From the NCBI RefSeq assembly GCF_000299395.1, contig NC_018656.1:1302001-1366000 (forward strand): DNA of 64,000 nucleotides. Direction: 5' to 3'. The translations under genes were made by a program, and so were the position numbers. The number at the start of each line of letters is the position of its first letter. The first letter of the stretch is position 1. Below the pieces are notes generated by a model that had not been told where the DNA came from, did no database searches, and saw only the letters and a program-made list of their open reading frames with translations. The DNA is from Candidatus Nitrosopumilus sediminis (lineage in GTDB: Archaea > Thermoproteota > Nitrososphaeria > Nitrososphaerales > Nitrosopumilaceae). Below, piece by piece: positions 1-64,000 of this stretch.

Positions 1-1802
1 TTCTGGTAATTAGGTGCTTTTTTCTTACCAGAAAGTTCTGTACAAAATTCTGCAATAAGCGGAATATATTTTGCATAAAGATTTGCTCTCTTTTTCGCCA
101 TATCAGCTTGGCCTCTTTTAGACATGTATGCTGCTAATTTTCTGGATAGGAATTGCAATGCCAATCTTAATTCTCTTTCTATTTCCGGTCGATCAGCAAC
201 ATTTTCTTTTCCTGCTGTTTTATACGGGATTCTAGTTGAGCATATATGAGATACAATAATGAATGGAGGATCACCTTTTACTTTGTATCGACCCCAATCG
301 GTATCATTAACGACTTTTAAAACTACATCGCTTCCTTCATCATAAAGTAATGGAATTCTGTTGGCATATCGATACACATGTGGTCCTCCAGATTTAATAT
401 CTCCACCATATGCAATTCCCATCTCAATAATGAATGGGAAACCAGAATATGCTGATGGTGGACGTTGAACCACTGCAGTAAAATCAGGATTAAAGAACTT
501 TTTAATTCCTTTTTCCAAAGGCTCCTCTCCTAAGGGAGCCAAGCATGTTGAATCAGGAGCCATAAAATCTTCAAATTTTTGAAGTGAATCACTAAGATGC
601 ACTAATTCTTGATTGGATAAAGTACCCATTCGTTTTTCGGGTTTGAAACCTGCAAATTCTGCAAATTTCACAGCAGTTGTTGGACCTATCCTTTGAAATC
701 GTTTTGTAAGAAATGTGGTAAGAGGTTCACCTTGAACTGTATTAGTTAGTTGTTTGTAATACTGACTTTCAGGATCCATGTCGATTGATTTTGATTGTGA
801 ATCACCAAAATCCCAATAAAATAATTTTTTATTTGGCATGTCAATATCTTCGATTCGTATTTTGTTTAGTTTATCAAAATCCATTTTTAAAAACGACATC
901 AAAGCAATTACAACTCTTACCTGTCGTGGAAGCGTTTTCCATTTTTTCTTTGCTTTATCCATAATTCCTGTGAAACTAAGATTTTTTGCGGATAATCCTA
1001 AATCCTTTCTTACTTTTTCAATCATGGCATCATCAATTGTAGGAATTTCAAATTGGGATTCTACAATCATTCTTCTAATTCTTTCTACATCAATTCCATG
1101 TGGATGAGGGCGAATTATTGTAGGTGGAGGTGGAATTTCTTTTACAAATCTAGGATGGCTAAATTTTTGCCCTTTTGGATCATCGAAAGTAATAGAGGCA
1201 TACGGAGTAATCAAAGAAGTTTCATAAACATAATCTCTAATTTTGTTTCCTGCTTTAGAATAATCACCTTCTAAACAAATACTGACGGAAAGTCCTTTTT
1301 TTGAAACTTCTTTAGTTATATGTTGTACAATTACGGGTTTATTTTTTTGAATATCAAGTAGCAATTCAAAGATATGTTGAGTTTCACCATCAACAGAACT
1401 TTTTACAGTAACAGGTTTGTTAGTTGTAATTTGCCCATAAAGAATTGCCATAGTTGCTCCAAGTCCAAACATACCCCTTGCTTGTTTGAGTCCAAATTTT
1501 GAACCATAAAGTACAGTTCCAAAAGCAAGCGGAATGTGTTCTGCATCGATTCCAGGTCCATTATCCTTTACAGTCAAAATGTAGGGTTTAGGATCTGGTT
1601 TTTCAGGCTCAACTGCCTTGATTGTTAGATGAACATCAGGAAGAATCCCTTTTTGATCACATGCATCCAATGCATTTTCAACGAATTCCCGAACGGCAGT
1701 ATAAAGAGATCTTGTAGGATTACTAAATCCAGCTAAATCACGATTACTGTAAAAGAATTCACTCGGAGAAATTTGATTAAACTTTTCCTTAATAGAAGAC
1801 AT
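1..1802 (-). CDS. top6B: DNA topoisomerase VI subunit B (3' end cut off by the window)
   Basis: ATP-binding subunit of the type IIB topoisomerase that relaxes and decatenates DNA with Top6A. The minus frame is open from an ATG at 1802 to the window edge, about 600 residues. GHKL ATPase motifs are clear: REFVENALDAC (about residues 39-49), DNGPGID (80-86) and GMFGLGATM (110-118), followed by long transducer-type sequence. The start overlaps the upstream KH-protein stop by 14 bases, and KH, RIO1 and top6B form the arrangement common in archaea. The C-terminus lies outside the window. Confidence 0.96.
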   Translation of the reverse strand, partial: MSSIKEKFNQISPSEFFYSNRDLAGFSNPTRSLYTAVREFVENALDACDQKGILPDVHLTIKAVEPEKPDPKPYILTVKDNGPGIDAEHIPLAFGTVLYGSKFGLKQARGMFGLGATMAILYGQITTNKPVTVKSSVDGETQHIFELLLDIQKNKPVIVQHITKEVSKKGLSVSICLEGDYSKAGNKIRDYVYETSLITPYASITFDDPKGQKFSHPRFVKEIPPPPTIIRPHPHGIDVERIRRMIVESQFEIPTIDDAMIEKVRKDLGLSAKNLSFTGIMDKAKKKWKTLPRQVRVVIALMSFLKMDFDKLNKIRIEDIDMPNKKLFYWDFGDSQSKSIDMDPESQYYKQLTNTVQGEPLTTFLTKRFQRIGPTTAVKFAEFAGFKPEKRMGTLSNQELVHLSDSLQKFEDFMAPDSTCLAPLGEEPLEKGIKKFFNPDFTAVVQRPPSAYSGFPFIIEMGIAYGGDIKSGGPHVYRYANRIPLLYDEGSDVVLKVVNDTDWGRYKVKGDPPFIIVSHICSTRIPYKTAGKENVADRPEIERELRLALQFLSRKLAAYMSKRGQADMAKKRANLYAKYIPLIAEFCTELSGKKKAPNYQ

Positions 1803-2361
1803 CTTGATCTTCCCATAATTGCATTTTTTCTTGTTTGACTTTTCTGTTAGCAGCTTCTAATTTGGTATAAACAGCACCATGCATACTTCCACTAGAGATA
1901 GAGGATATTGCATCAACTGCTAAACGTAGTTTACTTGCATCACCAATAATTGAAACAGTTTTTCCATAAACTGAGATATGAGTACCACTAAGATTTTCCA
2001 TATTTCGTCTTGCTCTACCACCTTCTCCAATAATCCTCCCTTTTATCCTTTCAACATTAGCATTAGATTTTCCTGCAAACTCTCTAAGATCTATTACATG
2101 CAATGCATTTTCACCTTTTAACAAAGTCATTGCATTTTCAGGGGAGAACCCTCTACCAATAGCCGTAACAATTTCCATTGCTTTGAACGGTTGGATTTTT
2201 TCAACATCTCCTTGAGTTTTTATTAAAACCTCACCTGTTTCACCATCTATGTCTAAAGATACATGGCAAGCTGTTTCAATTTTTGATTTAACATTTCCAG
2301 ATTTTCCAATTAAAACTGCAATTCGATCATTTGGAATACGGATTAATTTTTCAAAGCTCAT
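1789..2361 (-). CDS. KH-domain RNA-binding protein, Pno1/Dim2-like
   Basis: Protein of 190 residues with two KH-type repeats: a GKSG loop near residue 19 and a GEGG loop near residue 113. This matches the archaeal Pno1/Krr1 (Dim2) family, which acts in small-subunit rRNA maturation. It is translationally coupled to the RIO1 kinase upstream (4-base overlap) and to top6B downstream. RIO1 is also a 40S/30S maturation factor, so the pair fits a ribosome-biogenesis operon. The family call is from motif and context. Confidence 0.88.
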   Translation of the reverse strand: MSFEKLIRIPNDRIAVLIGKSGNVKSKIETACHVSLDIDGETGEVLIKTQGDVEKIQPFKAMEIVTAIGRGFSPENAMTLLKGENALHVIDLREFAGKSNANVERIKGRIIGEGGRARRNMENLSGTHISVYGKTVSIIGDASKLRLAVDAISSISSGSMHGAVYTKLEAANRKVKQEKMQLWEDQDVFY

Positions 2362-3137
2362 TTTACAATATCCTCAAATATTTTTTCTGAATCTTCAACA
2401 GCAATTCCTCTTTTTTTAAAGAATCTTCCAATATTATTAATATCTCGTTTAAGGAACTCATGTGCATTTGGATGTCTAAGGTCTACCCCAGAGCCAAGAT
2501 CAAAAACTACCAAGCCATTTTCGGTTTTAAAAATATTGTATTCTGAAAAATCACCATGAACTAATTTTGCCTTTTTATAAAGATCACTCAAAATTGAAAT
2601 AGCCTGGGCATAATCATTTTCATCTACTTGTGAAGTTAACAAGGACTTTGCAGGTGTGCCATTATTTCCTATGAATTCCATAGCAAGAACATTATTTGTA
2701 ACATATAGAGGTCGCGGGACGGGAATTCCAGCCTCATAACATTGAGATAAATTCCGATATTCTTTTTTTGCCCAAAGATAAACTAGGTTTTTTGTTCCTT
2801 TTTTTAGATGAGAAAATCTAGGATCACCTGTTATGTATGGCTCACGTTTTTTAAAATTGGAAGTAGTAACCAAGTAAATTTTTAATGCAACACTAACATC
2901 ATTATCATCAACACCCCAAAAGAGAACAGACTCCTTTCCAGCACTTACAGAGCCATTGACATATGCAATAATATGATCAGTGATCATTTTGTAAAGAGTC
3001 ATTACAGTAGGTTTATCTAAAACTTCATTGACGACTTTTCCTTTTTTGAAACCATCTTCTAACTGAGTTCTTTTTCGTTTAGAAATTAATTTATTATCTA
3101 ATTTAGATTCCAATTTTTTGCTAATGGTGTCAGTCAT
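2358..3137 (-). CDS. rio1: RIO1-type serine/threonine protein kinase
   Basis: Atypical kinase/ATPase of 259 residues used in late small-subunit ribosome maturation. Visible motifs are the RIO nucleotide loop GSVSAGKES (about residues 62-70), the catalytic loop VHGDFSEYN and the metal loop VFDLGSGVD, which takes the place of the usual DFG. Length fits archaeal RIO1. It is first gene of the RIO1-KH-top6B run and starts at an ATG with a short leader. Confidence 0.93.
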   Translation of the reverse strand: MTDTISKKLESKLDNKLISKRKRTQLEDGFKKGKVVNEVLDKPTVMTLYKMITDHIIAYVNGSVSAGKESVLFWGVDDNDVSVALKIYLVTTSNFKKREPYITGDPRFSHLKKGTKNLVYLWAKKEYRNLSQCYEAGIPVPRPLYVTNNVLAMEFIGNNGTPAKSLLTSQVDENDYAQAISILSDLYKKAKLVHGDFSEYNIFKTENGLVVFDLGSGVDLRHPNAHEFLKRDINNIGRFFKKRGIAVEDSEKIFEDIVK

Positions 3138-3221
3138 TGTAGAAAGATACTCCTACTAGATAAAAGGGATTACTATTGCAAACAAAAAAACTTTGTAAAT
3201 TAAAAACCAATTCAAGCAACT

Positions 3222-3518
3222 TTACATGTTAAAAATGATTAGGAAAGGAACGTCAGAAATAATTTTTACAGCTTTTTCGGAGCCAATACCAAGTTTTAAA
3301 GATAATGTAACTGTTTTTTTACCAGCCATGTTTATGATTGAAGAAGTTTTCAATAAAGATTCAGCTTCATCTTTCTCAACAAATCTTTCTCCATAATAAT
3401 TTTCACTAATGTGCATTGTTAATTCACCTTCGATAATTTTTTTTCCCAAAATATCAGCATCACAAATATTCAACATGGATTGGTTTTGATAATTAGTAGT
3501 TCGTACTGAAAATTGCAT
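3222..3518 (-). CDS. DUF424 family protein
   Basis: Small conserved archaeal protein of 98 residues. The core NICDADILGKK, a central YYGE segment and a C-terminal VPFLIIF stretch match my recollection of DUF424, a family often next to aIF2-beta. Function is unknown. The ATG overlaps the aIF2-beta stop codon, so the two are probably translated together. A shorter start at residue 15 is possible, but the first 14 residues fit the family N-terminus. Confidence 0.75.
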   Translation of the reverse strand: MQFSVRTTNYQNQSMLNICDADILGKKIIEGELTMHISENYYGERFVEKDEAESLLKTSSIINMAGKKTVTLSLKLGIGSEKAVKIISDVPFLIIFNM

Positions 3519-3955
3519 TACGCGTATTTACCTTTCAAAGTAGATTTTGCTCCACACGCCTCACAAATTAAAAAGGAAATTCTGTTTTCTTTGAGGATCT
3601 TTGTATCAGGACTTTTACATGTTGGGCATTCAAGATAGTCCTTAACGTAAATTTGGAATAATCTTGTAAAATCATCAGGAGCTCTTCTACCTACAAACAT
3701 GGCCTTATCTCCCAATCTCTCTGCTGGAACTGCAAATTCTTTTGAAAGGTATTGAAGAACTTTGTCTGGGTCTCTTCGTAAAACCTTTGGAAATTCTGAA
3801 AAGTTTCGTAAGAAAGTCTTTTGGCCTTCCCACATCACATCTACCACAGGAAGCTCAAATCGAGTTTGGGATTCTTTATCAGTATCGCCAAGCTTATCCT
3901 GAATACGTTTTAGTAGATTTTCGTAATCTGTTTTAGTCACTAAAAAATAATGCAA
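3518..3955 (-). CDS. eif2b: Translation initiation factor aIF2 subunit beta
   Basis: Beta subunit of the archaeal initiator-tRNA carrier aIF2. The 145-residue protein carries the central eIF2-beta/eIF5 fold, including an RNFSEFPKVLRR-type segment, and ends in a zinc ribbon with CPTC and CEAC pairs (about residues 115-137). Length is as expected for archaea. It is followed by the DUF424 gene on the same strand. Confidence 0.95.
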   Translation of the reverse strand: MHYFLVTKTDYENLLKRIQDKLGDTDKESQTRFELPVVDVMWEGQKTFLRNFSEFPKVLRRDPDKVLQYLSKEFAVPAERLGDKAMFVGRRAPDDFTRLFQIYVKDYLECPTCKSPDTKILKENRISFLICEACGAKSTLKGKYA

Positions 3956-4006
3956 GGTAGACCCTATATGGGTTTTGAAAAAGAGAATCGTGTGGACCTT
4001 TTGAGG

Positions 4007-4153
4007 TTATTCCATCTTTCCTATTCGGAAGACGTTTGTACCACATGTTGGACATGTACCTTTTACGGCAGGACGTCCGTTCTTTAGTGTAGTTTCTTTG
4101 GGATCTTTAATGTCCCTTTTTGCTCTGCATTTTACGCAATATGCTTGAACCAT
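4007..4153 (-). CDS. DUF5679-like small zinc-ribbon protein, 48 aa
   Basis: Translation from an ATG at 4153 gives 48 residues beginning MVQAYCVKCRAKR and ending FRIGKME, with a CVKC pair and a CPTC pair that can hold one zinc. The pattern matches small zinc-ribbon proteins recalled as DUF5679, with RNA or DNA contact possible but unproven. It lies just upstream of aIF2-beta on the same strand, so it may share its transcript. Confidence 0.82.
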   Translation of the reverse strand: MVQAYCVKCRAKRDIKDPKETTLKNGRPAVKGTCPTCGTNVFRIGKME

Positions 4154-4403
4154 TATGAAATTTCTCGAACTTGGTGGTATTTAGGCAGAGGCTGTGAAAA
4201 TTATTTCACTATAGACTAGATGTGCGTAAATTTTTTTAGGCATCAAAAAATCAATTTTGCTTATAATTTCGAAGATTGAAAGAGTTTTTTAAAAAAATAT
4301 TAACAAGATGCAGAAAAACGATGTTTTTTCAAATATTTGTTTAGAAAATTAGAATTTTATCGATTATTATCAATTATAAACTCCTTATTAGTGAAATAAC
4401 AAA

Positions 4404-4904
4404 ATGGCATCAAAAAAAGGCATAGCAGTAACAGCTATAATTTTAGCAGTAATTACTGGTGCGAGTTTTTTGCTATACATCATTCCTCAAAATGATCCTA
4501 CAACCTTCATTGTGTCAGACTATGAAAATTACTTAGACGGTGTAAAAAATATTCATGAAGTTTTACAAGAATCAATTGATCTTGAATATCAAAATATGCA
4601 GAATGGAAAAATATCTCCACAAGAGTATATTGCAGTAACTGAAGTAACATCATCTCAAGTAACTGCACAAATTAGTGAATTTGTAACATCAAAACCATCA
4701 GAGGAATGGCAAGCAAGTTATATCAACTACATGGATGCTTTGAAATCATTTAACTCATACATTATAGAAACTAAGGTTTTAGCCAACATGATTGAAAATG
4801 AGAGCAGTGAAGAAGAAATGAGTGAAATTTTAGAAAAAATAGAATCACTGAAAGCCGAATCTAAAGAATTTGTCAAAATGTCTGATCAAACCAGACCAGG
4901 CTAG
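4404..4904 (+). CDS. Membrane-anchored hypothetical protein
   Basis: Protein of 166 residues with one N-terminal hydrophobic helix (about residues 7-27). The rest looks helical, polar and acidic, with a Glu-rich stretch near the C-terminus. This suggests a signal anchor with an extracytoplasmic helical domain. No family recognised. The AT-rich upstream region has a TATA-like TTATAAA near 4373, about 30 bases before the ATG. Confidence 0.7.
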   Translation: MASKKGIAVTAIILAVITGASFLLYIIPQNDPTTFIVSDYENYLDGVKNIHEVLQESIDLEYQNMQNGKISPQEYIAVTEVTSSQVTAQISEFVTSKPSEEWQASYINYMDALKSFNSYIIETKVLANMIENESSEEEMSEILEKIESLKAESKEFVKMSDQTRPG

Positions 4905-4975
4905 CCTCAATACCGAATTTTACTATTCATATTGGTTGGAAATCGTTAAAAAGCAATTATGTAATTAAAATTAGA

Positions 4976-6121
4976 ATGTCTCATCAGACGGGAAAAGTTG
5001 AAAAAGACGTCAATGCATCTACCGCAAACAAATTGCTAGTAATTTGTATTGATAGAGATAATGATGTAGGCGAAAAAGCAGGGATTATCACACCAGTAAT
5101 TGGTAGAGATGCATGTATTGAGGCAGCTCAAAGATTAGCTTTAGAAGATCCAGAAGATGCAGATTCAAATTCTATTTTTGCCGCAATTAAAACATATGAA
5201 GATTTAATCAGTAAAGGTTACCAAGTGGAAGTAGTAACTGTTGCAGGAGTTAAAGATAGAGGGGTTCAAGCAGATGAAAAAATCCTTGTTGAAACAAGAA
5301 AAGTTTTAGAAAAATTTTCTGCGAATGGTGCAGTAATTGTATCAGATGGAGAAGATGATGAAAGTGTTATTCCAGTAATTCAAAATGTACTCCCAGTAGT
5401 ATCAGTACAAAGAGTGGTGATGAAAGTAAGTAGAAGTGTAGAATATTCTTATGCAGTTTTTGGAAAATATCTGAAAATGCTTGCATATGATTCAAAATAT
5501 TCAAAATTCTTTTTAGGAGTTCCAGGAATTCTTTTGTTGATTGGGGGAGTAGCCACTGTATTTGGATATACTGCAGAGATCTTTGCAGTACTTGTAAGTA
5601 TTCTAGGAGGAGCATTTTTGATTAGAGCATTTGACATCGATAGAGCATGGTCAAGTTGGTCAAAACCAACACCCATGGGTTTTATCAGAATGTTTACTAT
5701 GGTAGCAGGAGTTTTACTGATTCTTTCATCAATACCATCTGGAGTTAGTGCTATTGATACAGAATTAGTTGAAGCAGACACAGAATTCATTGCTAAAATT
5801 ACAAACAAATTGATTGTCGGACAATTTGTATCTGGAGCATTACCAATTTTATGGATAGGTATGGGAGCAATATTTGCTGGAACATTACTAAGTAACTGGA
5901 TTGGTGGAATTCCAAGACAAATTACTGACATCTTAAGAATTATTGTTCTTGGTGCTCTTTATCCAACCATATTTCAATTCACAAATATTATGATTAACGA
6001 TGAGCCTGCACTAACTTTGATTCCGCCACTATTAGGAGGCTTGGCAGCAACATTAATTTCAGCCACAATTCTCTTTAAAAAATACAGAAAACATAAAGAT
6101 CAAGAGATGATTTCAGACTAA
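4976..6121 (+). CDS. DUF373 family integral membrane protein
   Basis: The N-terminal soluble half contains ICIDRDNDVGEKAGI, PVIGRDACIEAAQRLA and LEDPEDADSN, the hallmark blocks of archaeal DUF373. The C-terminal half (from about residue 165) has roughly six hydrophobic segments and ends in a basic tail. Length, 381 residues, is normal for the family. Biochemical role is unknown. It stands alone on the plus strand ahead of uppS. Confidence 0.88.
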   Translation: MSHQTGKVEKDVNASTANKLLVICIDRDNDVGEKAGIITPVIGRDACIEAAQRLALEDPEDADSNSIFAAIKTYEDLISKGYQVEVVTVAGVKDRGVQADEKILVETRKVLEKFSANGAVIVSDGEDDESVIPVIQNVLPVVSVQRVVMKVSRSVEYSYAVFGKYLKMLAYDSKYSKFFLGVPGILLLIGGVATVFGYTAEIFAVLVSILGGAFLIRAFDIDRAWSSWSKPTPMGFIRMFTMVAGVLLILSSIPSGVSAIDTELVEADTEFIAKITNKLIVGQFVSGALPILWIGMGAIFAGTLLSNWIGGIPRQITDILRIIVLGALYPTIFQFTNIMINDEPALTLIPPLLGGLAATLISATILFKKYRKHKDQEMISD

Positions 6122-6249
6122 TTTTATTCTAGGATAAATCAATTAATCTAATTATTGAAAAACACTGATATCTTCAATCATGTATGAATCATCAAGTGGT
6201 GATAAGACATTAGCAAGATCAAAGATTTAGTTTTTCAGCTATCAGGACT

Positions 6250-6257
6250 CTATAAGA
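6250..6257 (+). promoter_or_regulatory. TATA box for uppS
   Basis: CTATAAGA lies 15-22 bases before the TTG at 6272. In archaea transcription starts about 22-27 bases after the TATA centre, so a leaderless mRNA beginning at or near this TTG is likely. The nearby ATG at 6261 is out of frame. Confidence 0.5.
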
Positions 6258-6271
6258 TTTATGGAAAAAGA

Positions 6272-7000
6272 TTGGAGAGTGAAATTCGTACTGGAGATAT
6301 TCCAAATCATGTTGCCCTAATTTTAGACGGTAACAGAAGATGGGCAAAAAGACATCTATCGATGCCAAAAAGTGGGCATTGGAAAGGCGCTGATGCCGTA
6401 GAAAACCTTCTTGACTGGTGTGAAGAATTAGATATCAAAATTGTCACACTATATGCACTTTCAGCAGAAAATCTAGATAGAGATGATGAAGAATTAGAAT
6501 ATCTCTATGAGTTAATTCGTATGAGATTAGAGAAATTACTCAAAGATCCTAGAATTCATAGAAGTAAGATGAGAGTGAAGGGAATTGGAAGAATAGAATT
6601 ACTTCCAGAATCCATCAAAAAAGTTCTAAAACAATTAGATGATGCGACCAAAAACTATGATAATCATTTTCTAAACATTGCACTTGCATATGGTGGACAA
6701 AATGAATTAGAAGACGCTGTGAAAAAGATTGGAGAAAAAATCAAAGACGGGTCATTGGATGTAAAAGATATCAACAAAAAAGAAATCGAAGCAAACCTAT
6801 ACACATCACATTTACCACAATCATCTCCAGATATGATCTTAAGAACGTCAGGAGAAAAAAGACTAAGTGGATTTCTCATGTGGCAAAGTGCATATAGTGA
6901 ATTAGTTTTTATGGATATTTTTTGGCCTGAATTTAGAAAAATAGATTTAATGAGGGCAATTAGGACTTATCAAGAGAGGAAAAGAAGATTAGGGAAATGA
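6272..7000 (+). CDS. uppS: Cis-prenyltransferase (polyprenyl diphosphate synthase, UppS family)
   Basis: Condenses isopentenyl diphosphate into a long cis-polyprenyl diphosphate for the lipid carrier used in glycosylation. Family blocks are present: HVALILDGNRRWA (active-site Asp near residue 19), TLYALSAEN, and the C-terminal DMILRTSGEKRLSGF and FMDIFWPEF. Length, 242 residues, is normal. Start is TTG at 6272, supported by TATA spacing. The stop overlaps the Nudix start by 4 bases. Confidence 0.95.
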   Translation: MESEIRTGDIPNHVALILDGNRRWAKRHLSMPKSGHWKGADAVENLLDWCEELDIKIVTLYALSAENLDRDDEELEYLYELIRMRLEKLLKDPRIHRSKMRVKGIGRIELLPESIKKVLKQLDDATKNYDNHFLNIALAYGGQNELEDAVKKIGEKIKDGSLDVKDINKKEIEANLYTSHLPQSSPDMILRTSGEKRLSGFLMWQSAYSELVFMDIFWPEFRKIDLMRAIRTYQERKRRLGK

Positions 7001-7416
7001 TTGAAGAGACATCTGCAGGAATTGTATTATTTAGAAAAGAAGGAACGGGGAATTTATTTTTGCTTTTACATTATCCTTCAGGGCATTGGGATTTTGTAAA
7101 AGGCAAAATGGAGAATGGGGAATCAATTAAAGAAACAGCAATAAGAGAAACACAAGAAGAGACAGGAATTACAGATATTACATTTTTAGAAAACTTTGAA
7201 GAATGGATTGAATATAATTTTCAATATCAAGGAGAACTGGTTCATAAAAAAGTGGTATTTTTCTTAGCTGAAACAAAGGAAACAGATGTCAAAATTTCAC
7301 ATGAGCATCTTGATTACACATGGATGGATTATAACACAGCAATGGAAAAAACTACGTTTGATAATGCAAAGACAGTTTTAACAAAAGCACAGATGTTACT
7401 TTCCAAAACTCTGTAA
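6997..7416 (+). CDS. Nudix hydrolase, Ap4A-hydrolase-like
   Basis: Small Nudix enzyme of 139 residues. A full Nudix box runs from GKMENGES through RETQEETGI (about residues 34-56), with the metal-binding REXXEE core intact. The single-domain form and FVKGKMENGE context resemble archaeal bis(5'-nucleosyl)-tetraphosphatases, but the substrate cannot be fixed from sequence. It is coupled to uppS and overlaps the convergent pyrF by 21 bases. Confidence 0.88.
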   Translation: MIEETSAGIVLFRKEGTGNLFLLLHYPSGHWDFVKGKMENGESIKETAIRETQEETGITDITFLENFEEWIEYNFQYQGELVHKKVVFFLAETKETDVKISHEHLDYTWMDYNTAMEKTTFDNAKTVLTKAQMLLSKTL

Positions 7417-8136
7417 CTGCAATTCTTTTGCAGCATCTACAGGGTTTTTAGAGTTCAAAATTGTTCTGCCAACAATCAAGTAATTAGTTCCAGATGAAAT
7501 TACTTCATTAGCACTACCGCCTTGAGTACCAACACCAGGTGAGAAAATACTCAAATTTTTTCCTGCTTTTTTAGAACAAAATTGAATGATTTTTGGAAAT
7601 GTAGCCCCTACAACTATTCCATCAACATTTGCAGTAAGTGCCCAATTCAAAAATAGTTGGTACAATTGTTGTTTTTTACCCATTTTGATTTCCATATCAT
7701 ACGATAGCTTAGCCTCAGGCGCACTCATATGACATAATGTGATTACCCCTTTCTCATTTTTGTGAGCAGACTTTACAAGATTTTTTAGACTATCAAGGCC
7801 CATTATCGGATTTGCAATTACTGCATCAAACCCCAAATTCCACAAATGCTCTGTGGTTACTCTATTGGTATTTCCAATATCATTTAGTTTGATATCTGCA
7901 ATTGTTTGTAATCCATACTTATGGGCTGTTTTGTTTATTTTTAGAATTTCCTTTCCACTTAATGGTAAAAGTAAATGAAAGTTTAGTTTAATTCCACATA
8001 GGAATGGATGTAATTGTTTGATATTTTGAATTGTTTTTGATTCTAGATTTTTAACAGATAGATCATAATCGTTGGCAAGAATGACTTTGCCATTAGTTTT
8101 TGAAATCTGCGAGAGTCTAGTTTTGAAGGTGGCCAT
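7396..8136 (-). CDS. pyrF: Orotidine 5'-phosphate decarboxylase
   Basis: Last step of de novo UMP synthesis. The catalytic D-x-K-x-x-D-I signature appears as ADIKLNDIGNTN near residue 80. The C-terminal SPGVGTQGG and phosphate-binding LIVGRTI also match. Length, 246 residues, is typical. The start overlaps the end of an uncharacterised gene upstream on the same strand by 20 bases. Confidence 0.93.
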   Translation of the reverse strand: MATFKTRLSQISKTNGKVILANDYDLSVKNLESKTIQNIKQLHPFLCGIKLNFHLLLPLSGKEILKINKTAHKYGLQTIADIKLNDIGNTNRVTTEHLWNLGFDAVIANPIMGLDSLKNLVKSAHKNEKGVITLCHMSAPEAKLSYDMEIKMGKKQQLYQLFLNWALTANVDGIVVGATFPKIIQFCSKKAGKNLSIFSPGVGTQGGSANEVISSGTNYLIVGRTILNSKNPVDAAKELQLQSFGK

Positions 8137-8797
8137 AATCTACGAGTGGATGTGTGTCTTTTAATTTTATTATTTTGATATAAGAAAATCCATGTTCATC
8201 GGTATTTTCTACAAATGCAGGTTGAGAAGTATTTGAAGTTGTAAATTTCAAAAAGGGTTTTTGCGGATCTGAATCCAAGACAACGTGACAGAAATAAGAT
8301 GTTCCTTCATCATTGAAATTCATGAAGACACCAATTAGCCATTTATCATTATGTGGGAACAAGAATAGTGGAAATGGAACTTCCTCAATACCCCAAGTAA
8401 GTTTTGCAAGACTAGACATATCTTCAAGTTGGATTGGCTGATATCTATCCAAAGTACCATTACCTGGTTGTAGTGTTTTAGGAAGAGATTTTATTCTTAC
8501 AATAGGGGAATATAGTTTACTTGCATCAGAAGTTGTATCGACGATTTCGGATTTTTCTTTTCCTCCTTTAAAGTCATAGCAAAGATAATGACCGTTATTT
8601 TCTAGATGAGTATAGTATACAATAGGTTTTTCTTTTAATACATCCATTTGCACAGATAGAATTTTTTTTCCATCATAATCATGTAAAAATGAAACACGTG
8701 GAGCACGTTCTAATGCACAGACGAGCCTAGTAAATTCTAAAGTTGAATGAACTTGAATGTAACGTGGTAATTTATCAACAGTTGGTAACTTGTCCAC
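8117..8797 (-). CDS. Hypothetical protein, 226 aa
   Basis: No family recognised. The protein is soluble, with mixed beta strands and many aromatic residues, and has no signal peptide or evident metal motif. Its 3' end overlaps pyrF by 20 bases and purA lies just upstream on the same strand, so the three may form a nucleotide-synthesis transcript. That context is the only clue to role. Confidence 0.7.
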   Translation of the reverse strand: MDKLPTVDKLPRYIQVHSTLEFTRLVCALERAPRVSFLHDYDGKKILSVQMDVLKEKPIVYYTHLENNGHYLCYDFKGGKEKSEIVDTTSDASKLYSPIVRIKSLPKTLQPGNGTLDRYQPIQLEDMSSLAKLTWGIEEVPFPLFLFPHNDKWLIGVFMNFNDEGTSYFCHVVLDSDPQKPFLKFTTSNTSQPAFVENTDEHGFSYIKIIKLKDTHPLVDYGHLQN

Positions 8798-8846
8798 AGG
8801 AATTACCTGTAGATTAACAAATTAAACTTATCCAAAACAAAGGAGC

Positions 8847-9848
8847 CTAGTTTCTTCTGTCAACAACATCATTGACAGCTGGACCAGTACCAATTATTGT
8901 AACAGGCGTGTTTAACTTTTTTTCAATATTTGTAATGAATGCTTTTGCGTCATCAGATAGTTCATCGTAAGAAGTTTTTCCTGCACAGTCTTTGAAAAGT
9001 ACATCTAATTTAGTAATAGAGATTTGTGTTGCGCCATTAAGCATAATTGCACGCCTAGCTAAATCAAAATCAAAGTCGGCAGCCCTTCTTTGACGACCAG
9101 TGACAGTACCAAATTCAGACCAACCTTTTTTTTCTGCATCCTCAAGGGAAAGTTCTTTGTCGAGAGGTCCAGTTCCAACACGTGTGACATATGATTTGAA
9201 TACAACAATTACTTCATCAACTTTAGTAGGACCAAGACCAATATCAGCACAAATTCCTGAGGCAGTAACATCTTTTGAAGTAACAAATGGATAGGTTCCA
9301 TGCCATAATGAAAGGAATGTTCCTTGAGTTCCCTCTACTAAGACATTTTCATTTGCATCAAGTGCAGAATTTACTTCTAAAGGAACGTCAATAATTAATG
9401 AAGATAAAGAATCAAAATCTTTTGCCATCTTTAAAATTCTCATTGCACGGTCAGCATTTGCAGGACCTGTGCCTGAACCGGTACTTCCAATTTTTTCTTT
9501 TAATTCCCCTTTTGAATCTCTATTTAGATGGGTTTCTTCAATAACTCCACATTGTTTATCAATAAATGCACGACCCACAACATCAAAATCTTGAATTTCC
9601 TTGTTAAGAACATCAGGATTAATTACGACACCAGGTCCAATCATTACTTTGGCATTTTTATTTAGAAATCCACTTGGGAGCATTCTTACTTTATACACTT
9701 TATCTCCATCTCTAATTGTATGACCAGCATTTGGACCAGCGCCACCACGTACAATTATTTTTGGATTATCTTTAATTGCTAAATATGAAATGATCTTTCC
9801 TTTACCCTCATCTCCAAAAAATCCGCCAACAACAACAGTGGATGTCAT
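8847..9848 (-). CDS. purA: Adenylosuccinate synthetase
   Basis: Joins IMP and aspartate using GTP in AMP synthesis. The N-terminal GGFFGDEGKGK loop, GGAGPNAGHT and the GTGTGPANADR-like SGTGPANADR block are diagnostic. Length, 333 residues, matches the shorter archaeal form. Its partner purB is elsewhere in the window (40.5 kb). Confidence 0.95.
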   Translation of the reverse strand: MTSTVVVGGFFGDEGKGKIISYLAIKDNPKIIVRGGAGPNAGHTIRDGDKVYKVRMLPSGFLNKNAKVMIGPGVVINPDVLNKEIQDFDVVGRAFIDKQCGVIEETHLNRDSKGELKEKIGSTGSGTGPANADRAMRILKMAKDFDSLSSLIIDVPLEVNSALDANENVLVEGTQGTFLSLWHGTYPFVTSKDVTASGICADIGLGPTKVDEVIVVFKSYVTRVGTGPLDKELSLEDAEKKGWSEFGTVTGRQRRAADFDFDLARRAIMLNGATQISITKLDVLFKDCAGKTSYDELSDDAKAFITNIEKKLNTPVTIIGTGPAVNDVVDRRN

Positions 9849-9927
9849 GTTGTTCAGCGTCTATTTCGTTTATTTAAGCTAAAGTGTTTCACATGATTTT
9901 ATATTCAACAAGGATTCGTTTAGATCG

Positions 9928-10389
9928 ATGGTCGGTGAAAACTTTGCAGGAAATATAATTATTAACTTGGCTAATTTGCCTGATTTTCTAAGAAATCCAA
10001 TTTTAAAAAAAAGAATGATAGAATTCTTTTCATTATCAGAACCTGAAAAAATGGAAGTTATCAACAATGCATTAGAAGCAGGTCCTACAATTCCTTTTCC
10101 TAACTTTTCAAAACTTTTCAAAACATGGCTTAAAATTTTAACAACATTGACTGAAGAACAACGAGAAGGACTTTTTTCAGCTTATATCACAGAGGTTGCA
10201 CGATCACCACAAAAACTAATCGCTTTCAACATTGATGGAATATTAGAGATATTTTTAACATTAGAAGAAAATGACAGAGAAATTCTTGCAAACACAATTA
10301 AAAAAATAATTAATAATTTGGATGAAAATTCAAAAAGACGAATTATGATAGTTGTGCCAGAAAATGCTAAAAAACATTTGAAGTTTTAG
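9928..10389 (+). CDS. Hypothetical all-helical protein, 153 aa
   Basis: Predicted mostly helical soluble protein with repeated Leu/Ile heptads and no Cys cluster or membrane segment. No family recognised. It is divergent from purA and overlaps the convergent zinc-ribbon/YggX-like gene by 4 bases. Confidence 0.65.
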   Translation: MVGENFAGNIIINLANLPDFLRNPILKKRMIEFFSLSEPEKMEVINNALEAGPTIPFPNFSKLFKTWLKILTTLTEEQREGLFSAYITEVARSPQKLIAFNIDGILEIFLTLEENDREILANTIKKIINNLDENSKRRIMIVVPENAKKHLKF

Positions 10390-10667
10390 GCATTTGTAGG
10401 TTCATCAGGTTTTCGGTTATCTTCATTGGTGTAATCAATTACTTCGCCTTCAGGAGACAAAACACCTACAAAGATTTTCTCATGTTTTTTCAATAATTTT
10501 CTATGATCTAGCATAGACATGTCTAATTTCATCTCATTCATTACCATAATTTGGTATTCTTTCCATTCAGCCCAACATTTGTTACACGTAGGGTATTTTG
10601 CAGCGACAACTCCTAGTTCTTCGCTATCAGGAATAGAATTCTTACATTTGGTACAAATGCGACTCAT
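10386..10667 (-). CDS. Zinc-ribbon protein with a YggX-like (Fe(II)-trafficking) segment
   Basis: The first 33 residues carry CTKC and CNKC pairs. The following segment, CWAEWKEYQIMVMNEMKLD then HRKLLKKHEKIF, closely resembles bacterial YggX, which protects Fe-S clusters from oxidation (typical AWQEWLKHQTMLINE). The combination suggests a metal or redox-linked protein in the cytoplasm. Resemblance is by eye; function is inferred. Confidence 0.65.
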   Translation of the reverse strand: MSRICTKCKNSIPDSEELGVVAAKYPTCNKCWAEWKEYQIMVMNEMKLDMSMLDHRKLLKKHEKIFVGVLSPEGEVIDYTNEDNRKPDEPTNA

Positions 10668-10731
10668 ATAGAAATTATGAATAATGAACTCCTTTTATCT
10701 TTTTTTGAATCTAAAACAATAATAATTATCA

Positions 10732-10956
10732 ATGAACTATGGGAGTATGAAGATAAAATGCCCAAAATGTAAAGAAGATGCAGATTTAGCAATGGACTAT
10801 TCAGTTGTAAAATGTGGCTCTTGCGATTTGGATATGAGTTATGGGGAATACGTAAAATTTGTGGCTCATAATGAATCAAAATATTCAGACATTTTAGGAG
10901 ATTATGCAAGTAGTACAGAAGGCCATACTTCAGGATCATTAGATGAATGGGATTAA
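10732..10956 (+). CDS. Small zinc-ribbon protein, 74 aa
   Basis: CPKC and CGSC pairs about 16 residues apart form one zinc ribbon, followed by an acidic Ser-rich tail. A shorter start at Met6 (10747) would give MKIKCPKCKED. No specific function. Divergent from the YggX-like gene. Confidence 0.65.
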   Translation: MNYGSMKIKCPKCKEDADLAMDYSVVKCGSCDLDMSYGEYVKFVAHNESKYSDILGDYASSTEGHTSGSLDEWD

Positions 10957-11016
10957 CAAAATAGTGTAATCATTCATCAGATTAAAATAATTAGTTGAAC
11001 AGATTTCTATTCATCA

Positions 11017-11661
11017 TTGGAATTTTTATTAGAAAATATTCTTAATTTGGTAGGGTTTTTGGTTGGACTTGCAATAGGAATAATGTCATATATTGGATTT
11101 AGAAACACCGGAAGTCCAACATTATTTCGACTAACCATCGCATTTTTTTCAATCAGTTTAGGATTTTTTGTCATATGGACTGGTTACATGGTAGAGGATT
11201 TCTTCATGAAATCAGGAAATGTTGAAAGATGGATTCTGACTTTAGGAATTGCAATACAAACTGTAGGGTATTTTTTTATTGCATTTTCACATAGCATAAA
11301 ATCATTTTTTCCAAAATCCAGTTATTTTAGATCAGTGGGGATATTTCCTTTATTCTTAGTATCTTCTGTTCAGTTAGAACACATTTTCAGATCTGTTTCG
11401 TTTATCTTGTTAGCATACGGTGCTATTGAAACAATGCTGTCATACTTAGAAAATAAGAACAAGGGGGCAATTTCAGTTTCTATAGGTTTGGGTCTTTTAG
11501 CATTGGGAGAATTTTTGGGATGGTATTCATTTGTATTCCCAGAATCAATCCTTTATTCGGCATCAATGATTATCAAAATAGGTGGATTGATAGCACTATT
11601 CATTCCAGTTAGCAAAGTGCCTTTGACCAAGATAAAATTTGATGAGGATTTCGGAGAGTAA
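11017..11661 (+). CDS. Polytopic membrane protein, 214 aa
   Basis: About six or seven hydrophobic helices span most of the protein, with a short polar C-terminus. No family recognised. The start is TTG at 11017, placed just before the first membrane helix; no upstream ATG is in frame. Confidence 0.65.
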   Translation: MEFLLENILNLVGFLVGLAIGIMSYIGFRNTGSPTLFRLTIAFFSISLGFFVIWTGYMVEDFFMKSGNVERWILTLGIAIQTVGYFFIAFSHSIKSFFPKSSYFRSVGIFPLFLVSSVQLEHIFRSVSFILLAYGAIETMLSYLENKNKGAISVSIGLGLLALGEFLGWYSFVFPESILYSASMIIKIGGLIALFIPVSKVPLTKIKFDEDFGE

Positions 11662-11778
11662 GGCATCAGGCTCAAAATTTAGAGAATTTGAAAATTTGTC
11701 AAATTCTTTTGTCTTTTTAGTATATTGGAAAATATCAGCCCCCTCTCATAGAAATTAAAATAATAATTCATAGAGAAA

Positions 11779-12066
11779 ATGGCAGAATATAGAACACATA
11801 TGAAAATAATTGGAGATATCTTGGCAACAACAAGAGATGATTTGCAAGATGAGGATGGAGCATCAGTCACATATCTAATTAGAAAAGCAAACATTTCACA
11901 TTCTAGAATTTCAACAATATTGAAGACTTTGGTATCACAGGGCCTATTAGAAAAAGTAGATAATCAAGGATCAAATAAATACAAAATAAGCGAAAATGGA
12001 AGAGAGTTCTTACAAGCATATTATGCATTTACAAATTTTGCAGACAATTTTGGATTAAGTATCTGA
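11779..12066 (+). CDS. Winged-helix DNA-binding protein (HTH_45-like)
   Basis: A 95-residue single wHTH domain. The recognition region ANISHSRISTILKTL is followed by the wing GLLEKVDNQGSNKYKISENGREFL. It is a paralogue of the gene at 18965, sharing the MAxYRT start, the ISHSR/LSHSR helix and the FGL C-terminus. Such single-domain regulators are expanded in Thaumarchaeota. Target unknown. Confidence 0.85.
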   Translation: MAEYRTHMKIIGDILATTRDDLQDEDGASVTYLIRKANISHSRISTILKTLVSQGLLEKVDNQGSNKYKISENGREFLQAYYAFTNFADNFGLSI

Positions 12067-12146
12067 TCAGTTACTTCATCAGGTTCATCTAAATTATCAT
12101 CAAAATCATCTTCAAAATCAGTATCCTCATAATCAGTTGACGACAT
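12021..12146 (-). CDS. Possible acidic microprotein, 41 aa
   Basis: ATG at 12146 opens a 41-codon frame, MSSTDYEDTD at the start, then rich in Asp and Glu. Its 3' part is antisense to the wHTH gene. The acidic stretch recalls the tail of the RAM protein at 55816. Coding status is uncertain. Confidence 0.25.
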   Translation of the reverse strand: MSSTDYEDTDFEDDFDDNLDEPDEVTDQILNPKLSAKFVNA

Positions 12147-12226
12147 ATCTCTCAAATTAAATCATGAACTGTTAAAAACGTATTCAAAAGTAAATGATAA
12201 TTAAAGAAAAAATTCCATAGAATGTA

Positions 12227-12823
12227 TTGAAAGTAAATTGTGATAAAGAAGGAATAAGAACAGCTTCTCAAATAATCACCAAAGGAGGAATTGCAGTATT
12301 TCCTACAGATACGGTTTATGGAATAGGCTGTGATCCGTATAATAAAACATCAGTAGAAAAAATCTATGAAATTAAATCTAGAGATATTACAAAATCTCTT
12401 CCAGTTTTAACACATTCAAAAGAAACAGCTAAAAAGATTGCTCAGTTTAATACGATTACAGAAAAAATTGCTGATAAATTTTGGCCAGGACCACTAACAA
12501 TGATTTTAAAAGTTACAGATGATAAAATTAAGGAATCATTAAACTTGAAAGATAAAATTGCAATTAGAGTTCCTAATCAAAAATGTACGTTAGAATTATT
12601 ACAAAAATGTAATTTTCTTGTTGGAACTAGTGCAAATGTTTCAGGGAATTCATCACATACAAACCCAAAAGACTGCTTGCAGAGTTTAGAAGGATATGAT
12701 GTGTTTGTTGATGGAGGGATAATTTCAGGGAAAGGTGAATCAACAATAATAGAAATTGAAAATAGCAAGATCAAAATTATCCGGGAAGGTTCTTTAAACA
12801 AAGAAGAAATTTTACAGGTATGA
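12227..12823 (+). CDS. sua5: Threonylcarbamoyl-AMP synthase (Sua5/YrdC/TsaC family)
   Basis: Makes threonylcarbamoyl-AMP for t6A modification of ANN-decoding tRNAs. Family blocks are FPTDTVYGIGCDP, YEIKSRDITKSLPVL, FWPGPLTMIL, IRVPNQ and GTSANVSG. The 198 residues cover the YrdC domain without a Sua5 C-terminal domain. Start is TTG at 12227. The stop overlaps the THUMP gene by 4 bases, and a KEOPS Cgi121-like gene converges, so this is a t6A-linked neighbourhood. Confidence 0.93.
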   Translation: MKVNCDKEGIRTASQIITKGGIAVFPTDTVYGIGCDPYNKTSVEKIYEIKSRDITKSLPVLTHSKETAKKIAQFNTITEKIADKFWPGPLTMILKVTDDKIKESLNLKDKIAIRVPNQKCTLELLQKCNFLVGTSANVSGNSSHTNPKDCLQSLEGYDVFVDGGIISGKGESTIIEIENSKIKIIREGSLNKEEILQV

Positions 12824-13341
12824 ATCTAATAGTTACATGCCCTAGGCACCTAGAGCCAGAAACTGAGGAGGAATTAATGAGTATTTTAGGAGAATTTGGA
12901 GATTCAGACGTTAAGGTTTCAATCACAAATATGTCAGGAATTTTAACAGCAGAAACACAACTTGATCCTATAGAGGTTGTAAAAAAAATCAAAGATATGC
13001 TTCTTGATGAACCATGGAGTGTCAGATACTGTAAAAGAATCATACCAATACAGAAAGTCATCGAATCAAACATTGATGAAATAGAAAAAAGTGTAGTAGA
13101 ATTATCTAGTCAAATTTTGGAAGACGAAACATACAGAATATCAATTGAGAAAAGAAATTCAGATTTGTCAAGTAAAGAAATAATCACAAAAATTGCAGAT
13201 AAAATCAAAAATAAAGTATCTCTGGAATTTCCAGATAAAATTTTATTAGTAGAAATTTTGGGGAATGAGACAGGAGTTTCTGTACTGAAAAAATCAGATA
13301 TCCTAAGTACTGAAAAAACTAAACGAAGTATGTCAGAATAA
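12820..13341 (+). CDS. THUMP-domain protein, TAN1-like
   Basis: Protein of 173 residues starting MNLIVTCPRHLEPETEEEL, typical of archaeal TAN1/THUMP proteins. These hold tRNA for N4-acetylcytidine formation at position 12. The C-terminal half has the ILLVEILGNETGVSVLK strand pattern of THUMP. Coupled to sua5 and overlapping the convergent ubiquitin-like/Cgi121 gene by 9 bases. Confidence 0.85.
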   Translation: MNLIVTCPRHLEPETEEELMSILGEFGDSDVKVSITNMSGILTAETQLDPIEVVKKIKDMLLDEPWSVRYCKRIIPIQKVIESNIDEIEKSVVELSSQILEDETYRISIEKRNSDLSSKEIITKIADKIKNKVSLEFPDKILLVEILGNETGVSVLKKSDILSTEKTKRSMSE

Positions 13342-14106
13342 TACTGCAGCTTTCTCGACTAAAATATCAGCTAATGGATTTTTTGAATAAATTGAATCAA
13401 TGTGTTTTTTTGTTATTTTGAAGTGTTTTTTGAGATGGCCTTCATTGTTTTTTGAGAATAAATTTACAGAAATTGGGGTTAATTCACGATATAAATAATT
13501 TAGAGTTTTTTTATTTCCTATAGATATTAAAATGAAATTAGATTTTGGTCTAATTCCAACATTTTTTATTGCATCAGAGATTTGAGTAGTTAAAGCAAAT
13601 CTCATTAGAATATCAGTTTCAATTTTATTTGAAAGCAAAACATTATTTTTTTTAGATTCAATAGACAATGAAATAATTTTTTTTAAATGATATGAATCCA
13701 AAATGAAATCACAAGATACAGCTTGAAGTAAAAGTTTAGGGTATTTTTCTCTAAGATGATCAATAAATTTTACATCGATTGATTTTTGGCCTTTAATTTC
13801 TATGATCTGTATTTGTTTTTTAGAGTATTCAAAAGTAAATTTTTTTAATGTACCACCATGTATGATTGGAATTATGCTAATAACATCATTGTCTTTAATT
13901 TTTGTTGATTTTCCATCCATTGCAGAAGAGTCAGCACCATTGATTGCGATTAATACATTGTCTGTATCAAGTTCAGGTGCATCTTTAGGTTTTAGTTCTG
14001 GTAGTAAATTGATTAATTCTTGAATAGTGATACCAGATTTGTCAATTTTCAAATATTCTGCAGGAAAAGATTTTTTTGCTCCACCTACAAATTTTACAGT
14101 AAACAT
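13333..14106 (-). CDS. Fusion of a Urm1/MoaD-like ubiquitin fold and KEOPS subunit Cgi121
   Basis: Residues 1-85 look like a beta-grasp Urm1/SAMP/MoaD protein ending in IIPIIHGG, the di-Gly of the sulfur-carrier or modifier class, but here the chain continues. Residues about 88-257 resemble Cgi121: ETDILMRFALTTQISDAI and a terminal DILVEKAAVLF match the archaeal subunit of KEOPS, which makes t6A on tRNA. Neighbours are a Sua5 and a THUMP protein. Whether the HGG is cleaved to free the modifier is unknown. The domain split is by my own comparison with recalled MJ0187-type sequence. Confidence 0.82.
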   Translation of the reverse strand: MFTVKFVGGAKKSFPAEYLKIDKSGITIQELINLLPELKPKDAPELDTDNVLIAINGADSSAMDGKSTKIKDNDVISIIPIIHGGTLKKFTFEYSKKQIQIIEIKGQKSIDVKFIDHLREKYPKLLLQAVSCDFILDSYHLKKIISLSIESKKNNVLLSNKIETDILMRFALTTQISDAIKNVGIRPKSNFILISIGNKKTLNYLYRELTPISVNLFSKNNEGHLKKHFKITKKHIDSIYSKNPLADILVEKAAVLF

Positions 14107-14145
14107 ATCTATCTAATTTAGAACGTAGAAATAATATTTAATTTA

Positions 14146-14508
14146 TTATTCAGTTGATTCTTCTACAATCTCTGAAGGTGTTTCTTCAGAAGTTGCTTCA
14201 ACATTCTCAGGAGTATCAACAACTTCGGTTGTTTCTTCAATTACAGCATCTTCAGTAGTTTCTATTTCAGATGGTTCTGCGACTTGTTGTTCAGCTTTTG
14301 AAGCTGCAATACGTGCTTGCTTAGATTTTTCTTCACGAACCTCTTTTTTGATAAATTTTGTAATATATCCTGCAATCTCATTTTTCAATCCTTTAGAACG
14401 AACTATGGAAATTTGATCTAATACTTTTTTGTTTCCAGCAAAATCTTCACCAAATTTGGATTTGTGTCCATCTAGAACTTCATATGAAAGTCGCTTTATT
14501 CTATCCAC
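14146..14508 (-). CDS. rps17e: Ribosomal protein S17e with an acidic C-terminal extension
   Basis: Residues 1-57 match archaeal S17e (MDRIKRLSYEVLDGHKSKFG, then FAGNKKVLDQISIVRSKGLK). Residues about 58-120 add a basic linker and a long Glu/Thr/Val-rich acidic tail. S17e is usually about 60-80 residues in archaea, so the tail is an addition. Downstream of TatD on the same strand. Confidence 0.92.
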   Translation of the reverse strand: MDRIKRLSYEVLDGHKSKFGEDFAGNKKVLDQISIVRSKGLKNEIAGYITKFIKKEVREEKSKQARIAASKAEQQVAEPSEIETTEDAVIEETTEVVDTPENVEATSEETPSEIVEESTE

Positions 14509-14540
14509 TAAATGTCAAAATGCAGGGGGGTATTTTATAC

Positions 14541-15296
14541 CTATATTCCAAGAAATGAATTTGAATTCTTTTCAAGCAATAAAGTCATCTCATCGAAGGA
14601 TTTGCCTAAAATTTTTGAAGCACAGAAAATCACACTTGGAATGAAGCTAATTTGCCCGGATTTCATTTCAAAGCACCTTGAAAACCTTACAGGTCCATCA
14701 GTTTCAACAAGGATTTGAGATTCATCAGTTTTAGACAATAATGTTTGCTTATCATTTGCATAAATCATCACAGGCCCATATGATACAAAAAAACCCATAT
14801 CCATGGCTCTTTGAAGTTGTTTTTTGCTTCCATCAAACCAATGAAGCAACGCATGTTTTGTATTGTATGATGTCATAATTTGGAAGACATCATCTAGGCT
14901 TTTTCTAGAGTGAATTGAAACAGGTTTGTGGAATTTTTCAGCAAGTGACAGCAGTGTTTCAAATACTTGATTCTGTTTTTTTGTATCATCACTTTGATTA
15001 GCATATGTTGGGTCTAATCCAATTTCACCTATTCCTGATATATGATTATAATTATCCTCAATCAATTTTGAAATATTTTCAATTCCTTCATTTGCACATT
15101 CTGGATGAATTCCAATGAAAGGCAATACCAAGTCACTTTTTTTTGCAAGTTCTAGAGTTTGTAATGAATTATCATAATCCATGGACACACAACATGCTTT
15201 GATTTTCAAACATTCCATTTGTTTTAATGTAAATTCCATATCAGAAACATATGCATGATCAGATAAATGGATGTGAGAATCAAAATACCAAGTCAT
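14541..15296 (-). CDS. TatD-family metal-dependent hydrolase
   Basis: TIM-barrel nuclease/deoxyribonuclease family. Metal-binding motifs are FDSHIHLSD at the N-terminus, GIGEIGLDPTY, PVSIHSRKSLDD, LLHWFDG and the final LVETDGP. I choose the ATG at 15296 because MTWYFDSHIHL gives a normal start; the open frame extends to an ATG at 15359, adding 21 non-family residues near the histone promoter. Confidence 0.87.
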   Translation of the reverse strand: MTWYFDSHIHLSDHAYVSDMEFTLKQMECLKIKACCVSMDYDNSLQTLELAKKSDLVLPFIGIHPECANEGIENISKLIEDNYNHISGIGEIGLDPTYANQSDDTKKQNQVFETLLSLAEKFHKPVSIHSRKSLDDVFQIMTSYNTKHALLHWFDGSKKQLQRAMDMGFFVSYGPVMIYANDKQTLLSKTDESQILVETDGPVRFSRCFEMKSGQISFIPSVIFCASKILGKSFDEMTLLLEKNSNSFLGI

Positions 15297-15392
15297 TTCT
15301 TTACCAATTGTTAAAAGAGTCTGTATAAATCGATTCCTTAGTGATATTTTTTCACTCATTATCTTTTTTCGGAAAAAACTAAAACAAAGTTC

Positions 15393-15614
15393 ATGAAATC
15401 ATCTGAATTAGGATTATCTGCAATGTATAGAATTCTCAAGAAAGCAGGGGCAGAAAGAGTCAGCGATGAATCAGCAGACGAGTTAAGAAGAATTATTGAA
15501 CAGATAGCAGATAGTATTGCTAAAAGTGCAGTAGATATGGCCACTCATGCTAGCAGAAAGACTGTGAAAGGTGAGGATGTAAAGTTGGCTTCAAAGCCAT
15601 TTAACAAATTCTAA
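15393..15614 (+). CDS. Archaeal histone
   Basis: A 73-residue histone fold that dimerises and wraps DNA. It has the alpha1 segment AMYRILKKAGAERVS, the long central helix and the loop-2 signature SRKTVKGEDVKLA (R-x-T-x-x-x-x-D). N-terminus is MKSSELGLS. Only histone in the window, divergent from TatD. Confidence 0.96.
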   Translation: MKSSELGLSAMYRILKKAGAERVSDESADELRRIIEQIADSIAKSAVDMATHASRKTVKGEDVKLASKPFNKF

Positions 15615-15653
15615 TCTAAAGAGTTTAATTATTCACTTTATGTTTTTTAAAAC

Positions 15654-15724
15654 GGTACTCTGGCAGAACGGTTATGCGTGAGCCTGCAAAGCTTATACAA
15701 GGGGGTTCGACTCCCTCGGGTACC
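15654..15724 (+). tRNA. tRNA-Cys (GCA)
   Basis: A 71-nt cloverleaf. Acceptor GGTACTC pairs with GGGTACC (one G-U). The anticodon arm TGAGC/GCTTA has loop CTGCAAA, giving anticodon GCA. The T arm GGGGG/CCCTC encloses TTCGACT. No intron and no encoded CCA. It abuts the stop of the convergent cupredoxin gene. Confidence 0.93.
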
Positions 15725-16135
15725 TTATTCTACTATAACCTGACCTTTCATCCAAGGATGAAGAGTACAAAAATAATCATATGTGCCAATTTCATCAAAA
15801 TTAAGAGTGTAAGATTCAAACGGATCTAAATGCCCACTATCGAATAATTCTGTTGGCTCACCGTAAAAACCTGAAGTGACACTATGAAATGCTGAATCTT
15901 GATTTACCCATGTAACTTGTTTTCCAGAATCAATTACAATAACAGATGGAATGTAACATCTATCAATTTCTTCGCAACCAGGACGAGAGACTTTTGTAGG
16001 CATAATGACATCACCTTCTACAATCAATTCTGGCTCTTGGGAGGTTGTTTCAACAGATTGGTTAGAAAAGATCAATCCAATCATTACCAGAAATATAACA
16101 GTAATAGTTCCAATAGTTGTTAATTTTTTTATCAA
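15725..16135 (-). CDS. Secreted/anchored cupredoxin (plastocyanin-like)
   Basis: Type-1 copper protein of 136 residues with an N-terminal membrane helix (about 5-25). Predicted copper ligands are His84 (AFHSVTSG), Cys123, His126 and Met129 (YFCTLHPWM). Extracytoplasmic electron carriers of this sort are abundant in ammonia-oxidising Thaumarchaeota. The stop codon touches tRNA-Cys. Confidence 0.92.
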   Translation of the reverse strand: MIKKLTTIGTITVIFLVMIGLIFSNQSVETTSQEPELIVEGDVIMPTKVSRPGCEEIDRCYIPSVIVIDSGKQVTWVNQDSAFHSVTSGFYGEPTELFDSGHLDPFESYTLNFDEIGTYDYFCTLHPWMKGQVIVE

Positions 16136-16210
16136 ATCACATTACATCCTTAACAGAGTTATTACATAATTACCAAATTCTCTAAATATATAACATATTA
16201 GAAGACGCAA

Positions 16211-17962
16211 ATGTCTCAAAATGGAAATGGGTTACTAGAATACATACCAGGTTCACATACATTATTAGTTCAAAAAAATTCCAGTCAGCCCTTAGAAGGG
16301 TTTACAGAAAATATTCGAGAAAGTATTCAAGAATATGCTGAAAATTCAAAAAGTGAAGTAGAAAAAGGCAATAATTTTCTTCAGTGGATTTTAACAAGAG
16401 TTTTTGAGGCTACAGAAGATGATGCAGCAGATGCAATTGTTGATGGAGCAAATGATCTAGGGATTGATGCATATCTCCCAGTAGATTTTTCAGACAATAC
16501 GATTAGACTATTTCAATCAAAATATGGAACATCCCATTCATTAGAAGCAATAGCGAAATTCAAAGAAGATGCCAAGAGGTTGCTTGCAAAAGATGTTGTA
16601 AAAATGAGACCCGAGCTTGCACAGCTTGTTACAAAAATTAAAGAAAAAAATCTCAAAATAAAATGTTGTTATGTAACAGATCAAGAAGTAGACTACCATG
16701 ATGATATAGTAGAAATCATAGATCAAAAAGTAATAATTCAAAAATTATGGGATAGAATAAAAAAACCTGCAGAAGGGAAAAAATCATCAATAAAATTAGA
16801 GCGAATGTTAAGACACGAGAATACAATTTTAGGGATTTTAAAGTTACGTGAGCTAACTGAATTTGTAAGTAAGAATAGAGATTATGTTTTTGAATCAAAT
16901 ATCAGACAATGGATGCAATTTAAGACTACAGTTAACAAGGGGTTAAGAGAAACATTACAGAGCAACCCAGGTAAATTTTTCTTTTACAATAACGGGATAA
17001 CTATTGTTGTTAGTGATTTTTCCGAATTGGGAGAAAACATAATTGAACTTCATGCACCACAAATTGTTAATGGTGCACAAACATCAAACTCTATTCTTGA
17101 TCATTCAAAGAGAACAAAGAACATGGATGGTTCAATGACCGTAACAATAATCAAAGCAGATGATGAACAAGAACAAAACAATATTACAAAATATAGAAAT
17201 TCTCAAAATTCGGTTAGAGGAAAAGATTTAGTTTCATTAATGGATTTTCATAAATCGATTAAATCTCAATTGAAAAGTTGTGGTTATTTTTATGAGATTC
17301 AAGCAGGTTCTTTTGATACAAAAACTAAATCAAAACAATCTGAATATGATGGAGATTCAATATACAATAATTATCTTCCAGACAATCACAAGAAAGTTAT
17401 TGTTGCTAAAGATGCAATACAATCACTAGTTGCAGGAATTGAACAAAGACCAACTGAAGCATATAGTTCACCAGCACAATTTCTTCCAAGAGGAAGCAAG
17501 TATGACGATGTATTCAATGACAATCTAAAGGATGATTACAGAATTTTACTATACCCATATCTTGTAAAAGAATTTGCAAAAAAATCATTGAAATATGGGA
17601 AACAAGGAGGTCATAAAACAAAAAGATACGCCACATTGTTTTTTGTTGCAGTTTATTTTAGAATTCTTCATAAAAAAATTCTTGAATCAAAGGGAGACTT
17701 TAAAGGAGACGTGAGAAAATTAGAGCCCATATTTCGCAGTTTCAAACTAAATTCTAGAATTTTAAAGATAACAGATGTGGTTGTGACTAAATTTCTTGAA
17801 GACACCGTTGTTGATGATGAAATAGAATTAGCAAATACCAAACACAATTTCTTCTCTCAGCATGTTTGGAATGATTCAATGCTTAGAGTAATTGATAAGA
17901 AAATTAGACAGGAAGAGGATGAGATTTTAGCATTGAAAAAACTTGTAACCAGTTTATTTTAA
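16211..17962 (+). CDS. AIPR-family (abortive infection/phage resistance) protein
   Basis: Protein of 583 residues. The AIPR signature FFYNNGITIVVSDF followed by PQIVNGAQTSNSI is clear (about residues 256-297). The N-terminal part, with DLGIDAYLPVD and LFQSKYG, resembles a PD-(D/E)XK-type D...Q-x-K nuclease site. AIPR proteins occur in phage-defence and restriction-modification operons, including ones with Dcm, Vsr and GHKL ATPases. Here it is monocistronic, 2 kb outside the integrated element that carries those three genes. ATG at 16211. Confidence 0.88.
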   Translation: MSQNGNGLLEYIPGSHTLLVQKNSSQPLEGFTENIRESIQEYAENSKSEVEKGNNFLQWILTRVFEATEDDAADAIVDGANDLGIDAYLPVDFSDNTIRLFQSKYGTSHSLEAIAKFKEDAKRLLAKDVVKMRPELAQLVTKIKEKNLKIKCCYVTDQEVDYHDDIVEIIDQKVIIQKLWDRIKKPAEGKKSSIKLERMLRHENTILGILKLRELTEFVSKNRDYVFESNIRQWMQFKTTVNKGLRETLQSNPGKFFFYNNGITIVVSDFSELGENIIELHAPQIVNGAQTSNSILDHSKRTKNMDGSMTVTIIKADDEQEQNNITKYRNSQNSVRGKDLVSLMDFHKSIKSQLKSCGYFYEIQAGSFDTKTKSKQSEYDGDSIYNNYLPDNHKKVIVAKDAIQSLVAGIEQRPTEAYSSPAQFLPRGSKYDDVFNDNLKDDYRILLYPYLVKEFAKKSLKYGKQGGHKTKRYATLFFVAVYFRILHKKILESKGDFKGDVRKLEPIFRSFKLNSRILKITDVVVTKFLEDTVVDDEIELANTKHNFFSQHVWNDSMLRVIDKKIRQEEDEILALKKLVTSLF

Positions 17963-17969
17963 TTTCAAA

Positions 17970-18029
17970 GGTAGTAGTCCAACCAAGTAAAAATCTTGCA
18001 GGAGGTTTACATTGGTCAGACTGCCTACC
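17970..18029. terminator. 60-nt compound hairpin downstream of the AIPR gene
   Basis: Nested complementary blocks begin 8 bases after the AIPR stop: GGTAG/CTACC, AGTC/GACT, AACC/GGT and an inner GTAAA/TTTAC. The order and small internal loops suggest a folded transcript end or a small structured RNA. Its first bases, GGTAGTAGTC, are shared with the element at 50301. Confidence 0.45.
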
Positions 18030-18125
18030 TAAATTCAGTATAAACCAGTAATATTTAACATAATTTTTCTAAGCATGATCTATTCTAGAATGTTTTTTAT
18101 ATCGATTAAAAAGAGCTAAAGCACT

Positions 18126-18293
18126 TTGGGTAAGAAAGAGAAATGTGTCATTTGTAGTGAAATTGTAGGATTTCGTTTTAAGGCAATGGAAGAATGGGGA
18201 ATAGAGGGCACATTATGTGGTAAATGTTATTCGAAAAAAATTGATGAACATTATCCTGGTGATCATGTTAGAGTAAACAAACATTTAGATTAA
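18126..18293 (+). CDS. Small zinc-finger protein, 55 aa
   Basis: TTG at 18126 opens 55 residues beginning MGKKEKCVICSEIVGF, with a second CGKC pair 20 residues later. This is a treble-clef or ribbon-like zinc site. Its stop overlaps the convergent gene at 18290 by 4 bases. Function unknown. Confidence 0.6.
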   Translation: MGKKEKCVICSEIVGFRFKAMEEWGIEGTLCGKCYSKKIDEHYPGDHVRVNKHLD

Positions 18294-18880
18294 TTTTGTT
18301 TTGTTTTTGAAAATTTATTTGCATTAATACAATTCCAGACAAGGGGATCAGTTTTCATATCTTTTTCTTCTAAAAATTTAATGTCAGTTATTGTTTTTTT
18401 CTTTTTTAGTAGATTTACCTGAAAACTAGAGAATTTTTTGCAAGAACATTTGTTAAAGAGACAAACATCTCCATCGCCCTCATCATGATCTTGAGCTTCA
18501 TGACTGCATTGACATACTGCATCTTTCTTTACATCGCCAAGGGCTTTTTTTGCATATACTCCTAATCTAAGATATGCTTCTCCACCATGACCTTTTTTGA
18601 ATCGTTCATAGTTTTCAGACTTGGGCAGTTCTTTGAAAAAAGATAGATTCGTATCAGGTTTCTGTGAGTCTGCGCCCATGATGAACCAATATTTGTCATC
18701 GATCTCAAAAAAGCGTATTTTGATAGATGGATCCACCCAGGGATGAATAGTATCATGCCAAAGTGAGGCTGCCTCTTTTCGTTCAGTAAATAATGGAACA
18801 ACATTCATTCTTAGATCATAATATCGGTAAGCGACACCTACAAAGTCATCAAACCATGGAATAGATGATTGTGAAGACAT
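18290..18880 (-). CDS. Hypothetical protein with a Cys/His cluster, 196 aa
   Basis: No family recognised. The C-terminal third has a dense metal-binding-like cluster, CQCSH, a following H, then CLFNKCSCKKF (about residues 123-152). The N-terminal two thirds are aromatic-rich and probably globular. Convergent with the small zinc-finger gene and divergent from the wHTH gene at 18965. Confidence 0.68.
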   Translation of the reverse strand: MSSQSSIPWFDDFVGVAYRYYDLRMNVVPLFTERKEAASLWHDTIHPWVDPSIKIRFFEIDDKYWFIMGADSQKPDTNLSFFKELPKSENYERFKKGHGGEAYLRLGVYAKKALGDVKKDAVCQCSHEAQDHDEGDGDVCLFNKCSCKKFSSFQVNLLKKKKTITDIKFLEEKDMKTDPLVWNCINANKFSKTKQN

Positions 18881-18964
18881 TGCACGAAAATCAGGTTAGA
18901 GCTTATTTATCTGATCTGAATTAATGGTAATACCCTTATATCATGGTTGCACGATTAGTTACGT

Positions 18965-19246
18965 ATGGCTTCCTATAGAACCAGTATGCAAATTGTCGCA
19001 GACTTACTAACTGCCACTCAACAGTCTGGCCAAGAAGGCATCAAAACAACATCACTTCTTACAAAGGCAAATTTATCACATTCAAGATTATCAAAATTCT
19101 TGGAAAATTTGACGGGTGCTGGTCTCATCAACAAAATAGAATTTGATGGTAAGAATACTTTTGTAATCACTTCAAAAGGTAGACAATACTTGGACTCTTA
19201 CGTAAACTTTTCAAGTATTGCAGAATCATTTGGATTAGAACTCTAA
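18965..19246 (+). CDS. Winged-helix DNA-binding protein (HTH_45-like)
   Basis: A 93-residue paralogue of the protein at 11779. The recognition helix ANLSHSRLSKFLENL is followed by the wing GLINKIEFDGKNTFVITSKGRQYL. ATG is at 18965. The TATA-like ATACCCTTATATC precedes it by about 25-35 bases, consistent with a leaderless transcript. Confidence 0.85.
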   Translation: MASYRTSMQIVADLLTATQQSGQEGIKTTSLLTKANLSHSRLSKFLENLTGAGLINKIEFDGKNTFVITSKGRQYLDSYVNFSSIAESFGLEL

Positions 19247-19248
19247 AT

Positions 19249-19461
19249 TTATTTTCTAGATCTTCGTTTTGCATTAGCTGCTTGTCGTTCTTTTCTTTCT
19301 TTGTAAGAGCTATAAAGAACAATGATAATTATTCCTGCTATTGCAGCCCACATTAACGGAAATAGGGGAGGATCTCGAAGATCTCCAGTAGAAGGTTCAA
19401 AAAATGCTATTGGGATTGTTACAACCATAAAAATCAAAATCACTAGCAAATATTTGTCCAT
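19249..19461 (-). CDS. Small two-helix membrane protein, 70 aa
   Basis: Two hydrophobic segments separated by an acidic, Pro-rich loop, then a strongly basic tail (KERKERQAANAKRRSRK). Similar in layout to the divergent protein at 19523, so the pair may be diverged duplicates. Function unknown. Confidence 0.6.
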   Translation of the reverse strand: MDKYLLVILIFMVVTIPIAFFEPSTGDLRDPPLFPLMWAAIAGIIIIVLYSSYKERKERQAANAKRRSRK

Positions 19462-19522
19462 GAATAGATTGTTTTACAAAACCATATATCTTTTTGATTT
19501 AAGAAGATGAGCAGATAGAAAA

Positions 19523-19708
19523 ATGGCTAAAATGTTGGAAATACTTGGATTAGTTCTCATAGCAATAATGTCATTGGGGTTTATGGGATTATTACAACCA
19601 ACTATTGAAGCTGGATTATCACCATTATTCTGGGGTTGTGCGGGAGCAACACTTATGATAATCATTTATAGAAAAATGAAAAACAAGAAAGAAGCAAAAG
19701 AGAGTTAG
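19523..19708 (+). CDS. Small two-helix membrane protein, 61 aa
   Basis: Two hydrophobic helices around a short loop (PTIEAGLSP), ending in a basic tail KMKNKKEAKES. Layout resembles the neighbour at 19249. Function unknown. Confidence 0.6.
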   Translation: MAKMLEILGLVLIAIMSLGFMGLLQPTIEAGLSPLFWGCAGATLMIIIYRKMKNKKEAKES

Positions 19709-19797
19709 AATTTTTAGAATTTGTCAGTGTTTGATCAATTATCAATCAACCGACAGATCTATAAAGGACAATTTCAGGTAAAGTATGAGGGGAGTAT

Positions 19798-19881
19798 ATG
19801 ACAGATCAAACAAAACAATGGTGGGAAGGTTTAGGAAAAGAACTAGAAACAGACATTGAAACCTTCGATGAATCAAACTAA
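19798..19881 (+). CDS. Possible microprotein, 27 aa
   Basis: ATG at 19798 opens MTDQTKQWWEGLGKELETD and ends at 19881. A purine-rich GAGGGGAG lies 6-13 bases upstream as a possible ribosome site. Amphipathic and acidic. It sits just outside the left end of the integrated element. Confidence 0.35.
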   Translation: MTDQTKQWWEGLGKELETDIETFDESN

Positions 19882-19913
19882 CAATTATCTAAAAATTTTT
19901 AAAAATTTAACAG

Positions 19914-19955
19914 AGCCTTGAACGGGGTACGAACCCGCGACCTAACGCTTACGAG
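19914..19955 (-). pseudogene. Displaced 3' part of tRNA-Thr(CGT)
   Basis: On the minus strand this reads anticodon-loop CTCGTAA, the stem GCGTT, variable loop, T arm GCGGG-TTCGTAC-CCCGT, then TCAAGGC and discriminator T. No matching 5' half lies upstream on the minus strand. It is the chromosomal tRNA end displaced by integration; the intact gene is now at 32129-32202. Confidence 0.85.
19936..19955. repeat. Left attachment core (direct repeat)
   Basis: CGCGACCTAACGCTTACGAG, identical to 32151-32170 and mismatched on both sides. On the minus strand it spans the anticodon loop to the start of the T stem of tRNA-Thr. It lies inside the open frame of the integrase C-terminal part. Confidence 0.9.
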
Positions 19956-20009
19956 TGGCTCTTTTCATTTCATGAAAATGGCAGTGGCTCCTCTTCGAGG
20001 GACACTCGC

Positions 20010-20807
20010 GTGTTCTATACCCTAATGGCTGAGGCTGTCAAGGATTTGAATTGGGAGGATTATAGGGAATGGCTATTCAACAACAAAAGCCAACTTAATG
20101 CAAAATACACATTCAAGGATTCAAAAAAATATCATCACCTTGCATTCAGTGATGAACTAGTATCAATGAAACCCTCAAGAAAGAGGCAGGACATTCTAAA
20201 AGGAATTTCAAACATTACAAGGTATCTGGATATCAAAAAAGACACTGACTTTCACGAGTTGTGGCTCAAGTGGCTAAAGAAAAAAGAAATCAGATGGAGA
20301 ATGAATCCAAAGACCGACACGTATCTTTTGGCTAATCAGATTAGAATGGAGGATGTTTTGAAAAATATTAGAGGCCTCCCAGAAAAATACAAGATATTTG
20401 CCACATTTGTTTTGGTTTCAGGATTAAGAACTAGTGAAGCAATTGAGGCATTCAACAATCATGATAAAATTTGTCGTGAAGGAGTAATGGAATTATTCTG
20501 GGACAGAGGAACAAAGAAGGCAAATGCAGTATATTGTCATCCTATCTTACATGATAAAATGAAATACAAAACTAGTGCCTCAAGAGTAACTAAAAACCTC
20601 CATTCCAAGTATTTGGGATGTGAGGTAAGATATCTCAGAAAATTAAACTATACTTTTAATGCTACTAAGATAGACCCTCTCCTAGCAGAATTTATGCAAG
20701 GTAGAAGAGGTAATGTTTCCCAAAGACATTATTTTCTACCTATGATGAGCAATCATAGAAGAAAATGGAAATCAGTGTGGTTAAAGGTTCTAAAAGACCT
20801 TGTTTAG
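20010..20807 (+). CDS. SSV-type tyrosine integrase, C-terminal part int(C)
   Basis: Catalytic part of the element's recombinase. Visible motifs: LVSGLRTSEAIEAF (first Arg), a TKKANAVY strand (Lys), VRYLRKLN (second Arg box) and SQRHYFLP with the likely nucleophilic Tyr. The track start is GTG at 20010, but the frame is open upstream through the attachment core to 19911 (RPNAYE is encoded by the core). In the excised circle it would continue in phase from int(N) at 31925, giving about 365 residues. In the integrated state it lacks its N-terminus. Confidence 0.88.
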   Translation: MFYTLMAEAVKDLNWEDYREWLFNNKSQLNAKYTFKDSKKYHHLAFSDELVSMKPSRKRQDILKGISNITRYLDIKKDTDFHELWLKWLKKKEIRWRMNPKTDTYLLANQIRMEDVLKNIRGLPEKYKIFATFVLVSGLRTSEAIEAFNNHDKICREGVMELFWDRGTKKANAVYCHPILHDKMKYKTSASRVTKNLHSKYLGCEVRYLRKLNYTFNATKIDPLLAEFMQGRRGNVSQRHYFLPMMSNHRRKWKSVWLKVLKDLV

Positions 20808-20948
20808 ATTTGAAGTAATTTTCTGGACAATCGTTCAATAGGGGTTATAGACATGACACAAAACATCTGTTTAGAAATTTTAAAAAAATTACATAACTGA
20901 ATAAATGCATACATTCATATTAGGTATTCACGTATATTATTAGTAATT

Positions 20949-22712
20949 TTGAATACTATTTCTACAGAGCAAAAATATATTTGTAAAAAATGTCCTTCTA
21001 ACAATTGTGATGATTGTGGGCCTTGGGAAGATACGAATTCTGAAACTTTTAAAAGAATAAAACAAATACACAAAGATCATCCAGGTTGGCAACAAGGAGA
21101 TTTAGAATCTGATTCTTTTGATTCTGCAATTGATTATGTATCAAAAAGCGTAACTGATGCAGAAAAAATTGCAAATAAAAAAAATATTCAACGAGAAAAA
21201 GAAATCGGTTCTCCAATAAAGCAAATTGAACACTATCTTAATTCAATTGTAAAAGATGATAAAAAATTGGTAAAAAAATTGTTGCGGGTTAGTCTTTCAG
21301 CATATACCAGAGATCCATTAAATCTAGGAATCATGGCACCAACATCAGAAGGGAAAACATATGCTACAGTACAAGTAACAAATCTCTTTCCTAAAGATGA
21401 TGTAATATTTGTTGGAAGAATGTCACCTACTGCTTTGATTCATCAAAAAGGAATTCTTGTAGATAAGAATGGAGTACAGGTTGACTATAGAATTAGAAAG
21501 ATTGATGAAGAAATTAAAAATAATCCAGTAAAAAAAGGGGAATTAAAAAAGGAAAAAGATGAAATTCTCAAAGGAGCTAAAAACCTAGTTGATCTTACAG
21601 GAAAAATCCTAGTTTTTGTAGAGCCCCCAGACATCAAATTATGGGATATTATCAAACCAATCTTATCTCATGACAAAAATGAATTAGAGTTTAGAACCAC
21701 ACAATCTGATGGTTCTCTGATAGTCAAAGAAACTATAATCAGGGGGTTTCCAGCCGTGATTTTCTGTTCTGCCAAGAATGAGAAAAAGGATAGAATTTGG
21801 GATGAAATTGAGACTAGATTTGATATTAGTAGCCCCAACACATCAGTTGAAAAATACAAACAGGCAAATCGGTTTACTGCATTAAAAATGGGCACACCAT
21901 CACTTGCCAAAGGAATGATTTCAAATGTAGAAGATGAAAAGTTTGCCAGATATCATATTCGTAGAATTAAGGATAGTATGATAAAATTAACTAAAAATAA
22001 CAAAAATCCTGTTTGGAATTCATTTAATGGAATTATTGGGGAAATTTTTCCAAGTAATGATGGCATATCAATGAGAAATTTGCAGAGACTCATGTCATAC
22101 GCAAATGTTGAATCGTTGATTAATTCAGATAGAAATCCCAAAATTCAGTTTAAGAGTGGAGACGAATATGAGCAGATTGTTGTAACTACAATTGATGATA
22201 TTGATTCTGTTGTAGACATTATTGGTGATGTTAGTGAAATCCCCCCAGATAAAATCAATTTTTTTAATGATGTATTTGTTCCAGCTTTGAAAGAAACAGT
22301 AGATGAATGGGTGACAACCGATGTTTTATCCGAAAAATACATGCAAGTATATCACAAAGATACAACTCCAAAAAAGATTCTAGAGACATATGTGAAGCCA
22401 TTGGATGAGGATTATGGAATTCTAGAATCAAAAATCAATCCAGATAATAAAAAACAGTATTTGTACAGGGTTTCGATCAAGCCAAATGTAAATTCGTATA
22501 GCTATATTCCAGAGGCAATAATCGAAGAATCGAAGAATCATCCCTCATTCGTAAAAGAAGGAATAGAAGAATTAGAAGAATTTTCGAATGAAGAGTTAGA
22601 ATTTGATAGTGTGCTTGATAAAGAAGGGGGTCCTCTATCAAAAGATAAACTACAAGAAATTATAACAGAAAGAGAAATTCAATCGAAAGTTTTTGAAAAA
22701 ACAGAAGAATAA
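20949..22712 (+). CDS. P-loop ATPase, putative replication helicase of the element
   Basis: Protein of 587 residues. An N-terminal four-Cys site (Cys12, 15, 20, 23) is followed by a Walker A loop APTSEGKT (130-137) and a Walker B-like ILVFVEPPD (220-228). The GRMSPTALIHQKG segment and the PILSHD region after Walker B resemble primase-associated helicases of plasmids and viruses. The C-terminal part looks like wHTH plus an acidic tail. TTG start at 20949. Role in replicating the element is inferred from position next to int and absence of any other replication gene. Confidence 0.6.
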   Translation: MNTISTEQKYICKKCPSNNCDDCGPWEDTNSETFKRIKQIHKDHPGWQQGDLESDSFDSAIDYVSKSVTDAEKIANKKNIQREKEIGSPIKQIEHYLNSIVKDDKKLVKKLLRVSLSAYTRDPLNLGIMAPTSEGKTYATVQVTNLFPKDDVIFVGRMSPTALIHQKGILVDKNGVQVDYRIRKIDEEIKNNPVKKGELKKEKDEILKGAKNLVDLTGKILVFVEPPDIKLWDIIKPILSHDKNELEFRTTQSDGSLIVKETIIRGFPAVIFCSAKNEKKDRIWDEIETRFDISSPNTSVEKYKQANRFTALKMGTPSLAKGMISNVEDEKFARYHIRRIKDSMIKLTKNNKNPVWNSFNGIIGEIFPSNDGISMRNLQRLMSYANVESLINSDRNPKIQFKSGDEYEQIVVTTIDDIDSVVDIIGDVSEIPPDKINFFNDVFVPALKETVDEWVTTDVLSEKYMQVYHKDTTPKKILETYVKPLDEDYGILESKINPDNKKQYLYRVSIKPNVNSYSYIPEAIIEESKNHPSFVKEGIEELEEFSNEELEFDSVLDKEGGPLSKDKLQEIITEREIQSKVFEKTEE

Positions 22713-22889
22713 CCTCATTCCTGACTAGACATATTCGATTAGTCGATAAGACATTTTCGAATCCATTATTGTCACAGATTAGTATACTTTGTTCCTTAAT
22801 TGAACATGAAAAACTAAGGATTTACACAAAAAATGAATGGCAGAAATATAATGCGTATGGCCAGATTTGAGATTTATAATTCTCTGATT
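22713..22889. other. Convergent intergenic region with weak inverted repeats
   Basis: Lies between the 3' ends of the ATPase and the ribbon-helix-helix gene. Short pairs GACTA/TAGTC and TCCTTA/TAAGGA could serve as transcript ends. No open frame of interest. Confidence 0.3.
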
Positions 22890-24131
22890 TTACAGGTTTC
22901 CTTTAGAAATACCCACAACAGTGTAACTAGGCACATTTTGTTCTATTTTTAGGCATAAAATTCCCAATTCAGACATTCTTCGCAATGTTGCAGCAATTTG
23001 CATATCTGATGATTTTTTTGCAAGCCATGGAACAATTTTTGTTTCTTCATCATCTTCCATTTCATCTTTGTATTTAATTTCAAAATTTTCTAATGAATCT
23101 TTGTCGTATAGATTAGCCAAGTAGATTCTTTTTTGCTCTTCAAGAATATCTTGAGCTTCTCCTGCAGTCAACACAGTTCCAGATTCAAGAGAAAGTATAG
23201 ATTGTACAATTTTTTCTTCTAAAGGGAAAAGAGGTAAAACATTTTCTAAAATGAAATCAACCTCCTCTTTAGAAAAAATATTTTCTACAGTTTTTTGAAT
23301 TGTATCAGATTGTATGTTATCAATAACAGGATTTTGTAATGAAGCAAATTTTCTTCCATTACTACTCAATGTAATTTTTTTAGAATCTTCTGAAACTAAA
23401 AGTAATCCCATTTCAAAACAAGCTCCGGTAAACACTTTTTTGTTATCTTTTTTACCGAATTTTCCTAAGAATTGATCAGCAAATCTTTTTCTGCCAGAAT
23501 TATATCTAGCAATCAACCAATCTTCTTTATCTTGTTTACGTTTTATTTTTTTCAATGAACGTTTGCCATGTCTTTGAAGAAGTTTTTCTTTTGATACTGG
23601 GAATCCGACTGCCAGATTTAGTTCATTATTTTTTACATGAACATGTTGAAGTGTTTCACCAATTGGAATTGCAAAGTCTGAAATATCATCTTTAAACTGT
23701 TCCAAATCAATCCATTTCGAATCTCCTTGGGAAATTTGTCGTAATAATTCAAAAACGATAACTTTTACAGGAAAAAATCTATTTTGAAAAACCCATATCA
23801 AACCTGCAGAAGATGGCCCATATAGAACTCCCGGTGGAGATATAGGTAATTTACCATCAATGCTGACATCTATTTGTTCAAAAATTCTGTTGAGTTTTTT
23901 TGAAACTTGTTCGAAATCAATTTTTTCTAATTTTTTTGTAACTGATTCATCAAGATTAATCTCAGAATCTATGAGCTCGGTTGAACGTCTGTTCCCCTGA
24001 GACAAATATTCTTCCAGTTCATTGTTGATTGCCATTCTAATAAAATCATGTTCGTTTTCAAAATGGCCATCCTCAATGAGTTTTTTGATTTTTTGATGAA
24101 CGTTTGATTCAAGGTTCAATCTGACAAGCAT
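22890..24131 (-). CDS. Ribbon-helix-helix DNA-binding protein with a large C-terminal region
   Basis: The N-terminal 45 residues (MLVRLNLESNVHQKIKKLIE, then EHDFIRMAINNELEEYL) match a CopG-type ribbon-helix-helix domain. The remaining 370 residues have no recognised family; a basic KRSLKKIKRKQDKEDW stretch and a C-terminal wHTH-like segment suggest further nucleic-acid contact. It is divergent from the PIN-led operon, and two palindromes in the shared promoter region are candidate operators. A regulator, or a giant antitoxin for the PIN protein, are both possible. Confidence 0.65.
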   Translation of the reverse strand: MLVRLNLESNVHQKIKKLIEDGHFENEHDFIRMAINNELEEYLSQGNRRSTELIDSEINLDESVTKKLEKIDFEQVSKKLNRIFEQIDVSIDGKLPISPPGVLYGPSSAGLIWVFQNRFFPVKVIVFELLRQISQGDSKWIDLEQFKDDISDFAIPIGETLQHVHVKNNELNLAVGFPVSKEKLLQRHGKRSLKKIKRKQDKEDWLIARYNSGRKRFADQFLGKFGKKDNKKVFTGACFEMGLLLVSEDSKKITLSSNGRKFASLQNPVIDNIQSDTIQKTVENIFSKEEVDFILENVLPLFPLEEKIVQSILSLESGTVLTAGEAQDILEEQKRIYLANLYDKDSLENFEIKYKDEMEDDEETKIVPWLAKKSSDMQIAATLRRMSELGILCLKIEQNVPSYTVVGISKGNL

Positions 24132-24192
24132 TTACAATCATTCTGTATTTGATATAACTAATAAACTGTAATAAAGCGATCAGAATAAGTGG

Positions 24193-24205
24193 TTTATTCA
24201 ATAAA
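24193..24205. promoter_or_regulatory. Palindromic operator-like site 1
   Basis: TTTATTCAATAAA, a perfect 6+1+6 palindrome in the region between the divergent RHH and PIN genes. It shares its TTTATT-N-AATAAA core with site 2, with centres 45 bases apart, and lies just upstream of the TATA box at 24214. Confidence 0.6.
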
Positions 24206-24213
24206 ACGGTGGG

Positions 24214-24220
24214 TATAAAT
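24214..24220 (+). promoter_or_regulatory. TATA box of the PIN-led operon
   Basis: TATAAAT, flanked by the two palindromes. Expected transcription start is about 24240-24245, inside site 2, so binding there would block initiation. Confidence 0.55.
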
Positions 24221-24234
24221 AATAGTATGTATAT

Positions 24235-24253
24235 CACTTTATTGAATAAAGTG
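24235..24253. promoter_or_regulatory. Palindromic operator-like site 2
   Basis: CACTTTATTGAATAAAGTG, a perfect 9+1+9 palindrome over the predicted transcription start and 6 bases before the chosen PIN start codon. The small symmetric form is right for a ribbon-helix-helix repressor. Confidence 0.6.
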
Positions 24254-24259
24254 TTACAA

Positions 24260-24691
24260 ATGAACAAACAAACTGATAAAAACATAGGATTGATTCCAGA
24301 TACAAATTGGATCATCAATATTGTTGAGAATCAGGGTCCACTAAGCAGAACTATCAACAAATTCCGTAAATCAAAATTAAAAATCATTATTCCAAAATTT
24401 GTCTTACATGAAACAAAAAAGATCAGAGGATATTCAGAGTTAGAGACAATTAACAAATTACAGAGTTGCCTACCTGGAAAGATCAATGTTGTAACAATCA
24501 ATCAGGACGTTATGGAATCTGCAAAAGAATTAGAAGAGAAATACGCTAGACTCCATTTTCCAGATTCAATCATTCTTGCTTATGGACGAATGTGTGCATA
24601 TACTATTTTGAGTTATGATCATGGATTGTTAGATTCAGCAATTAAAGAAGGGGTCCAAACTTTTACTCCAAAAAAAGGAGGGTTGGGATAA
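24260..24691 (+). CDS. PIN-domain ribonuclease (VapC-like)
   Basis: 143 residues from the ATG at 24260. Predicted acidic metal residues: Asp14 (IPDTNW), Glu in LHETKK, Asp in FPDSIILA and Asp in LSYDHGLL, the full PIN quartet. The longer GTG frame from 24209 overlaps the TATA box and operator, so it is unlikely to be translated. First gene of a tightly coupled operon running to 29135. Could be a toxin of a toxin-antitoxin pair with the divergent RHH protein, or a defence nuclease. Confidence 0.82.
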   Translation: MNKQTDKNIGLIPDTNWIINIVENQGPLSRTINKFRKSKLKIIIPKFVLHETKKIRGYSELETINKLQSCLPGKINVVTINQDVMESAKELEEKYARLHFPDSIILAYGRMCAYTILSYDHGLLDSAIKEGVQTFTPKKGGLG

Positions 24692-25266
24692 TGCCTCCAT
24701 ATTATTTTGACATTGAAACAACCGGATTGGATACTCAAAATGATCAAATAATCACAATTCAGTATCAAAAAATCGGTTTGGCATCTGGAAGAGTAGAAGG
24801 ACCATTAATCATTTTAAAATCCTGGAAAGATCCTAAAGGAGAGAAGGGAATAATTGAAAAGATCATTCCGTTAATCATGTCATCAAACCCTTTTGCATTT
24901 GTTCCAATTGGAAATAATCTAAATTTTGAATTCAATTTTCTATCAAATAAAATCAATCAGTATAAAGATTTAGAAATTAATCCAGTCTATTTTCATAATC
25001 GACCTCATATCGACCTAAAGCCAATAATGGTATTACTCAATGGTGGAAGATTCAAAGGGTATCATCAAATTCTCAACAAGGCCAATTCAGGTGCAATGGT
25101 ACCAGAATGGTACAGAAACAATGAATTTGAAAAGATCATAGAATATATTTTAGATGAAACATTATGTTTTACATCATTTTACACAAAACTAAATCATTTG
25201 ATGTTCAATGAGGAACTAAAACAAATTACTTTCAAACCAAACAAGAGGATTGATGATTTTGTCTAA
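24691..25266 (+). CDS. DEDD-type 3'-5' exonuclease (RNase H fold)
   Basis: 191 residues beginning MPPYYFDIETTGLD; Asp7 and Glu9 form the Exo I motif. GNNLNFEFNFL provides Exo II. HIDLKPIMVLLN and a later FKGYHQIL carry further conserved features. This is the DnaQ/predicted-exonuclease superfamily. Its ATG overlaps the PIN stop (TAATG). Substrate, DNA or RNA, cannot be told. Confidence 0.75.
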   Translation: MPPYYFDIETTGLDTQNDQIITIQYQKIGLASGRVEGPLIILKSWKDPKGEKGIIEKIIPLIMSSNPFAFVPIGNNLNFEFNFLSNKINQYKDLEINPVYFHNRPHIDLKPIMVLLNGGRFKGYHQILNKANSGAMVPEWYRNNEFEKIIEYILDETLCFTSFYTKLNHLMFNEELKQITFKPNKRIDDFV

Positions 25267-25411
25267 ACAGGACTATAGTTACATCAAAAAGAAGAATATT
25301 TTGAGAATTCCTTTTTCACAAATGCGTGAAATTATCAAATCTGAGGCTAAAATTGAGCAAATTATAGCAAAAAATGCTGCAAAATACTCAAGGAGGGATT
25401 ATTATGAATAA
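25253..25411 (+). CDS. Small basic protein of the defence operon, 52 aa
   Basis: ATG at 25253, inside the 3' end of the exonuclease gene (14-base overlap), opens 52 residues. The end overlaps the start of the next gene, so it is coupled on both sides. The segment ILRIPFSQMREIIKSEAK faintly recalls the first helix of an archaeal histone, but the rest of the fold is absent. Function unknown. Confidence 0.55.
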   Translation: MILSKQDYSYIKKKNILRIPFSQMREIIKSEAKIEQIIAKNAAKYSRRDYYE

Positions 25412-25937
25412 CAAAAGTCACAGGTTTACTTTTCATCGTAATATCATCAAGGGAAAGCTAGCTGAAACTATTGCCAAACAAGATTACAAAGAACATGGAT
25501 TTGAAATTAAAGAAACAGGAATAGGGAGTGATTTCATAGTTAGAAAGAAAAGAAATGGGACAACCTATGAAGAATATGTAGATGTAAAATCAGGAAATGC
25601 AAAACTAACAAAAAAACAAAAGATCACTCGTGGTTTACTCAAAAAAAACAATATCAGTTATTCTATTTACAGGGTAACAGATGAACATTTAAAATTTCAA
25701 ATTTGCAATAATCCTGAATTACAGCAACTATGTTTTCAGATGGGCTTTGACATATCTCAGTTTGCAGGAATTTTTCTAATCGAAGATCCTACTAATTGTC
25801 CTAATTGCAAATTAGGAGCAACAGGTATGCAAAATATCTTGACACGATTTGGACTCAGAAACATGGGTGACGGAACAGTTAGAGTTCAGTCATGGTGTAG
25901 AAATTGCAGGGATTTTTCCAGGAGAGGCATAAAATGA
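25404..25937 (+). CDS. PD-(D/E)XK-like nuclease with a C-terminal zinc ribbon
   Basis: 177 residues from ATG 25404, which has a strong AGGAGG eight bases upstream, unusual in this window. The N-terminal half shows GSDFIVRKK then YEEYVDVKSG, a D...(E)xVK pattern typical of restriction or Holliday-junction-like nucleases. The C-terminus has CPNC and CRNC pairs. The longer frame from 25374 would lack that ribosome site. Nuclease activity is inferred. Confidence 0.6.
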   Translation: MNNKSHRFTFHRNIIKGKLAETIAKQDYKEHGFEIKETGIGSDFIVRKKRNGTTYEEYVDVKSGNAKLTKKQKITRGLLKKNNISYSIYRVTDEHLKFQICNNPELQQLCFQMGFDISQFAGIFLIEDPTNCPNCKLGATGMQNILTRFGLRNMGDGTVRVQSWCRNCRDFSRRGIK

Positions 25938-26092
25938 GATGCAAGTTGTGTAGTGTACCACATAGAAATACTTCAAGGTATCAGTCTTGGGTTGAACATC
26001 AAGTCTGTCGTACATGTTATTTTATTTTGGATGTTTTTTCATGGAATTCTAACAACCTGAAAGACTATTGGGAGATAAACCATGCACAATGA
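25934..26092 (+). CDS. Small zinc-ribbon protein, 52 aa
   Basis: ATG at 25934 overlaps the preceding stop (ATGA). MRCKLCSVPH and VCRTCYF give two Cys pairs about 20 residues apart. The frame extends upstream to 25904, but the ATGA overlap supports this start. Part of the coupled operon; function unknown. Confidence 0.6.
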   Translation: MRCKLCSVPHRNTSRYQSWVEHQVCRTCYFILDVFSWNSNNLKDYWEINHAQ

Positions 26093-26348
26093 TTTGATTC
26101 CTAATATTTCTAGGCATTTCCTTTATTCCATTTTGGAACACAATCATGAAAACAAGATGGCAATAATAGAAAATGTGGCAGAGTCAAAATCTAGCGAAAT
26201 ATGCGAATTTTTGTTCTCTTTTGAAAATTGTATTGCAACATATTTGTTACAACTGGAAGTAGGATTGGAAGGTTACGACAGTATTAGAATCCAAACACTG
26301 AATGAGCTAAAAAACCCTCACGAAGAGAACTGGGAGAGGTTGAATTGA
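26082..26348 (+). CDS. Hypothetical protein of the defence operon, 88 aa
   Basis: Predicted helical, acidic, no recognised family. It overlaps the zinc-ribbon gene by 11 bases and the next small frame by 4, consistent with coupled translation. Confidence 0.6.
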   Translation: MHNDLIPNISRHFLYSILEHNHENKMAIIENVAESKSSEICEFLFSFENCIATYLLQLEVGLEGYDSIRIQTLNELKNPHEENWERLN

Positions 26349-26437
26349 GTAAAATTTCCCATATTAGATATGCATATGAAGATCATATTTTTACATATAG
26401 GATTTATGAGTTAAATGTTGAAGGAATTGAATTATGA
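26345..26437 (+). CDS. Possible microprotein, 30 aa
   Basis: TTG at 26345 overlaps the previous stop (TTGA) and its own stop overlaps the next ATG (ATGA). The peptide MSKISHIRYAYEDHIFTYRI and ten more residues look like two strands. Double coupling makes translation plausible. Confidence 0.45.
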   Translation: MSKISHIRYAYEDHIFTYRIYELNVEGIEL

Positions 26438-28464
26438 CTGGTCCTAAAGGATTTGATCCGGATTCTAGAAGATCCATGGTGATGAATGTCACACAGCTGG
26501 TAAGACAACTACTTGATGGTTATGAACAAAGAGAAGAAGCAAAAAGTCATTGGTTACAAAAAGATGGGATTCAAAATTGTTGGGATGCAAGAAAAGATGC
26601 CAAAAAAGGTAACAAATGGAAATGTGTAATAGAACTAATTGAAGAAAATGGAAAAAGTTTTCTGACAATCACGGATTATGGAACATGGGGACTAACAGGA
26701 AAAAGACTATCTCAAAAAGAATTAGAAACAGAAGATCAACCAGTTCATGAGAGATGGTCTAGATTTGAAAATCTTGCTTTTGCAAATGATGATATCCCAG
26801 ATAAAGAACTGTTAGGATCAAGAGGCAGAGGAAAATTTATTTTTATAGGAATTTCGTTGTCTAATCAAACATTTTATGAAACTTTACGTGATGATGGAGT
26901 GTACAGACTTGGAAATAGAATACTAGAAAAAACAGATTCTCCAACAGTTGCAGAAGAAGGAGAGAAGGCAAGAGAGATTCTAAAACAAAACACAGGCGGG
27001 TTATTAAAACCACTCAATCATGTTGGTACAAGAATAATTATTCCTGATCCTGATCCAGAAGTTGTAAAGGATTTCAAAGATGGCCACATGGAAGAATTCA
27101 TTGGAGATACATGGTGGGAAATTATAGAAAAATTCAATGCAGAAATAATTTTAAAAGATGGAAAAAATGAAAGAAAGGTAAATTCATTCTTTTCAGACAT
27201 ACCAAAAAAACCTAAAAATAAAAATCAAAAAATTCTCATCAAAGAGAACATCATGATCCACCCCTTGGATCTACGCATAAAGAAAATTTTCTTGTTTTAT
27301 GACAAAGAAAGAACATTTGATGAGAGATACAGAGGAATAGCTGTCCAAAGAGCTGGAATGAACATATGTAGACTTTCATTAGAGGAATTAGGACCAAATC
27401 TCAGCACTCATATCACAGGATATGTTACTTGTGAGAGAAATTTTGATCATGAGATGAGGAGGTGTGAAGGACAAGAACATTATGATTTCATGTGGAACAG
27501 AATTCCTGCAAGATATCTCAAAGCTTTACTGATTCAGGAATATAGAAAATTTGCAGAGGAACAATTGGGATGGAGGGCACTTAAGGCACAAAAAGCACAG
27601 CAAGGACAAAAGAACGCTGAAAGCCGTGCTCTTAGAGCAGCAAACAGAGTTGCAAAGGATATTGGTTTTGGAAGAGGGGGAACCAAGGTAAAAAAGCCAC
27701 AACCACCCGGACCTCCTAGACCTAAACCTCACAAAGAAATCCAGATTCAATTGGACAATCCTGTTTTCCCAGATAGCGACACCATGAGAGTCAATTATGA
27801 TCAATCATTAAAGAGTATCAAAGCAAGGATCAGCAATAATTCCAAACACGATATTCAAGTAAAAGCAAGAATTGTAATCAAGTCAGTAGAAAGAGGGGAC
27901 GTTATAGAACATATTTACAAATCAGATATTGATGTTAAATCAAATACAACATCGGAGTATTTTGGAAAAGATGTTTTAAAAATTACAAAACAAGATTACT
28001 CTCCAGGTCACTACAAAATTTCAGCAGATATTGTCCTATTAACACCATTTGAAAAACTACGAAAGGGATACAAACTTGATAAATCAGAAATCTCATTTTA
28101 TGTTGAACAAGATCCTCCAGAAGGTGGAGTTTTTGAAGAATTCGTACGAGTTGTAGATTTTGATTATCTTCCAGAACCTAAAGACAAGCTCAGATGTGTT
28201 CATGTTATGGGTTCCAAACCAAATACCTACAAACTTGAATACAACGGTAATCATAATGATTGTGAGGAATATGGGAAAGAGGAAGATACTCTTTCACAGT
28301 ATTTGTACAGGCTATCACTTCCAGAATTGTGCTCTATAGATATTGAAAATGAGTGGAAGTTATTGTTCAAAGATTCTGACATTATCGAACCCATACGTGT
28401 AATTGAAAGAACAAATGAAATAATCGGGGAATTCACTACAAGCACATGGATGGCTAAAATCTAA
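26434..28464 (+). CDS. GHKL (Hsp90/MutL/MORC-type) ATPase, restriction/defence-associated
   Basis: 676 residues. ATP-binding motifs: KDGIQNCWDARKD (Asn48, Asp51), ITDYGTWGL (Asp81, Gly83, Gly86) and GSRGRGKFIFIG (about 128-139). The usual catalytic Glu four before the Asn is Asp44 here. A basic Ala/Lys helix and a Pro-rich linker (about 380-440) lead to a beta-sandwich-like C-terminal region. Families of MutL/MORC-like ATPases are known in bacterial restriction-modification operons with C5 methylases and Vsr; both occur 1-2 kb away. Coupled to the partner at 28464. Confidence 0.8.
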   Translation: MTGPKGFDPDSRRSMVMNVTQLVRQLLDGYEQREEAKSHWLQKDGIQNCWDARKDAKKGNKWKCVIELIEENGKSFLTITDYGTWGLTGKRLSQKELETEDQPVHERWSRFENLAFANDDIPDKELLGSRGRGKFIFIGISLSNQTFYETLRDDGVYRLGNRILEKTDSPTVAEEGEKAREILKQNTGGLLKPLNHVGTRIIIPDPDPEVVKDFKDGHMEEFIGDTWWEIIEKFNAEIILKDGKNERKVNSFFSDIPKKPKNKNQKILIKENIMIHPLDLRIKKIFLFYDKERTFDERYRGIAVQRAGMNICRLSLEELGPNLSTHITGYVTCERNFDHEMRRCEGQEHYDFMWNRIPARYLKALLIQEYRKFAEEQLGWRALKAQKAQQGQKNAESRALRAANRVAKDIGFGRGGTKVKKPQPPGPPRPKPHKEIQIQLDNPVFPDSDTMRVNYDQSLKSIKARISNNSKHDIQVKARIVIKSVERGDVIEHIYKSDIDVKSNTTSEYFGKDVLKITKQDYSPGHYKISADIVLLTPFEKLRKGYKLDKSEISFYVEQDPPEGGVFEEFVRVVDFDYLPEPKDKLRCVHVMGSKPNTYKLEYNGNHNDCEEYGKEEDTLSQYLYRLSLPELCSIDIENEWKLLFKDSDIIEPIRVIERTNEIIGEFTTSTWMAKI

Positions 28465-29135
28465 TGGCAGTGTTAATTAGAGAACAGGTTAACGGGAAAG
28501 AAAAGAAAATCTACAAAACTAATTTGGAAAAAGTAACAACGTCTATTGCAAAGAAGGCAGATGAACTAGATGATAAAATTAAGAAAAAAATTGAACAGAT
28601 TGAAAAAGAAGCTGAATCAAATGGTCTAATAGAACTAAAATCTAAAAAAGGAAATGTTGTTAAACTTTATCATTTTGTTGGAAATGAACTAAAACCTTTT
28701 GTAGATAACCTAAAACTTTCCAAAGGAGATAAACCATATATCTGGCAGGCAATCAACTATCACTCAAAATTTCTAAAGATTAGTGAATCAGCATCAGGCA
28801 GACTGAAGAGAGATCCTGTAACCAGTACTTGGACATATTGTTATAATTTAGGGGAATACGATACAGCACAAGTACAGGAATATGATTGGACACAGTGGGT
28901 GGAAATTTTTGATTCGTCCATTACGACAAAAGATAAAAGAGTTGTCCCTTGGTTAATTAAAAAGAAAAAAGAATCATTTTCAGATGGTTCATTACAGAAT
29001 TGGTTTCGTGCTCTGATGAGAGAGATCAGAAATCATCTAAAAGACTACGACACAACTGTTTTGTCAGATAAAGAATTAGAAGAAGAATTAAAAATAGCAT
29101 TTGAGAAATTTTCACAAACATACACAGAAAATTAA
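28464..29135 (+). CDS. Partner protein of the GHKL ATPase, 223 aa
   Basis: No family recognised. The N-terminal 60 residues are Lys/Glu-rich and helical, likely coiled coil; the middle is aromatic-rich (YIWQAINYHSKF, DWTQWVEIF) and the C-terminus again helical and charged. It begins at the ATPase stop, so the two are probably made together. Last gene of the operon. Confidence 0.65.
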   Translation: MAVLIREQVNGKEKKIYKTNLEKVTTSIAKKADELDDKIKKKIEQIEKEAESNGLIELKSKKGNVVKLYHFVGNELKPFVDNLKLSKGDKPYIWQAINYHSKFLKISESASGRLKRDPVTSTWTYCYNLGEYDTAQVQEYDWTQWVEIFDSSITTKDKRVVPWLIKKKKESFSDGSLQNWFRALMREIRNHLKDYDTTVLSDKELEEELKIAFEKFSQTYTEN

Positions 29136-29139
29136 AAAA

Positions 29140-29436
29140 TTAATCTAGTTCAGGATAAGGATTTGAATCAGGAGCTTGGAGAACATATGAGTTATTCTTT
29201 TTCTTTGTAACAATAATTCTATCACCCTCAAGGAACCTATACTTTTCATACAGCTGTCCTGTCATTATATCGTCCTTGTGATTTACTTTTAGTTCGTAGG
29301 TCTTGTTGTCAAGCATAAGCTTAAACACTACACCAGATTCAGGAAAAAAATCCCTATCAGCTTTTTGTATGTGCCAGTAACGATGTCGGGCTTCCGGTTT
29401 CTTTAGAGGTCTTGAATATTCATCCAACAGCATCAC
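29140..29436 (-). CDS. Small beta-rich protein coupled to the methyltransferase, 98 aa
   Basis: The start overlaps the end of the methyltransferase gene by 4 bases. The sequence is strand-rich, with RYWHIQKADRDFFPESG and a closing LEGDRIIVTKKKNNSYVL resembling the EGD turn of B3/EcoRII-N-like DNA-binding folds. That similarity is weak. A DNA-recognition partner is a reasonable guess from context. Confidence 0.55.
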   Translation of the reverse strand: MMLLDEYSRPLKKPEARHRYWHIQKADRDFFPESGVVFKLMLDNKTYELKVNHKDDIMTGQLYEKYRFLEGDRIIVTKKKNNSYVLQAPDSNPYPELD

Positions 29437-30422
29437 TTTCTACAAATCATTGGAGTCAAAAGTTTTTTCTGTACGGGAAGGTTTCGAATTATTTCTTTTG
29501 CAATCACCTTAACGACTGGAACAACTACAGAGTTTCCAAACTGTCTGTATGCATGATTGTCGGATTCATGTTTCTGGAAGTTCTTTGGAAATCCCATCAA
29601 TTTTGCACACTCGTTAGGAGTAAGCCTTCTTGGATTTCTTGTTTGTCCACGGGATATGAGAATCTGAGCACCGTCCTTGTAGTATCTTGCACTCAAGGTA
29701 TTTGCAACTTTTTTCTTATCTGCAATTGTATATCCGAACCCGTTTCCTTTCTTTCGATGTCTTTCCAGATGACGCTTAAGTGCATTCCAAGTTCCGTCAG
29801 TAAGGACATATTTCTTGTCCACTTTCTTTTCAAGAATGTCAGACAGTTTGATATTCTTGTTTGGAATTTTTGGAAATTTGAAATTACGTGGCGTGATAAA
29901 GCCAGCAATAAACAATCTCTCACGATGTTGTGGAACCACATTGACTGCATCAAGCACTTCATAATGTACATCGTATCCAAGTTCATCCTCCAGAACTCGC
30001 AAAATAGTTTTCAGAGTATTGCCTTTGTCATGACTTTTTAAGTTTTTTACATTCTCCAGCAAGAAGGCACTAGGTTTTTTTGCTTTAAGTATTCGTGCAA
30101 TATCAAAGAACAAAGTTCCTTGGGTCAGATCCTTAAATCCGACAGGATGTCCGTGAAATTTTTTTACTGGAATGCCAGCTAAAGAGAAAGGCTGGCACGG
30201 AAATCCTGCCACCAGAACATCATGATCAGGAATGTCATTTTCATCAATCTTAGTAATATCACCAAATGGAACTTCCCCAAAGTTTTTTTCGTATGTCTCT
30301 TGTGCATATTTATTCCATTCTGAAGAGAATACACATTTGCCACCTGCACCCTCAAAGGCTATTCTCATACCTCCAATTCCCGCAAAAAGATCTATGAATT
30401 TAAAATTAGTATTTTTTTCCAA
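29433..30422 (-). CDS. DNA (cytosine-5) methyltransferase
   Basis: Modification enzyme of 329 residues with all major motifs: FIDLFAGIGGMR (I), GFPCQPFS with nucleophile Cys76 (IV), LLENVKNL (VI), QHRERLF (VIII) and QFGNSVVVPV (X). The target-recognition region before motif IX is short. It is divergent from vsr, a classic Dcm-Vsr pairing. Recognition site cannot be read from sequence. Confidence 0.95.
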   Translation of the reverse strand: MEKNTNFKFIDLFAGIGGMRIAFEGAGGKCVFSSEWNKYAQETYEKNFGEVPFGDITKIDENDIPDHDVLVAGFPCQPFSLAGIPVKKFHGHPVGFKDLTQGTLFFDIARILKAKKPSAFLLENVKNLKSHDKGNTLKTILRVLEDELGYDVHYEVLDAVNVVPQHRERLFIAGFITPRNFKFPKIPNKNIKLSDILEKKVDKKYVLTDGTWNALKRHLERHRKKGNGFGYTIADKKKVANTLSARYYKDGAQILISRGQTRNPRRLTPNECAKLMGFPKNFQKHESDNHAYRQFGNSVVVPVVKVIAKEIIRNLPVQKKLLTPMICRK

Positions 30423-30528
30423 TCTAACAACAAAAGGTTCAGTTCATTTTATTTAATTATTGACATGTATTGATCCACAATAAGGTCAAATATGAAAAAT
30501 CTTTACGCATGTCTGTTGATGAAAAATA

Positions 30529-30933
30529 ATGACCGATATTTTTACTCCTGAAAAAAGATCGTGGGTGATGTCCAGGATTAGAGGGACCAACACGAAAATT
30601 GATCTCAAAATGAAAAAGATCCTTACGGACACAGGATACAGACATGAAATGTATCCAAAGATGTATGGGAATCCAGACTTTGTAATAAGACGAAAGAAAA
30701 TCATCATATATTGTGACGGGGATTTTTGGCATGGATATAGATACAGTAAAAAAAAGAAACTACCAAAAAAATTCTGGCGAGAGAAGATTGAAAACAACAT
30801 GAGAAGAGATAGAAAATACTCTAGAAGGCTAAGAAAAGAGGGATGGTCAGTCTTACGCTTTTGGGAGCATGACATAGAGAAGAAGACAGAGAAATGCAAA
30901 AGGAGAATCATTTCCAAATACAAATCAAAGTAA
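30529..30933 (+). CDS. vsr: Very short patch repair (Vsr) endonuclease
   Basis: 134 residues. The N-terminus RSWVMSRIRGTNTKID and the active site NPDFVIRRKK (Asp50), IYCDGDFWHG and the zinc-supporting region WSVLRFWEHD match Vsr. Vsr nicks T:G mismatches made when 5-methylcytosine deaminates, so it fits beside the C5 methyltransferase. In defence operons it may also act as a restriction nuclease. Confidence 0.92.
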   Translation: MTDIFTPEKRSWVMSRIRGTNTKIDLKMKKILTDTGYRHEMYPKMYGNPDFVIRRKKIIIYCDGDFWHGYRYSKKKKLPKKFWREKIENNMRRDRKYSRRLRKEGWSVLRFWEHDIEKKTEKCKRRIISKYKSK

Positions 30934-31210
30934 AAATGAAAAACATTTTCACAGTGTATAGGATTACACGCATATCATGTTAGATGAATATGCAGAAAAT
31001 CTGTGATTTGTAAAATATACCGTAACCTAATGTAAAACTAATACGTACATCATGTTTAGATAAATTGAAATGAAAATATCAGATACTCACATCAAACCCA
31101 CGCTACCGCCAGTGTATTCCTAACGGAAACTGTCAGTCGAGGGAATGTGATATCTGACAGTATACATACGTATTACTAAGATAAAAAGAATTCTAAAGAA
31201 TTAGCCTTAA
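30934..31210. other. Non-coding region of the element with an inverted repeat
   Basis: No gene. A perfect 8-bp inverted repeat, ACTGTCAG (31129-31136) and CTGACAGT (31154-31161), encloses 17 bases. It is the longest gene-free stretch of the element, so it could hold a replication origin or transcript ends, but no direct-repeat set is evident. Confidence 0.4.
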
Positions 31211-31795
31211 TCAAATTAACAGATCAGATTTCATTTTGTTCTCCAATATATTTTCAATATCGATTTTTATGGTACCGGGGGGAGAAAAACCCAATTTGCA
31301 AAAAAAAGCCAGTGCGTCAGCTAGCTGAAAAGATTTGCCATTATTTTTAGCAAATTTAAATTTCCAATTTTGTAGAGCGGGAATCATATCAGAATCACAT
31401 TGGAAAACTAAATCATTGAAAGTTACATCAAATTTTGATAAGAACGGTTCGATCCTAGGACGGATTTCCTGCAGTAGTAAATGATCAAAATAAGCATAAA
31501 TTGCACCTATAGAAGCAAACCTTTCTTTTGTTTTATGATTTTCATGAATGTCATGAACAATTCTATTTTTTCCTGCAATAACAGATAAGGCAAGAATACG
31601 GTCGGAACTAAAGTCTAAATTTTTTTTAATTTTATTACGTTTTGCTTTTGAAATATTTACCATGTGAAGGTTCTTTCTACCAAGGTTGTTATGAGTTTCA
31701 TTAATAGTGTCATCGGCACCGAAAACAATAGCTATAACTTTATGTTGACCTCTATCATCATCAAACCCAGAAACATCAGTACCAACAAGAACCAT
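31211..31795 (-). CDS. DUF3800-like RNase H-fold protein
   Basis: 194 residues starting MVLVGTDVSGFDDDRGQ, with a central LVFQCDSDM and a late FQLADALAFF. The D-x-S-G start, mid-chain Asp and Q-L-A-D helix follow the DUF3800 layout, a presumed RNase H-like nuclease family common on mobile DNA. No catalytic proof. Located next to int(N) at the right end of the element. Confidence 0.55.
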   Translation of the reverse strand: MVLVGTDVSGFDDDRGQHKVIAIVFGADDTINETHNNLGRKNLHMVNISKAKRNKIKKNLDFSSDRILALSVIAGKNRIVHDIHENHKTKERFASIGAIYAYFDHLLLQEIRPRIEPFLSKFDVTFNDLVFQCDSDMIPALQNWKFKFAKNNGKSFQLADALAFFCKLGFSPPGTIKIDIENILENKMKSDLLI

Positions 31796-31924
31796 GAGAT
31801 ATGAAAATATGAGCTATTTAAAAAGAAATGTTATTGTAAAACATCAACTCCCAACAGAATCAATTTTTAAAAAATATATCCAAAACAAGGAAAGTTTTAA
31901 GATCTAGTAGAAGTAAATAATGTA

Positions 31925-32191
31925 ATGTTTAGCAAAACAGAACGAAGTTATTTATCAGGAAATTACCAACCAAGCATTACACACAGAAGGGTACTCAATC
32001 ATAGAATTAAAAACAAAATCAAAGAATATCATATACTAGAACTTCCTATCATACAAAGCATTACTGAATTTAGTAACATAATTACTGAATTTACTAACAA
32101 TGTAAACAATGATTCATCAAAAACAGGAAGCCTTGGGCGAGATTCGATCTCGCGACCTAACGCTTACGAGGCGTTCGCTCTACCAGGCTGA
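31925..32191 (+). CDS. SSV-type tyrosine integrase, N-terminal part int(N)
   Basis: 88 codons; the first 82 (to SRPNAYE) are element sequence up to the end of the attachment core, and AFALPG comes from the tRNA gene read antisense. A helical, basic N-terminus with HRRVLNHRIKNKIKEY fits an arm-binding domain. Core offset within the codon equals that in int(C), so excision would restore one 365-residue gene. Confidence 0.85.
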   Translation: MFSKTERSYLSGNYQPSITHRRVLNHRIKNKIKEYHILELPIIQSITEFSNIITEFTNNVNNDSSKTGSLGRDSISRPNAYEAFALPG

Positions 32192-32202
32192 GCTACCAAG
32201 GC
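32129..32202 (-). tRNA. tRNA-Thr (CGT), integration target
   Basis: 74-nt cloverleaf: acceptor GCCTTGG/CCAAGGC, D stem GCTC/GAGC, anticodon stem AACGC/GCGTT with loop CTCGTAA (anticodon CGT), T stem GCGAG/CTCGC and discriminator T. The T loop reads ATCGAAT, with A at position 54 in place of the usual T. The 3' part was supplied by the element. Confidence 0.93.
32151..32170. repeat. Right attachment core (direct repeat)
   Basis: Exact copy of 19936-19955, inside tRNA-Thr from the T stem to the anticodon loop, and inside int(N). Confidence 0.9.
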
Positions 32203-32255
32203 ACGTTTGGATAAATCCATCAGAGTTAATAAAAAGCCTTTCCGAAACTGACTAA

Positions 32256-33554
32256 ATGAAAAAAACAATTTCTGGAATCAGAGGAATATTTGGAGAAGAT
32301 CTCAACCTAAAAGATGTATTAGAATTTTGTAATAATTTTTCATCGTTAATAAAAACAAAGAAATGCGTTATCGGAAAGGATACAAGACCATCAGGCCAAA
32401 TGTTAAAAGACACTGCAAGTGCTACATTATTGAAAAATGGAATAGATGTTTTTGATTTGCATACAGCACCGACCCCAGTAGTTTTTCGAGAATCAAGGAA
32501 ATATGGTGCTGGATTAGTAATTTCTTCATCACATAATCCATTAGAATGGAATGGAATGAAATTCATTGTTGAAGGAAGAGGTATTAACGAACAAGAACTA
32601 CCTCAAATAATTCAACATCAAGACATTTTAAAAACAAAGGTGGGAGTTGAGTCTGATCTGGCAACATCATATGTTGAAGATGCAAAAAAAATCATAGGAA
32701 ATATAGAAAATAGTCCAAAAATTGTTGTAGATATTGGAGGCGGGGCTGCCAAGGGATTTGCCCCAGAATTGTTGAAAAAAATAGGATGTAGTGTTGAAAT
32801 ACTAAACGAGAATCTTTCTGGATGTACCAGAGGACCTGATCCAACATCAGATAATTTATCAGGTTTGATTTCCTCAAGCAGCGAAAGAGATATTGGATTT
32901 GCGTTTGATTTGGATGGAGATCGGTTAGTTGTTGTAAGAAATGGTAAAAAGCAAACACCAGATGTTACACTTGGTTTAGGTGTAGCAAAATCATTAGAGT
33001 TAGGTTACAAAAAATTTGTGCTAAGTATTGACACAAGTATTTCAGTTGAAAAATTCATCAAAGAGAAAGGAGGGACTGTTCAAAGATCCAAAGTCGGTGA
33101 AGCAAATGTAATAGATCTCATGTTGAAAAATGATGCACAAGCCGGAGGTGAAGGAAGTAGTGGGGGTTTTATTTTACCAGAATTCAATTATTGCAGAGAT
33201 GGAATTCTAACTAGCGGTTTGATTGCATCAATGTTAGGAACTTCAGAATTTGATGAAGTGCTAAATTACATGGAAAGTTATCACCAGATAAGAGACAAGA
33301 TAAAAATTAATTCAGATTTTCATGACAAAGTCATCGATGAAATAAAATCAAAATTTTCTAAAGAATATTCTGAAATGATTTCATTAGATGGAATCAAAGG
33401 AATTATTGATGATGATAGTTGGGTATTAATCAGAAAATCAAACACAGAAGATATCATCAGGGTTTCAGCAGAATCAAATAATGTAGAAAAGTGTAAGAAA
33501 ATTGTTAAAGATACAGTGGAGTTAGTGAATCAAAGTTATGAAGAAATTAGATGA
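32256..33554 (+). CDS. Phosphoglucosamine/phosphohexomutase (GlmM-like)
   Basis: 432 residues. Active-site serine loop ISSSHNP (about 90-96), metal loop FDLDGDR and sugar loop GGEGSSGGF identify the alpha-D-phosphohexomutase family; GIRGIFGEDL at the N-terminus favours GlmM-like enzymes that feed UDP-GlcNAc synthesis. Exact substrate is not certain. Overlaps thiL by 17 bases. Confidence 0.88.
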   Translation: MKKTISGIRGIFGEDLNLKDVLEFCNNFSSLIKTKKCVIGKDTRPSGQMLKDTASATLLKNGIDVFDLHTAPTPVVFRESRKYGAGLVISSSHNPLEWNGMKFIVEGRGINEQELPQIIQHQDILKTKVGVESDLATSYVEDAKKIIGNIENSPKIVVDIGGGAAKGFAPELLKKIGCSVEILNENLSGCTRGPDPTSDNLSGLISSSSERDIGFAFDLDGDRLVVVRNGKKQTPDVTLGLGVAKSLELGYKKFVLSIDTSISVEKFIKEKGGTVQRSKVGEANVIDLMLKNDAQAGGEGSSGGFILPEFNYCRDGILTSGLIASMLGTSEFDEVLNYMESYHQIRDKIKINSDFHDKVIDEIKSKFSKEYSEMISLDGIKGIIDDDSWVLIRKSNTEDIIRVSAESNNVEKCKKIVKDTVELVNQSYEEIR

Positions 33555-34485
33555 GTCTGAAATAATTAAAATTTTTCAGACAGGTTTTGGTAAAAAAAAT
33601 GTTGGATCAGAGGATGTAGAAATTTTTAATTTAGGCAAAAATAAAATCGTAGCAAAAACAGATACTCTTGTAGAGAGTACAGATATTCCATCCAAAATGA
33701 AATTATCTGATGCTGCAAGGAAAAGTATTGTAGCATGTGTAAGTGATTTTGCTGCAAAAGGTGTCAAACCCAAATATGGAATGATTTCAGTTAATCTACC
33801 AAAAACAATTTCACGCTCAAAAATCAATGAAATCGTTTTAGGTTTTAAAAAAGCATGTAGAGAATTTGATATTTCAATCATTGGGGGGGATACTAACGGG
33901 GGTAAGGAAATCGTGTTCAACGTGTGTCTTTTTGGAATAACGGACAAACTTGTCACCAGAAAGAATTCTAAGAAAGGGGATCTGATATTCGTGACTGGAC
34001 CATTTGGATATACATCTGCAGGATTAACTATGCTGCTTGATAAGAAAAAAGGAAACAAAACTTTTGTTAAAAAAGCGATTAAATCAGTAATTAAGCCAAA
34101 TCCAAGACTCAGTTTTGGAATAAAAAATAAAAAATATTTTTCGTCATCAATGGATTCAAGTGATGGTTTATCCACAACATTAAATGAAATGTCAAAACAG
34201 AGTAAAAACAAATTCATTATAAACAAAGTTCCATTCTTGAAAGATTTGGAAGATTATGTAAAACATTACAAATTGAATTTGCACAACTTGGTGTTTAATG
34301 GAGGGGAAGAATACGAATTCGTATTTACAACATCTCCTAAAAATAGAAAAATCATTGAGAGAAATGCAGTGTTATCCAAAACAAAAATCATGGAAATTGG
34401 TCACGTTACTTCTGGCAAAGGAGTATATGTTGAAAAAAATAACAATCTAACTCTCTTAAAAGATGCAGGTTGGAAGCATTTTTGA
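33538..34485 (+). CDS. thiL: Thiamine-monophosphate kinase
   Basis: Makes thiamine diphosphate. KTDTLVESTDIP, SDFAAKGVKPKYGMIS, IIGGDTNGG, VTGPFGYTSAGL and SSMDSSDGLS are ThiL/PurM-fold blocks. Length 315 is normal. Overlaps the phosphohexomutase gene. Confidence 0.92.
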   Translation: MKKLDESEIIKIFQTGFGKKNVGSEDVEIFNLGKNKIVAKTDTLVESTDIPSKMKLSDAARKSIVACVSDFAAKGVKPKYGMISVNLPKTISRSKINEIVLGFKKACREFDISIIGGDTNGGKEIVFNVCLFGITDKLVTRKNSKKGDLIFVTGPFGYTSAGLTMLLDKKKGNKTFVKKAIKSVIKPNPRLSFGIKNKKYFSSSMDSSDGLSTTLNEMSKQSKNKFIINKVPFLKDLEDYVKHYKLNLHNLVFNGGEEYEFVFTTSPKNRKIIERNAVLSKTKIMEIGHVTSGKGVYVEKNNNLTLLKDAGWKHF

Positions 34486-34488
34486 AAA

Positions 34489-34809
34489 CTATTCACCAGA
34501 AGAAAAGTCTCTTTCAACATTATTTACAATGTTAAAAATAGATTCAGCAGACAATGCATTAACACATTGTGTAATCCATAATTCATCAAGATACATCAAG
34601 CGTTTAAAATCGTCATTAGGAAGTTCATCTGGATTTGAATCAGGATACATCGCATGAATTCTATATCCTTCATTAGCAATTTGTTGGCAGTCTTTTTCTA
34701 ATGGAGACAAGCCAGAATCGGCGATCGGTGTCAGAAACTGAATTGCTACTGAGGCTACTAAGGCAGTAGCAACTGCAATCCCAATTGCCAAGAACAGAAT
34801 CGATGCCAT
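34489..34809 (-). CDS. Membrane-anchored hypothetical protein, 106 aa
   Basis: An N-terminal hydrophobic helix (residues about 3-28) and an acidic outer part with two Cys residues (40 and 82). Probably extracytoplasmic. No family recognised. Convergent with thiL. Confidence 0.65.
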   Translation of the reverse strand: MASILFLAIGIAVATALVASVAIQFLTPIADSGLSPLEKDCQQIANEGYRIHAMYPDSNPDELPNDDFKRLMYLDELWITQCVNALSAESIFNIVNNVERDFSSGE

Positions 34810-34927
34810 TTAATGCAAAAAGAGGGAATACAGTATATGAATAGTCATTATTTTACAGCCAAGTGCCCAAAACAAGGCAAGTTTTGAAAATCAATGTATT
34901 TTAAACCCTTTAAGGCGTGAATATTCA

Positions 34928-35431
34928 TTGTCAGAAATCGAAGCTGAGGTAAAAGAAACAGCTGTTGAAGAGACTCAAGCAACAGTCGAAGTAGAATCAC
35001 AAGCTGTTGAAGAATCAAAACCTCAACCTGAAACAAAGAAAGAAGGGCCTGAAAAATGGGGAATTGCCCATATTTACAGTAGTTACAATAATACAATTAT
35101 TCACATGACCGACCTTACAGGTGGAGAGACAGTTTCCATCAGCTCAGGTGGAATTCACGTTAATGCCGATAGATATGAATCATCACCATTTGCTGCAATG
35201 AAAGCTGCAAACGCAGTGATAGAATCTGCAAAAACTAAAGGATTTACAGGATTCCACATCAGAGTTCGCGCTGTTGGTGGAGTTGGTTCCAGAGTACCTG
35301 GTCCAGGTGCACAAGCAGCAATCAGAGCATTAGCAAGAGGCGGATTCAAAATTGGAAGAATTGATGATGTAACACCTATTCCTCATGACACCACCAGAAA
35401 GAAAGGTGGAAAAAGAGGAAGAAGAGTCTAG
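34928..35431 (+). CDS. rps11: Ribosomal protein S11 with an acidic N-terminal extension
   Basis: Residues about 43-167 match S11: [40 protein letters not shown] and the basic [11 protein letters not shown] tail. The first 42 residues are Glu/Val/Thr/Gln-rich and not part of the usual protein. Start is TTG at 34928. Overlaps a convergent gene by 4 bases. Confidence 0.95.
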
Positions 35432-35739
35432 TCAGATATTTTTATTTTAACTTCACAGCCTTTAGAAATAAAATAATCTTCAATAAATTTTGCAAATTTT
35501 TCTGCTTGATCATTTGCCTGGTATTTTATTATCATATCAGAAAACTTTTCTTCTATACCATTTTGTAAATTTGGTTTAAAGGCCATTTTAAAAAAGGTCC
35601 ATCCAAATTTTGATGAGGGTTCACTTAGAACATATCCGTTGTAACCACCAACAAGGCTTTCCATATGAGACATTGCTTTTTTAATCAAAAGTAAATCATC
35701 GCCATAATTTTTTGTCCCTATTTCTAAAACAAGATCCAT
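35428..35739 (-). CDS. Hypothetical protein, 103 aa
   Basis: Compact alpha/beta protein, no family recognised. It starts at the stop codon of the PDCD5-like gene, so it is likely part of the rtcB-PDCD5 transcript. Confidence 0.62.
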
Positions 35740-36151
35740 TACTCATCACCATCATCAGATGATTGATTACTAAGTTTATCACTTAGAGATACAAATTTTC
35801 CATCTTGTTCAACATTGATTTTTGTTGCCATTCTTATATTCAATCCAACTGATCTAAATAATGTCAATAATTTTCCGCCATCAATGCTTTCATTAATTTC
35901 CCCAGTTTTAATCAATTCAGATAATTTTTCTACAATCATTTTAGTTTCACTAGGAAATTGAGATTCTGCATTTTCTAAAACTTCTAGGCCCCTGTATCCA
36001 AGTATTTTGATTAGGGAATCTCGCGGATTTTCAGAAACTTTTTCTTTTTTGGTTCTGAGTGAGATTCAATTTCTTTTGTAGAAATATTTTTCTGCATTTC
36101 AGCTAGTCTTTTTGCCTTTAATCTTTCAAGTTCAGAATCTTCTTCGCTCAA
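35739..36151 (-). CDS. PDCD5-like DNA-binding protein, split by a -1 frame change
   Basis: Two frames together give one protein. Frame 1 starts with TTG at 36151 (overlapping the rtcB stop) and reads SEEDSELERLKAKRLAEMQ, the PDCD5 N-terminus, but stops early (IREIP). The -1 frame continues with LIKILGYRGLEVLENAE, VEKLSELIKTGEI and the PDCD5 C-terminal pattern to 35739. The shift point is 36050-36044, A-AAA-AAG, in the exact phase of a dnaX-type slippery heptamer. The fusion is 137 residues. Programmed shift, real mutation or a lost base in the A6 run all fit. Confidence 0.72.
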
Positions 36152-37596
36152 CCTTTTATCACACCAATAGGCACTAATTTTGCAACTTTTGTGGCAATTC
36201 CCAGATTATGAGATACGTTAACTACAGAATCGACATCTTTGTAGGCTTGAGGGGTTTCTTCCACAACCCCATCTCGGGTTAATGCTTTGATAAATATGCC
36301 CTTCTCATTGAGGGATTTTTTTACATTGTCTTCGGTAAAGTTTTTTCTAGCCTTAGATCTGGACATGGTTCTACCAGCACCATGAGCAGTTGAGCCGAAA
36401 CTCAAATTCATGGAATTTGGCTGTCCAAGTAAAATCCAGCTTGCTGTTCCCATAGAACCAGGAACCAATACAGGCTGACCTAAATCTCGATATTTCAAAG
36501 GAATTTCACTACGATTTGCAGGAAATGCTCTTGTTGCTCCTTTTCTGTGAACAACCAAGTTACGATCTTTTCCATCAACTTTGTGTTTTTCTACTTTGGC
36601 AATATTGTGAGCAACATCATAAACTAATTTCATCTCAAGATCAGATTCAGATTGATTAAACACACGTTGAAATGAATTCCTAGTCCAGTGAGTTAGCATT
36701 TGTCTATTACTCCATGCAAAATTTAATGCTGAAAACATTGCTTTTCTATAAGATTCTCCTTCTTCAGAGTTATTTGGAACACATGCAAGTTCTCTATCTG
36801 GTAAATTGATACCATATTTTTCCATTGCTTGCTCTGATACTCTAAGATAATCACTGCATACTTGATGACCAAATCCTCTAGAACCACAATGAATTAAAGT
36901 TGTGATTGTTCCTTCTTCAATCCCCATTCTCTTTGCTGCTTCCTCATCATGTATCTCTGAAACTTTTTGTACCTCAAGAAAATGATTTCCAGAACCTAAA
37001 CTTCCAAGCTGAGGTGCACCTCTTTTTCTTGCTTTATCAGAAACTTTGTTAGGATCAGCATTTTGAATCTGTCCGTTTTCTTCACAAACATCAGCGTCAT
37101 CAGATGAACCATAACCGTGATCAATTGCCCAATTAACTCCTTTTACTAAAACTTCATCTAGTTCTGAATGAGTTAGTTTAACTGCGCCTTTAGAACCAAC
37201 ACCTGAAGGAATAGAGCTGAAAAGATCAGTGACAAGTTCTTTTAGTTTTGAACGAACTATATCTTCTGTTAAATTTGAACGGAGTAATCGAACTCCACAA
37301 TTAATATCATATCCAACACCTCCAGGACTAATCATTCCCTCTTCAGCATCCATTGCAGCTACCCCACCTACAGGAAAACCATAACCCTCATGCCCATCAG
37401 GTAAAACAACACTATGACCAACAATACCAGGTATGGAAGCCACATTTCGTGCCTGCATGATTGTTCTATCAGATAACATTTTTTGCATCAATGCCTCATC
37501 AGCATAAATTCTCACAGGAACTTTCATTCCAAGATTAGAATCAGCATCGATTTGATATTGATTTTCTCCAATTTTTCTTGGCACAGCAGAAGACAC
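36148..37596 (-). CDS. rtcB: RNA-splicing ligase RtcB
   Basis: Joins tRNA halves after intron removal, using GTP and Mn. 482 residues with the metal/guanylate motifs GGVGYDINCGVR, GSGNHFLEVQ, HCGSRGFGHQ and the GMP-accepting His in FGSTAHGAGRTMSR. No intein interrupts it. First gene of the run ending at 35428. Confidence 0.96.
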   Translation of the reverse strand: MSSAVPRKIGENQYQIDADSNLGMKVPVRIYADEALMQKMLSDRTIMQARNVASIPGIVGHSVVLPDGHEGYGFPVGGVAAMDAEEGMISPGGVGYDINCGVRLLRSNLTEDIVRSKLKELVTDLFSSIPSGVGSKGAVKLTHSELDEVLVKGVNWAIDHGYGSSDDADVCEENGQIQNADPNKVSDKARKRGAPQLGSLGSGNHFLEVQKVSEIHDEEAAKRMGIEEGTITTLIHCGSRGFGHQVCSDYLRVSEQAMEKYGINLPDRELACVPNNSEEGESYRKAMFSALNFAWSNRQMLTHWTRNSFQRVFNQSESDLEMKLVYDVAHNIAKVEKHKVDGKDRNLVVHRKGATRAFPANRSEIPLKYRDLGQPVLVPGSMGTASWILLGQPNSMNLSFGSTAHGAGRTMSRSKARKNFTEDNVKKSLNEKGIFIKALTRDGVVEETPQAYKDVDSVVNVSHNLGIATKVAKLVPIGVIKG

Positions 37597-37686
37597 GAGT
37601 ATCGGTAAAAATTCCTTTCAATCCAATTTAAATCATCAGAAGAATTGTAAAAATAATTTTAAATCAAATAGAATTTTATAAAAAAT

Positions 37687-37842
37687 ATGCTAGATGAAGC
37701 AACAATTACACAAAAAGCTAATCAATTACTTGCAGAACTAAGAGCAAATCCAGATTGGGCAATTGATGAGAAAAATTTCAAACAAGGTTATTTCAAAGCC
37801 TTGGAGTGGGTTTTACAAGATACGGGAATCATCGAGAGGTAA
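37687..37842 (+). CDS. Small protein, 51 aa
   Basis: ATG at 37687 opens MLDEATITQKANQLLAELRA and continues through NPDWAIDEKNFKQGYF to a stop at 37842. Helical with regular charge. No family recognised. TTTTAAAT near 37654 is a possible TATA element. Confidence 0.55.
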   Translation: MLDEATITQKANQLLAELRANPDWAIDEKNFKQGYFKALEWVLQDTGIIER

Positions 37843-37911
37843 TGTAAAAAACTGTTACCAACCATGAAATTGATGATCTAATTTATCTATGATTGAATTA
37901 TTTCACTATTT

Positions 37912-38112
37912 GTGGTAAGAAAACAATTAACAGAAAAAGAAATAGAGAAGCAAAAAGAAGAGCAGAAATTAAGAGCAAAAGCTTCTCGTGCTGCTAGAAG
38001 AAGCGGTAAAAGCATGAAAACCGAAGGTAAAGTAAGTAAAGCAAGTGCAAAGACAAGAGAAGTTAGATCATCTAAAAAGGTCGCAGCTGTTAAGAAGCAA
38101 ACTAGACGATAG
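37912..38112 (+). CDS. Small Lys/Arg-rich protein, 66 aa
   Basis: GTG start, 66 residues with about 40 percent Lys plus Arg, an N-terminal charged helix and an Ala/Lys/Ser tail (KKVAAVKKQTRR). Looks like a nucleic-acid-binding or nucleoid protein; that is inferred from composition only. Confidence 0.62.
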   Translation: MVRKQLTEKEIEKQKEEQKLRAKASRAARRSGKSMKTEGKVSKASAKTREVRSSKKVAAVKKQTRR

Positions 38113-38132
38113 ATAAAAAATACATCTAGATT

Positions 38133-38504
38133 TTAACGCATTAGAGTTCGTTTGTACATTTTTCTGCTCATAAAGACAATGAATACACCTATTCCAATTT
38201 CAACGAGTGCAATCAATAGTGTTGCAGAGAAAATATCCATCATTGCAGTCATCAATACATTAGCAGAACTGTTCGTCAGTTCTTGAATTTCACTTCCAGA
38301 ATACTGAAAAACAAATGAATTCATTCCAATAATTGTATCAATGTATGACATTGTTGTTACATCTACGGGTCCAAGATCTATAGGCATTGGAATTCCAGCA
38401 CCACCTACCCCACCCAAACTGTTCATCACACCTGCCATTAGTAAATAGGAGACAGAAGAAGCAAAAATTATTGCAAAAACGATCAAGAAAATTCCAAATA
38501 GCAT
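38133..38504 (-). CDS. Membrane protein, 123 aa
   Basis: Hydrophobic helices at about residues 3-28 and 87-112, a Gly/Pro-rich loop between them and a basic C-terminus (SRKMYKRTLMR). No family recognised. Confidence 0.62.
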   Translation of the reverse strand: MLFGIFLIVFAIIFASSVSYLLMAGVMNSLGGVGGAGIPMPIDLGPVDVTTMSYIDTIIGMNSFVFQYSGSEIQELTNSSANVLMTAMMDIFSATLLIALVEIGIGVFIVFMSRKMYKRTLMR

Positions 38505-38553
38505 TGGTAAAATGTAAACAATTTTTGCTTTAGTTTGGTAAGATTTTTCTTTT

Positions 38554-38715
38554 TTAAATTTTAATATTTTTGACTTGTCTTTTTTTAGTTTGTCTTTCCA
38601 TAGGTTCAGGAATCACATGTCTACTTTTCTTCCAATTACATTGAGGACAATAGCTATCATCATCTGAAAGAGGGCCCTTACATCTTTGACATTGTTGAAT
38701 CCTCATTATATTCAT
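38554..38715 (-). CDS. Small zinc-ribbon protein, 53 aa
   Basis: Start ATG at 38715 or 38706. The sequence RIQQCQRCKGPLSDDDSYC and a following CPQC-type pair (C-P-Q-C-N-W) make one ribbon, then a basic tail. Same strand as the membrane protein downstream. Function unknown. Confidence 0.6.
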   Translation of the reverse strand: MNIMRIQQCQRCKGPLSDDDSYCPQCNWKKSRHVIPEPMERQTKKRQVKNIKI

Positions 38716-38789
38716 CTCAAAATTATCTTAAATCAATGCCAGTATGTAATATTGTTTAATGACGAATAGTTGAGGCTGAATCTAAAAAA

Positions 38790-39098
38790 TTATTCTTGGA
38801 AATAAAATACGTCATATTTTTTATGTAGTGATCGTACAAGTTCACGACATTTAATCCAGAACTGACGGTATTCATGATCAGTCATAGAGCGTCCATACTC
38901 TGAATAAAACCATGAAACAAAATCATCTTCTAATTTTCCAAAGACAAACCCAAGATGAAAATCCTCAGATATTTTTACATTGAAATCTTTTCGTGGTTGA
39001 AGTTCATTCCACCTGTTAGATAGACCATCAAAGGAATCTTGAGTTTTTTCAAGTAATTTTTGCAGGTATTCTAAAGATTTTGTTTCCAAATCAATCAA
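38790..39098 (-). CDS. Hypothetical protein, 102 aa
   Basis: Helical, aromatic-rich soluble protein; no family recognised. It follows the universal stress protein gene with a one-base gap, so the two are likely cotranscribed. Confidence 0.65.
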   Translation of the reverse strand: MIDLETKSLEYLQKLLEKTQDSFDGLSNRWNELQPRKDFNVKISEDFHLGFVFGKLEDDFVSWFYSEYGRSMTDHEYRQFWIKCRELVRSLHKKYDVFYFQE

Positions 39099-39099
39099 A

Positions 39100-39525
39100 T
39101 CATTTCACAACCAATACAGGTTTCTTTGATTTGTGAAGCACGTAGTTCGATGTGCTTCCTAAGAAGAGTTCTTTTGCAGCACCCATTCCCCTAGAACCAA
39201 TAACAATAAGATCAAAATTATGTTTATCTGCAACTTCAACAATTCTTTTTCCATCATCTCCATAAGATACTCTATCAAAGAACAGAATTCCTTTTTGTGC
39301 AGCCTTTAGCTTTGCTTTTTTCATGATCTTTTGTGCGTGCCCTAACAAAATTTTCTCCAAAGAAGTTATTGGATCATTTGTTTTAGGCTTTACAATTCCT
39401 GCGACGTAAAGACCCGTAACGGTAGCATGGGATTCTCTTGCCATTTGAATTGCAACATCTAATCCCCTAAAGGAATTGGAAGATCCGTCTAAAGGTACAA
39501 GGATTTTTTTAATTTGAATTGCCAT
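39100..39525 (-). CDS. Universal stress protein, UspA family
   Basis: 141 residues. KKILVPLDGSSNSFRGLDVA at the N-terminus and GSRGMGAAKELFLGSTSNY at the C-terminus give the ATP-binding Usp pattern G-x2-G-x9-G-S. Stress-linked signalling or chaperone role is general to the family. Confidence 0.92.
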   Translation of the reverse strand: MAIQIKKILVPLDGSSNSFRGLDVAIQMARESHATVTGLYVAGIVKPKTNDPITSLEKILLGHAQKIMKKAKLKAAQKGILFFDRVSYGDDGKRIVEVADKHNFDLIVIGSRGMGAAKELFLGSTSNYVLHKSKKPVLVVK

Positions 39526-39640
39526 GATAGATCAAATCAATTGTTTAATTTAAAGCCGATTGAGGTTATCTCATATGATTTTCAGTTTTGATATTCTAGA
39601 AGACTATAAAATATAGAATTAGCCATAAAAAATTAGTAAG

Positions 39641-40102
39641 ATGACTGATGCTAAAACAATCACTATTGGAGATATAATGACAAAATCTGTGATTTCTGTA
39701 GATTCAGCATTGACAATTAATGAAACTGCAAAGATGATGGAAGATGGAAAAGTTGGAGCAGTTATTGTAATGGAAAATAATGTTCCTGTAGGAATTGTTA
39801 CAGACAGAGACTTTTCAGTCAAAGTTGCAGCCCACGCATATCAAATTACAGAACCAGTGAAGCAAATCATGTCATCTCCATTATTTTCAGTCAACTCTGA
39901 TGAACCAGTAAGAATTGCAGCAGATTTGATGCATGAAAGGAAGATTAGAAAATTACCAGTAATCGATGATGGGAAAGTAGTAGGAATAATTACTGCAACT
40001 GACATTGTTAGCTTATTAGCAGTATCAGTTGAAGAAGATATGAGGGACATGTATTTTCATTCAGTAGCAAAAATTTATTCAAATTATAGTCCATATAATT
40101 AA
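39641..40102 (+). CDS. CBS-domain-pair protein
   Basis: Two CBS motifs: IGDIMTKSVISVDSALTINE to VGIVTDRDF, then VKQIMSSPLFSVNSDEPV to VGIITATDIV. Such pairs bind adenine nucleotides and act as regulatory sensors. 153 residues, no fused effector. ATG at 39641. Confidence 0.92.
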   Translation: MTDAKTITIGDIMTKSVISVDSALTINETAKMMEDGKVGAVIVMENNVPVGIVTDRDFSVKVAAHAYQITEPVKQIMSSPLFSVNSDEPVRIAADLMHERKIRKLPVIDDGKVVGIITATDIVSLLAVSVEEDMRDMYFHSVAKIYSNYSPYN

Positions 40103-40107
40103 AAATC

Positions 40108-40329
40108 ATGGTACTACCAATTATTGTTCTAATAGCAATACCTGTATTTCTTGGAATTGTATACATGCCTCCATTTGATATGCCAGTAGAGGAAGAACCT
40201 AAAGAAATCCCAGAGGAACCTGATGTGAGTGTTTTGTATTATATTTTAATGGGAATCTGGACATTGTATTTGATTAAAATTCTTCTTCAAGTGAAAAGAA
40301 GAACATTCAGAGTAACACAAAGGTACTAA
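40108..40329 (+). CDS. Small membrane protein, 73 aa
   Basis: N-terminal hydrophobic segment (2-20), an acidic Pro/Glu loop (EEEPKEIPEEPD) and a second hydrophobic helix with a basic tail. Five bases after the CBS gene, so probably in its transcript. Confidence 0.6.
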   Translation: MVLPIIVLIAIPVFLGIVYMPPFDMPVEEEPKEIPEEPDVSVLYYILMGIWTLYLIKILLQVKRRTFRVTQRY

Positions 40330-40330
40330 A

Positions 40331-40441
40331 ATGAATACTGCACCTTATTGGAGAAAAAGTGTTTGTTCTGATTGTAAAAGAATGAAATGCCAAAAAGGAT
40401 GTCTTTGTGATTGTCATCTATTAAGAGACAGAGCAGATTAA
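40331..40441 (+). CDS. Cys-rich microprotein, 36 aa
   Basis: ATG at 40331. CSDCKRMKCQKGCLCDCH contains six Cys in 18 residues, suited to binding zinc or another metal. It follows the small membrane protein by one base. Similar Cys-rich microproteins occur at 54609, 54844 and 59605. Confidence 0.5.
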   Translation: MNTAPYWRKSVCSDCKRMKCQKGCLCDCHLLRDRAD

Positions 40442-40491
40442 ATTCAGATTTGAGGAGTAGATTTATTTTCGATGTATAACGACTAGAAACA

Positions 40492-41853
40492 TTGGCAATT
40501 CTACCTATCGATAATGGTCGTTACGGCACAAAAGAAATGATGGATATTTTCAGTGAGCAAAAGAAAGTAGACTATCAATTAGAAATCGAAGGAGCTGCTG
40601 CCATTTCCCAAAGCGAGATAGGAATGATATCAAAAAGCATAGGTAAAGAAATTCACAGAGCAGCAATGTCAGGAAAAATTACTGCAAAAAGAATCAAGCA
40701 GTTGGAGGCAAAAAGTGATCACGATACTGCAGCATTAGTAGAATCACTCAGTGAGAAATGTAGTAAAAATGCAAGACCTTGGATTCACTATGGTCTTACA
40801 AGTAACGATTTAGTTGATACTAGTAATTCAATGCAGATGAGAGATGCATTACAAATTATCGAACCCAAAGTTGCAAAGATGGCATCAATTCTTGCAAAAA
40901 AAGCAGTAAAGCATGCAAAGATTCCAGCAGTGGGTAGAACACATGGTCAGCATGCAAGCATCATTTCATTTGGATTAAAGTTTGCAAATTGGGCTGCAGA
41001 GATGGCAAAACACGTGGAACGAATTGAGGAAATTAAGAAGAGAATTTTGATTTGCAAGACATTAGGTGTTGTTGGTACAGGATCACTAATGGGTGCAAAA
41101 TCACTTGAAGTGCAAAGAAGAGCTGCAAAGCGATTAAAATTATTCCCAGCTGAAGTTACAACACAAGTTGTCCCCAGAGAAAGATATGCAGAATATGTCT
41201 TTGAATTGGCATTAATTGGTGCCACTTTAGAAAAAATTGCAATAGAAATTAGAAATTTGCAGAGAACCGAAATTGGTGAAGTTGCAGAGCAATTCAAGAA
41301 AGGTCAGATGGGAAGCAGTGCTGTTCCGGTAAAAAGAAATCCAATAAAGAGTGAACGTGTATCATCATTATCAAAATTAGTTAGAAGTCAAGTTGCAGTT
41401 GCATTTGAAAACATTCCATTATGGCATGAACGAGATCTTTCAAACTCAGCAAATGAGAGATTTGTAATCCCAACAGTATCCATCCTAGTTGACGAGATGT
41501 TAGAAACTATGACTAGAATTGTTTCTAACTTGATGGTAAATGAAAAAAGAATTGTAGATAATCTATACATCACAAAAGGCCAAATCTTTGCAGAATTTGT
41601 TTTAGAAGCCCTAATCAAAAAAGGAATTCCAAGATTTGTTGCATATAGAGATGTTCAGAGAGTTGCATTTGAGGCAAATGACAAGGGAATGTTCTACAAA
41701 GATGCAATCAAAAAGGACAAAGCATTTTCTTCAAAACTTACTGACAAAGAAATCGATGCAATATTTTCACCAGAAAAACACCTTGGTGCATCACCTGCAA
41801 TCATTAGCAATGTAGAGAAATCAGTCAAGAAAACAATTCAGAAATTTATCTAG
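40492..41853 (+). CDS. purB: Adenylosuccinate lyase
   Basis: Acts twice in purine synthesis. Family blocks are HYGLTSNDLVDTSNS, GRTHGQHA and the signature GSSAVPVKRNPIKSE. 453 residues; TTG start at 40492 placing ILPIDNGRYGTKEM at the N-terminus. Overlaps the convergent asparagine-synthase-like gene by 8 bases. Confidence 0.96.
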   Translation: MAILPIDNGRYGTKEMMDIFSEQKKVDYQLEIEGAAAISQSEIGMISKSIGKEIHRAAMSGKITAKRIKQLEAKSDHDTAALVESLSEKCSKNARPWIHYGLTSNDLVDTSNSMQMRDALQIIEPKVAKMASILAKKAVKHAKIPAVGRTHGQHASIISFGLKFANWAAEMAKHVERIEEIKKRILICKTLGVVGTGSLMGAKSLEVQRRAAKRLKLFPAEVTTQVVPRERYAEYVFELALIGATLEKIAIEIRNLQRTEIGEVAEQFKKGQMGSSAVPVKRNPIKSERVSSLSKLVRSQVAVAFENIPLWHERDLSNSANERFVIPTVSILVDEMLETMTRIVSNLMVNEKRIVDNLYITKGQIFAEFVLEALIKKGIPRFVAYRDVQRVAFEANDKGMFYKDAIKKDKAFSSKLTDKEIDAIFSPEKHLGASPAIISNVEKSVKKTIQKFI

Positions 41854-42601
41854 TTTTAAGTAAAGATTTGTGAATTTTAGTTCCGTATTGCAATGCCTTT
41901 TTTCGTTTAGTGTAAGAAAGTTCTGGTACACCGACTTCGCTGGCTAGTTTTCGTATAATGTGCTTGCGGTATAGATCATCTGAATCGTGAATTTTTTCAT
42001 ACATAGGAACAGTATTTGCATATTCAATGAATTTTGGGGATAGTAATGGCTGGAATATTTTTACTCCAAATTCAGATGCAACTAGATTGACTGCTTTCAT
42101 CATTTTTAGTTCGTTATCTAATTTAGCAGCCATTACTTCGTTGATTTTTGATTCTCCTCCAGAGAATGCTTCTCTGTATGCATTGTAACCACAAAACAAT
42201 TCATCTATTCCATTTGCAGTAATTACAGTATCAAGATCTAAAGAGTTTGCAAGTTTTGAAACATAATGAAAAGCAATACAATTTTCATTCCAAGATAGAT
42301 TCTCAGTATTTATTATTTGATTAATTTTTGTAGAAATCGATGGAAAAGTATCTGGATCAATTTCTAGAACATGATGAGGATATTTTAGAAATTCATTGAC
42401 ATGCTTTGCGAATAAAATATCATGCGATTCTGAAAATCCAATTGTAAGTAATGTGACATCAAAATTCATGTCTGAGCAAATTTTTGAAATTAACGTGCTA
42501 TCAACTCCACCCGAAAAAGCAATTCCAATTTTCTTTACTTTAACAGTTTCAGAAATAGAATTCTTGATATTATCGAGTAATTTTTTGTTCATTTCATCCA
42601 T
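41846..42601 (-). CDS. Asparagine-synthase-like ATP-pyrophosphatase (no glutaminase domain)
   Basis: PP-loop FSGGVDSTLIS (about 29-39) and ITANGIDELFCGYNAYRE match the synthetase half of AsnB. The N-terminal glutaminase half is absent (251 residues in total), so it may use free ammonia, which is in supply in an ammonia oxidiser, or modify another substrate. Confidence 0.8.
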   Translation of the reverse strand: MDEMNKKLLDNIKNSISETVKVKKIGIAFSGGVDSTLISKICSDMNFDVTLLTIGFSESHDILFAKHVNEFLKYPHHVLEIDPDTFPSISTKINQIINTENLSWNENCIAFHYVSKLANSLDLDTVITANGIDELFCGYNAYREAFSGGESKINEVMAAKLDNELKMMKAVNLVASEFGVKIFQPLLSPKFIEYANTVPMYEKIHDSDDLYRKHIIRKLASEVGVPELSYTKRKKALQYGTKIHKSLLKTR

Positions 42602-42673
42602 TATTGATCACACTACATATTCCATAAAAGGTAATGAATCAATCTTTTAATTTAACATTAAATGTAATACAGC

Positions 42674-42952
42674 ATGATACGATTATCCCAACTAGACATC
42701 GAGGAAGAACTAAAGAATCTCCCAGGATGGAGTGTTGTTAAAGAAAAACTGCACAAGGAATTTGAATTTGCTAGTTTCAATGAGGCATTTGGTTTTATGA
42801 CCAGAGCAGCTATGGAAATTGAAAAAATGAATCATCATCCAGAGTGGTTTAACGTATACAATAGAATCACAGTGGAATTGACTACTCATGATGCTGGAGG
42901 TATCACAAAAAATGATGTCAATCTAGCCAAAATTCTAAATTCTTTAGCATAG
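42674..42952 (+). CDS. Pterin-4a-carbinolamine dehydratase
   Basis: 92 residues. [19 protein letters not shown] and [16 protein letters not shown] carry the conserved H-H-P and D-x-G-G-[IL]-T features. Dehydrates 4a-hydroxytetrahydropterin. Next door is a 6-pyruvoyl-tetrahydropterin synthase-like gene, so both may act on pterins. Confidence 0.92.
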
Positions 42953-43020
42953 TAATTTTGAAGAATTTCAGGCACGTTCATTACAGAATTTATATTATAT
43001 CCATAGTCAGTTGACTTCAC

Positions 43021-43836
43021 ATGGCTTCAAGTCCTACAATTTTAGATTCAGATTTTAGATATATCGATAAAAAGGGGAATTTACTCAAAACGAGAACAGA
43101 ATTAACAGTAGCTCAAATGCTTACATTTCTTGATCAGGATTACGAATACAATCACAAGGTCACCCTAAAGAACGGAACTGAAGTGATAGTTGATTTCAAA
43201 ACAGAAAAAGGATTGATCGAAGTTATTGATACTGATGAAGATATTGAAAAATACAAACAGGTCAAAGAAGACTTTCCTGAAAACAAGATTATGGCAATCG
43301 GACATGCAAAATATGTTGCACAGATCAAAGAGTTGCAAGACATTGTCTTTTATGATAAAACACCACAAACAGGATCCATATTTTTAGAAGATGCATCATT
43401 CTCATTTGATTATGCACATATACTTCCATTAGTTGAAAAATGCTCAATCTTACATGGACATACATCTTCTGTAATGGTAGAGTTGGTGGGACAAATGAAA
43501 GATAATCTTCTTTTAGATTTTGGAGAAGCCAAAAAAATTATCAAAGAGGTGGTAAATGTATTTGATCATAAATTCTTCATCAATAGAAAGTATTTGCAAA
43601 AAGAAGATGATTCACATTATCAAATTCAATTTGAAGGGCCTAAAGGTATGTTTGACTTGCAAGTTCCCAAAAACACCACATATCTTTTAGAGGGAGAAGC
43701 TACAGTTGAGAATCTTTCAAGTGAAATTATCAAATTACTAGTACCAAAAATGCCATCAAATGTAGAGGCAGTGGGTGTTTACATCTATGAAGGTTACAAT
43801 AAAGGATCTCATATTATTTCAAACATAGAAAGATAG
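43021..43836 (+). CDS. 6-pyruvoyl-tetrahydropterin synthase/QueD with an N-terminal nuclease-like domain
   Basis: Residues about 117-271 match PTPS/QueD: zinc histidines His133 (FDYAHIL), His145 and His147, with catalytic Cys141 in CSILHGH, and a late ATVENLSSEI. Residues 1-112 look like a PD-(D/E)XK fold: RTELTVAQML, VIVDFKTEKGLIEVID, but the expected Lys is Asp70, so it may be inactive. Product could be tetrahydropterin or the queuosine/archaeosine precursor. Followed by valS after 7 bases. Confidence 0.83.
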   Translation: MASSPTILDSDFRYIDKKGNLLKTRTELTVAQMLTFLDQDYEYNHKVTLKNGTEVIVDFKTEKGLIEVIDTDEDIEKYKQVKEDFPENKIMAIGHAKYVAQIKELQDIVFYDKTPQTGSIFLEDASFSFDYAHILPLVEKCSILHGHTSSVMVELVGQMKDNLLLDFGEAKKIIKEVVNVFDHKFFINRKYLQKEDDSHYQIQFEGPKGMFDLQVPKNTTYLLEGEATVENLSSEIIKLLVPKMPSNVEAVGVYIYEGYNKGSHIISNIER

Positions 43837-43843
43837 CTAGAAA

Positions 43844-46159
43844 ATGGAACCTAAAATATCAGAAAAAGCATGGAACCCAGAGTTAGAGAAGAAAATTCTT
43901 CAACAATGGGAGGAAGAAAAGATTTACGACTTTACACCACAAGATGACAACTATACCATAGATACTCCTCCACCATATCCTTCAGGCAGACCTTGGCACA
44001 TAGGTGCTGCAGCGCATTATTCGCAGATTGATATGATTGCACGTACTGCAAGAATGGCAGGAAAAAATGTCTATTTTCCAATAGGAATAGACAGGAATGG
44101 ACTTCCTGTAGAACTGTACACTGAAAAAAAACACAAAATCAGAATGAGGGAAACAGAAAGGGGTGAATTTCTCAATCTATGTAGAGATGCACTAGATGAT
44201 TTAGAAGCTGAAATGCTTCTCATCATGAAGAGTTTGGGGATCAGTGGTGATTTTGCAAACTATTACAGAACAGACTCAAAAGAATACAGAGCACTTACAC
44301 AATCAACATTTATCGAGTTATGGAAAAAAGGACAAGTGTATCTAGCAAACAGACCTAACAATTACGATTGGGTATCAGGTACAACAATTGCTGATGCAGA
44401 AATAATGTATGAAGACTTGGCTACAAAACTAGTTTACATGAAATTCAAGATCAAAGATACCGACCAAGAGATAATCATTGCAAGTACAAGACCGGAATTG
44501 CTTTGTGCATGCAGGACAATCATTGTGAATCCAGATGATGAGAGATATTCACAATACATTGGAAAAAAAATAATCGTTCCAATAACTAATGCTGAAGTAG
44601 AATTAAGAACACATCATTCTGCTCAACAAGAATTTGGTTCAGGTGCCGTTATGGTATGTAGTTATGGTGATCAAAACGATGTGGCATTATTTAGAGAATT
44701 AGAGTTAGAGGAGATCGTAGCAATTGGATTGGATGGACGAATGACAGAAGTTGCAGGAGAATATACAGGATTAAAACCAAAGCAAGCAAGAACCAAAATC
44801 ATAGAAGATTTAGAGACAAAAGGATTATTGGATAAAGTTGAAGACATTGTCCATAGAACCCCAGTATCAGAGAGAAGTAAAACTCCAATTGAAATCATTC
44901 CAATGGAAGAATATTATCTAAAACAAAAAGATGCAGTTGAAAAAATCAAAAAACTAGGCCAAGAAATTACATTCCACCCACCAATGCACAAACAAATTCT
45001 CATGAATTGGCTTGAATCCATCAACATTGACTGGCCAATATCTAGAAGAAGATACTATGGTACTGAAATTCCTATCTGGTATTGCAAAAGCTGCTCAGAG
45101 CCCCATGTTCCAGAGCCTGGAAAGTATTACAGACCTTGGGAAGAAAAATGCCCAATCAGTAATTGTACTAAATGTGATTCCACTGAATTTGTAGGAGAAG
45201 AGCGAACGTTTGACACATGGATGGATTCCAGCGTATCTCCACTTTTCATTAGCAAATTTAACAGAGATGATGAGTTTTTCAAAAAAGTATACCCTGCATC
45301 AATTAGACCTCAGGCAAAAGATATTGTCAGAACATGGTTGTACTATACACTTCTTAGATGTGAGCAGTTGACTGGGGAAAAACCATGGTCTGAAGCTTGG
45401 GTTATGGGATATGGTCTAGATGAGAAAGGAATGAAGATGAGTAAGAGTAAAGGAAATGCAATAGATCCTTTACCAGTAATTGAAAAATTAGGTGCAGACA
45501 CTTTTAGATTTTGGAGTGCAAGTGAAATTAATCATGGATATGATTTTAGATGTAATGAGCAAAAAATTGAATCAACAAAAAAATTTCTCAGTAAATTATG
45601 GAATGTGTCAAGATTTTTGTCTAGTTTCCCGATAATTAAATCAGGAAAACTTTCAGCATCTGACAAATGGATTTTAGCAGAATTAGACAATCTAGTAAAA
45701 GAATGCAAGAAAGGATATGAAGTATACAACTTTTTCATTCCAGCAATTGCAATTAGGGAATTTACATGGAATGTGTTTGCTGCACACTATATTGAAATGG
45801 TTAAAGCACGAGCATATGGGATTGAGTTTTCTGACGAAGAAAGAGATGGTGCAATTTTTACACTACACAAAACATTGTCAACTATTTTGAAATTACTAGC
45901 ACCGATTACACCATTTATCACAGAACACCTTTGGAAAGAATTGTACTCAAAGGATAGTATTCATAAAGAAAAACAAGTTATGCCTGAAAATATAGAGGAT
46001 CAGAGCGAAATAACAAAAGAAATTGCAGAATTTAATTCCAAAGTATGGAATGAGAAAAAGTCTCAGAATTTATCATTAAAAGATTCAATCAAAATAGAAA
46101 TCCCTGAATCTCTAGAACCATTCAAAAAAGATTTGAAATCAATGCATAATTTAGAATAA
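43844..46159 (+). CDS. valS: Valyl-tRNA synthetase
   Basis: Class Ia enzyme of 771 residues. HIGH-type site PPYPSGRPWHIGAA, FPIGIDRNGLPVE, the editing-domain STRPELL, NWPISRRRYYGTEIP and the KMSKS site GMKMSKSKGN are present. DTWMDSSVSPL is as in archaeal ValRS. It has a Cys-rich zinc region near residue 410. Short coiled-coil tail as usual in archaea. Confidence 0.93.
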   Translation: MEPKISEKAWNPELEKKILQQWEEEKIYDFTPQDDNYTIDTPPPYPSGRPWHIGAAAHYSQIDMIARTARMAGKNVYFPIGIDRNGLPVELYTEKKHKIRMRETERGEFLNLCRDALDDLEAEMLLIMKSLGISGDFANYYRTDSKEYRALTQSTFIELWKKGQVYLANRPNNYDWVSGTTIADAEIMYEDLATKLVYMKFKIKDTDQEIIIASTRPELLCACRTIIVNPDDERYSQYIGKKIIVPITNAEVELRTHHSAQQEFGSGAVMVCSYGDQNDVALFRELELEEIVAIGLDGRMTEVAGEYTGLKPKQARTKIIEDLETKGLLDKVEDIVHRTPVSERSKTPIEIIPMEEYYLKQKDAVEKIKKLGQEITFHPPMHKQILMNWLESINIDWPISRRRYYGTEIPIWYCKSCSEPHVPEPGKYYRPWEEKCPISNCTKCDSTEFVGEERTFDTWMDSSVSPLFISKFNRDDEFFKKVYPASIRPQAKDIVRTWLYYTLLRCEQLTGEKPWSEAWVMGYGLDEKGMKMSKSKGNAIDPLPVIEKLGADTFRFWSASEINHGYDFRCNEQKIESTKKFLSKLWNVSRFLSSFPIIKSGKLSASDKWILAELDNLVKECKKGYEVYNFFIPAIAIREFTWNVFAAHYIEMVKARAYGIEFSDEERDGAIFTLHKTLSTILKLLAPITPFITEHLWKELYSKDSIHKEKQVMPENIEDQSEITKEIAEFNSKVWNEKKSQNLSLKDSIKIEIPESLEPFKKDLKSMHNLE

Positions 46160-46191
46160 ATTTTTCAAAAATCAGGAGGCAATGGTTCAAC

Positions 46192-46231
46192 TCCACGGGA
46201 ATTCAGATACCATTTTGGGGATAAAATTTGG
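46192..46231 (+). repeat. Dispersed repeat R1
   Basis: TCCACGGGAATTCAGATAC followed by a CATTTTGGGGATAAAATTTGG segment. The first 19 bases match 49299-49317 with one difference. Located just after valS. Confidence 0.6.
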
Positions 46232-46250
46232 TTCAGAGTTGTTATAGTAG

Positions 46251-46297
46251 ATTATGTCTAGTGCTCAATTTAATTATCAATTAGCACTAGACATAAT
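46251..46297. terminator. Perfect 15-bp hairpin downstream of valS
   Basis: ATTATGTCTAGTGCT pairs exactly with AGCACTAGACATAAT around a 17-base loop. The strength of the stem suggests a transcript end or a structured RNA. The 3' arm's TTAGCACTAGA recurs at 46569. Confidence 0.5.
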
Positions 46298-46338
46298 TTA
46301 ATCAATTCTTTAAATTTCAAAAACACAAAATATTTTTG

Positions 46339-46461
46339 ATGATGTTCAAAAAGGTGTACAAAATTTTTCGGAAAATAAGTAAAGTCGATGGATTTGTTAT
46401 TGCAACGTTTAGTGCATTGTTTGTATCTATTGCATTTATCATATTTTTTGCAAACATATAA
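46339..46461 (+). CDS. Possible single-pass membrane microprotein, 40 aa
   Basis: ATG at 46339 (or 46342). A basic start, MMFKKVYKIFRKISK, leads to one hydrophobic helix to the stop. A plausible small membrane protein; no homologue recognised. Confidence 0.4.
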   Translation: MMFKKVYKIFRKISKVDGFVIATFSALFVSIAFIIFFANI

Positions 46462-46512
46462 TCAAATTTAATTTAAGAAATCAAACCTTCAAAAGGAATT
46501 GCTGTTTTAATT

Positions 46513-46567
46513 AAGCCCAAATTTTGATATAGATAGACATGAGTTATCTATAATCAATTTTGGGTTT
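46513..46567. other. 23-bp imperfect hairpin
   Basis: The arms 46513-46535 and 46545-46567 pair over 23 positions with three mismatches and two G-U pairs around a 9-base loop. It lies 60 bases before the DUF6659-like gene, upstream of its TATA box. Function unknown. Confidence 0.45.
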
Positions 46568-46596
46568 GTTAGCACTAGAAATTTAAAATCTTTTTT

Positions 46597-46604
46597 TATA
46601 AATA
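46597..46604 (+). promoter_or_regulatory. TATA box for the 46627 gene
   Basis: TTATAAAT centred 26-27 bases before the ATG at 46627, which predicts a leaderless message. Confidence 0.5.
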
Positions 46605-46626
46605 ATAAAAAACCATACACATCATA

Positions 46627-47049
46627 ATGAGTACTATAATTCAAGATATAATTCAAAACCAAATGCAAAATTTGTGCGATAAAATACTTGATTTACAACA
46701 CGTTAGATTTGCAGGTTTAATTAGTGATAATGGAAATTTGTATGCTGGAGGATTCAAGAAAAACACTGCTCCAATGGTAAGTGAGAAAAATAGACAAATG
46801 ATGTATATGCGATTTGCACTAGAATCTAGTTTTAGAAAGGATTTTGATGATTCATTTGGTGCATTTAGATGCTCTACAATTCAAAGAGAGAAGATATCCA
46901 TCATAACAATCAATATTTGCAATTATATTCTTCTTGTATTCACAGAACCAAGAATTGATCTTCAAACAAAGGTTAAAGAAATTCAAAATATAATAGATGA
47001 TGATAAAAGAAATTTTTTGAATAATTTATTTGAAAAAAATGACATGTAA
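46627..47049 (+). CDS. DUF6659-like protein (roadblock/PAS-like), 140 aa
   Basis: The central VRFAGLISDNGNLYAGGF strand-turn pattern matches the VRFVTIIDYSGRLLFGG of 55367 and the RGVFVYHFSGELLAGG of 51004. These thaumarchaeal proteins are recalled as DUF6659; a sensor-like fold is plausible. Function unknown. Confidence 0.6.
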   Translation: MSTIIQDIIQNQMQNLCDKILDLQHVRFAGLISDNGNLYAGGFKKNTAPMVSEKNRQMMYMRFALESSFRKDFDDSFGAFRCSTIQREKISIITINICNYILLVFTEPRIDLQTKVKEIQNIIDDDKRNFLNNLFEKNDM

Positions 47050-47106
47050 AACAAGAATTATCAAAACAAAAAAATAAGAAAAATTGAGTCTACATAGATT
47101 CATTTA

Positions 47107-47135
47107 CCAAATTGGAGATGAAAATGGACGCAGAT
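47107..47135 (+). repeat. Dispersed repeat R2
   Basis: Contains GATGAAAATGGACGCAGAT (47117-47135), identical over 19 bases to 49327-49345. Intergenic. Confidence 0.55.
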
Positions 47136-47186
47136 GAGCCTAAATACAAAATTTAAAAAAATAAAAAAATCCAACTGAAGTTGGAG

Positions 47187-47921
47187 TTAGTTCATTCGTA
47201 CAATATCGATTTTAACTACAGGATTACTCCAAGCATGAACATTTCTTTGTAGATCTTTACCACCCATAATTCCTGGATGTGGAATCACTACCCCATCTTC
47301 TGAAATTGCAGGGTTACTTGCACCTGTTCCTTCATCATCAGAAGTGATACCGATTGCACCCTGACATGGTGGAACAATATCTACAAAGTCTTCTGTGTTC
47401 ATTTCAGTTCTTGCATCAAATGCTGATGCATAAACGGTTTTTTGCTTGTAGAATGGGAGCTTTACTAAATCAATTCCAGCAAAACCATCATTTGTACAAA
47501 CTAACATACTTGCAAAGGACAGATATCTCATTTTACCTTGAGCAGATACAGTGAATGTTTCAGAGTATCCTAATCCTGTATCACCAGGATCATTTGCAGG
47601 AACTAAAGGAGTAGTTCCTTGAACAATATCCAAAACACCCATTTTTCCTTGTAACATCTCAACTAGAGGTTCAGCATTTCCATTTTCTGCTAATTGCTGA
47701 AGCTCATCAGATGCCATTTCACCTGGAGCAAAAAATCCTGCTTCAGCTGAATGAGTTACTAAGAGTGGAGGTGTGATTGGTTGTCCAGGTGTAAGATTAG
47801 TTATTGTAACTTCATACATCTGTGACTTTGCTGCGTCAGATTCAGGAATTCCAACACTTGCAATAGTAATCATTGTTACTATTGCAGTCATTGCCAAAAT
47901 TCCTGTTGTTTTTGATTTCAT
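47187..47921 (-). CDS. Secreted spondin-domain protein
   Basis: A signal peptide (residues 1-31, ending SDAAKS) precedes a spondin-N-like domain: YEVTITNLTPGQPITPP, HSAEAGFFAPGEMAS, ASMLVCTNDGFAG and a final VVKIDIVRMN. 244 residues. Extracellular, probably surface-attached or released; such proteins recur in marine Thaumarchaeota, role unknown. Confidence 0.85.
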   Translation of the reverse strand: MKSKTTGILAMTAIVTMITIASVGIPESDAAKSQMYEVTITNLTPGQPITPPLLVTHSAEAGFFAPGEMASDELQQLAENGNAEPLVEMLQGKMGVLDIVQGTTPLVPANDPGDTGLGYSETFTVSAQGKMRYLSFASMLVCTNDGFAGIDLVKLPFYKQKTVYASAFDARTEMNTEDFVDIVPPCQGAIGITSDDEGTGASNPAISEDGVVIPHPGIMGGKDLQRNVHAWSNPVVKIDIVRMN

Positions 47922-47986
47922 TAAACAAGTAATTTGAAAAAATCACCTTAAGCATTTATCCACTTTAGACCCCAATCTTTTTAGAA

Positions 47987-48289
47987 TTATCTTCTAGTTA
48001 TCCAAACAAGTACAGATAATCCAATAGTCTGAATTATATTAATTGCAAACAAATAATGTGAAACCATATCAGCTGACATCATCAATGCCTTATCATCCAT
48101 GTAGAGAGTAGACCAGAATAACACAATCACAATATTTTGAATCATCAACAAGGCTGCAACCAAAACTAATCCTGATGTATAGTAAGATCTAATCACTCTC
48201 ATGTTTTGAACATAGGTTGTAATTGTGACTAGTAGCAATGCAATGTTGAGAAATGCAGATACAACTGCAGCTAGCATAAAATCTATCAT
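47987..48289 (-). CDS. Small membrane protein, 100 aa
   Basis: About three hydrophobic helices, with little soluble sequence. No family recognised. It follows the wHTH gene at 48317 on the same strand, suggesting joint transcription. Confidence 0.6.
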   Translation of the reverse strand: MIDFMLAAVVSAFLNIALLLVTITTYVQNMRVIRSYYTSGLVLVAALLMIQNIVIVLFWSTLYMDDKALMMSADMVSHYLFAINIIQTIGLSVLVWITRR

Positions 48290-48316
48290 GATATATCACT
48301 CCAAAAATTTCTTAAT

Positions 48317-48703
48317 CTACTTTGTTCCAATTTTTTGCATAATCTCCTCTAACGCACTTTGATTTTCTTTCATAATTTGTGTTAATTGATATTCTGCTCC
48401 ATAGTCTTTTTCTGCTTTTACAACTAGATTATTTTTTGAAAGAATTTTTACATGATGTAATATTGTTTTGTAATCCAAATTCATCACGGTTGCAATCTTA
48501 TTTGCATTCATGGGGGTAGTTTTAATCAAATTAAGGATTTTTGCTCTGTTTATGCCTCCTCTTGTGCCTGCAATGATAAACCAAAGTATCATTTTGAATC
48601 TAGGATCTGGTCCTGATTGTCCACCATCCGATCCTGAAAATGAAAATAATCCTCGTGGAAAAATTTCTGAAAATGAAAAAACTGGAACAACTGTTGTAAG
48701 CAA
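48317..48703 (-). CDS. ArsR-like winged-helix regulator
   Basis: The C-terminal wHTH reads ILNLIKTTPMNANKIATVM, LDYKTILHHVKILSKNNLVV and a YQLT wing. I place the start at TTG 48703 (128 residues), because a TTTATAT box at about 48728-48735 lies 28 bases upstream and the longer frame to 48790 overlaps the DM13 gene. The N-terminus is hydrophobic then Gly/Ser-rich. Confidence 0.65.
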   Translation of the reverse strand: MLTTVVPVFSFSEIFPRGLFSFSGSDGGQSGPDPRFKMILWFIIAGTRGGINRAKILNLIKTTPMNANKIATVMNLDYKTILHHVKILSKNNLVVKAEKDYGAEYQLTQIMKENQSALEEIMQKIGTK

Positions 48704-48752
48704 TAATTGCTCATGATAGATATTAGATATAAAAAATTGCTTTTGAGGATTA

Positions 48753-49225
48753 CTAAGTTGATAATTGTGCACTGCCAAACAAAACACCAAATGCTTTACA
48801 CCAGATCAAAACTTTATCATATTTAGTCAAATCAGCATCATCTGGGATTTCATAATTTTGATTACCTTTGTTTGCTTTTAGTTCACCTAGATTGATGAAT
48901 TCTGAGGCCCTATCATCTGTTGCCAGATATACAAACAAATCAGGGCCGTTAGTAGATTCAAAATTCTCTAGTCTTAGTACATTACTTCCATCCTCAAGTG
49001 GAATTGTGTATACATCGCCTTGTGCATCATGGATTCCATCTCCAACTCCAATAAATGTTCCAGAATAAGACATTGGGATTGTTTATCATCCATCATTGGT
49101 TGAACGATAATTCCTACAGGTAATTCCTCATCTATAGTAGATTCGGTAAAGTAGGGAGAGATTGCAAATGCAGATGTAACACCAACTATTGCTATTGCAA
49201 TAATGGCTATCATTGATTTGTTCAT
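48753..49225 (-). pseudogene. DM13-domain protein with a frame break
   Basis: The DM13 domain (YSGTFIGVGDGIHDAQG, LENFESTNGPDLFVYLA, KVLIWCKAFGVLFGSAQL) starts in one frame at 49073. Its signal peptide, MNKSMIAIIAIAIVGVTSAFA, lies in another frame from 49225 and runs on past the junction. One added C in TCCC would join them. DM13 is a predicted redox domain with a conserved Cys. Mutation or sequencing error cannot be separated. Confidence 0.7.
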
Positions 49226-49298
49226 TGATATTATCAGATATTTTTGATATAAAGCACATTTTCCACTTTTGACCCCAATCTTTAGGAACAAAAATGGG

Positions 49299-49345
49299 TC
49301 CACGGGGATTCAGATACTGTTTTAGGGATGAAAATGGACGCAGAT
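49299..49345 (+). repeat. Dispersed repeat R3 (longest copy)
   Basis: Begins TCCACGGGGATTCAGATAC (matches R1 in 18 of 19) and ends GATGAAAATGGACGCAGAT (identical to R2). It links both halves of the family and can pair GTCCA with TGGAC. Confidence 0.6.
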
Positions 49346-49360
49346 AGGCGTGAATTTAGA

Positions 49361-49555
49361 TTATCTAAACAAAATACTATTGAAAAAATCAGTTATTGAA
49401 AATACGACTTGATCAAATGTATGAATCAAGAAATTATTATGGAATTTTTCATCTGCAAAAATATGTGAATGTGATTCTATAAGATCTATAGTTGCATGAG
49501 GATGACCATCTGCAACAAAATTAAACAAATGTTCACATGTACCACCTTGGCATTT
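49361..49555 (-). pseudogene. Possible gene remnant with protein-like composition
   Basis: The frame is open from an upstream TAA to a stop at 49361 and encodes KCQGGTCEHLFNFVADGHP then an acidic, His-rich helix. It has no ATG; the only start is TTG at 49528, after the Cys pair. It may be a decayed 5'-truncated gene. Confidence 0.3.
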
Positions 49556-49584
49556 TTATTTCACAGTAACGAGTATTCAATGGG

Positions 49585-49679
49585 TAGTAATCAACTAGTA
49601 AAAACATCCATGTGTAAATACTGATGTTGGAACCAGAACATAGAGTTATCATGAGATAACTACTTGGTTTTGATTACTA
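49585..49679. ncRNA. Structured three-way-junction element A
   Basis: The outer stem TAGTAATCAA/TTGATTACTA encloses two hairpins, AACATC/GATGTT and AGTTATC-ATGA-GATAACT. Elements at 50301 and 51450 keep the layout with different stem sequences. Strand of transcription is not known. Confidence 0.55.
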
Positions 49680-49797
49680 TCTGTATTTACATAAAATTTC
49701 TAAACTCTTTGTTTTTCAAACTATTTTTGAAGAAAAATCAAACAAACGTTTGAAATTTTCATAATACGCTCTTGTATTAGTATGACATAGTTGTATC

Positions 49798-49974
49798 ATG
49801 GTATATTCTAATGCATTGTATTTTGCATCACAGTTTGACAAATTGACTGAAGAAATACTCTTCACTTTTAGTGAAAAGCAGAAATCGCAAAAAAATATTA
49901 ATTTAGATAAACTCAGATTAGACAAAATTTTGTTTACCCTGCGTAAAAAAGGGGATTTGAAAGAATTTGACTAG
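49798..49974 (+). CDS. Possible small protein, 58 aa
   Basis: ATG at 49798 gives 58 residues, MVYSNALYFASQFDKLTEE to the stop at 49974, with charged helices. It is the only decent frame in this gene-poor stretch and its end overlaps the next small frame. Confidence 0.4.
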   Translation: MVYSNALYFASQFDKLTEEILFTFSEKQKSQKNINLDKLRLDKILFTLRKKGDLKEFD

Positions 49975-50065
49975 GACATTTCGGAGAAGGGATATAAAAT
50001 TTCCAACAAGGGATGGAGACAGTAATCCCGTATGTAGAGATCCAAAATGCAAGGATTGCAACTAA
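49967..50065 (+). CDS. Possible Cys-containing microprotein, 32 aa
   Basis: TTG at 49967 overlaps the preceding stop by 8 bases. The peptide is basic at first and ends VCRDPKCKDCN, a three-Cys motif. Coding status is uncertain. Confidence 0.3.
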   Translation: MTRTFRRRDIKFPTRDGDSNPVCRDPKCKDCN

Positions 50066-50300
50066 AGGATGGATATTGGAGTAATTCTAAAAATTAGAAA
50101 TCGTGCCTAAAAATTATTTTGGATTAAAATGTTGATTTTAACCATAAAATGTTCTGAATCAGAGACGAACATTACAACATGCATGAAAAATACAATTTTG
50201 GTTTAAATTATAACTTTATTCAAAAACAGTGAAAAGAATTAACAAATATTCAATATTTTTTAAATGACTTTTTATTCCAGGATTACATTATTAGTGTAGG

Positions 50301-50388
50301 TAGTAGTCAAGTAATGCCAAACATCACATGATTGAAAGGTGTTGTGATGAATTGTTGTCAATGGATAACAATGTGGTTTTGATTACTA
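50301..50388. ncRNA. Structured three-way-junction element B
   Basis: The outer stem TAGTAGTCAA/TTGATTACTA (one G-U in place of A-T) encloses CATCACA/TGTGATG and ATTGTT/AACAAT. Its 3' arm, GGTTTTGATTACTATC, is identical to that of element A. Confidence 0.55.
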
Positions 50389-50525
50389 TCTAACATTTTT
50401 CAATTTAAGAATTACCAGTAAAATAACAATCCTTATTGAACTAAAAAGATTTTGAGTTTTTTGCTAAAATCAAAAGATTGCATTTTAATTTATTTTTCAT
50501 CGTTCTGTGAAATTACAATATTTTC

Positions 50526-50630
50526 TCAAGTAAAATCTAAGACTTCTCCCTTCTCTAGTCTTTCCTTAAATTTTTCTTTGAATTTTTTTCTAGCTATTTC
50601 CTCATCATTTTCTTGTATTTTCTTCAACAC
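50526..50630 (-). CDS. Possible charged microprotein, 34 aa
   Basis: GTG at 50630 (or TTG at 50627) opens a Lys/Glu-rich helix including DEEIARKKFKEKFKERLEKG. The opposite strand also has a long frame, but its Ser/Phe-rich product looks like a shadow. Confidence 0.3.
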   Translation of the reverse strand: MLKKIQENDEEIARKKFKEKFKERLEKGEVLDFT

Positions 50631-51003
50631 GTTACCTTATGGTAATTATCAAATTTATTGTAGCTAGCTAGAATTCTTAAAACATGTTAAAAATTAATTA
50701 AATTTTTAAACAACTTGTTAGAAGGTGAAACACCGCGATTTGATTACTTAGATTGATAGTAACGCCTAGTATTACATAATATACTATCATCTCAGGTTCT
50801 GTTATAGATGGTTTAAAATTATCAATAAACTAAATTGTCATATAATGAATTTTTTTAAATTTTTTCCATAATCTTTACAATTATTAAGAAATTCATGAAT
50901 TAAGGTTATTTTTAGGCTAGTGTTTTAAGAATTAATGAGAAATTTTGACAATTTTTATTCAGACAGTTATTTGAAATTTATTCAATTGGACGAATAAAAA
51001 ATT

Positions 51004-51363
51004 ATGAATTACACAAAACTTTGTTCATTAGTTTCAGGTTTAGAACCTGCTATTAGAGGGGTTTTTGTTTATCATTTTAGTGGGGAATTGTTAGCAGGAG
51101 GTATGTTAGAGGATGTTAAGTCATATCTACCCAATGAAGAAATTACAAAATCTATTCGCAACACTATCTCACGCTGGAAATCCCGTGAATCTCTTTATCC
51201 TTTTTTAGGTACTGGAAAATACTCTATCACTGAATATGAGAAAATAAAAAGAATCACGTTTCTTTTAGAAACACATGTTATTCTTGTTATAAGTATGGAG
51301 GTTGAAGTTGATCATGATCTTGTAATTAAAAAAGTACTTCAATTAATTAAGCAAAAAATATGA
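51004..51363 (+). CDS. DUF6659-like protein, 119 aa
   Basis: Shares GTGKYSITEYEKIKRITF with GRGKYAIAEYEKLKRITI of the protein at 55367, and the FSGELLAGG turn. Clearly homologous to that protein and more distantly to the one at 46627. Function unknown; a small sensory fold is plausible. Confidence 0.7.
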   Translation: MNYTKLCSLVSGLEPAIRGVFVYHFSGELLAGGMLEDVKSYLPNEEITKSIRNTISRWKSRESLYPFLGTGKYSITEYEKIKRITFLLETHVILVISMEVEVDHDLVIKKVLQLIKQKI

Positions 51364-51449
51364 AATTACTGATTTTTTATATTGAAATTAAACATATGTT
51401 CATTATTTTTACAATATAATTTTTATTCCATATTAATACACAATATCTA

Positions 51450-51540
51450 GTAGTAATCAACTGAATGAAAACGTGGATACGCCAAGAATTATCAACGTGC
51501 AAGAGTTATGACCTTGTGTAAGTTTTCAGAAGATTACTAC
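51450..51540. ncRNA. Structured three-way-junction element C
   Basis: The outer stem GTAGTAATC/GATTACTAC continues as CTGAA/TTCAG after a symmetric AA/AA loop. Inside are ACGT-g-GAT/ATC-a-ACGT and CAAG/CTTG hairpins. Same layout as A and B, with changed inner stems. Confidence 0.55.
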
Positions 51541-51592
51541 ATCATAATTTATACATATAAAATATTATTTGTGATGATGACTATAATCAATT

Positions 51593-51805
51593 ATGGGTGA
51601 AGAATCATCTAAAGAAATTGATGAAATTATGTTTGAGACGAATTATAAAATTATGACAATTGTAGATGAAATGAGGTTGTTCAAATTCTCAAAAATGGAT
51701 GAGGGGGAAAAGCAGACCAAATATGATGCATTAAGAAAAGAATTTGAAAAAACTATGTACTTAGAAGAAGAAAAAGTCAAAAAAATCATGGAAGGTTTTC
51801 CTTAA
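51593..51805 (+). CDS. Small acidic helical protein, 70 aa
   Basis: MGEESSKEIDEIMFETNYKI followed by Lys/Glu-rich helices. No family recognised. ATG at 51593 with an AT-rich upstream region. Confidence 0.55.
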   Translation: MGEESSKEIDEIMFETNYKIMTIVDEMRLFKFSKMDEGEKQTKYDALRKEFEKTMYLEEEKVKKIMEGFP

Positions 51806-51937
51806 ATTTCAATATAGAAACTAGACACAAGATATATCAAAAACAAGAAATTTGTTTGATGAAATTCTAAAAAATGAATAAATTTTTACTTCTACTGTAT
51901 TCTACTTTATTGGTAACAAAGTCATAATTACATCACA

Positions 51938-52096
51938 TTGAATATTTACGATACAAAATCTCTTGTATGCTCTATTTGTAAAGAGGTGATTGGAGAGGTA
52001 GATTATGATGCGGAGATCATTCGTCCAAAATGTGGCCAGTGTTCAAATCCTACTCCTCATGTCAAAGATAAAATGCCTTATTTGGTCCCTCATTAG
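51938..52096 (+). CDS. Small zinc-ribbon protein, 52 aa
   Basis: TTG at 51938. CSIC and CGQC pairs about 20 residues apart, ending MPYLVPH. Likely one zinc ribbon. No further assignment. Confidence 0.5.
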   Translation: MNIYDTKSLVCSICKEVIGEVDYDAEIIRPKCGQCSNPTPHVKDKMPYLVPH

Positions 52097-52212
52097 AAAT
52101 TGTCTGATAGTAATGTATATGAAAATAGTTATAATTGTTTAATTTTTTATATATAATCTTAATATTTTTAAATATTTAATAGAGTTTTACTTAAATATTT
52201 TTTTGACATTTT

Positions 52213-52458
52213 TTGACTGTGGAAACTGCATATGTTTTAGTTAATTGCAAATTAGGTTCTGAGGAGAGTATTCTTGATTCTTTAAAATACTTGGAATCAG
52301 TCAAAGAAGTACAGGGAACATTTGGAGTATATGACATTATAGCAAAGATAGAAAATTCAGATAAAGACAAACTTCGAGAAACTGTCACTTGGGGAATACG
52401 CAAACTTGAAAATGTACGATCTACGCTTACACTAATGGGAATTGAAGGTCAAAATTAG
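52213..52458 (+). CDS. Stand-alone Lrp/AsnC ligand-binding (RAM) domain, 81 aa
   Basis: TAYVLVNCKLGSEESILDSL, then VQGTFGVYDIIAKIE and RSTLTLMGIE: the complete beta-alpha-beta-beta-alpha-beta RAM fold with no DNA-binding helix. Such proteins bind amino acids or pair with full Lrp regulators. TTG start. Followed by a double-RAM protein after 8 bases. Confidence 0.88.
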   Translation: MTVETAYVLVNCKLGSEESILDSLKYLESVKEVQGTFGVYDIIAKIENSDKDKLRETVTWGIRKLENVRSTLTLMGIEGQN

Positions 52459-52466
52459 GAGAACGT

Positions 52467-53012
52467 ATGGACAAAGCATATGTTCTAATTGTTAATGAAT
52501 CTGGAAAAGAAGATTCTGTAATATCTAATCTAAAAAATATCCCTAGCATAACAAATGCTTTTGGCACGTTTGGCTCATATGATATTTTGACAAAGCTAGA
52601 ATCATCAAGTGAACAAAATATTCAAAATGATATTTCAAAAGGAATTAGAAAAATTTCAAACATAAGGGCAACACTCACATTATTGGTAGATAAAAACCCA
52701 GGAATAATAAAAACGAATGAAATTGAACGAGAAGTGTTAGACACTTACATGGCTCAAGCTTTTGTTACAATTCATTGTTTAAGATCATATGAATCAAAAA
52801 TATTAGAATCACTAGAAAACATACCTGAGATAATAGAAGCTGACAGATTAATTGGAAATTATGAGATAATCTGTAAGATTGCAGCTCCTACGTATAATGA
52901 AATCTCTGAAATTATTAGCAAAAAGATTAGAAAGATACCTGGAATTAAATCTACAATTACAATGAACATAGTAAACAATCAAGGATTTAGCAGGCAGTCG
53001 TTTCTAAGTTAA
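52467..53012 (+). CDS. Tandem double RAM-domain protein, 181 aa
   Basis: Two RAM-like repeats, residues 1-75 (KAYVLIVNESGKEDSVISNL to RATLTLLV) and about 100-175 (QAFVTIHCLRSYESKILESL to KSTITMNIV). No HTH. Likely a fused dimer that binds a small ligand or another regulator. Overlaps the convergent gene at 53004 by 9 bases. Confidence 0.82.
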   Translation: MDKAYVLIVNESGKEDSVISNLKNIPSITNAFGTFGSYDILTKLESSSEQNIQNDISKGIRKISNIRATLTLLVDKNPGIIKTNEIEREVLDTYMAQAFVTIHCLRSYESKILESLENIPEIIEADRLIGNYEIICKIAAPTYNEISEIISKKIRKIPGIKSTITMNIVNNQGFSRQSFLS

Positions 53013-53717
53013 ATGATACTTTAGATTATTTACTGTTTTTTTGATTATTTCAGCCATTTTTTCATACATCTCCATGGTCTCCTTATCTACAAAAAGATCT
53101 TTTTGGAGTTTCCACTTTGATTGAATAATAATTTTTGAATTTGTCATAATTGTGTTTGACTCATGTCTTGGTTCATATCTGGAAACAGTGATTATTCTTT
53201 CTCCAAGCAAACATTTAATCATCAATTGTCTTAATCTTTTGTTCTGATCTAGGGGTTCAACTACATTGTCTCGCACTAAGCCTGGAGGTAATGTTGTGAG
53301 TTTTGGATAACCATTCCACATAAAATCCTCGATTTCTGAATGAAAAAGTCCTTTTTTAATAGTAGAAATTGTTCCTATATCAAATGGACCTATATGAATA
53401 GAATCTGCAAATGCTAGAAAAAAATTCATTTTCCACCAAGAATGTTTATGAATGCCCATTCCAACATGACTACCTACAGCAAAATCACAGTTTGCGTATT
53501 CTTGTTTTTTGATAATCTGAATATAATCAATAGGTGAATTTTCTAGTTTTAATGCCCCAACATTCCCAATACCATCTTTACCACCTAAAAGAGAGATATC
53601 TAAATAATCCGATTCAAAATCTAATTCTTTTTCAGATATTGTAGATTTTATTCCATATTTCATCAGATGGGTTTGAATCTTCTCTAATATCGGATCATAA
53701 GATAGTAATTGTTTCAT
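53004..53717 (-). CDS. Hypothetical protein, 237 aa
   Basis: Soluble alpha/beta protein with a conserved-looking FAVGSHVGMGIHKHSWWKMNF and many charged residues. No family recognised. Divergent from the Lrp gene at 53823, which could regulate it. Confidence 0.6.
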   Translation of the reverse strand: MKQLLSYDPILEKIQTHLMKYGIKSTISEKELDFESDYLDISLLGGKDGIGNVGALKLENSPIDYIQIIKKQEYANCDFAVGSHVGMGIHKHSWWKMNFFLAFADSIHIGPFDIGTISTIKKGLFHSEIEDFMWNGYPKLTTLPPGLVRDNVVEPLDQNKRLRQLMIKCLLGERIITVSRYEPRHESNTIMTNSKIIIQSKWKLQKDLFVDKETMEMYEKMAEIIKKTVNNLKYHLT

Positions 53718-53822
53718 TGTATATAATTACAAATAGATGATTATAAGGTATATTGCTATTTAACATTACATTTGTATGTAAAATATTAATATTCTTAAAT
53801 ATTTGTACAATTAATTTGTAAT

Positions 53823-54266
53823 ATGGAAATTGATGATAAAGATCTTCAAATTCTAAAACATCTTCTAGTTGATGCAAGACAATCTGCAAGACAACTCTCT
53901 CAAAGATTAGATGTATCTACAGTTACAATGATTTCCAGAATAAAAAAACTCGAAGAAAAAAAAATAATCAAAGGATATTCTGCTCGTCTTGATCATGATT
54001 TGTTAGGATATGACATCACTGCAATAATTGAAATTAAAACTAGTCAAGGAAAAATGTTGGAAGTTGAAGATATTATTGCAAAAGAGGACAATGTGATTTC
54101 TGTGTACGATATAACAGGAGATGCAGATACTTTGGTGATTGCAAAATTCAAAAATAGAAAGAATCTGAGTAATTTTGTAAAAAAATTATCAGCTATACCA
54201 AATATTGAAAATACTGTAACTCATATTGTACTAAATACGATAAAAGAAGACAGTAGATTAATCTGA
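53823..54266 (+). CDS. Lrp/AsnC-family transcriptional regulator
   Basis: 147 residues: an N-terminal HTH (DLQILKHLLVDARQSARQLS, VSTVTMISRIKKLEEKKII) and a C-terminal RAM domain (YDITGDADTLVIAKF). A TTAAATATT box at 53795-53803 predicts a leaderless start at ATG 53823. The nearby RAM-only proteins may form mixed oligomers with it. Confidence 0.93.
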   Translation: MEIDDKDLQILKHLLVDARQSARQLSQRLDVSTVTMISRIKKLEEKKIIKGYSARLDHDLLGYDITAIIEIKTSQGKMLEVEDIIAKEDNVISVYDITGDADTLVIAKFKNRKNLSNFVKKLSAIPNIENTVTHIVLNTIKEDSRLI

Positions 54267-54292
54267 GATTGATCATATAGATATGTACAAGT

Positions 54293-54592
54293 TCATCTTG
54301 CCAATCTTTCTTTGTTGATAATTTCACCTGAACGATTATCTACTTCCATTGCAATTTCCAAGTAATCATTACTTACAATAACACTAGTAATGTTTGGAGT
54401 ATTTAGGGAGACTATTGACTTTAATTCAAAATTATTAAAACCGTCTTTATCTAATTCTTCTTTAATGATATCTAGTATTTTTTCATCATCAAATAATTTT
54501 GTTTTATCTTTTGATGCTCTTATTCCAAGTCCAATTAAAATTAGAATCAAAAGCAAACCAAATCCTACTTGAAACCAAAAAAGTATTGACAT
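54293..54592 (-). CDS. Membrane-anchored small protein, 99 aa
   Basis: N-terminal helix (3-25), then a PepSY-like alpha/beta region with IVSNDYLEIAMEVDNRSGEI. No firm family. Precedes the Cys-rich genes on the same strand. Confidence 0.6.
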   Translation of the reverse strand: MSILFWFQVGFGLLLILILIGLGIRASKDKTKLFDDEKILDIIKEELDKDGFNNFELKSIVSLNTPNITSVIVSNDYLEIAMEVDNRSGEIINKERLAR

Positions 54593-54608
54593 AGTCCACC
54601 AATTTCAA

Positions 54609-54773
54609 TTATCTTAAATCGCTCCATTTAATTGGCTTTAAATTACATCTACAATTCTCTCTTTTGCCACATTTAGGACAATTACAATCACATAACAATA
54701 ATGATGCATTACAACTAATGCATTTTGTATATTCTGCAAAATCTTCCTTCATCTCAACGTCGTATTGCAACAT
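54609..54773 (-). CDS. Cys-rich small protein, 54 aa
   Basis: ATG at 54773. CISC, CDCNCPKC and CRC give eight Cys, enough for two zinc ions. A paralogue of the 54844 protein: both have a CPxCGKRxxCxC core. Confidence 0.55.
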   Translation of the reverse strand: MLQYDVEMKEDFAEYTKCISCNASLLLCDCNCPKCGKRENCRCNLKPIKWSDLR

Positions 54774-54843
54774 TATGAAAATTAAATGTTAAATTATTTT
54801 ACTTAAAATTTATTCAAAATGGAATAATTTTTCTTTAAATTTT

Positions 54844-54996
54844 TCAACCTCCTGTTGCAGCATCAAACAATGCACATTCACAATCATCACGTTTTCCACA
54901 ATAAGGACACTTACAATGACAATGTGGTAAGGGGTTATGACATGCATGGCAATCAGTATAATCATCAAATTCTTGAATGGATGTTTTTTGAGTCAT
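54844..54996 (-). CDS. Cys/His-rich small protein, 50 aa
   Basis: ATG at 54996. CHACHNPLPHCHCKCPYCGK then CEC: eight Cys and several His. It shares the CPxCGKR core with the 54609 protein. Metal binding likely; function unknown. Confidence 0.55.
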   Translation of the reverse strand: MTQKTSIQEFDDYTDCHACHNPLPHCHCKCPYCGKRDDCECALFDAATGG

Positions 54997-55010
54997 AATG
55001 TTTTATCACC

Positions 55011-55232
55011 CTAATTTTTCATTCCTGTTGGTGTAAATGTAGTTTTGAGAGAAGGCAAACTTTTGATTTTACATGGAATGTCTTCTTGAAGAACATCAAG
55101 ATAATTATTTGTCTCTTCTATAATGATTTCAAGAGATCCATGTACTTTTACGGATTTGATATTTTGTAATGAATGTAAAATATCATCTTCTTTTCCTAAA
55201 TTACAATTAATTAATACATATGCTTTTTCCAT
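55011..55232 (-). CDS. Short RAM-domain protein, 73 aa
   Basis: KAYVLINCNLGKEDDILHSL matches the first strand and helix of the RAM proteins at 52213 and 55816; the glycine-rich middle is shortened, and it ends TTFTPTGMKN. A reduced RAM fold. Confidence 0.75.
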   Translation of the reverse strand: MEKAYVLINCNLGKEDDILHSLQNIKSVKVHGSLEIIIEETNNYLDVLQEDIPCKIKSLPSLKTTFTPTGMKN

Positions 55233-55366
55233 AATCGTTGTTAAATTAAATCATATTTTAATTCGGTCAAAAAATTCTTTAAATATTTTTGAAAATTGAA
55301 AAATAATTTTATGAATTTACATTAAATTTTTGCCATACTTTTGTATGATTTTGTTTAAATAATCTT

Positions 55367-55735
55367 ATGTCTGTGACAAAATCTGAAAAATATCATAAAC
55401 TTTATGAAACGATTCAAAATCTTGATTCAAAAATTAGATTTGTAACTATAATTGATTATTCGGGTCGATTGCTATTTGGGGGTCAAAGAGAAGGTGTAAC
55501 AGACTATCTAAAACCAGATTTACAAAAAGAATCTCTAAGACATGCCATGGACGCATGGAAACTTCGAAATAAATTTTCTGATTTTATTGGAAGAGGAAAA
55601 TATGCAATTGCAGAATATGAAAAGCTAAAAAGAATTACCATCCCGTTAGAGCAAGATAAGTTGATTTACATTACATGTGAACCTCAAACTAATCATGATA
55701 TGTTAATTAAATCGATTCTTAAATTAATTGAATAG
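55367..55735 (+). CDS. DUF6659-like protein, 122 aa
   Basis: VRFVTIIDYSGRLLFGG-type core and GRGKYAIAEYEKLKRITI link it to the proteins at 51004 and 46627. 122 residues, soluble. Function unknown. Confidence 0.7.
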   Translation: MSVTKSEKYHKLYETIQNLDSKIRFVTIIDYSGRLLFGGQREGVTDYLKPDLQKESLRHAMDAWKLRNKFSDFIGRGKYAIAEYEKLKRITIPLEQDKLIYITCEPQTNHDMLIKSILKLIE

Positions 55736-55815
55736 ACATTTTATTACAAAGAAATAGGATTAGTCAGAAAATATTGTCCTAATTTTTGCTTGATTTTTGT
55801 TAGAATATTAAAAAT

Positions 55816-56187
55816 TTAATCTTCATCATCGTAATCTTCTTCAGGCTCATCATCTAAATCATTATCTTCCTTTTCTGAGGATTGTTCTTCTAAGGGTTTT
55901 TTCTGTTCAGGTATTACATCAGGTTCTATTTCACGCAAGTCTGACTTTACATCCTCAGATTCAGTTGGAATAAGAGTCAGTGTAGAATTAACATCATCTA
56001 GTTTTCGGATTTGATCAGAAATAATATTTTCAAGTTGGGATTTATCATCAGATTCTATTCTTGCTACAATATCATAAACACCATATGTTCCTTGAACATC
56101 AACTACATTTTTCATTTCCCTTAATTGCTTGAGAATAGAGGGTTCTTTACCAGGTTCACAATTAATTAAAACAAAAGCCTTGTCCAT
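55816..56187 (-). CDS. RAM-domain protein with an acidic tail, 123 aa
   Basis: Residues 1-78 form a RAM fold (KAFVLINCEPGKEPSILKQL, VQGTYGVYDIVARIE, NSTLTLIPTE). The remainder is an acidic, Pro-containing tail ending in many Asp and Glu. No HTH. The tail may mediate protein contacts. Confidence 0.85.
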   Translation of the reverse strand: MDKAFVLINCEPGKEPSILKQLREMKNVVDVQGTYGVYDIVARIESDDKSQLENIISDQIRKLDDVNSTLTLIPTESEDVKSDLREIEPDVIPEQKKPLEEQSSEKEDNDLDDEPEEDYDDED

Positions 56188-56276
56188 GATAATAATAAAG
56201 CATTATCAAATTTCTTCTTTGTGGTTAAACAGCAATTAATCTAAAATCATATAATCACGTACATGGAAAATTCACT

Positions 56277-57149
56277 GTGGTAACAGGCATACAGTTAATG
56301 GAAAAAGTTTTGTTTAAAATAGCAAAACAATGGATAGCAGGAAATTCCATAGATGATGCTCTAGTATCAGCAAAAGAAGCATACCAATTAGGACGATATG
56401 CAATTATCAATAAACTTGGAGAATATCATACTTCAAAAAAACAGATTTCATCAACAATAGATGAATATCAAAAAATCATAAACTCATTTAGAAAATGGAA
56501 GGTGCGTGGAGCAATATCAGTCAAACCAACACAGATAGGTCTTTCAATTAGTCAGAAAGAATGTTATCGCAATTTTGAGAAAATCATACAAAAGGCTCGT
56601 GATGCTCATGTCTTTGTTTGGTTGGACATGGAATCTTCTGAGCATACAGATGAGACAATAGAGATTTACAATACGTACTTTACAAAATATGAAAGGCTTG
56701 GAATTGCTCTGCAAGCAAATCTCAAGAGAACAGAAGATGATCTGATTAACTTGTTACAAATCGGTGCAAAGATACGTCTGGTGAAAGGCGCTTACAGAGA
56801 AAAGGCAAGTGTATCTTTCAAATCGAAAGAAGATGTGGATAAAAATTACATAAAACTTATGAGAACACTGTTCAAGAACGGTAATGAGTTTGCAATAGCA
56901 TCACATGATGGAAAAATCATACAAAAGGCAGAAAACCTATCAAAAAAATATCCCAAAAAATTTGAATTTCAGATGCTAAAAGGAATAAGAGAAGAGCTAA
57001 AGCCAGAATTGATTAAAAAGAAGTTTGTTGTTTCAGATTACATCCCTTATGGCGCAAATTGGTTGCCATATTCAGTTCGACGAATCAAGGAAAGAAAAAG
57101 AAACATTTTATTGCTCGGGAGTTCGTGGATTCAATCACAACGAGTCTGA
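56277..57149 (+). CDS. Proline dehydrogenase
   Basis: FAD-linked oxidation of proline to pyrroline-5-carboxylate. The TIM-barrel pattern is visible: ISVKPTQIGLS, VFVWLDMES, LGIALQANLKRT, IRLVKGAYREK, EFAIASHDGK, FEFQMLKGI and YIPYGANWLPY with YSVRRIKER. Length, 290 residues, matches single-domain ProDH. Overlaps the convergent P5C dehydrogenase gene by 19 bases. Confidence 0.92.
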   Translation: MVTGIQLMEKVLFKIAKQWIAGNSIDDALVSAKEAYQLGRYAIINKLGEYHTSKKQISSTIDEYQKIINSFRKWKVRGAISVKPTQIGLSISQKECYRNFEKIIQKARDAHVFVWLDMESSEHTDETIEIYNTYFTKYERLGIALQANLKRTEDDLINLLQIGAKIRLVKGAYREKASVSFKSKEDVDKNYIKLMRTLFKNGNEFAIASHDGKIIQKAENLSKKYPKKFEFQMLKGIREELKPELIKKKFVVSDYIPYGANWLPYSVRRIKERKRNILLLGSSWIQSQRV

Positions 57150-58702
57150 GTCTGACTGTGCATGAACTGTTGCAAATAGTTTTCACCACCTGCCCCTTTT
57201 CCAGTGGAGCCTGAATGTTTCCATCCAACAAAGGGCTGACTAGAAACTAATGCTGCAGTTGTTGCACTTGCAAAACGATTAGCATACACAACGCCTGCTT
57301 GAATTTTTGAAAAGAATTCTTCTAACTGTTTATCATCATTACTGAAAATTCCTGCAGTCAGTCCATATTCTGTCTTGTTTGCAAGTTTTATGGCATCATC
57401 AAAGGTATCATATCTTTGAATGCACAAAAAGGGCAAAAACAATTCTTCTTTGACAAGTTTGTGATCATCTGGTAATTTTGTAACTATTGTGGGTTCAACA
57501 AAATAACCATTCTCAAATTCTGAAGAAGACAGAACATTTCCTCCTGTAAGAACCTCTCCATCTTGTTTTGCAAGAGTTACGGCATTCTCAAATTTTGTTT
57601 TTGCACCCTTGTTAATTACAGGACCCAAGAATACATCCTGTTTCCAAGGCATTCCAATTCGTAGTTTCTTTGTCTTCTCAACAATCTTTGAAATGAATTG
57701 ATCCGCAACATCATTTTGAACATAAACTCTAGAGCATGCACTGCATTTTTGTCCAGCAAATCCAAATGCCGCATTCATTATTCCATCAGTAGCTTTGTTC
57801 AAATCAGCATGCTTAGTAACAATCGCGGGATTTTTTCCGCCCATTTCAGAGATGAAAGGTTTTGCAGTCTCTTTTGTAAATTCTTGAAATCCTTTCATGC
57901 CAACCTCATAAGATCCAGTGAATGCTATACCATCAACGTCTTTGCTTTCAATGATGGTTTTTCCAACTGTTCCTCCAGAACCTGTAACAAAATTAATCGC
58001 ACCATTGGGAATTTCAGAATAAATAATTTTTGCAAACTGAAATGAAGACAGTGGGGCATCACTTGCAGGTTTTAGAACAGCGGTATTTCCTGTAATTAGT
58101 GCTGCAGTAGTCATTCCTATCGCAATTGCAGAAGGAAAGTTAAATGGGGCAATTATTCCCCACACACCAAAAGGCTTCATTATAGTTTGAGTTTTCTCAT
58201 AAGGGTTTGGATGAGTGGTTTGCTTGCAGAACCCTTGGTTTTTTTCTAGTTGTAGTGCATAAAATCGCATAAAGTCTATTGTTTCATCAATATCACCCAT
58301 GGCTTCAAGGCGATTTTTTCCATTCTCAAATGTCATTAATGCGGACAAAAAGAATTTTTGTTTGGAAAACACATCAGCACAATTCCTGAAAATTTCAACT
58401 CTTTTTTGGTATGTAGTGCTACTCCACTTTTCAAATGAGTTTTTTGCACTAGATATGGCATTTTCGGTGTCATGAATAGATGTTTTTGGAAATTTTGCCA
58501 CAACAATTCTAGTATCAGAAGGAGATCTTACTGTAAAGCAATCATCATAATAGATTTCTTGTCCATTAATGATTATAGGATATTTTTTGCCAAGTTCATC
58601 TCGGACTTTGTCAATTGCCTTGTCAAAATTTTCTTGGAATTTTTCAGTAGAATTACTTGCAACAGCCTTACCCCAAGTGTATTCATTTTGAAATTCAGAC
58701 AA
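57131..58702 (-). CDS. 1-pyrroline-5-carboxylate dehydrogenase (aldehyde dehydrogenase family)
   Basis: Second step of proline breakdown to glutamate. 523 residues with FNFPSAIAIGMTTAAL, GSGGTVG, the catalytic Glu in SEMGGKNPAIV, the catalytic Cys in FAGQKCSACSRVYV and a closing FVGWKHSGSTGKGAGG. The pairing with proline dehydrogenase supports P5CDH over other aldehyde dehydrogenases. It follows the ureohydrolase by one base. Confidence 0.92.
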   Translation of the reverse strand: MSEFQNEYTWGKAVASNSTEKFQENFDKAIDKVRDELGKKYPIIINGQEIYYDDCFTVRSPSDTRIVVAKFPKTSIHDTENAISSAKNSFEKWSSTTYQKRVEIFRNCADVFSKQKFFLSALMTFENGKNRLEAMGDIDETIDFMRFYALQLEKNQGFCKQTTHPNPYEKTQTIMKPFGVWGIIAPFNFPSAIAIGMTTAALITGNTAVLKPASDAPLSSFQFAKIIYSEIPNGAINFVTGSGGTVGKTIIESKDVDGIAFTGSYEVGMKGFQEFTKETAKPFISEMGGKNPAIVTKHADLNKATDGIMNAAFGFAGQKCSACSRVYVQNDVADQFISKIVEKTKKLRIGMPWKQDVFLGPVINKGAKTKFENAVTLAKQDGEVLTGGNVLSSSEFENGYFVEPTIVTKLPDDHKLVKEELFLPFLCIQRYDTFDDAIKLANKTEYGLTAGIFSNDDKQLEEFFSKIQAGVVYANRFASATTAALVSSQPFVGWKHSGSTGKGAGGENYLQQFMHSQTQTRCD

Positions 58703-58703
58703 G

Positions 58704-59567
58704 TTATGTTTCTCCTGACGAATAAAGAGCCTCAGAGATTATTCGAGAAGCCAAGTGAGATGTCCTATCTTTTACATCAAAACTAGGACAAACTTCCATC
58801 ATATCCATACCTACAATACCTTTCTTTACTATCTCTTTTAACAGATAGACGGCATCTGTACTGTTCAAACCCACAGGTACAGGAACAGAAACACCAGGAG
58901 CAAATGCTGGATCAATGCAATCCATATCAAATGAAATGTACACTTTATCACCTAATCTGCTTGTAACAGAGTTTGCCACTTGTTTGATTCCTTGTTCTCT
59001 TATGTCAAAAGGCGTAATCACTTTTAGATCGAATTTTTTAATATTGTCCAATTCCTCTTGTTCAGGGGCTCTAATTCCTATTTGAACACTAGAGGAAATT
59101 TCAATATTTGAAAGAATATCATTGACTACTGAGCCATAATAGTTTGTAGTAGAACTTACAAAGTCAGGATGAGCATCAAAATATACCAAAGAAATTTTCC
59201 CGTATCTTTTTGTTATTGTATTAATTATTTGTCGGGTAATAGAATGATCACCTCCAATCGAGATTGGGATTTTTGAAGATGCAGATATTTCATCATAGGT
59301 ATTTTCAATCTGTTCTCGGTTTATGTTTCCCATATCATAGATTTTTTTTTCTGAGCCTTGAAAAGGACGACCAAGAGAGATTCGTCCACCATGTTCAAAA
59401 GAATCACGGAGATTAGAGATTTGTCTAATTTTAGATGGAGCTTCTTCTGTTCCTTTTCTTAATGCATGGGATTGGGATTCATCAGGAACGCCAATGACTA
59501 CAAATTTAGACTCTTCAAAATTATCGGTATTTGCCCAACATATTTTTTCCATCATCTCTGTTAGCAA
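58704..59567 (-). CDS. speB: Ureohydrolase (agmatinase/arginase family)
   Basis: Mn-binding motifs are SIGGDHSITR, YFDAHPDF and ISFDMDCIDPAFAPG, plus GMDMMEVCPSFD. 287 residues, typical of agmatinase-like enzymes. Adjacent P5CDH and ProDH suggest arginine or ornithine to proline/glutamate flow, so arginase activity is also possible. Substrate is not decided by sequence. Confidence 0.85.
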   Translation of the reverse strand: MLTEMMEKICWANTDNFEESKFVVIGVPDESQSHALRKGTEEAPSKIRQISNLRDSFEHGGRISLGRPFQGSEKKIYDMGNINREQIENTYDEISASSKIPISIGGDHSITRQIINTITKRYGKISLVYFDAHPDFVSSTTNYYGSVVNDILSNIEISSSVQIGIRAPEQEELDNIKKFDLKVITPFDIREQGIKQVANSVTSRLGDKVYISFDMDCIDPAFAPGVSVPVPVGLNSTDAVYLLKEIVKKGIVGMDMMEVCPSFDVKDRTSHLASRIISEALYSSGET

Positions 59568-59604
59568 ATTATAGAATTTGTGCTTTTAGTATAAGAGAAT
59601 ATTC

Positions 59605-59709
59605 CTAACAAGTGCAATCATCATCTTTCTTAGGATTACAAATTTCACAGTCTAACAAACACTTGTCTTCAGGGCAATAACCACAAAATTGCTTCTTTTT
59701 AGACTCCAA
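59605..59709 (-). CDS. Cys-rich microprotein, 34 aa
   Basis: TTG at 59709 opens MESKKKQFCGYCPEDKCLLD, then CEIC and CTC. Seven Cys in 34 residues. Resembles the Cys-rich microproteins at 40331 and 54609-54996 in style. Confidence 0.45.
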   Translation of the reverse strand: MESKKKQFCGYCPEDKCLLDCEICNPKKDDDCTC

Positions 59710-59881
59710 TACTTTGCTTATTCCCTCAAATTAGAAAAGGATTTTCCAGATTTAGGCCATCAAAGGATCTTTGGCAAATTAAATTTAGGCATAAATCTTG
59801 GTAATAGAAATCCCAAATTTTAATGAGATAATCAGGAATAGGATTTTTGAAAAACGAATGAAATAAAAAACGAGGCCTATC

Positions 59882-59929
59882 GGAAAACATATCGAATTTA
59901 TGATGCTGCCATCATTTCTCGTGTTTTCC
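59882..59929. other. Compound hairpin
   Basis: GGAAAACA (59882-59889) pairs with TGTTTTCC (59922-59929); inside, ATGATG-CTGC-CATCAT forms a second stem. Two nested perfect stems suggest a structured RNA or transcript end. Confidence 0.4.
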
Positions 59930-60588
59930 TTTTGTTCTATCTGGCTGCATCCTCAAAGTCTTTTCTCCGATTCTACAGATATGATAGTTCCTCGTCGTTA
60001 TTATTACACAAAAATAAGATTTAAGTATTTTTGATATTATTATAATATTTATTCATAATTTTATATTAAATTTATACAAATGTAAGTGGTATAGGGAATC
60101 CAGTTTATTATTTAATTTAGTAAACACTAAACGAAGACAAAATAATGGCACAGTATCTTATTGTCGTGTTACATGTCAATGCATGCAGCAAGGCAGAGTA
60201 AAGAACAACTCAAAAAACTATCTTCTAAACCCACATATCAATTTTAACGAAATTACCTTGTAGTGTTCAGATGGAGATTGCGATGATGAAATAAAACAAA
60301 ATTAGATTTAATACATAAAGTTCAAAACATGGCACATGGGAACATAATTTATTTTAGTTAAAACAAGATCTACGTTATTTAATTCAGAATATTCAAACAC
60401 TTTCAAAAGAATTAAAATTTCAAGTTATTTAATTTGTTAATTTTTGCTGCAAAAATTGTCAGTTCCTGTATGATTTATTGAAAATTCCATCATGCTCAAA
60501 ATACACATGCATGTATTGTGATAGCCAACATTTTATCAAAAAAACTAATTCATTAAAATAAAATAAATCATAATTTTGTACTTGTTTG

Positions 60589-60619
60589 CGTCCATTTCTA
60601 TCCCCAAAATGGGTGGACG
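60589..60619 (-). repeat. Dispersed repeat R4
   Basis: The minus strand reads CCATTTTGGGGATAGAAATGG then ACG, a version of the repeat at 46192 and 49299. CGTCCA and TGGACG pair at its ends. Confidence 0.5.
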
Positions 60620-60641
60620 TCATCATTAGATTCCACATCAT

Positions 60642-60749
60642 CTAAGCTGTAGAGGTTACTTTAACAGCTCTATCTCTTTTACAAATAGCACAATACTCTT
60701 CTTTTGAATGACTGTTAATCGGAGTCAAACAATCACAACAATATTTCAT
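60642..60749 (-). CDS. Small zinc-ribbon protein, 35 aa
   Basis: ATG at 60749. MKYCCDCLTPI then CAIC: two Cys pairs 15 residues apart, then a short polar tail. Likely binds one zinc. Confidence 0.45.
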   Translation of the reverse strand: MKYCCDCLTPINSHSKEEYCAICKRDRAVKVTSTA

Positions 60750-60867
60750 GATTATAGGAATTGAACTGATTATATTAAGAATTTTCAAGATTACACATTT
60801 GATATAAACTGCAATTTCCGCTTTAAAATCTAGATTTCAGGAATTCAAGAATATGGGAGTTTGGAAT

Positions 60868-61107
60868 CTAATCTTTATTTTTTTCATTGTATTTTTGTAT
60901 TTCATCTAATGGTATAGTGATTGTTCTATCTGAGCCTTTACAATAATTTTTTCCTTTGAAATGTTTATGGATTTTAACTTTAGCCATCAAAATACTATCT
61001 ATTCCATAGTTTCCATGATGATCTGTAATTTCCTGACTAACAATATGACAAGTTTTAGAAACATTACACCATTTACATATAATTTTCATTTTTTTATCAT
61101 CAGTCAC
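60868..61107 (-). CDS. Small Cys/His protein, 79 aa
   Basis: CKWC near the start, then further Cys and His residues (SKTCHIV, DHHGNYGID, HKHFKGKNYC). An alternative start at Met7 (61089) is possible. Metal binding likely; no family recognised. Confidence 0.5.
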   Translation of the reverse strand: MTDDKKMKIICKWCNVSKTCHIVSQEITDHHGNYGIDSILMAKVKIHKHFKGKNYCKGSDRTITIPLDEIQKYNEKNKD

Positions 61108-61217
61108 AAAGTTTCTAGTCTTAGATGGGAGTATTTGAGATTTGAATCTTATGAGTGCAAAACAGATGTAAAATGGAATTGTTACATGTTAATTAACTAG
61201 AACAGCCCTAGTATTGT

Positions 61218-61508
61218 ATGGTACTTGCATCAAATACACTTACAGAATTATTAAATGAGATTGGAGATGAGCTTACCAATCAAATATCTTTAGCAAAAAA
61301 TGCAGATGCGGTTATAGATACAAGAAAACTTTTTCATCAGTCAACTACACTAAATGATCTAATTATGACATCTGATCTATCTAATGAAAACAAATTGATG
61401 CTGCAGAAGTTCTCTGCCACTCTAGTACAAGATGATCCAGGGGTCAAAAGCTTAAGATATGAAAAACGAGATCTTGAAAGAGTACTTTCTAACTTAAGTG
61501 GAATCTAA
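61218..61508 (+). CDS. Hypothetical helical protein, 96 aa
   Basis: Soluble helices, no Cys, no family recognised. ATG at 61218. Convergent with pdxT, 50 bases away. Confidence 0.6.
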   Translation: MVLASNTLTELLNEIGDELTNQISLAKNADAVIDTRKLFHQSTTLNDLIMTSDLSNENKLMLQKFSATLVQDDPGVKSLRYEKRDLERVLSNLSGI

Positions 61509-61560
61509 AATATCATTATTCAATATTCTTAAGGAATTAGTAAAGGCTTGAATTTTTGTG

Positions 61561-62178
61561 TTAATTTTTGGTGGCTTTAACCAAATTAACAAAATATTTG
61601 TGAATTGCTAAATCCTCAGTCAGTTCTGGGTGAAAAGAAGTTCCAATTATGTTACCTTTTTTGATTGCAACGATCTTCTCGTTAAATTTTGCAAGAACTT
61701 CAATGTCATTTGAAGCAGTAGTTATTGTTGGTGCACGAATAAAGACGCCATTATAGTTAGAAATCCCAATAGAGTCCATTGAGATATTAGCTTCAAAGGA
61801 TTCACGTTGTCTTCCAAAAGAGTTTCTCTCAAGATCAACATCTAGAAAACCAAATAGGGGTTGCTCGGTTTTGCCTATAACTTTGTCACTGGCATTGTTT
61901 GCAAGTAATACCATTCCTGCACATATTCCTAAAACAGGCATTCCTGATTCGACTTTTTGTTTAATTTCTTTCAAAGAGCCATTTACTAGAGATAATTGTC
62001 CAATAGTTGTGCTTTCTCCTCCAGGAATAATCAAACCATCTAGTTGGGAGATTTCTTCAGGAGTTTTTACAATATTTACAGTTGCATCTTGATTTAATTC
62101 AGTTACAGAATTCTCTAAAGAAGATACGTTTTCAGCAACATCGCCTTGAATAGCTAAAACACCTAGTTTTAGAGTCAT
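61561..62178 (-). CDS. pdxT: PLP synthase glutaminase subunit
   Basis: Releases ammonia from glutamine for Pdx[25 protein letters not shown], catalytic Cys in [11 protein letters not shown] and the His-Glu pair in SFHPELTED are intact. 205 residues. The start overlaps the pdxS stop by 4 bases. Confidence 0.96.
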
Positions 62179-63143
62179 GCAGAACCTCCACGATCTTGCA
62201 TGCGTAATTCAAGAGTGTTTACATCTAATCCTATCATGGATTGTCTTTCATCAATCATTTTTTGTGCCTCTTTGACTTTATCAGATTCATTCCAAAAAGT
62301 AGTAGCTAAAACTATTGCACGTGCTCTTTCTCTTGCATCATCAGAATTAAAAATTCCAGAGCCGACAAATATTCCATCACACCCAAGTGACATAAGATAT
62401 GCTGCATCAGCAGGGGTTGCTATTCCACCTGCAGCAAAATTTACAACTGGCAATCTTCCGAGTTTTGCAGTTTGTTCAACAATATCATAAGATACTTTGA
62501 ATTCTCTTGCCATTCTAACTAAATCTTGATTGTCACCAGAATCATAAATTGATTTTATTGTTCTTAGTTCATCATTTACTTTTTTGATATGTTTGATTGC
62601 TTCAGCAACATTACCAGTTCCAGGTTCTCCTTTAGTTCTAATCATCGAAGCACCTTCTTCAATTCTTCTCAAAGCTTCAGCCAATGATCTTGCACCATTA
62701 ACAACAGGTGTTGTAAAATCCCATTTCCAAATATGACGAAGTTCATCAGCAGGTGTTAAAACTTCAGATTCGTCAATCATATCAACATCGGTTTCTTGCA
62801 AAACTAGTGCTTCATTGACATGACCAATTCTACACTTTGCCATGACGGGGATGGTAACAGAATCCATTATGTCTTCAATAATTCTAATACTTGCAGTTCG
62901 TGCAACCCCACCGGCTTTTCTTACCTCAGATGGAAGCTTGTCTAATACCATAACAGAAACTGCACCAGCTTCTTCGGCTATTTGTGCTTGCTCCACAGTT
63001 GTAACATCCATTACAACTCCATTTTTTAGCATATGAGCAAAACCTCGTTTAACAGTAGAAGAACCACGTAAAGTATCAACGGAGTTTATTTTATCAAAAA
63101 TAATTCCTTTAGCATCTTTTCGTTCACCAGATAATGGTAACAT
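62175..63143 (-). CDS. pdxS: Pyridoxal 5'-phosphate synthase lyase subunit
   Basis: Makes PLP from ribose 5-phosphate, glyceraldehyde 3-phosphate and ammonia. [50 protein letters not shown] and [13 protein letters not shown] are PdxS blocks with the Schiff-base lysines. 322 residues, slightly longer at the N-terminus than the bacterial form. Confidence 0.96.
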
Positions 63144-63173
63144 GTCCTAATTTTTCCTAGAGACTATTTGTAT

Positions 63174-63734
63174 CTATTCACTAAATTCAGACATAATCTG
63201 ATCTAGTTCAGATTCTACCATGGTGATTATCGGAGGGATAAAACCCTCAGTGACATTTTGTTGTGGCCAATGGATTTGATTGACTTTTCCATTAAGAGTC
63301 ACTTTAACATTTGATTTTTGATATTCAGTTACATTCTCCATAACTGGAAAAGATTCAGAAGGAATTGAGATAAAACCGGTTTCTTTAATCAAAGCTTTGA
63401 TCTTGTTTAGCTTTGCTTCATCTAATTGTGAGCGAACATCAGGTTTTAGATATCCGTTTTCAGTTACTGAATATTTTAATTCACCATCATTTTTGATGTA
63501 GAGAATTTCAGTTTTTTGTGCTCCAGTTCTTTCTGTGACACCGTAAGAGATTTTCTTTAACTGATGTTTAGTGTATTCAATTTCAATATTATCAGTATAG
63601 TTTGAAGCTGATGTAGGAATTTCATTTTTTAACAATAATGGAGTGACAAGTAGAAGAGCTACAATTACAGGAATAGCACCTAGTACCAAGTAAACTGGTC
63701 TTACCATTTTACTGCAAATACTGCCGTTTTGCAA
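63174..63734 (-). CDS. Membrane-anchored hypothetical protein, 186 aa
   Basis: An N-terminal hydrophobic helix (about 12-32) anchors an outer domain rich in beta strands. No family recognised. It is upstream of pdxS on the same strand. Confidence 0.65.
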   Translation of the reverse strand: MQNGSICSKMVRPVYLVLGAIPVIVALLLVTPLLLKNEIPTSASNYTDNIEIEYTKHQLKKISYGVTERTGAQKTEILYIKNDGELKYSVTENGYLKPDVRSQLDEAKLNKIKALIKETGFISIPSESFPVMENVTEYQKSNVKVTLNGKVNQIHWPQQNVTEGFIPPIITMVESELDQIMSEFSE

Positions 63735-63783
63735 ATAAATCTTAGTAATAGTTAAAATTCAAGCAGAATATTTCGATTCTTGT

Positions 63784-63860
63784 GGGTCTGTAGTCTAGCC
63801 TGGTAGGACGATGGTCTCCAAAACCATCGGTCGTCGGTTCAAATCCGTCTGGGCCCACCA
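63784..63860 (+). tRNA. tRNA-Trp (CCA) with encoded 3' CCA
   Basis: Body 63784-63857 plus CCA. Acceptor GGGTCTG/TGGGCCC (three G-U pairs), D stem GTCT/GGAC, anticodon stem ATGGT/ACCAT with loop CTCCAAA (anticodon CCA), T stem GTCGG/CCGTC with a T-T mismatch. No intron, although many archaeal tRNA-Trp genes have one. Confidence 0.88.
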
Positions 63861-63868
63861 TTATTTTA

Positions 63869-64000
63869 TTATCTATTTCTCAAAACATTAAGAGCAGAAC
63901 CAGCTTTGAACCACTCTATCTGAGCTTGATTGTAAGAGTGATTTAACATGATTTCTTCTTTGTTTCCATCATTGTGAGTAATGATGCATTTGACTTGTTT
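63869..64000 (-). CDS. C-terminal end of an aconitase-like hydratase (5' part outside)
   Basis: The last 43 codons are visible: HNDGNKEEIMLNHSYNQAQI, then EWFKAGSALNVLRNR and stop. The ending resembles aconitase (EVEYYKNGGILQYVLR type). Only the tail is seen, so the call is tentative. Confidence 0.6.
   Translation of the reverse strand, partial: KQVKCIITHNDGNKEEIMLNHSYNQAQIEWFKAGSALNVLRNR

What the first reader, a model, noticed from the sequence alone, without database searches (positions are those of the whole stretch)
19911..32202. A 12.2-kb element whose integrase gene is split by its own insertion into tRNA-Thr
Seen: an exact 20-bp repeat (19936-19955, 32151-32170); a complete tRNA-Thr(CGT) at one end and its displaced 3' part at the other; int(N) reading into the right repeat and int(C) open through the left repeat. 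The repeat begins at the same codon position in both frames and both encode RPNAYE, so recombination would restore one 365-residue gene. Known: SSV1-type archaeal integrases are partitioned this way. Inference: integrated, possibly immobile unless int(N)/int(C) are re-joined.
Basis: partly seen in the sequence, partly recalled or inferred. Interest (0 to 1): 0.92.

Follow-up and report, generated by a model that had tools for sequence, protein, structure and literature searches.

The report
Archaeal element that splits its integrase
A 12-kb mobile DNA element sits in a threonine tRNA gene of a marine ammonia-oxidizing archaeon; inserting there cut its own integrase gene in two, a strategy already known from archaeal viruses, and it also gave the host a new end for that tRNA, which related elements seem to have done repeatedly across the genus.

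Summary
The 20-bp repeat is exact and is the only repeated 20-mer in the window. Joining the ends restores one 365-aa reading frame, an SSV1-Int-like tyrosine recombinase (PF16795, E=4e-11; int(C) model matches SSV1 Int best). At least 70 of 94 congeneric genomes have the tRNA-Thr(CGT) locus uninterrupted. Relatives show which end is native: the left tRNA fragment is the old host 3' part, and the complete tRNA at the right carries the element's T-arm and acceptor strand. The true att is therefore about 42 bp at 83% identity, not 20 bp.

The same int(C)...cargo...int(N) design occurs in four other complete elements (11.6-13.6 kb, 36-43-bp repeats) in tRNA-Thr, -Cys and -Gly genes. Their cargo is unrelated, so the split integrase is a swappable module. 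It is a new member of a known kind (suicidal integrases; a thaumarchaeal case was reported in 2019).

New here: among 18 congeners the 3' half of this tRNA varies 63 times more per site than its 5' half, while tRNA-Thr(TGT) shows no such excess. Repeated 3'-half replacement by such elements is my inference. The genome is probably N. sediminis AR2, so the element may already be catalogued.

The parts
19914..19955 (-). Left att: displaced native 3' part of tRNA-Thr(CGT) (T-arm, acceptor 3' strand), followed in frame by int(C)
   Evidence: Identical 3' half in the vacant tRNA of close congeners L007-L011, L013, L014, L016; sequence
19936..19955 (+). 20-bp exact repeat copy (left), the invariant core of the att
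   Evidence: unique repeated 20-mer
19956..20807 (+). int(C): C-terminal 283 codons plus stop of the integrase, containing the catalytic domain (R240, R307xxR310, Y341 in the joined numbering)
   Evidence: PF16795 E=4e-11; model best matches SSV1 Int 3vcf/3uxu/4dks; alignment
20949..22712 (+). 587-aa protein with a P-loop-like motif (APTSEGKT); possible replication ATPase, not identified
   Evidence: No Pfam, NCBIfam or PHROG family; homologues in a few congeners; structure model too poor to use
22890..24131 (-). 413-aa protein, N-terminus weakly like ribbon-helix-helix regulators
   Evidence: RHH_8 E=0.0011, below cut-off
24209..24691 (+). PIN-domain protein
   Evidence: PF01850 E=1.7e-5
24691..25266 (+). 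RNase H-like / 3'-5' exonuclease-like protein
   Evidence: PF13482 E=4.9e-6
25374..25937 (+). Putative VRR-NUC/resolvase-like nuclease
   Evidence: Sub-threshold PF08774/PF10107
26434..28464 (+). 676-aa protein of unknown family
   Evidence: No family hit
28464..29135 (+). 223-aa protein directly following the 676-aa gene
   Evidence: Coordinates; no confident family
29433..30422 (-). DNA cytosine-5 methyltransferase
   Evidence: PF00145 E=4e-95; TIGR00675
30529..30933 (+). Vsr-type DNA mismatch/nicking endonuclease, partner of the methyltransferase
   Evidence: PF03852 E=1.6e-19; TIGR00632 above cut-off
31211..31795 (-). 194-aa protein of unknown family
31925..32170 (+). int(N): first 82 codons of the integrase, ending in the att (reads on to a stop at 32189-32191)
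   Evidence: homologous int(N) next to the tRNA in relatives
32129..32170 (-). Right att: element-derived 3' part of the complete tRNA (T-stem GCGAG/CTCGC, T-loop ATCGAAT, acceptor CCAAGGC); last 14 codons of int(N) on the plus strand
   Evidence: Differs from every vacant congener; found nowhere else in 250 family genomes
32129..32202 (-). Complete, hybrid tRNA-Thr(CGT): host 5' half plus element 3' half

Best explanation
This is an integrated 12.2-kb mobile element (a 'cryptic integrated element') carrying a suicidal, type I integrase. The circular form holds attP inside a single 365-codon integrase gene; attP copies the 3' half of tRNA-Thr(CGT) on the opposite strand. Recombination between attP and the tRNA gene, somewhere in the anticodon-side 20 bp, opened the circle. 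It left int(C) at the left end, int(N) at the right end, a whole tRNA built from the host's 5' half and the element's 3' half, and the old host 3' half stranded beside int(C). Shown: empty sites, origin of each half, restored ORF, homology and fold, and repeated occurrence. Inferred: that the joined protein is active, the exact crossover point, and that excision needs an intact related integrase in trans or recombination between the repeats.
For: Repeat, tRNA and joined ORF. Contiguous unoccupied site in at least 70 of 94 other genomes of the genus, 94-95% identical in the closest. Native 3' half = left copy. PF16795 'Archaeal phage integrase' at 43.5 bits versus a cut-off of 27. Foldseek best matches SSV1 Int catalytic domain 3vcf/3uxu/4dks, probability 1.00, TM by target 0.58-0.68. 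Four other complete elements of identical design, 11.6-13.6 kb, 36-43-bp exact tRNA repeats: G134 Thr(CGT), G179 Cys(GCA), G230 Gly(TCC), G181 Gly(TCC). Cargo shares nothing detectable with theirs. Published precedent: NitEve-E3 in Nitrososphaera evergladensis and archaeal suicidal integrases generally (PMC6563490; PMC8371274).
Against: No free circular form or intact joined gene was found in viral contigs, phage or plasmid collections, so the joined gene is inferred. Foldseek E-values are modest (7e-3) on a model of mean pLDDT 75. The exact repeat is short (20 bp) compared with sister elements (36-43 bp).
Confidence: 0.94

Rival explanations
1. Int(N) and Int(C) work as two separate polypeptides after integration, so the element is not silenced by the split and can excise itself at a low rate.
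For: Truncated Int(C) of SSV1 and SSV2 retains weak recombination in vitro, and TKV4 Int(C) appears to be expressed (PMC8371274). Int(C) in the window has an in-frame GTG at 20010. In the tRNA-Cys members the att contains an in-frame TGA between int(N) and int(C), so even a circular copy would encode two pieces.
Against: Int(N) and Int(C) of SSV2 do not associate in solution and Int(N) carries multimerisation. Thr and Gly(TCC) members keep the joined frame open, as expected if one protein is needed.
Confidence: 0.15
2. The element is a dead remnant: two fossil integrase pieces around a genomic island with no remaining mobility.
For: Relatives contain decayed pieces: orphan int(N) at tRNA-Thr(GGT) in five genomes and a broken copy in G076 contig 18. 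No circular form found.
Against: Both int pieces are open through the repeats and rejoin in frame; the cargo ORFs are full length; the other Thr(CGT)-group int(C) copies are 68-72% identical over about 256-294 aa without stops.
Confidence: 0.2
3. The variability of the tRNA-Thr(CGT) 3' half reflects ordinary drift or gene conversion rather than replacement by integrating elements.
For: Only two congeners with a non-standard A54 T-loop still hold a recognisable split integrase at this site (G000, G019); two others (G065, G066) are vacant. Some elements at the site carry no recognisable integrase.
Against: Variation stops at the att boundary (5' half 0.0023, 3' half 0.146 differences per site) and is absent from tRNA-Thr(TGT) of the same genomes. 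In 15 genomes whose anticodon stem, and so the att core, differs, the 3' half is nearly invariant. G066 contigs branch exactly at the tRNA 3' end with a 141-nt overlap, as if occupied and vacant cells coexist.
Confidence: 0.3

Closest known systems
SSV1/SSV2 (Fuselloviridae) integrase system of Sulfolobales
   Same: attP inside int; integration into the 3' part of a tRNA gene splits int into int(N) and int(C); catalytic domain fold
   Different: No capsid or other fusellovirus gene found; different host phylum; box II is RxxR instead of KxxR in the Nitrosopumilaceae copies, though KxxR occurs in sister copies L249 and L250
NitEve-E3 of Nitrososphaera evergladensis (cryptic integrated element)
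   Same: Thaumarchaeal element with a split SSV1-like integrase and no viral genes (PMC6563490)
   Different: Encodes MCM, which was not recognised in this element; distant homologues in Nitrososphaeraceae fall on a long, separate branch. The two sequences were not compared directly.
pTN3 and pT26-2 suicidal-integrase plasmids of Thermococcales
   Same: Split integrase as compact integration module exchanged between unrelated cargo; many tRNA targets (PMC8371274)
   Different: pTN3 uses the tRNA 5' half; the window uses the 3' half, but the sister Gly(CCC) clade found here also uses the 5' half
NitAR2-E1/E2, integrated elements listed for N. sediminis AR2
   Same: The genome is probably AR2: casposon Cas1 gene within a few kb of EF-2 and similar size (size from memory); NitAR2-E2 is said to carry a Cch-like helicase, as the 587-aa protein might be
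   Different: Coordinates are in supplementary tables that could not be read; the main text names only NitEve-E3 as split

Membership tests
Suicidal (type I) archaeal integrase elements | att site lies inside the integrase gene and integration splits it | tested here: met
   Both pieces open through the repeats in the same phase; join gives 365 aa; empty sites in relatives
Suicidal (type I) archaeal integrase elements | Product is a tyrosine recombinase with C-terminal catalytic domain in int(C) | tested here: met
   PF16795 over residues 215-346; invariant R240, R310, Y341; fold match to SSV1 Int and archaeal Xer
Suicidal (type I) archaeal integrase elements | Catalytic activity (integration by the intact enzyme, excision only with an intact enzyme) | not testable with these tools
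   Needs bench work
SSV1-type integrase subfamily sensu stricto | Signature R...KxxR...Y | tested here: not met
   RxxR in all aligned Nitrosopumilaceae copies, KxxR in sister copies L249 and L250; so not filed in this subfamily
Fuselloviridae (SSV viruses) | Virion protein genes | tested here: not met
   No capsid or structural gene among the cargo in Pfam, PHROGs, NCBIfam
Thaumarchaeal cryptic integrated elements (Krupovic 2019) | Integrase and site-specific integration without viral or conjugation hallmark genes | tested here: met
   class described in PMC6563490

The most novel reading that the evidence does not exclude
Suicidal-integrase elements repeatedly overwrite the 3' half of one essential host tRNA gene. 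tRNA-Thr(CGT) of Nitrosopumilus is then a mosaic whose T-arm, including a non-standard A54 T-loop, is inherited from mobile elements and is shaped on its other strand by the integrase reading frame; vacant sites with element-type T-arms are scars of past residents.
Probability: 0.5. Interest if true: 0.68.

Novelty: new member of a known kind. Interest (0 to 1): 0.5.

Why it matters
It turns one reported case of a split integrase in Thaumarchaeota into a family seen in 17 of 250 genomes of the host family, with at least five complete elements whose cargo has almost nothing else in common, including a methyltransferase/Vsr pair in this one. It offers a natural experiment on how mobile elements rewrite a host tRNA: the tRNA 3' half is very variable exactly up to the recombination site. 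It also gives testable sequences for the open question of how such elements leave after destroying their own integrase.

Tried and rejected
Chance repeat or assembly artefact: rejected. A tRNA duplication without insertion: rejected, because relatives have one copy and no insert. Looking for a free circular form or intact joined gene: none in viral contigs with one protein or a 7-sequence alignment, nor in phage or plasmid records. Finding a host with the element's exact T-arm: none among 250 family genomes, so the donor is unknown. Sequence search of the PDB gave nothing meaningful; only the fold search linked it to SSV1 Int. The 587-aa protein could not be identified: no family, and a single-sequence model with pLDDT 35, which I did not use further. 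Other insertions at the same tRNA in G016, G034 and G071 (about 1-4 kb) carry no recognisable integrase. The genome's name could not be confirmed from papers.

Full report
WHAT WAS CHECKED. The two copies of CGCGACCTAACGCTTACGAG are at 19936-19955 and 32151-32170 and are identical over exactly 20 bp. No other 20-mer occurs twice in the 64-kb window; about 0.018 such pairs are expected at this base composition. ARAGORN and Rfam find one complete tRNA-Thr(CGT) at 32129-32202 on the minus strand. The left copy belongs to a 42-bp stretch, 19914-19955, that matches the 3' part of that tRNA at 35 of 42 positions (read). Int(N) runs from the ATG at 31925 into the right copy; int(C) is open through the left copy to 20807. 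Cutting anywhere in the repeat gives the same 365-aa protein.

WHAT THE JOINED PROTEIN IS. It matches Pfam PF16795, Archaeal phage integrase, with 43.5 bits against a cut-off of 27. An AlphaFold model of int(C) built with relatives (mean pLDDT 75) has as its best PDB matches the SSV1 integrase catalytic domain (3vcf, 3uxu, 4dks) and archaeal Xer (4a8e), all with probability 1.00. R240, R307, R310 and Y341 are invariant in an alignment of seven relatives. The box II motif is RxxR, where SSV1-type enzymes have KxxR (signature from PMC8371274); two sister sequences do have KxxR.

PROOF OF INSERTION. A query made of the two flanks joined at the repeat was searched in 95 genomes of the genus. At least 70 of the 94 others hold it as one uninterrupted match, at 94-95% identity in the closest, while the window's own genome has it in two pieces. 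In the closest vacant relatives the tRNA 3' half reads CGCGGGTTCGTACCCCGTTCAAGGC, the same as the LEFT copy in the window. So the left piece is the displaced host sequence, and the complete tRNA at the right is a hybrid: host 5' half, element 3' half (T-stem GCGAG/CTCGC, T-loop ATCGAAT, acceptor CCAAGGC). This is the expected outcome of crossover on the anticodon side. It explains why the exact repeat is only 20 bp here but 36-43 bp in sister elements.

A FAMILY OF SUCH ELEMENTS. A search of 250 genomes of the host family found relatives of the integrase in 17 genomes of 7 genera. Four complete elements have the same order int(C)-cargo-int(N)-tRNA: G134 (L065) 13.2 kb in tRNA-Thr(CGT), 43-bp repeat; G179 (L066) 11.6 kb in tRNA-Cys, 42 bp; G230 (L067) 13.4 kb in tRNA-Gly(TCC), 43 bp; G181 (L068) 13.6 kb in tRNA-Gly(TCC), 36 bp. 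Apart from the two integrase pieces, no gene of the window element has a detectable relative in the other four; only L066 and L068 share two small genes. In a tree of int(C) the targets follow clades (Thr-CGT, Cys, Gly-CCC), although several deep branches are weakly supported. Distant relatives occur through the class, including the family f3 of the same order, which I take to be Nitrososphaeraceae. [quoted passage not shown]

THE tRNA SIGNAL. In 18 congeneric genomes where both genes could be read, tRNA-Thr(CGT) differs by 0.0023 per site in positions 1-48 and by 0.146 in positions 49-74; for tRNA-Thr(TGT) the values are 0.0157 and 0.0043. The 18 genomes were those whose tRNA-Thr(TGT) was most similar to the query, so its low overall divergence is partly by selection; the contrast within tRNA-Thr(CGT) is not affected by that. 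Fourteen genomes with identical tRNA-Thr(TGT) carry eight different tRNA-Thr(CGT) 3' halves. Over 64 genomes the values are 0.012 and 0.163. Fifteen other genomes have a different anticodon stem, so lack the att core, and their 3' halves are almost uniform. A T-loop beginning with A occurs in four congeners: the window genome and G019, both with a split integrase there, and G065 and G066, both vacant. In G066 two contigs overlap by exactly 141 nt and one starts at the tRNA 3' end, which is what a de Bruijn assembler produces when the same tRNA has two different neighbours, for example occupied and vacant cells. My reading, an inference, is that elements of this kind repeatedly replace this half of the gene.

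CARGO. A cytosine-5 methyltransferase (PF00145) and a Vsr endonuclease, a PIN protein, an RNase H-like exonuclease, a possible resolvase-like nuclease, and several proteins of no known family, among them a 587-aa P-loop-like protein and a 676-aa protein. No virion or conjugation gene was recognised.

HOW IT PROBABLY WORKS. A circle carrying one intact int gene integrates into tRNA-Thr(CGT). The act of integrating separates the catalytic part from the N-terminal part, which favours staying integrated. In characterised relatives excision can occur when a related element brings an intact integrase (PMC8371274). The many relatives in the same hosts make that plausible here; it is not shown.

WHAT IS KNOWN ALREADY. 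Suicidal integrases are an established archaeal class (PMC8371274) and a split SSV1-like integrase has been reported in Nitrososphaera evergladensis (NitEve-E3, PMC6563490). The window's genome, one contig of 1,690,905 bp, has a cas1 gene a few kilobases from an EF-2 gene, as described for the casposon of N. sediminis AR2, so it is probably that strain, and this element may be one of its listed elements; the tables were not readable. The finding is therefore a well-supported new member of a known kind. The family-wide anatomy and the tRNA 3'-half variability are the parts I did not find described in the papers I could search.

Noticed in passing
L066 (G179) and L071 (G187), att upstream of int(C): In the tRNA-Cys members the att carries an in-frame TGA between int(N) and int(C), so even the circular gene would be interrupted; two-polypeptide action, readthrough or frameshift would be needed.
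   Followed up: partly
[quoted passage not shown]
   Followed up: partly
L078, L083, L084, L085, L086: int(N)-like ORFs lie next to tRNA-Thr(GGT) in five genomes of four genera with no matching int(C) found in those genomes (G019's int(C) is of the Gly-CCC type): orphan int(N) or very diverged partners.
   Followed up: partly
L258 (G217) 1708-2502 and L259 (G230) 1546-2361: A stand-alone int(C)-like gene between what looks like an aquaporin gene and tRNA-Arg(GCG), in the same place in two genomes, without int(N): possible domestication.
   Followed up: no
L087, L088, L089 (G016, G034, G071): Insertions of about 1-4 kb at the same tRNA-Thr(CGT) site without a recognisable integrase; the site is an integration hotspot.
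   Followed up: partly
L091/L090 (G066): Contigs overlap by exactly 141 nt starting at the tRNA 3' end, suggesting a mixed population of occupied and vacant sites.
   Followed up: partly
G000:C1:674000-693500 (L262): Cas1 gene (337 aa) and a 594-aa polymerase-like ORF close to an EF-2 gene: a casposon, as described for N. sediminis AR2.
   Followed up: partly
L079 (G076 contig 18) 4479-4724: Broken int(N)-att remnant with no int(C), in a genome whose tRNA-Thr(CGT) site is vacant.
   Followed up: partly
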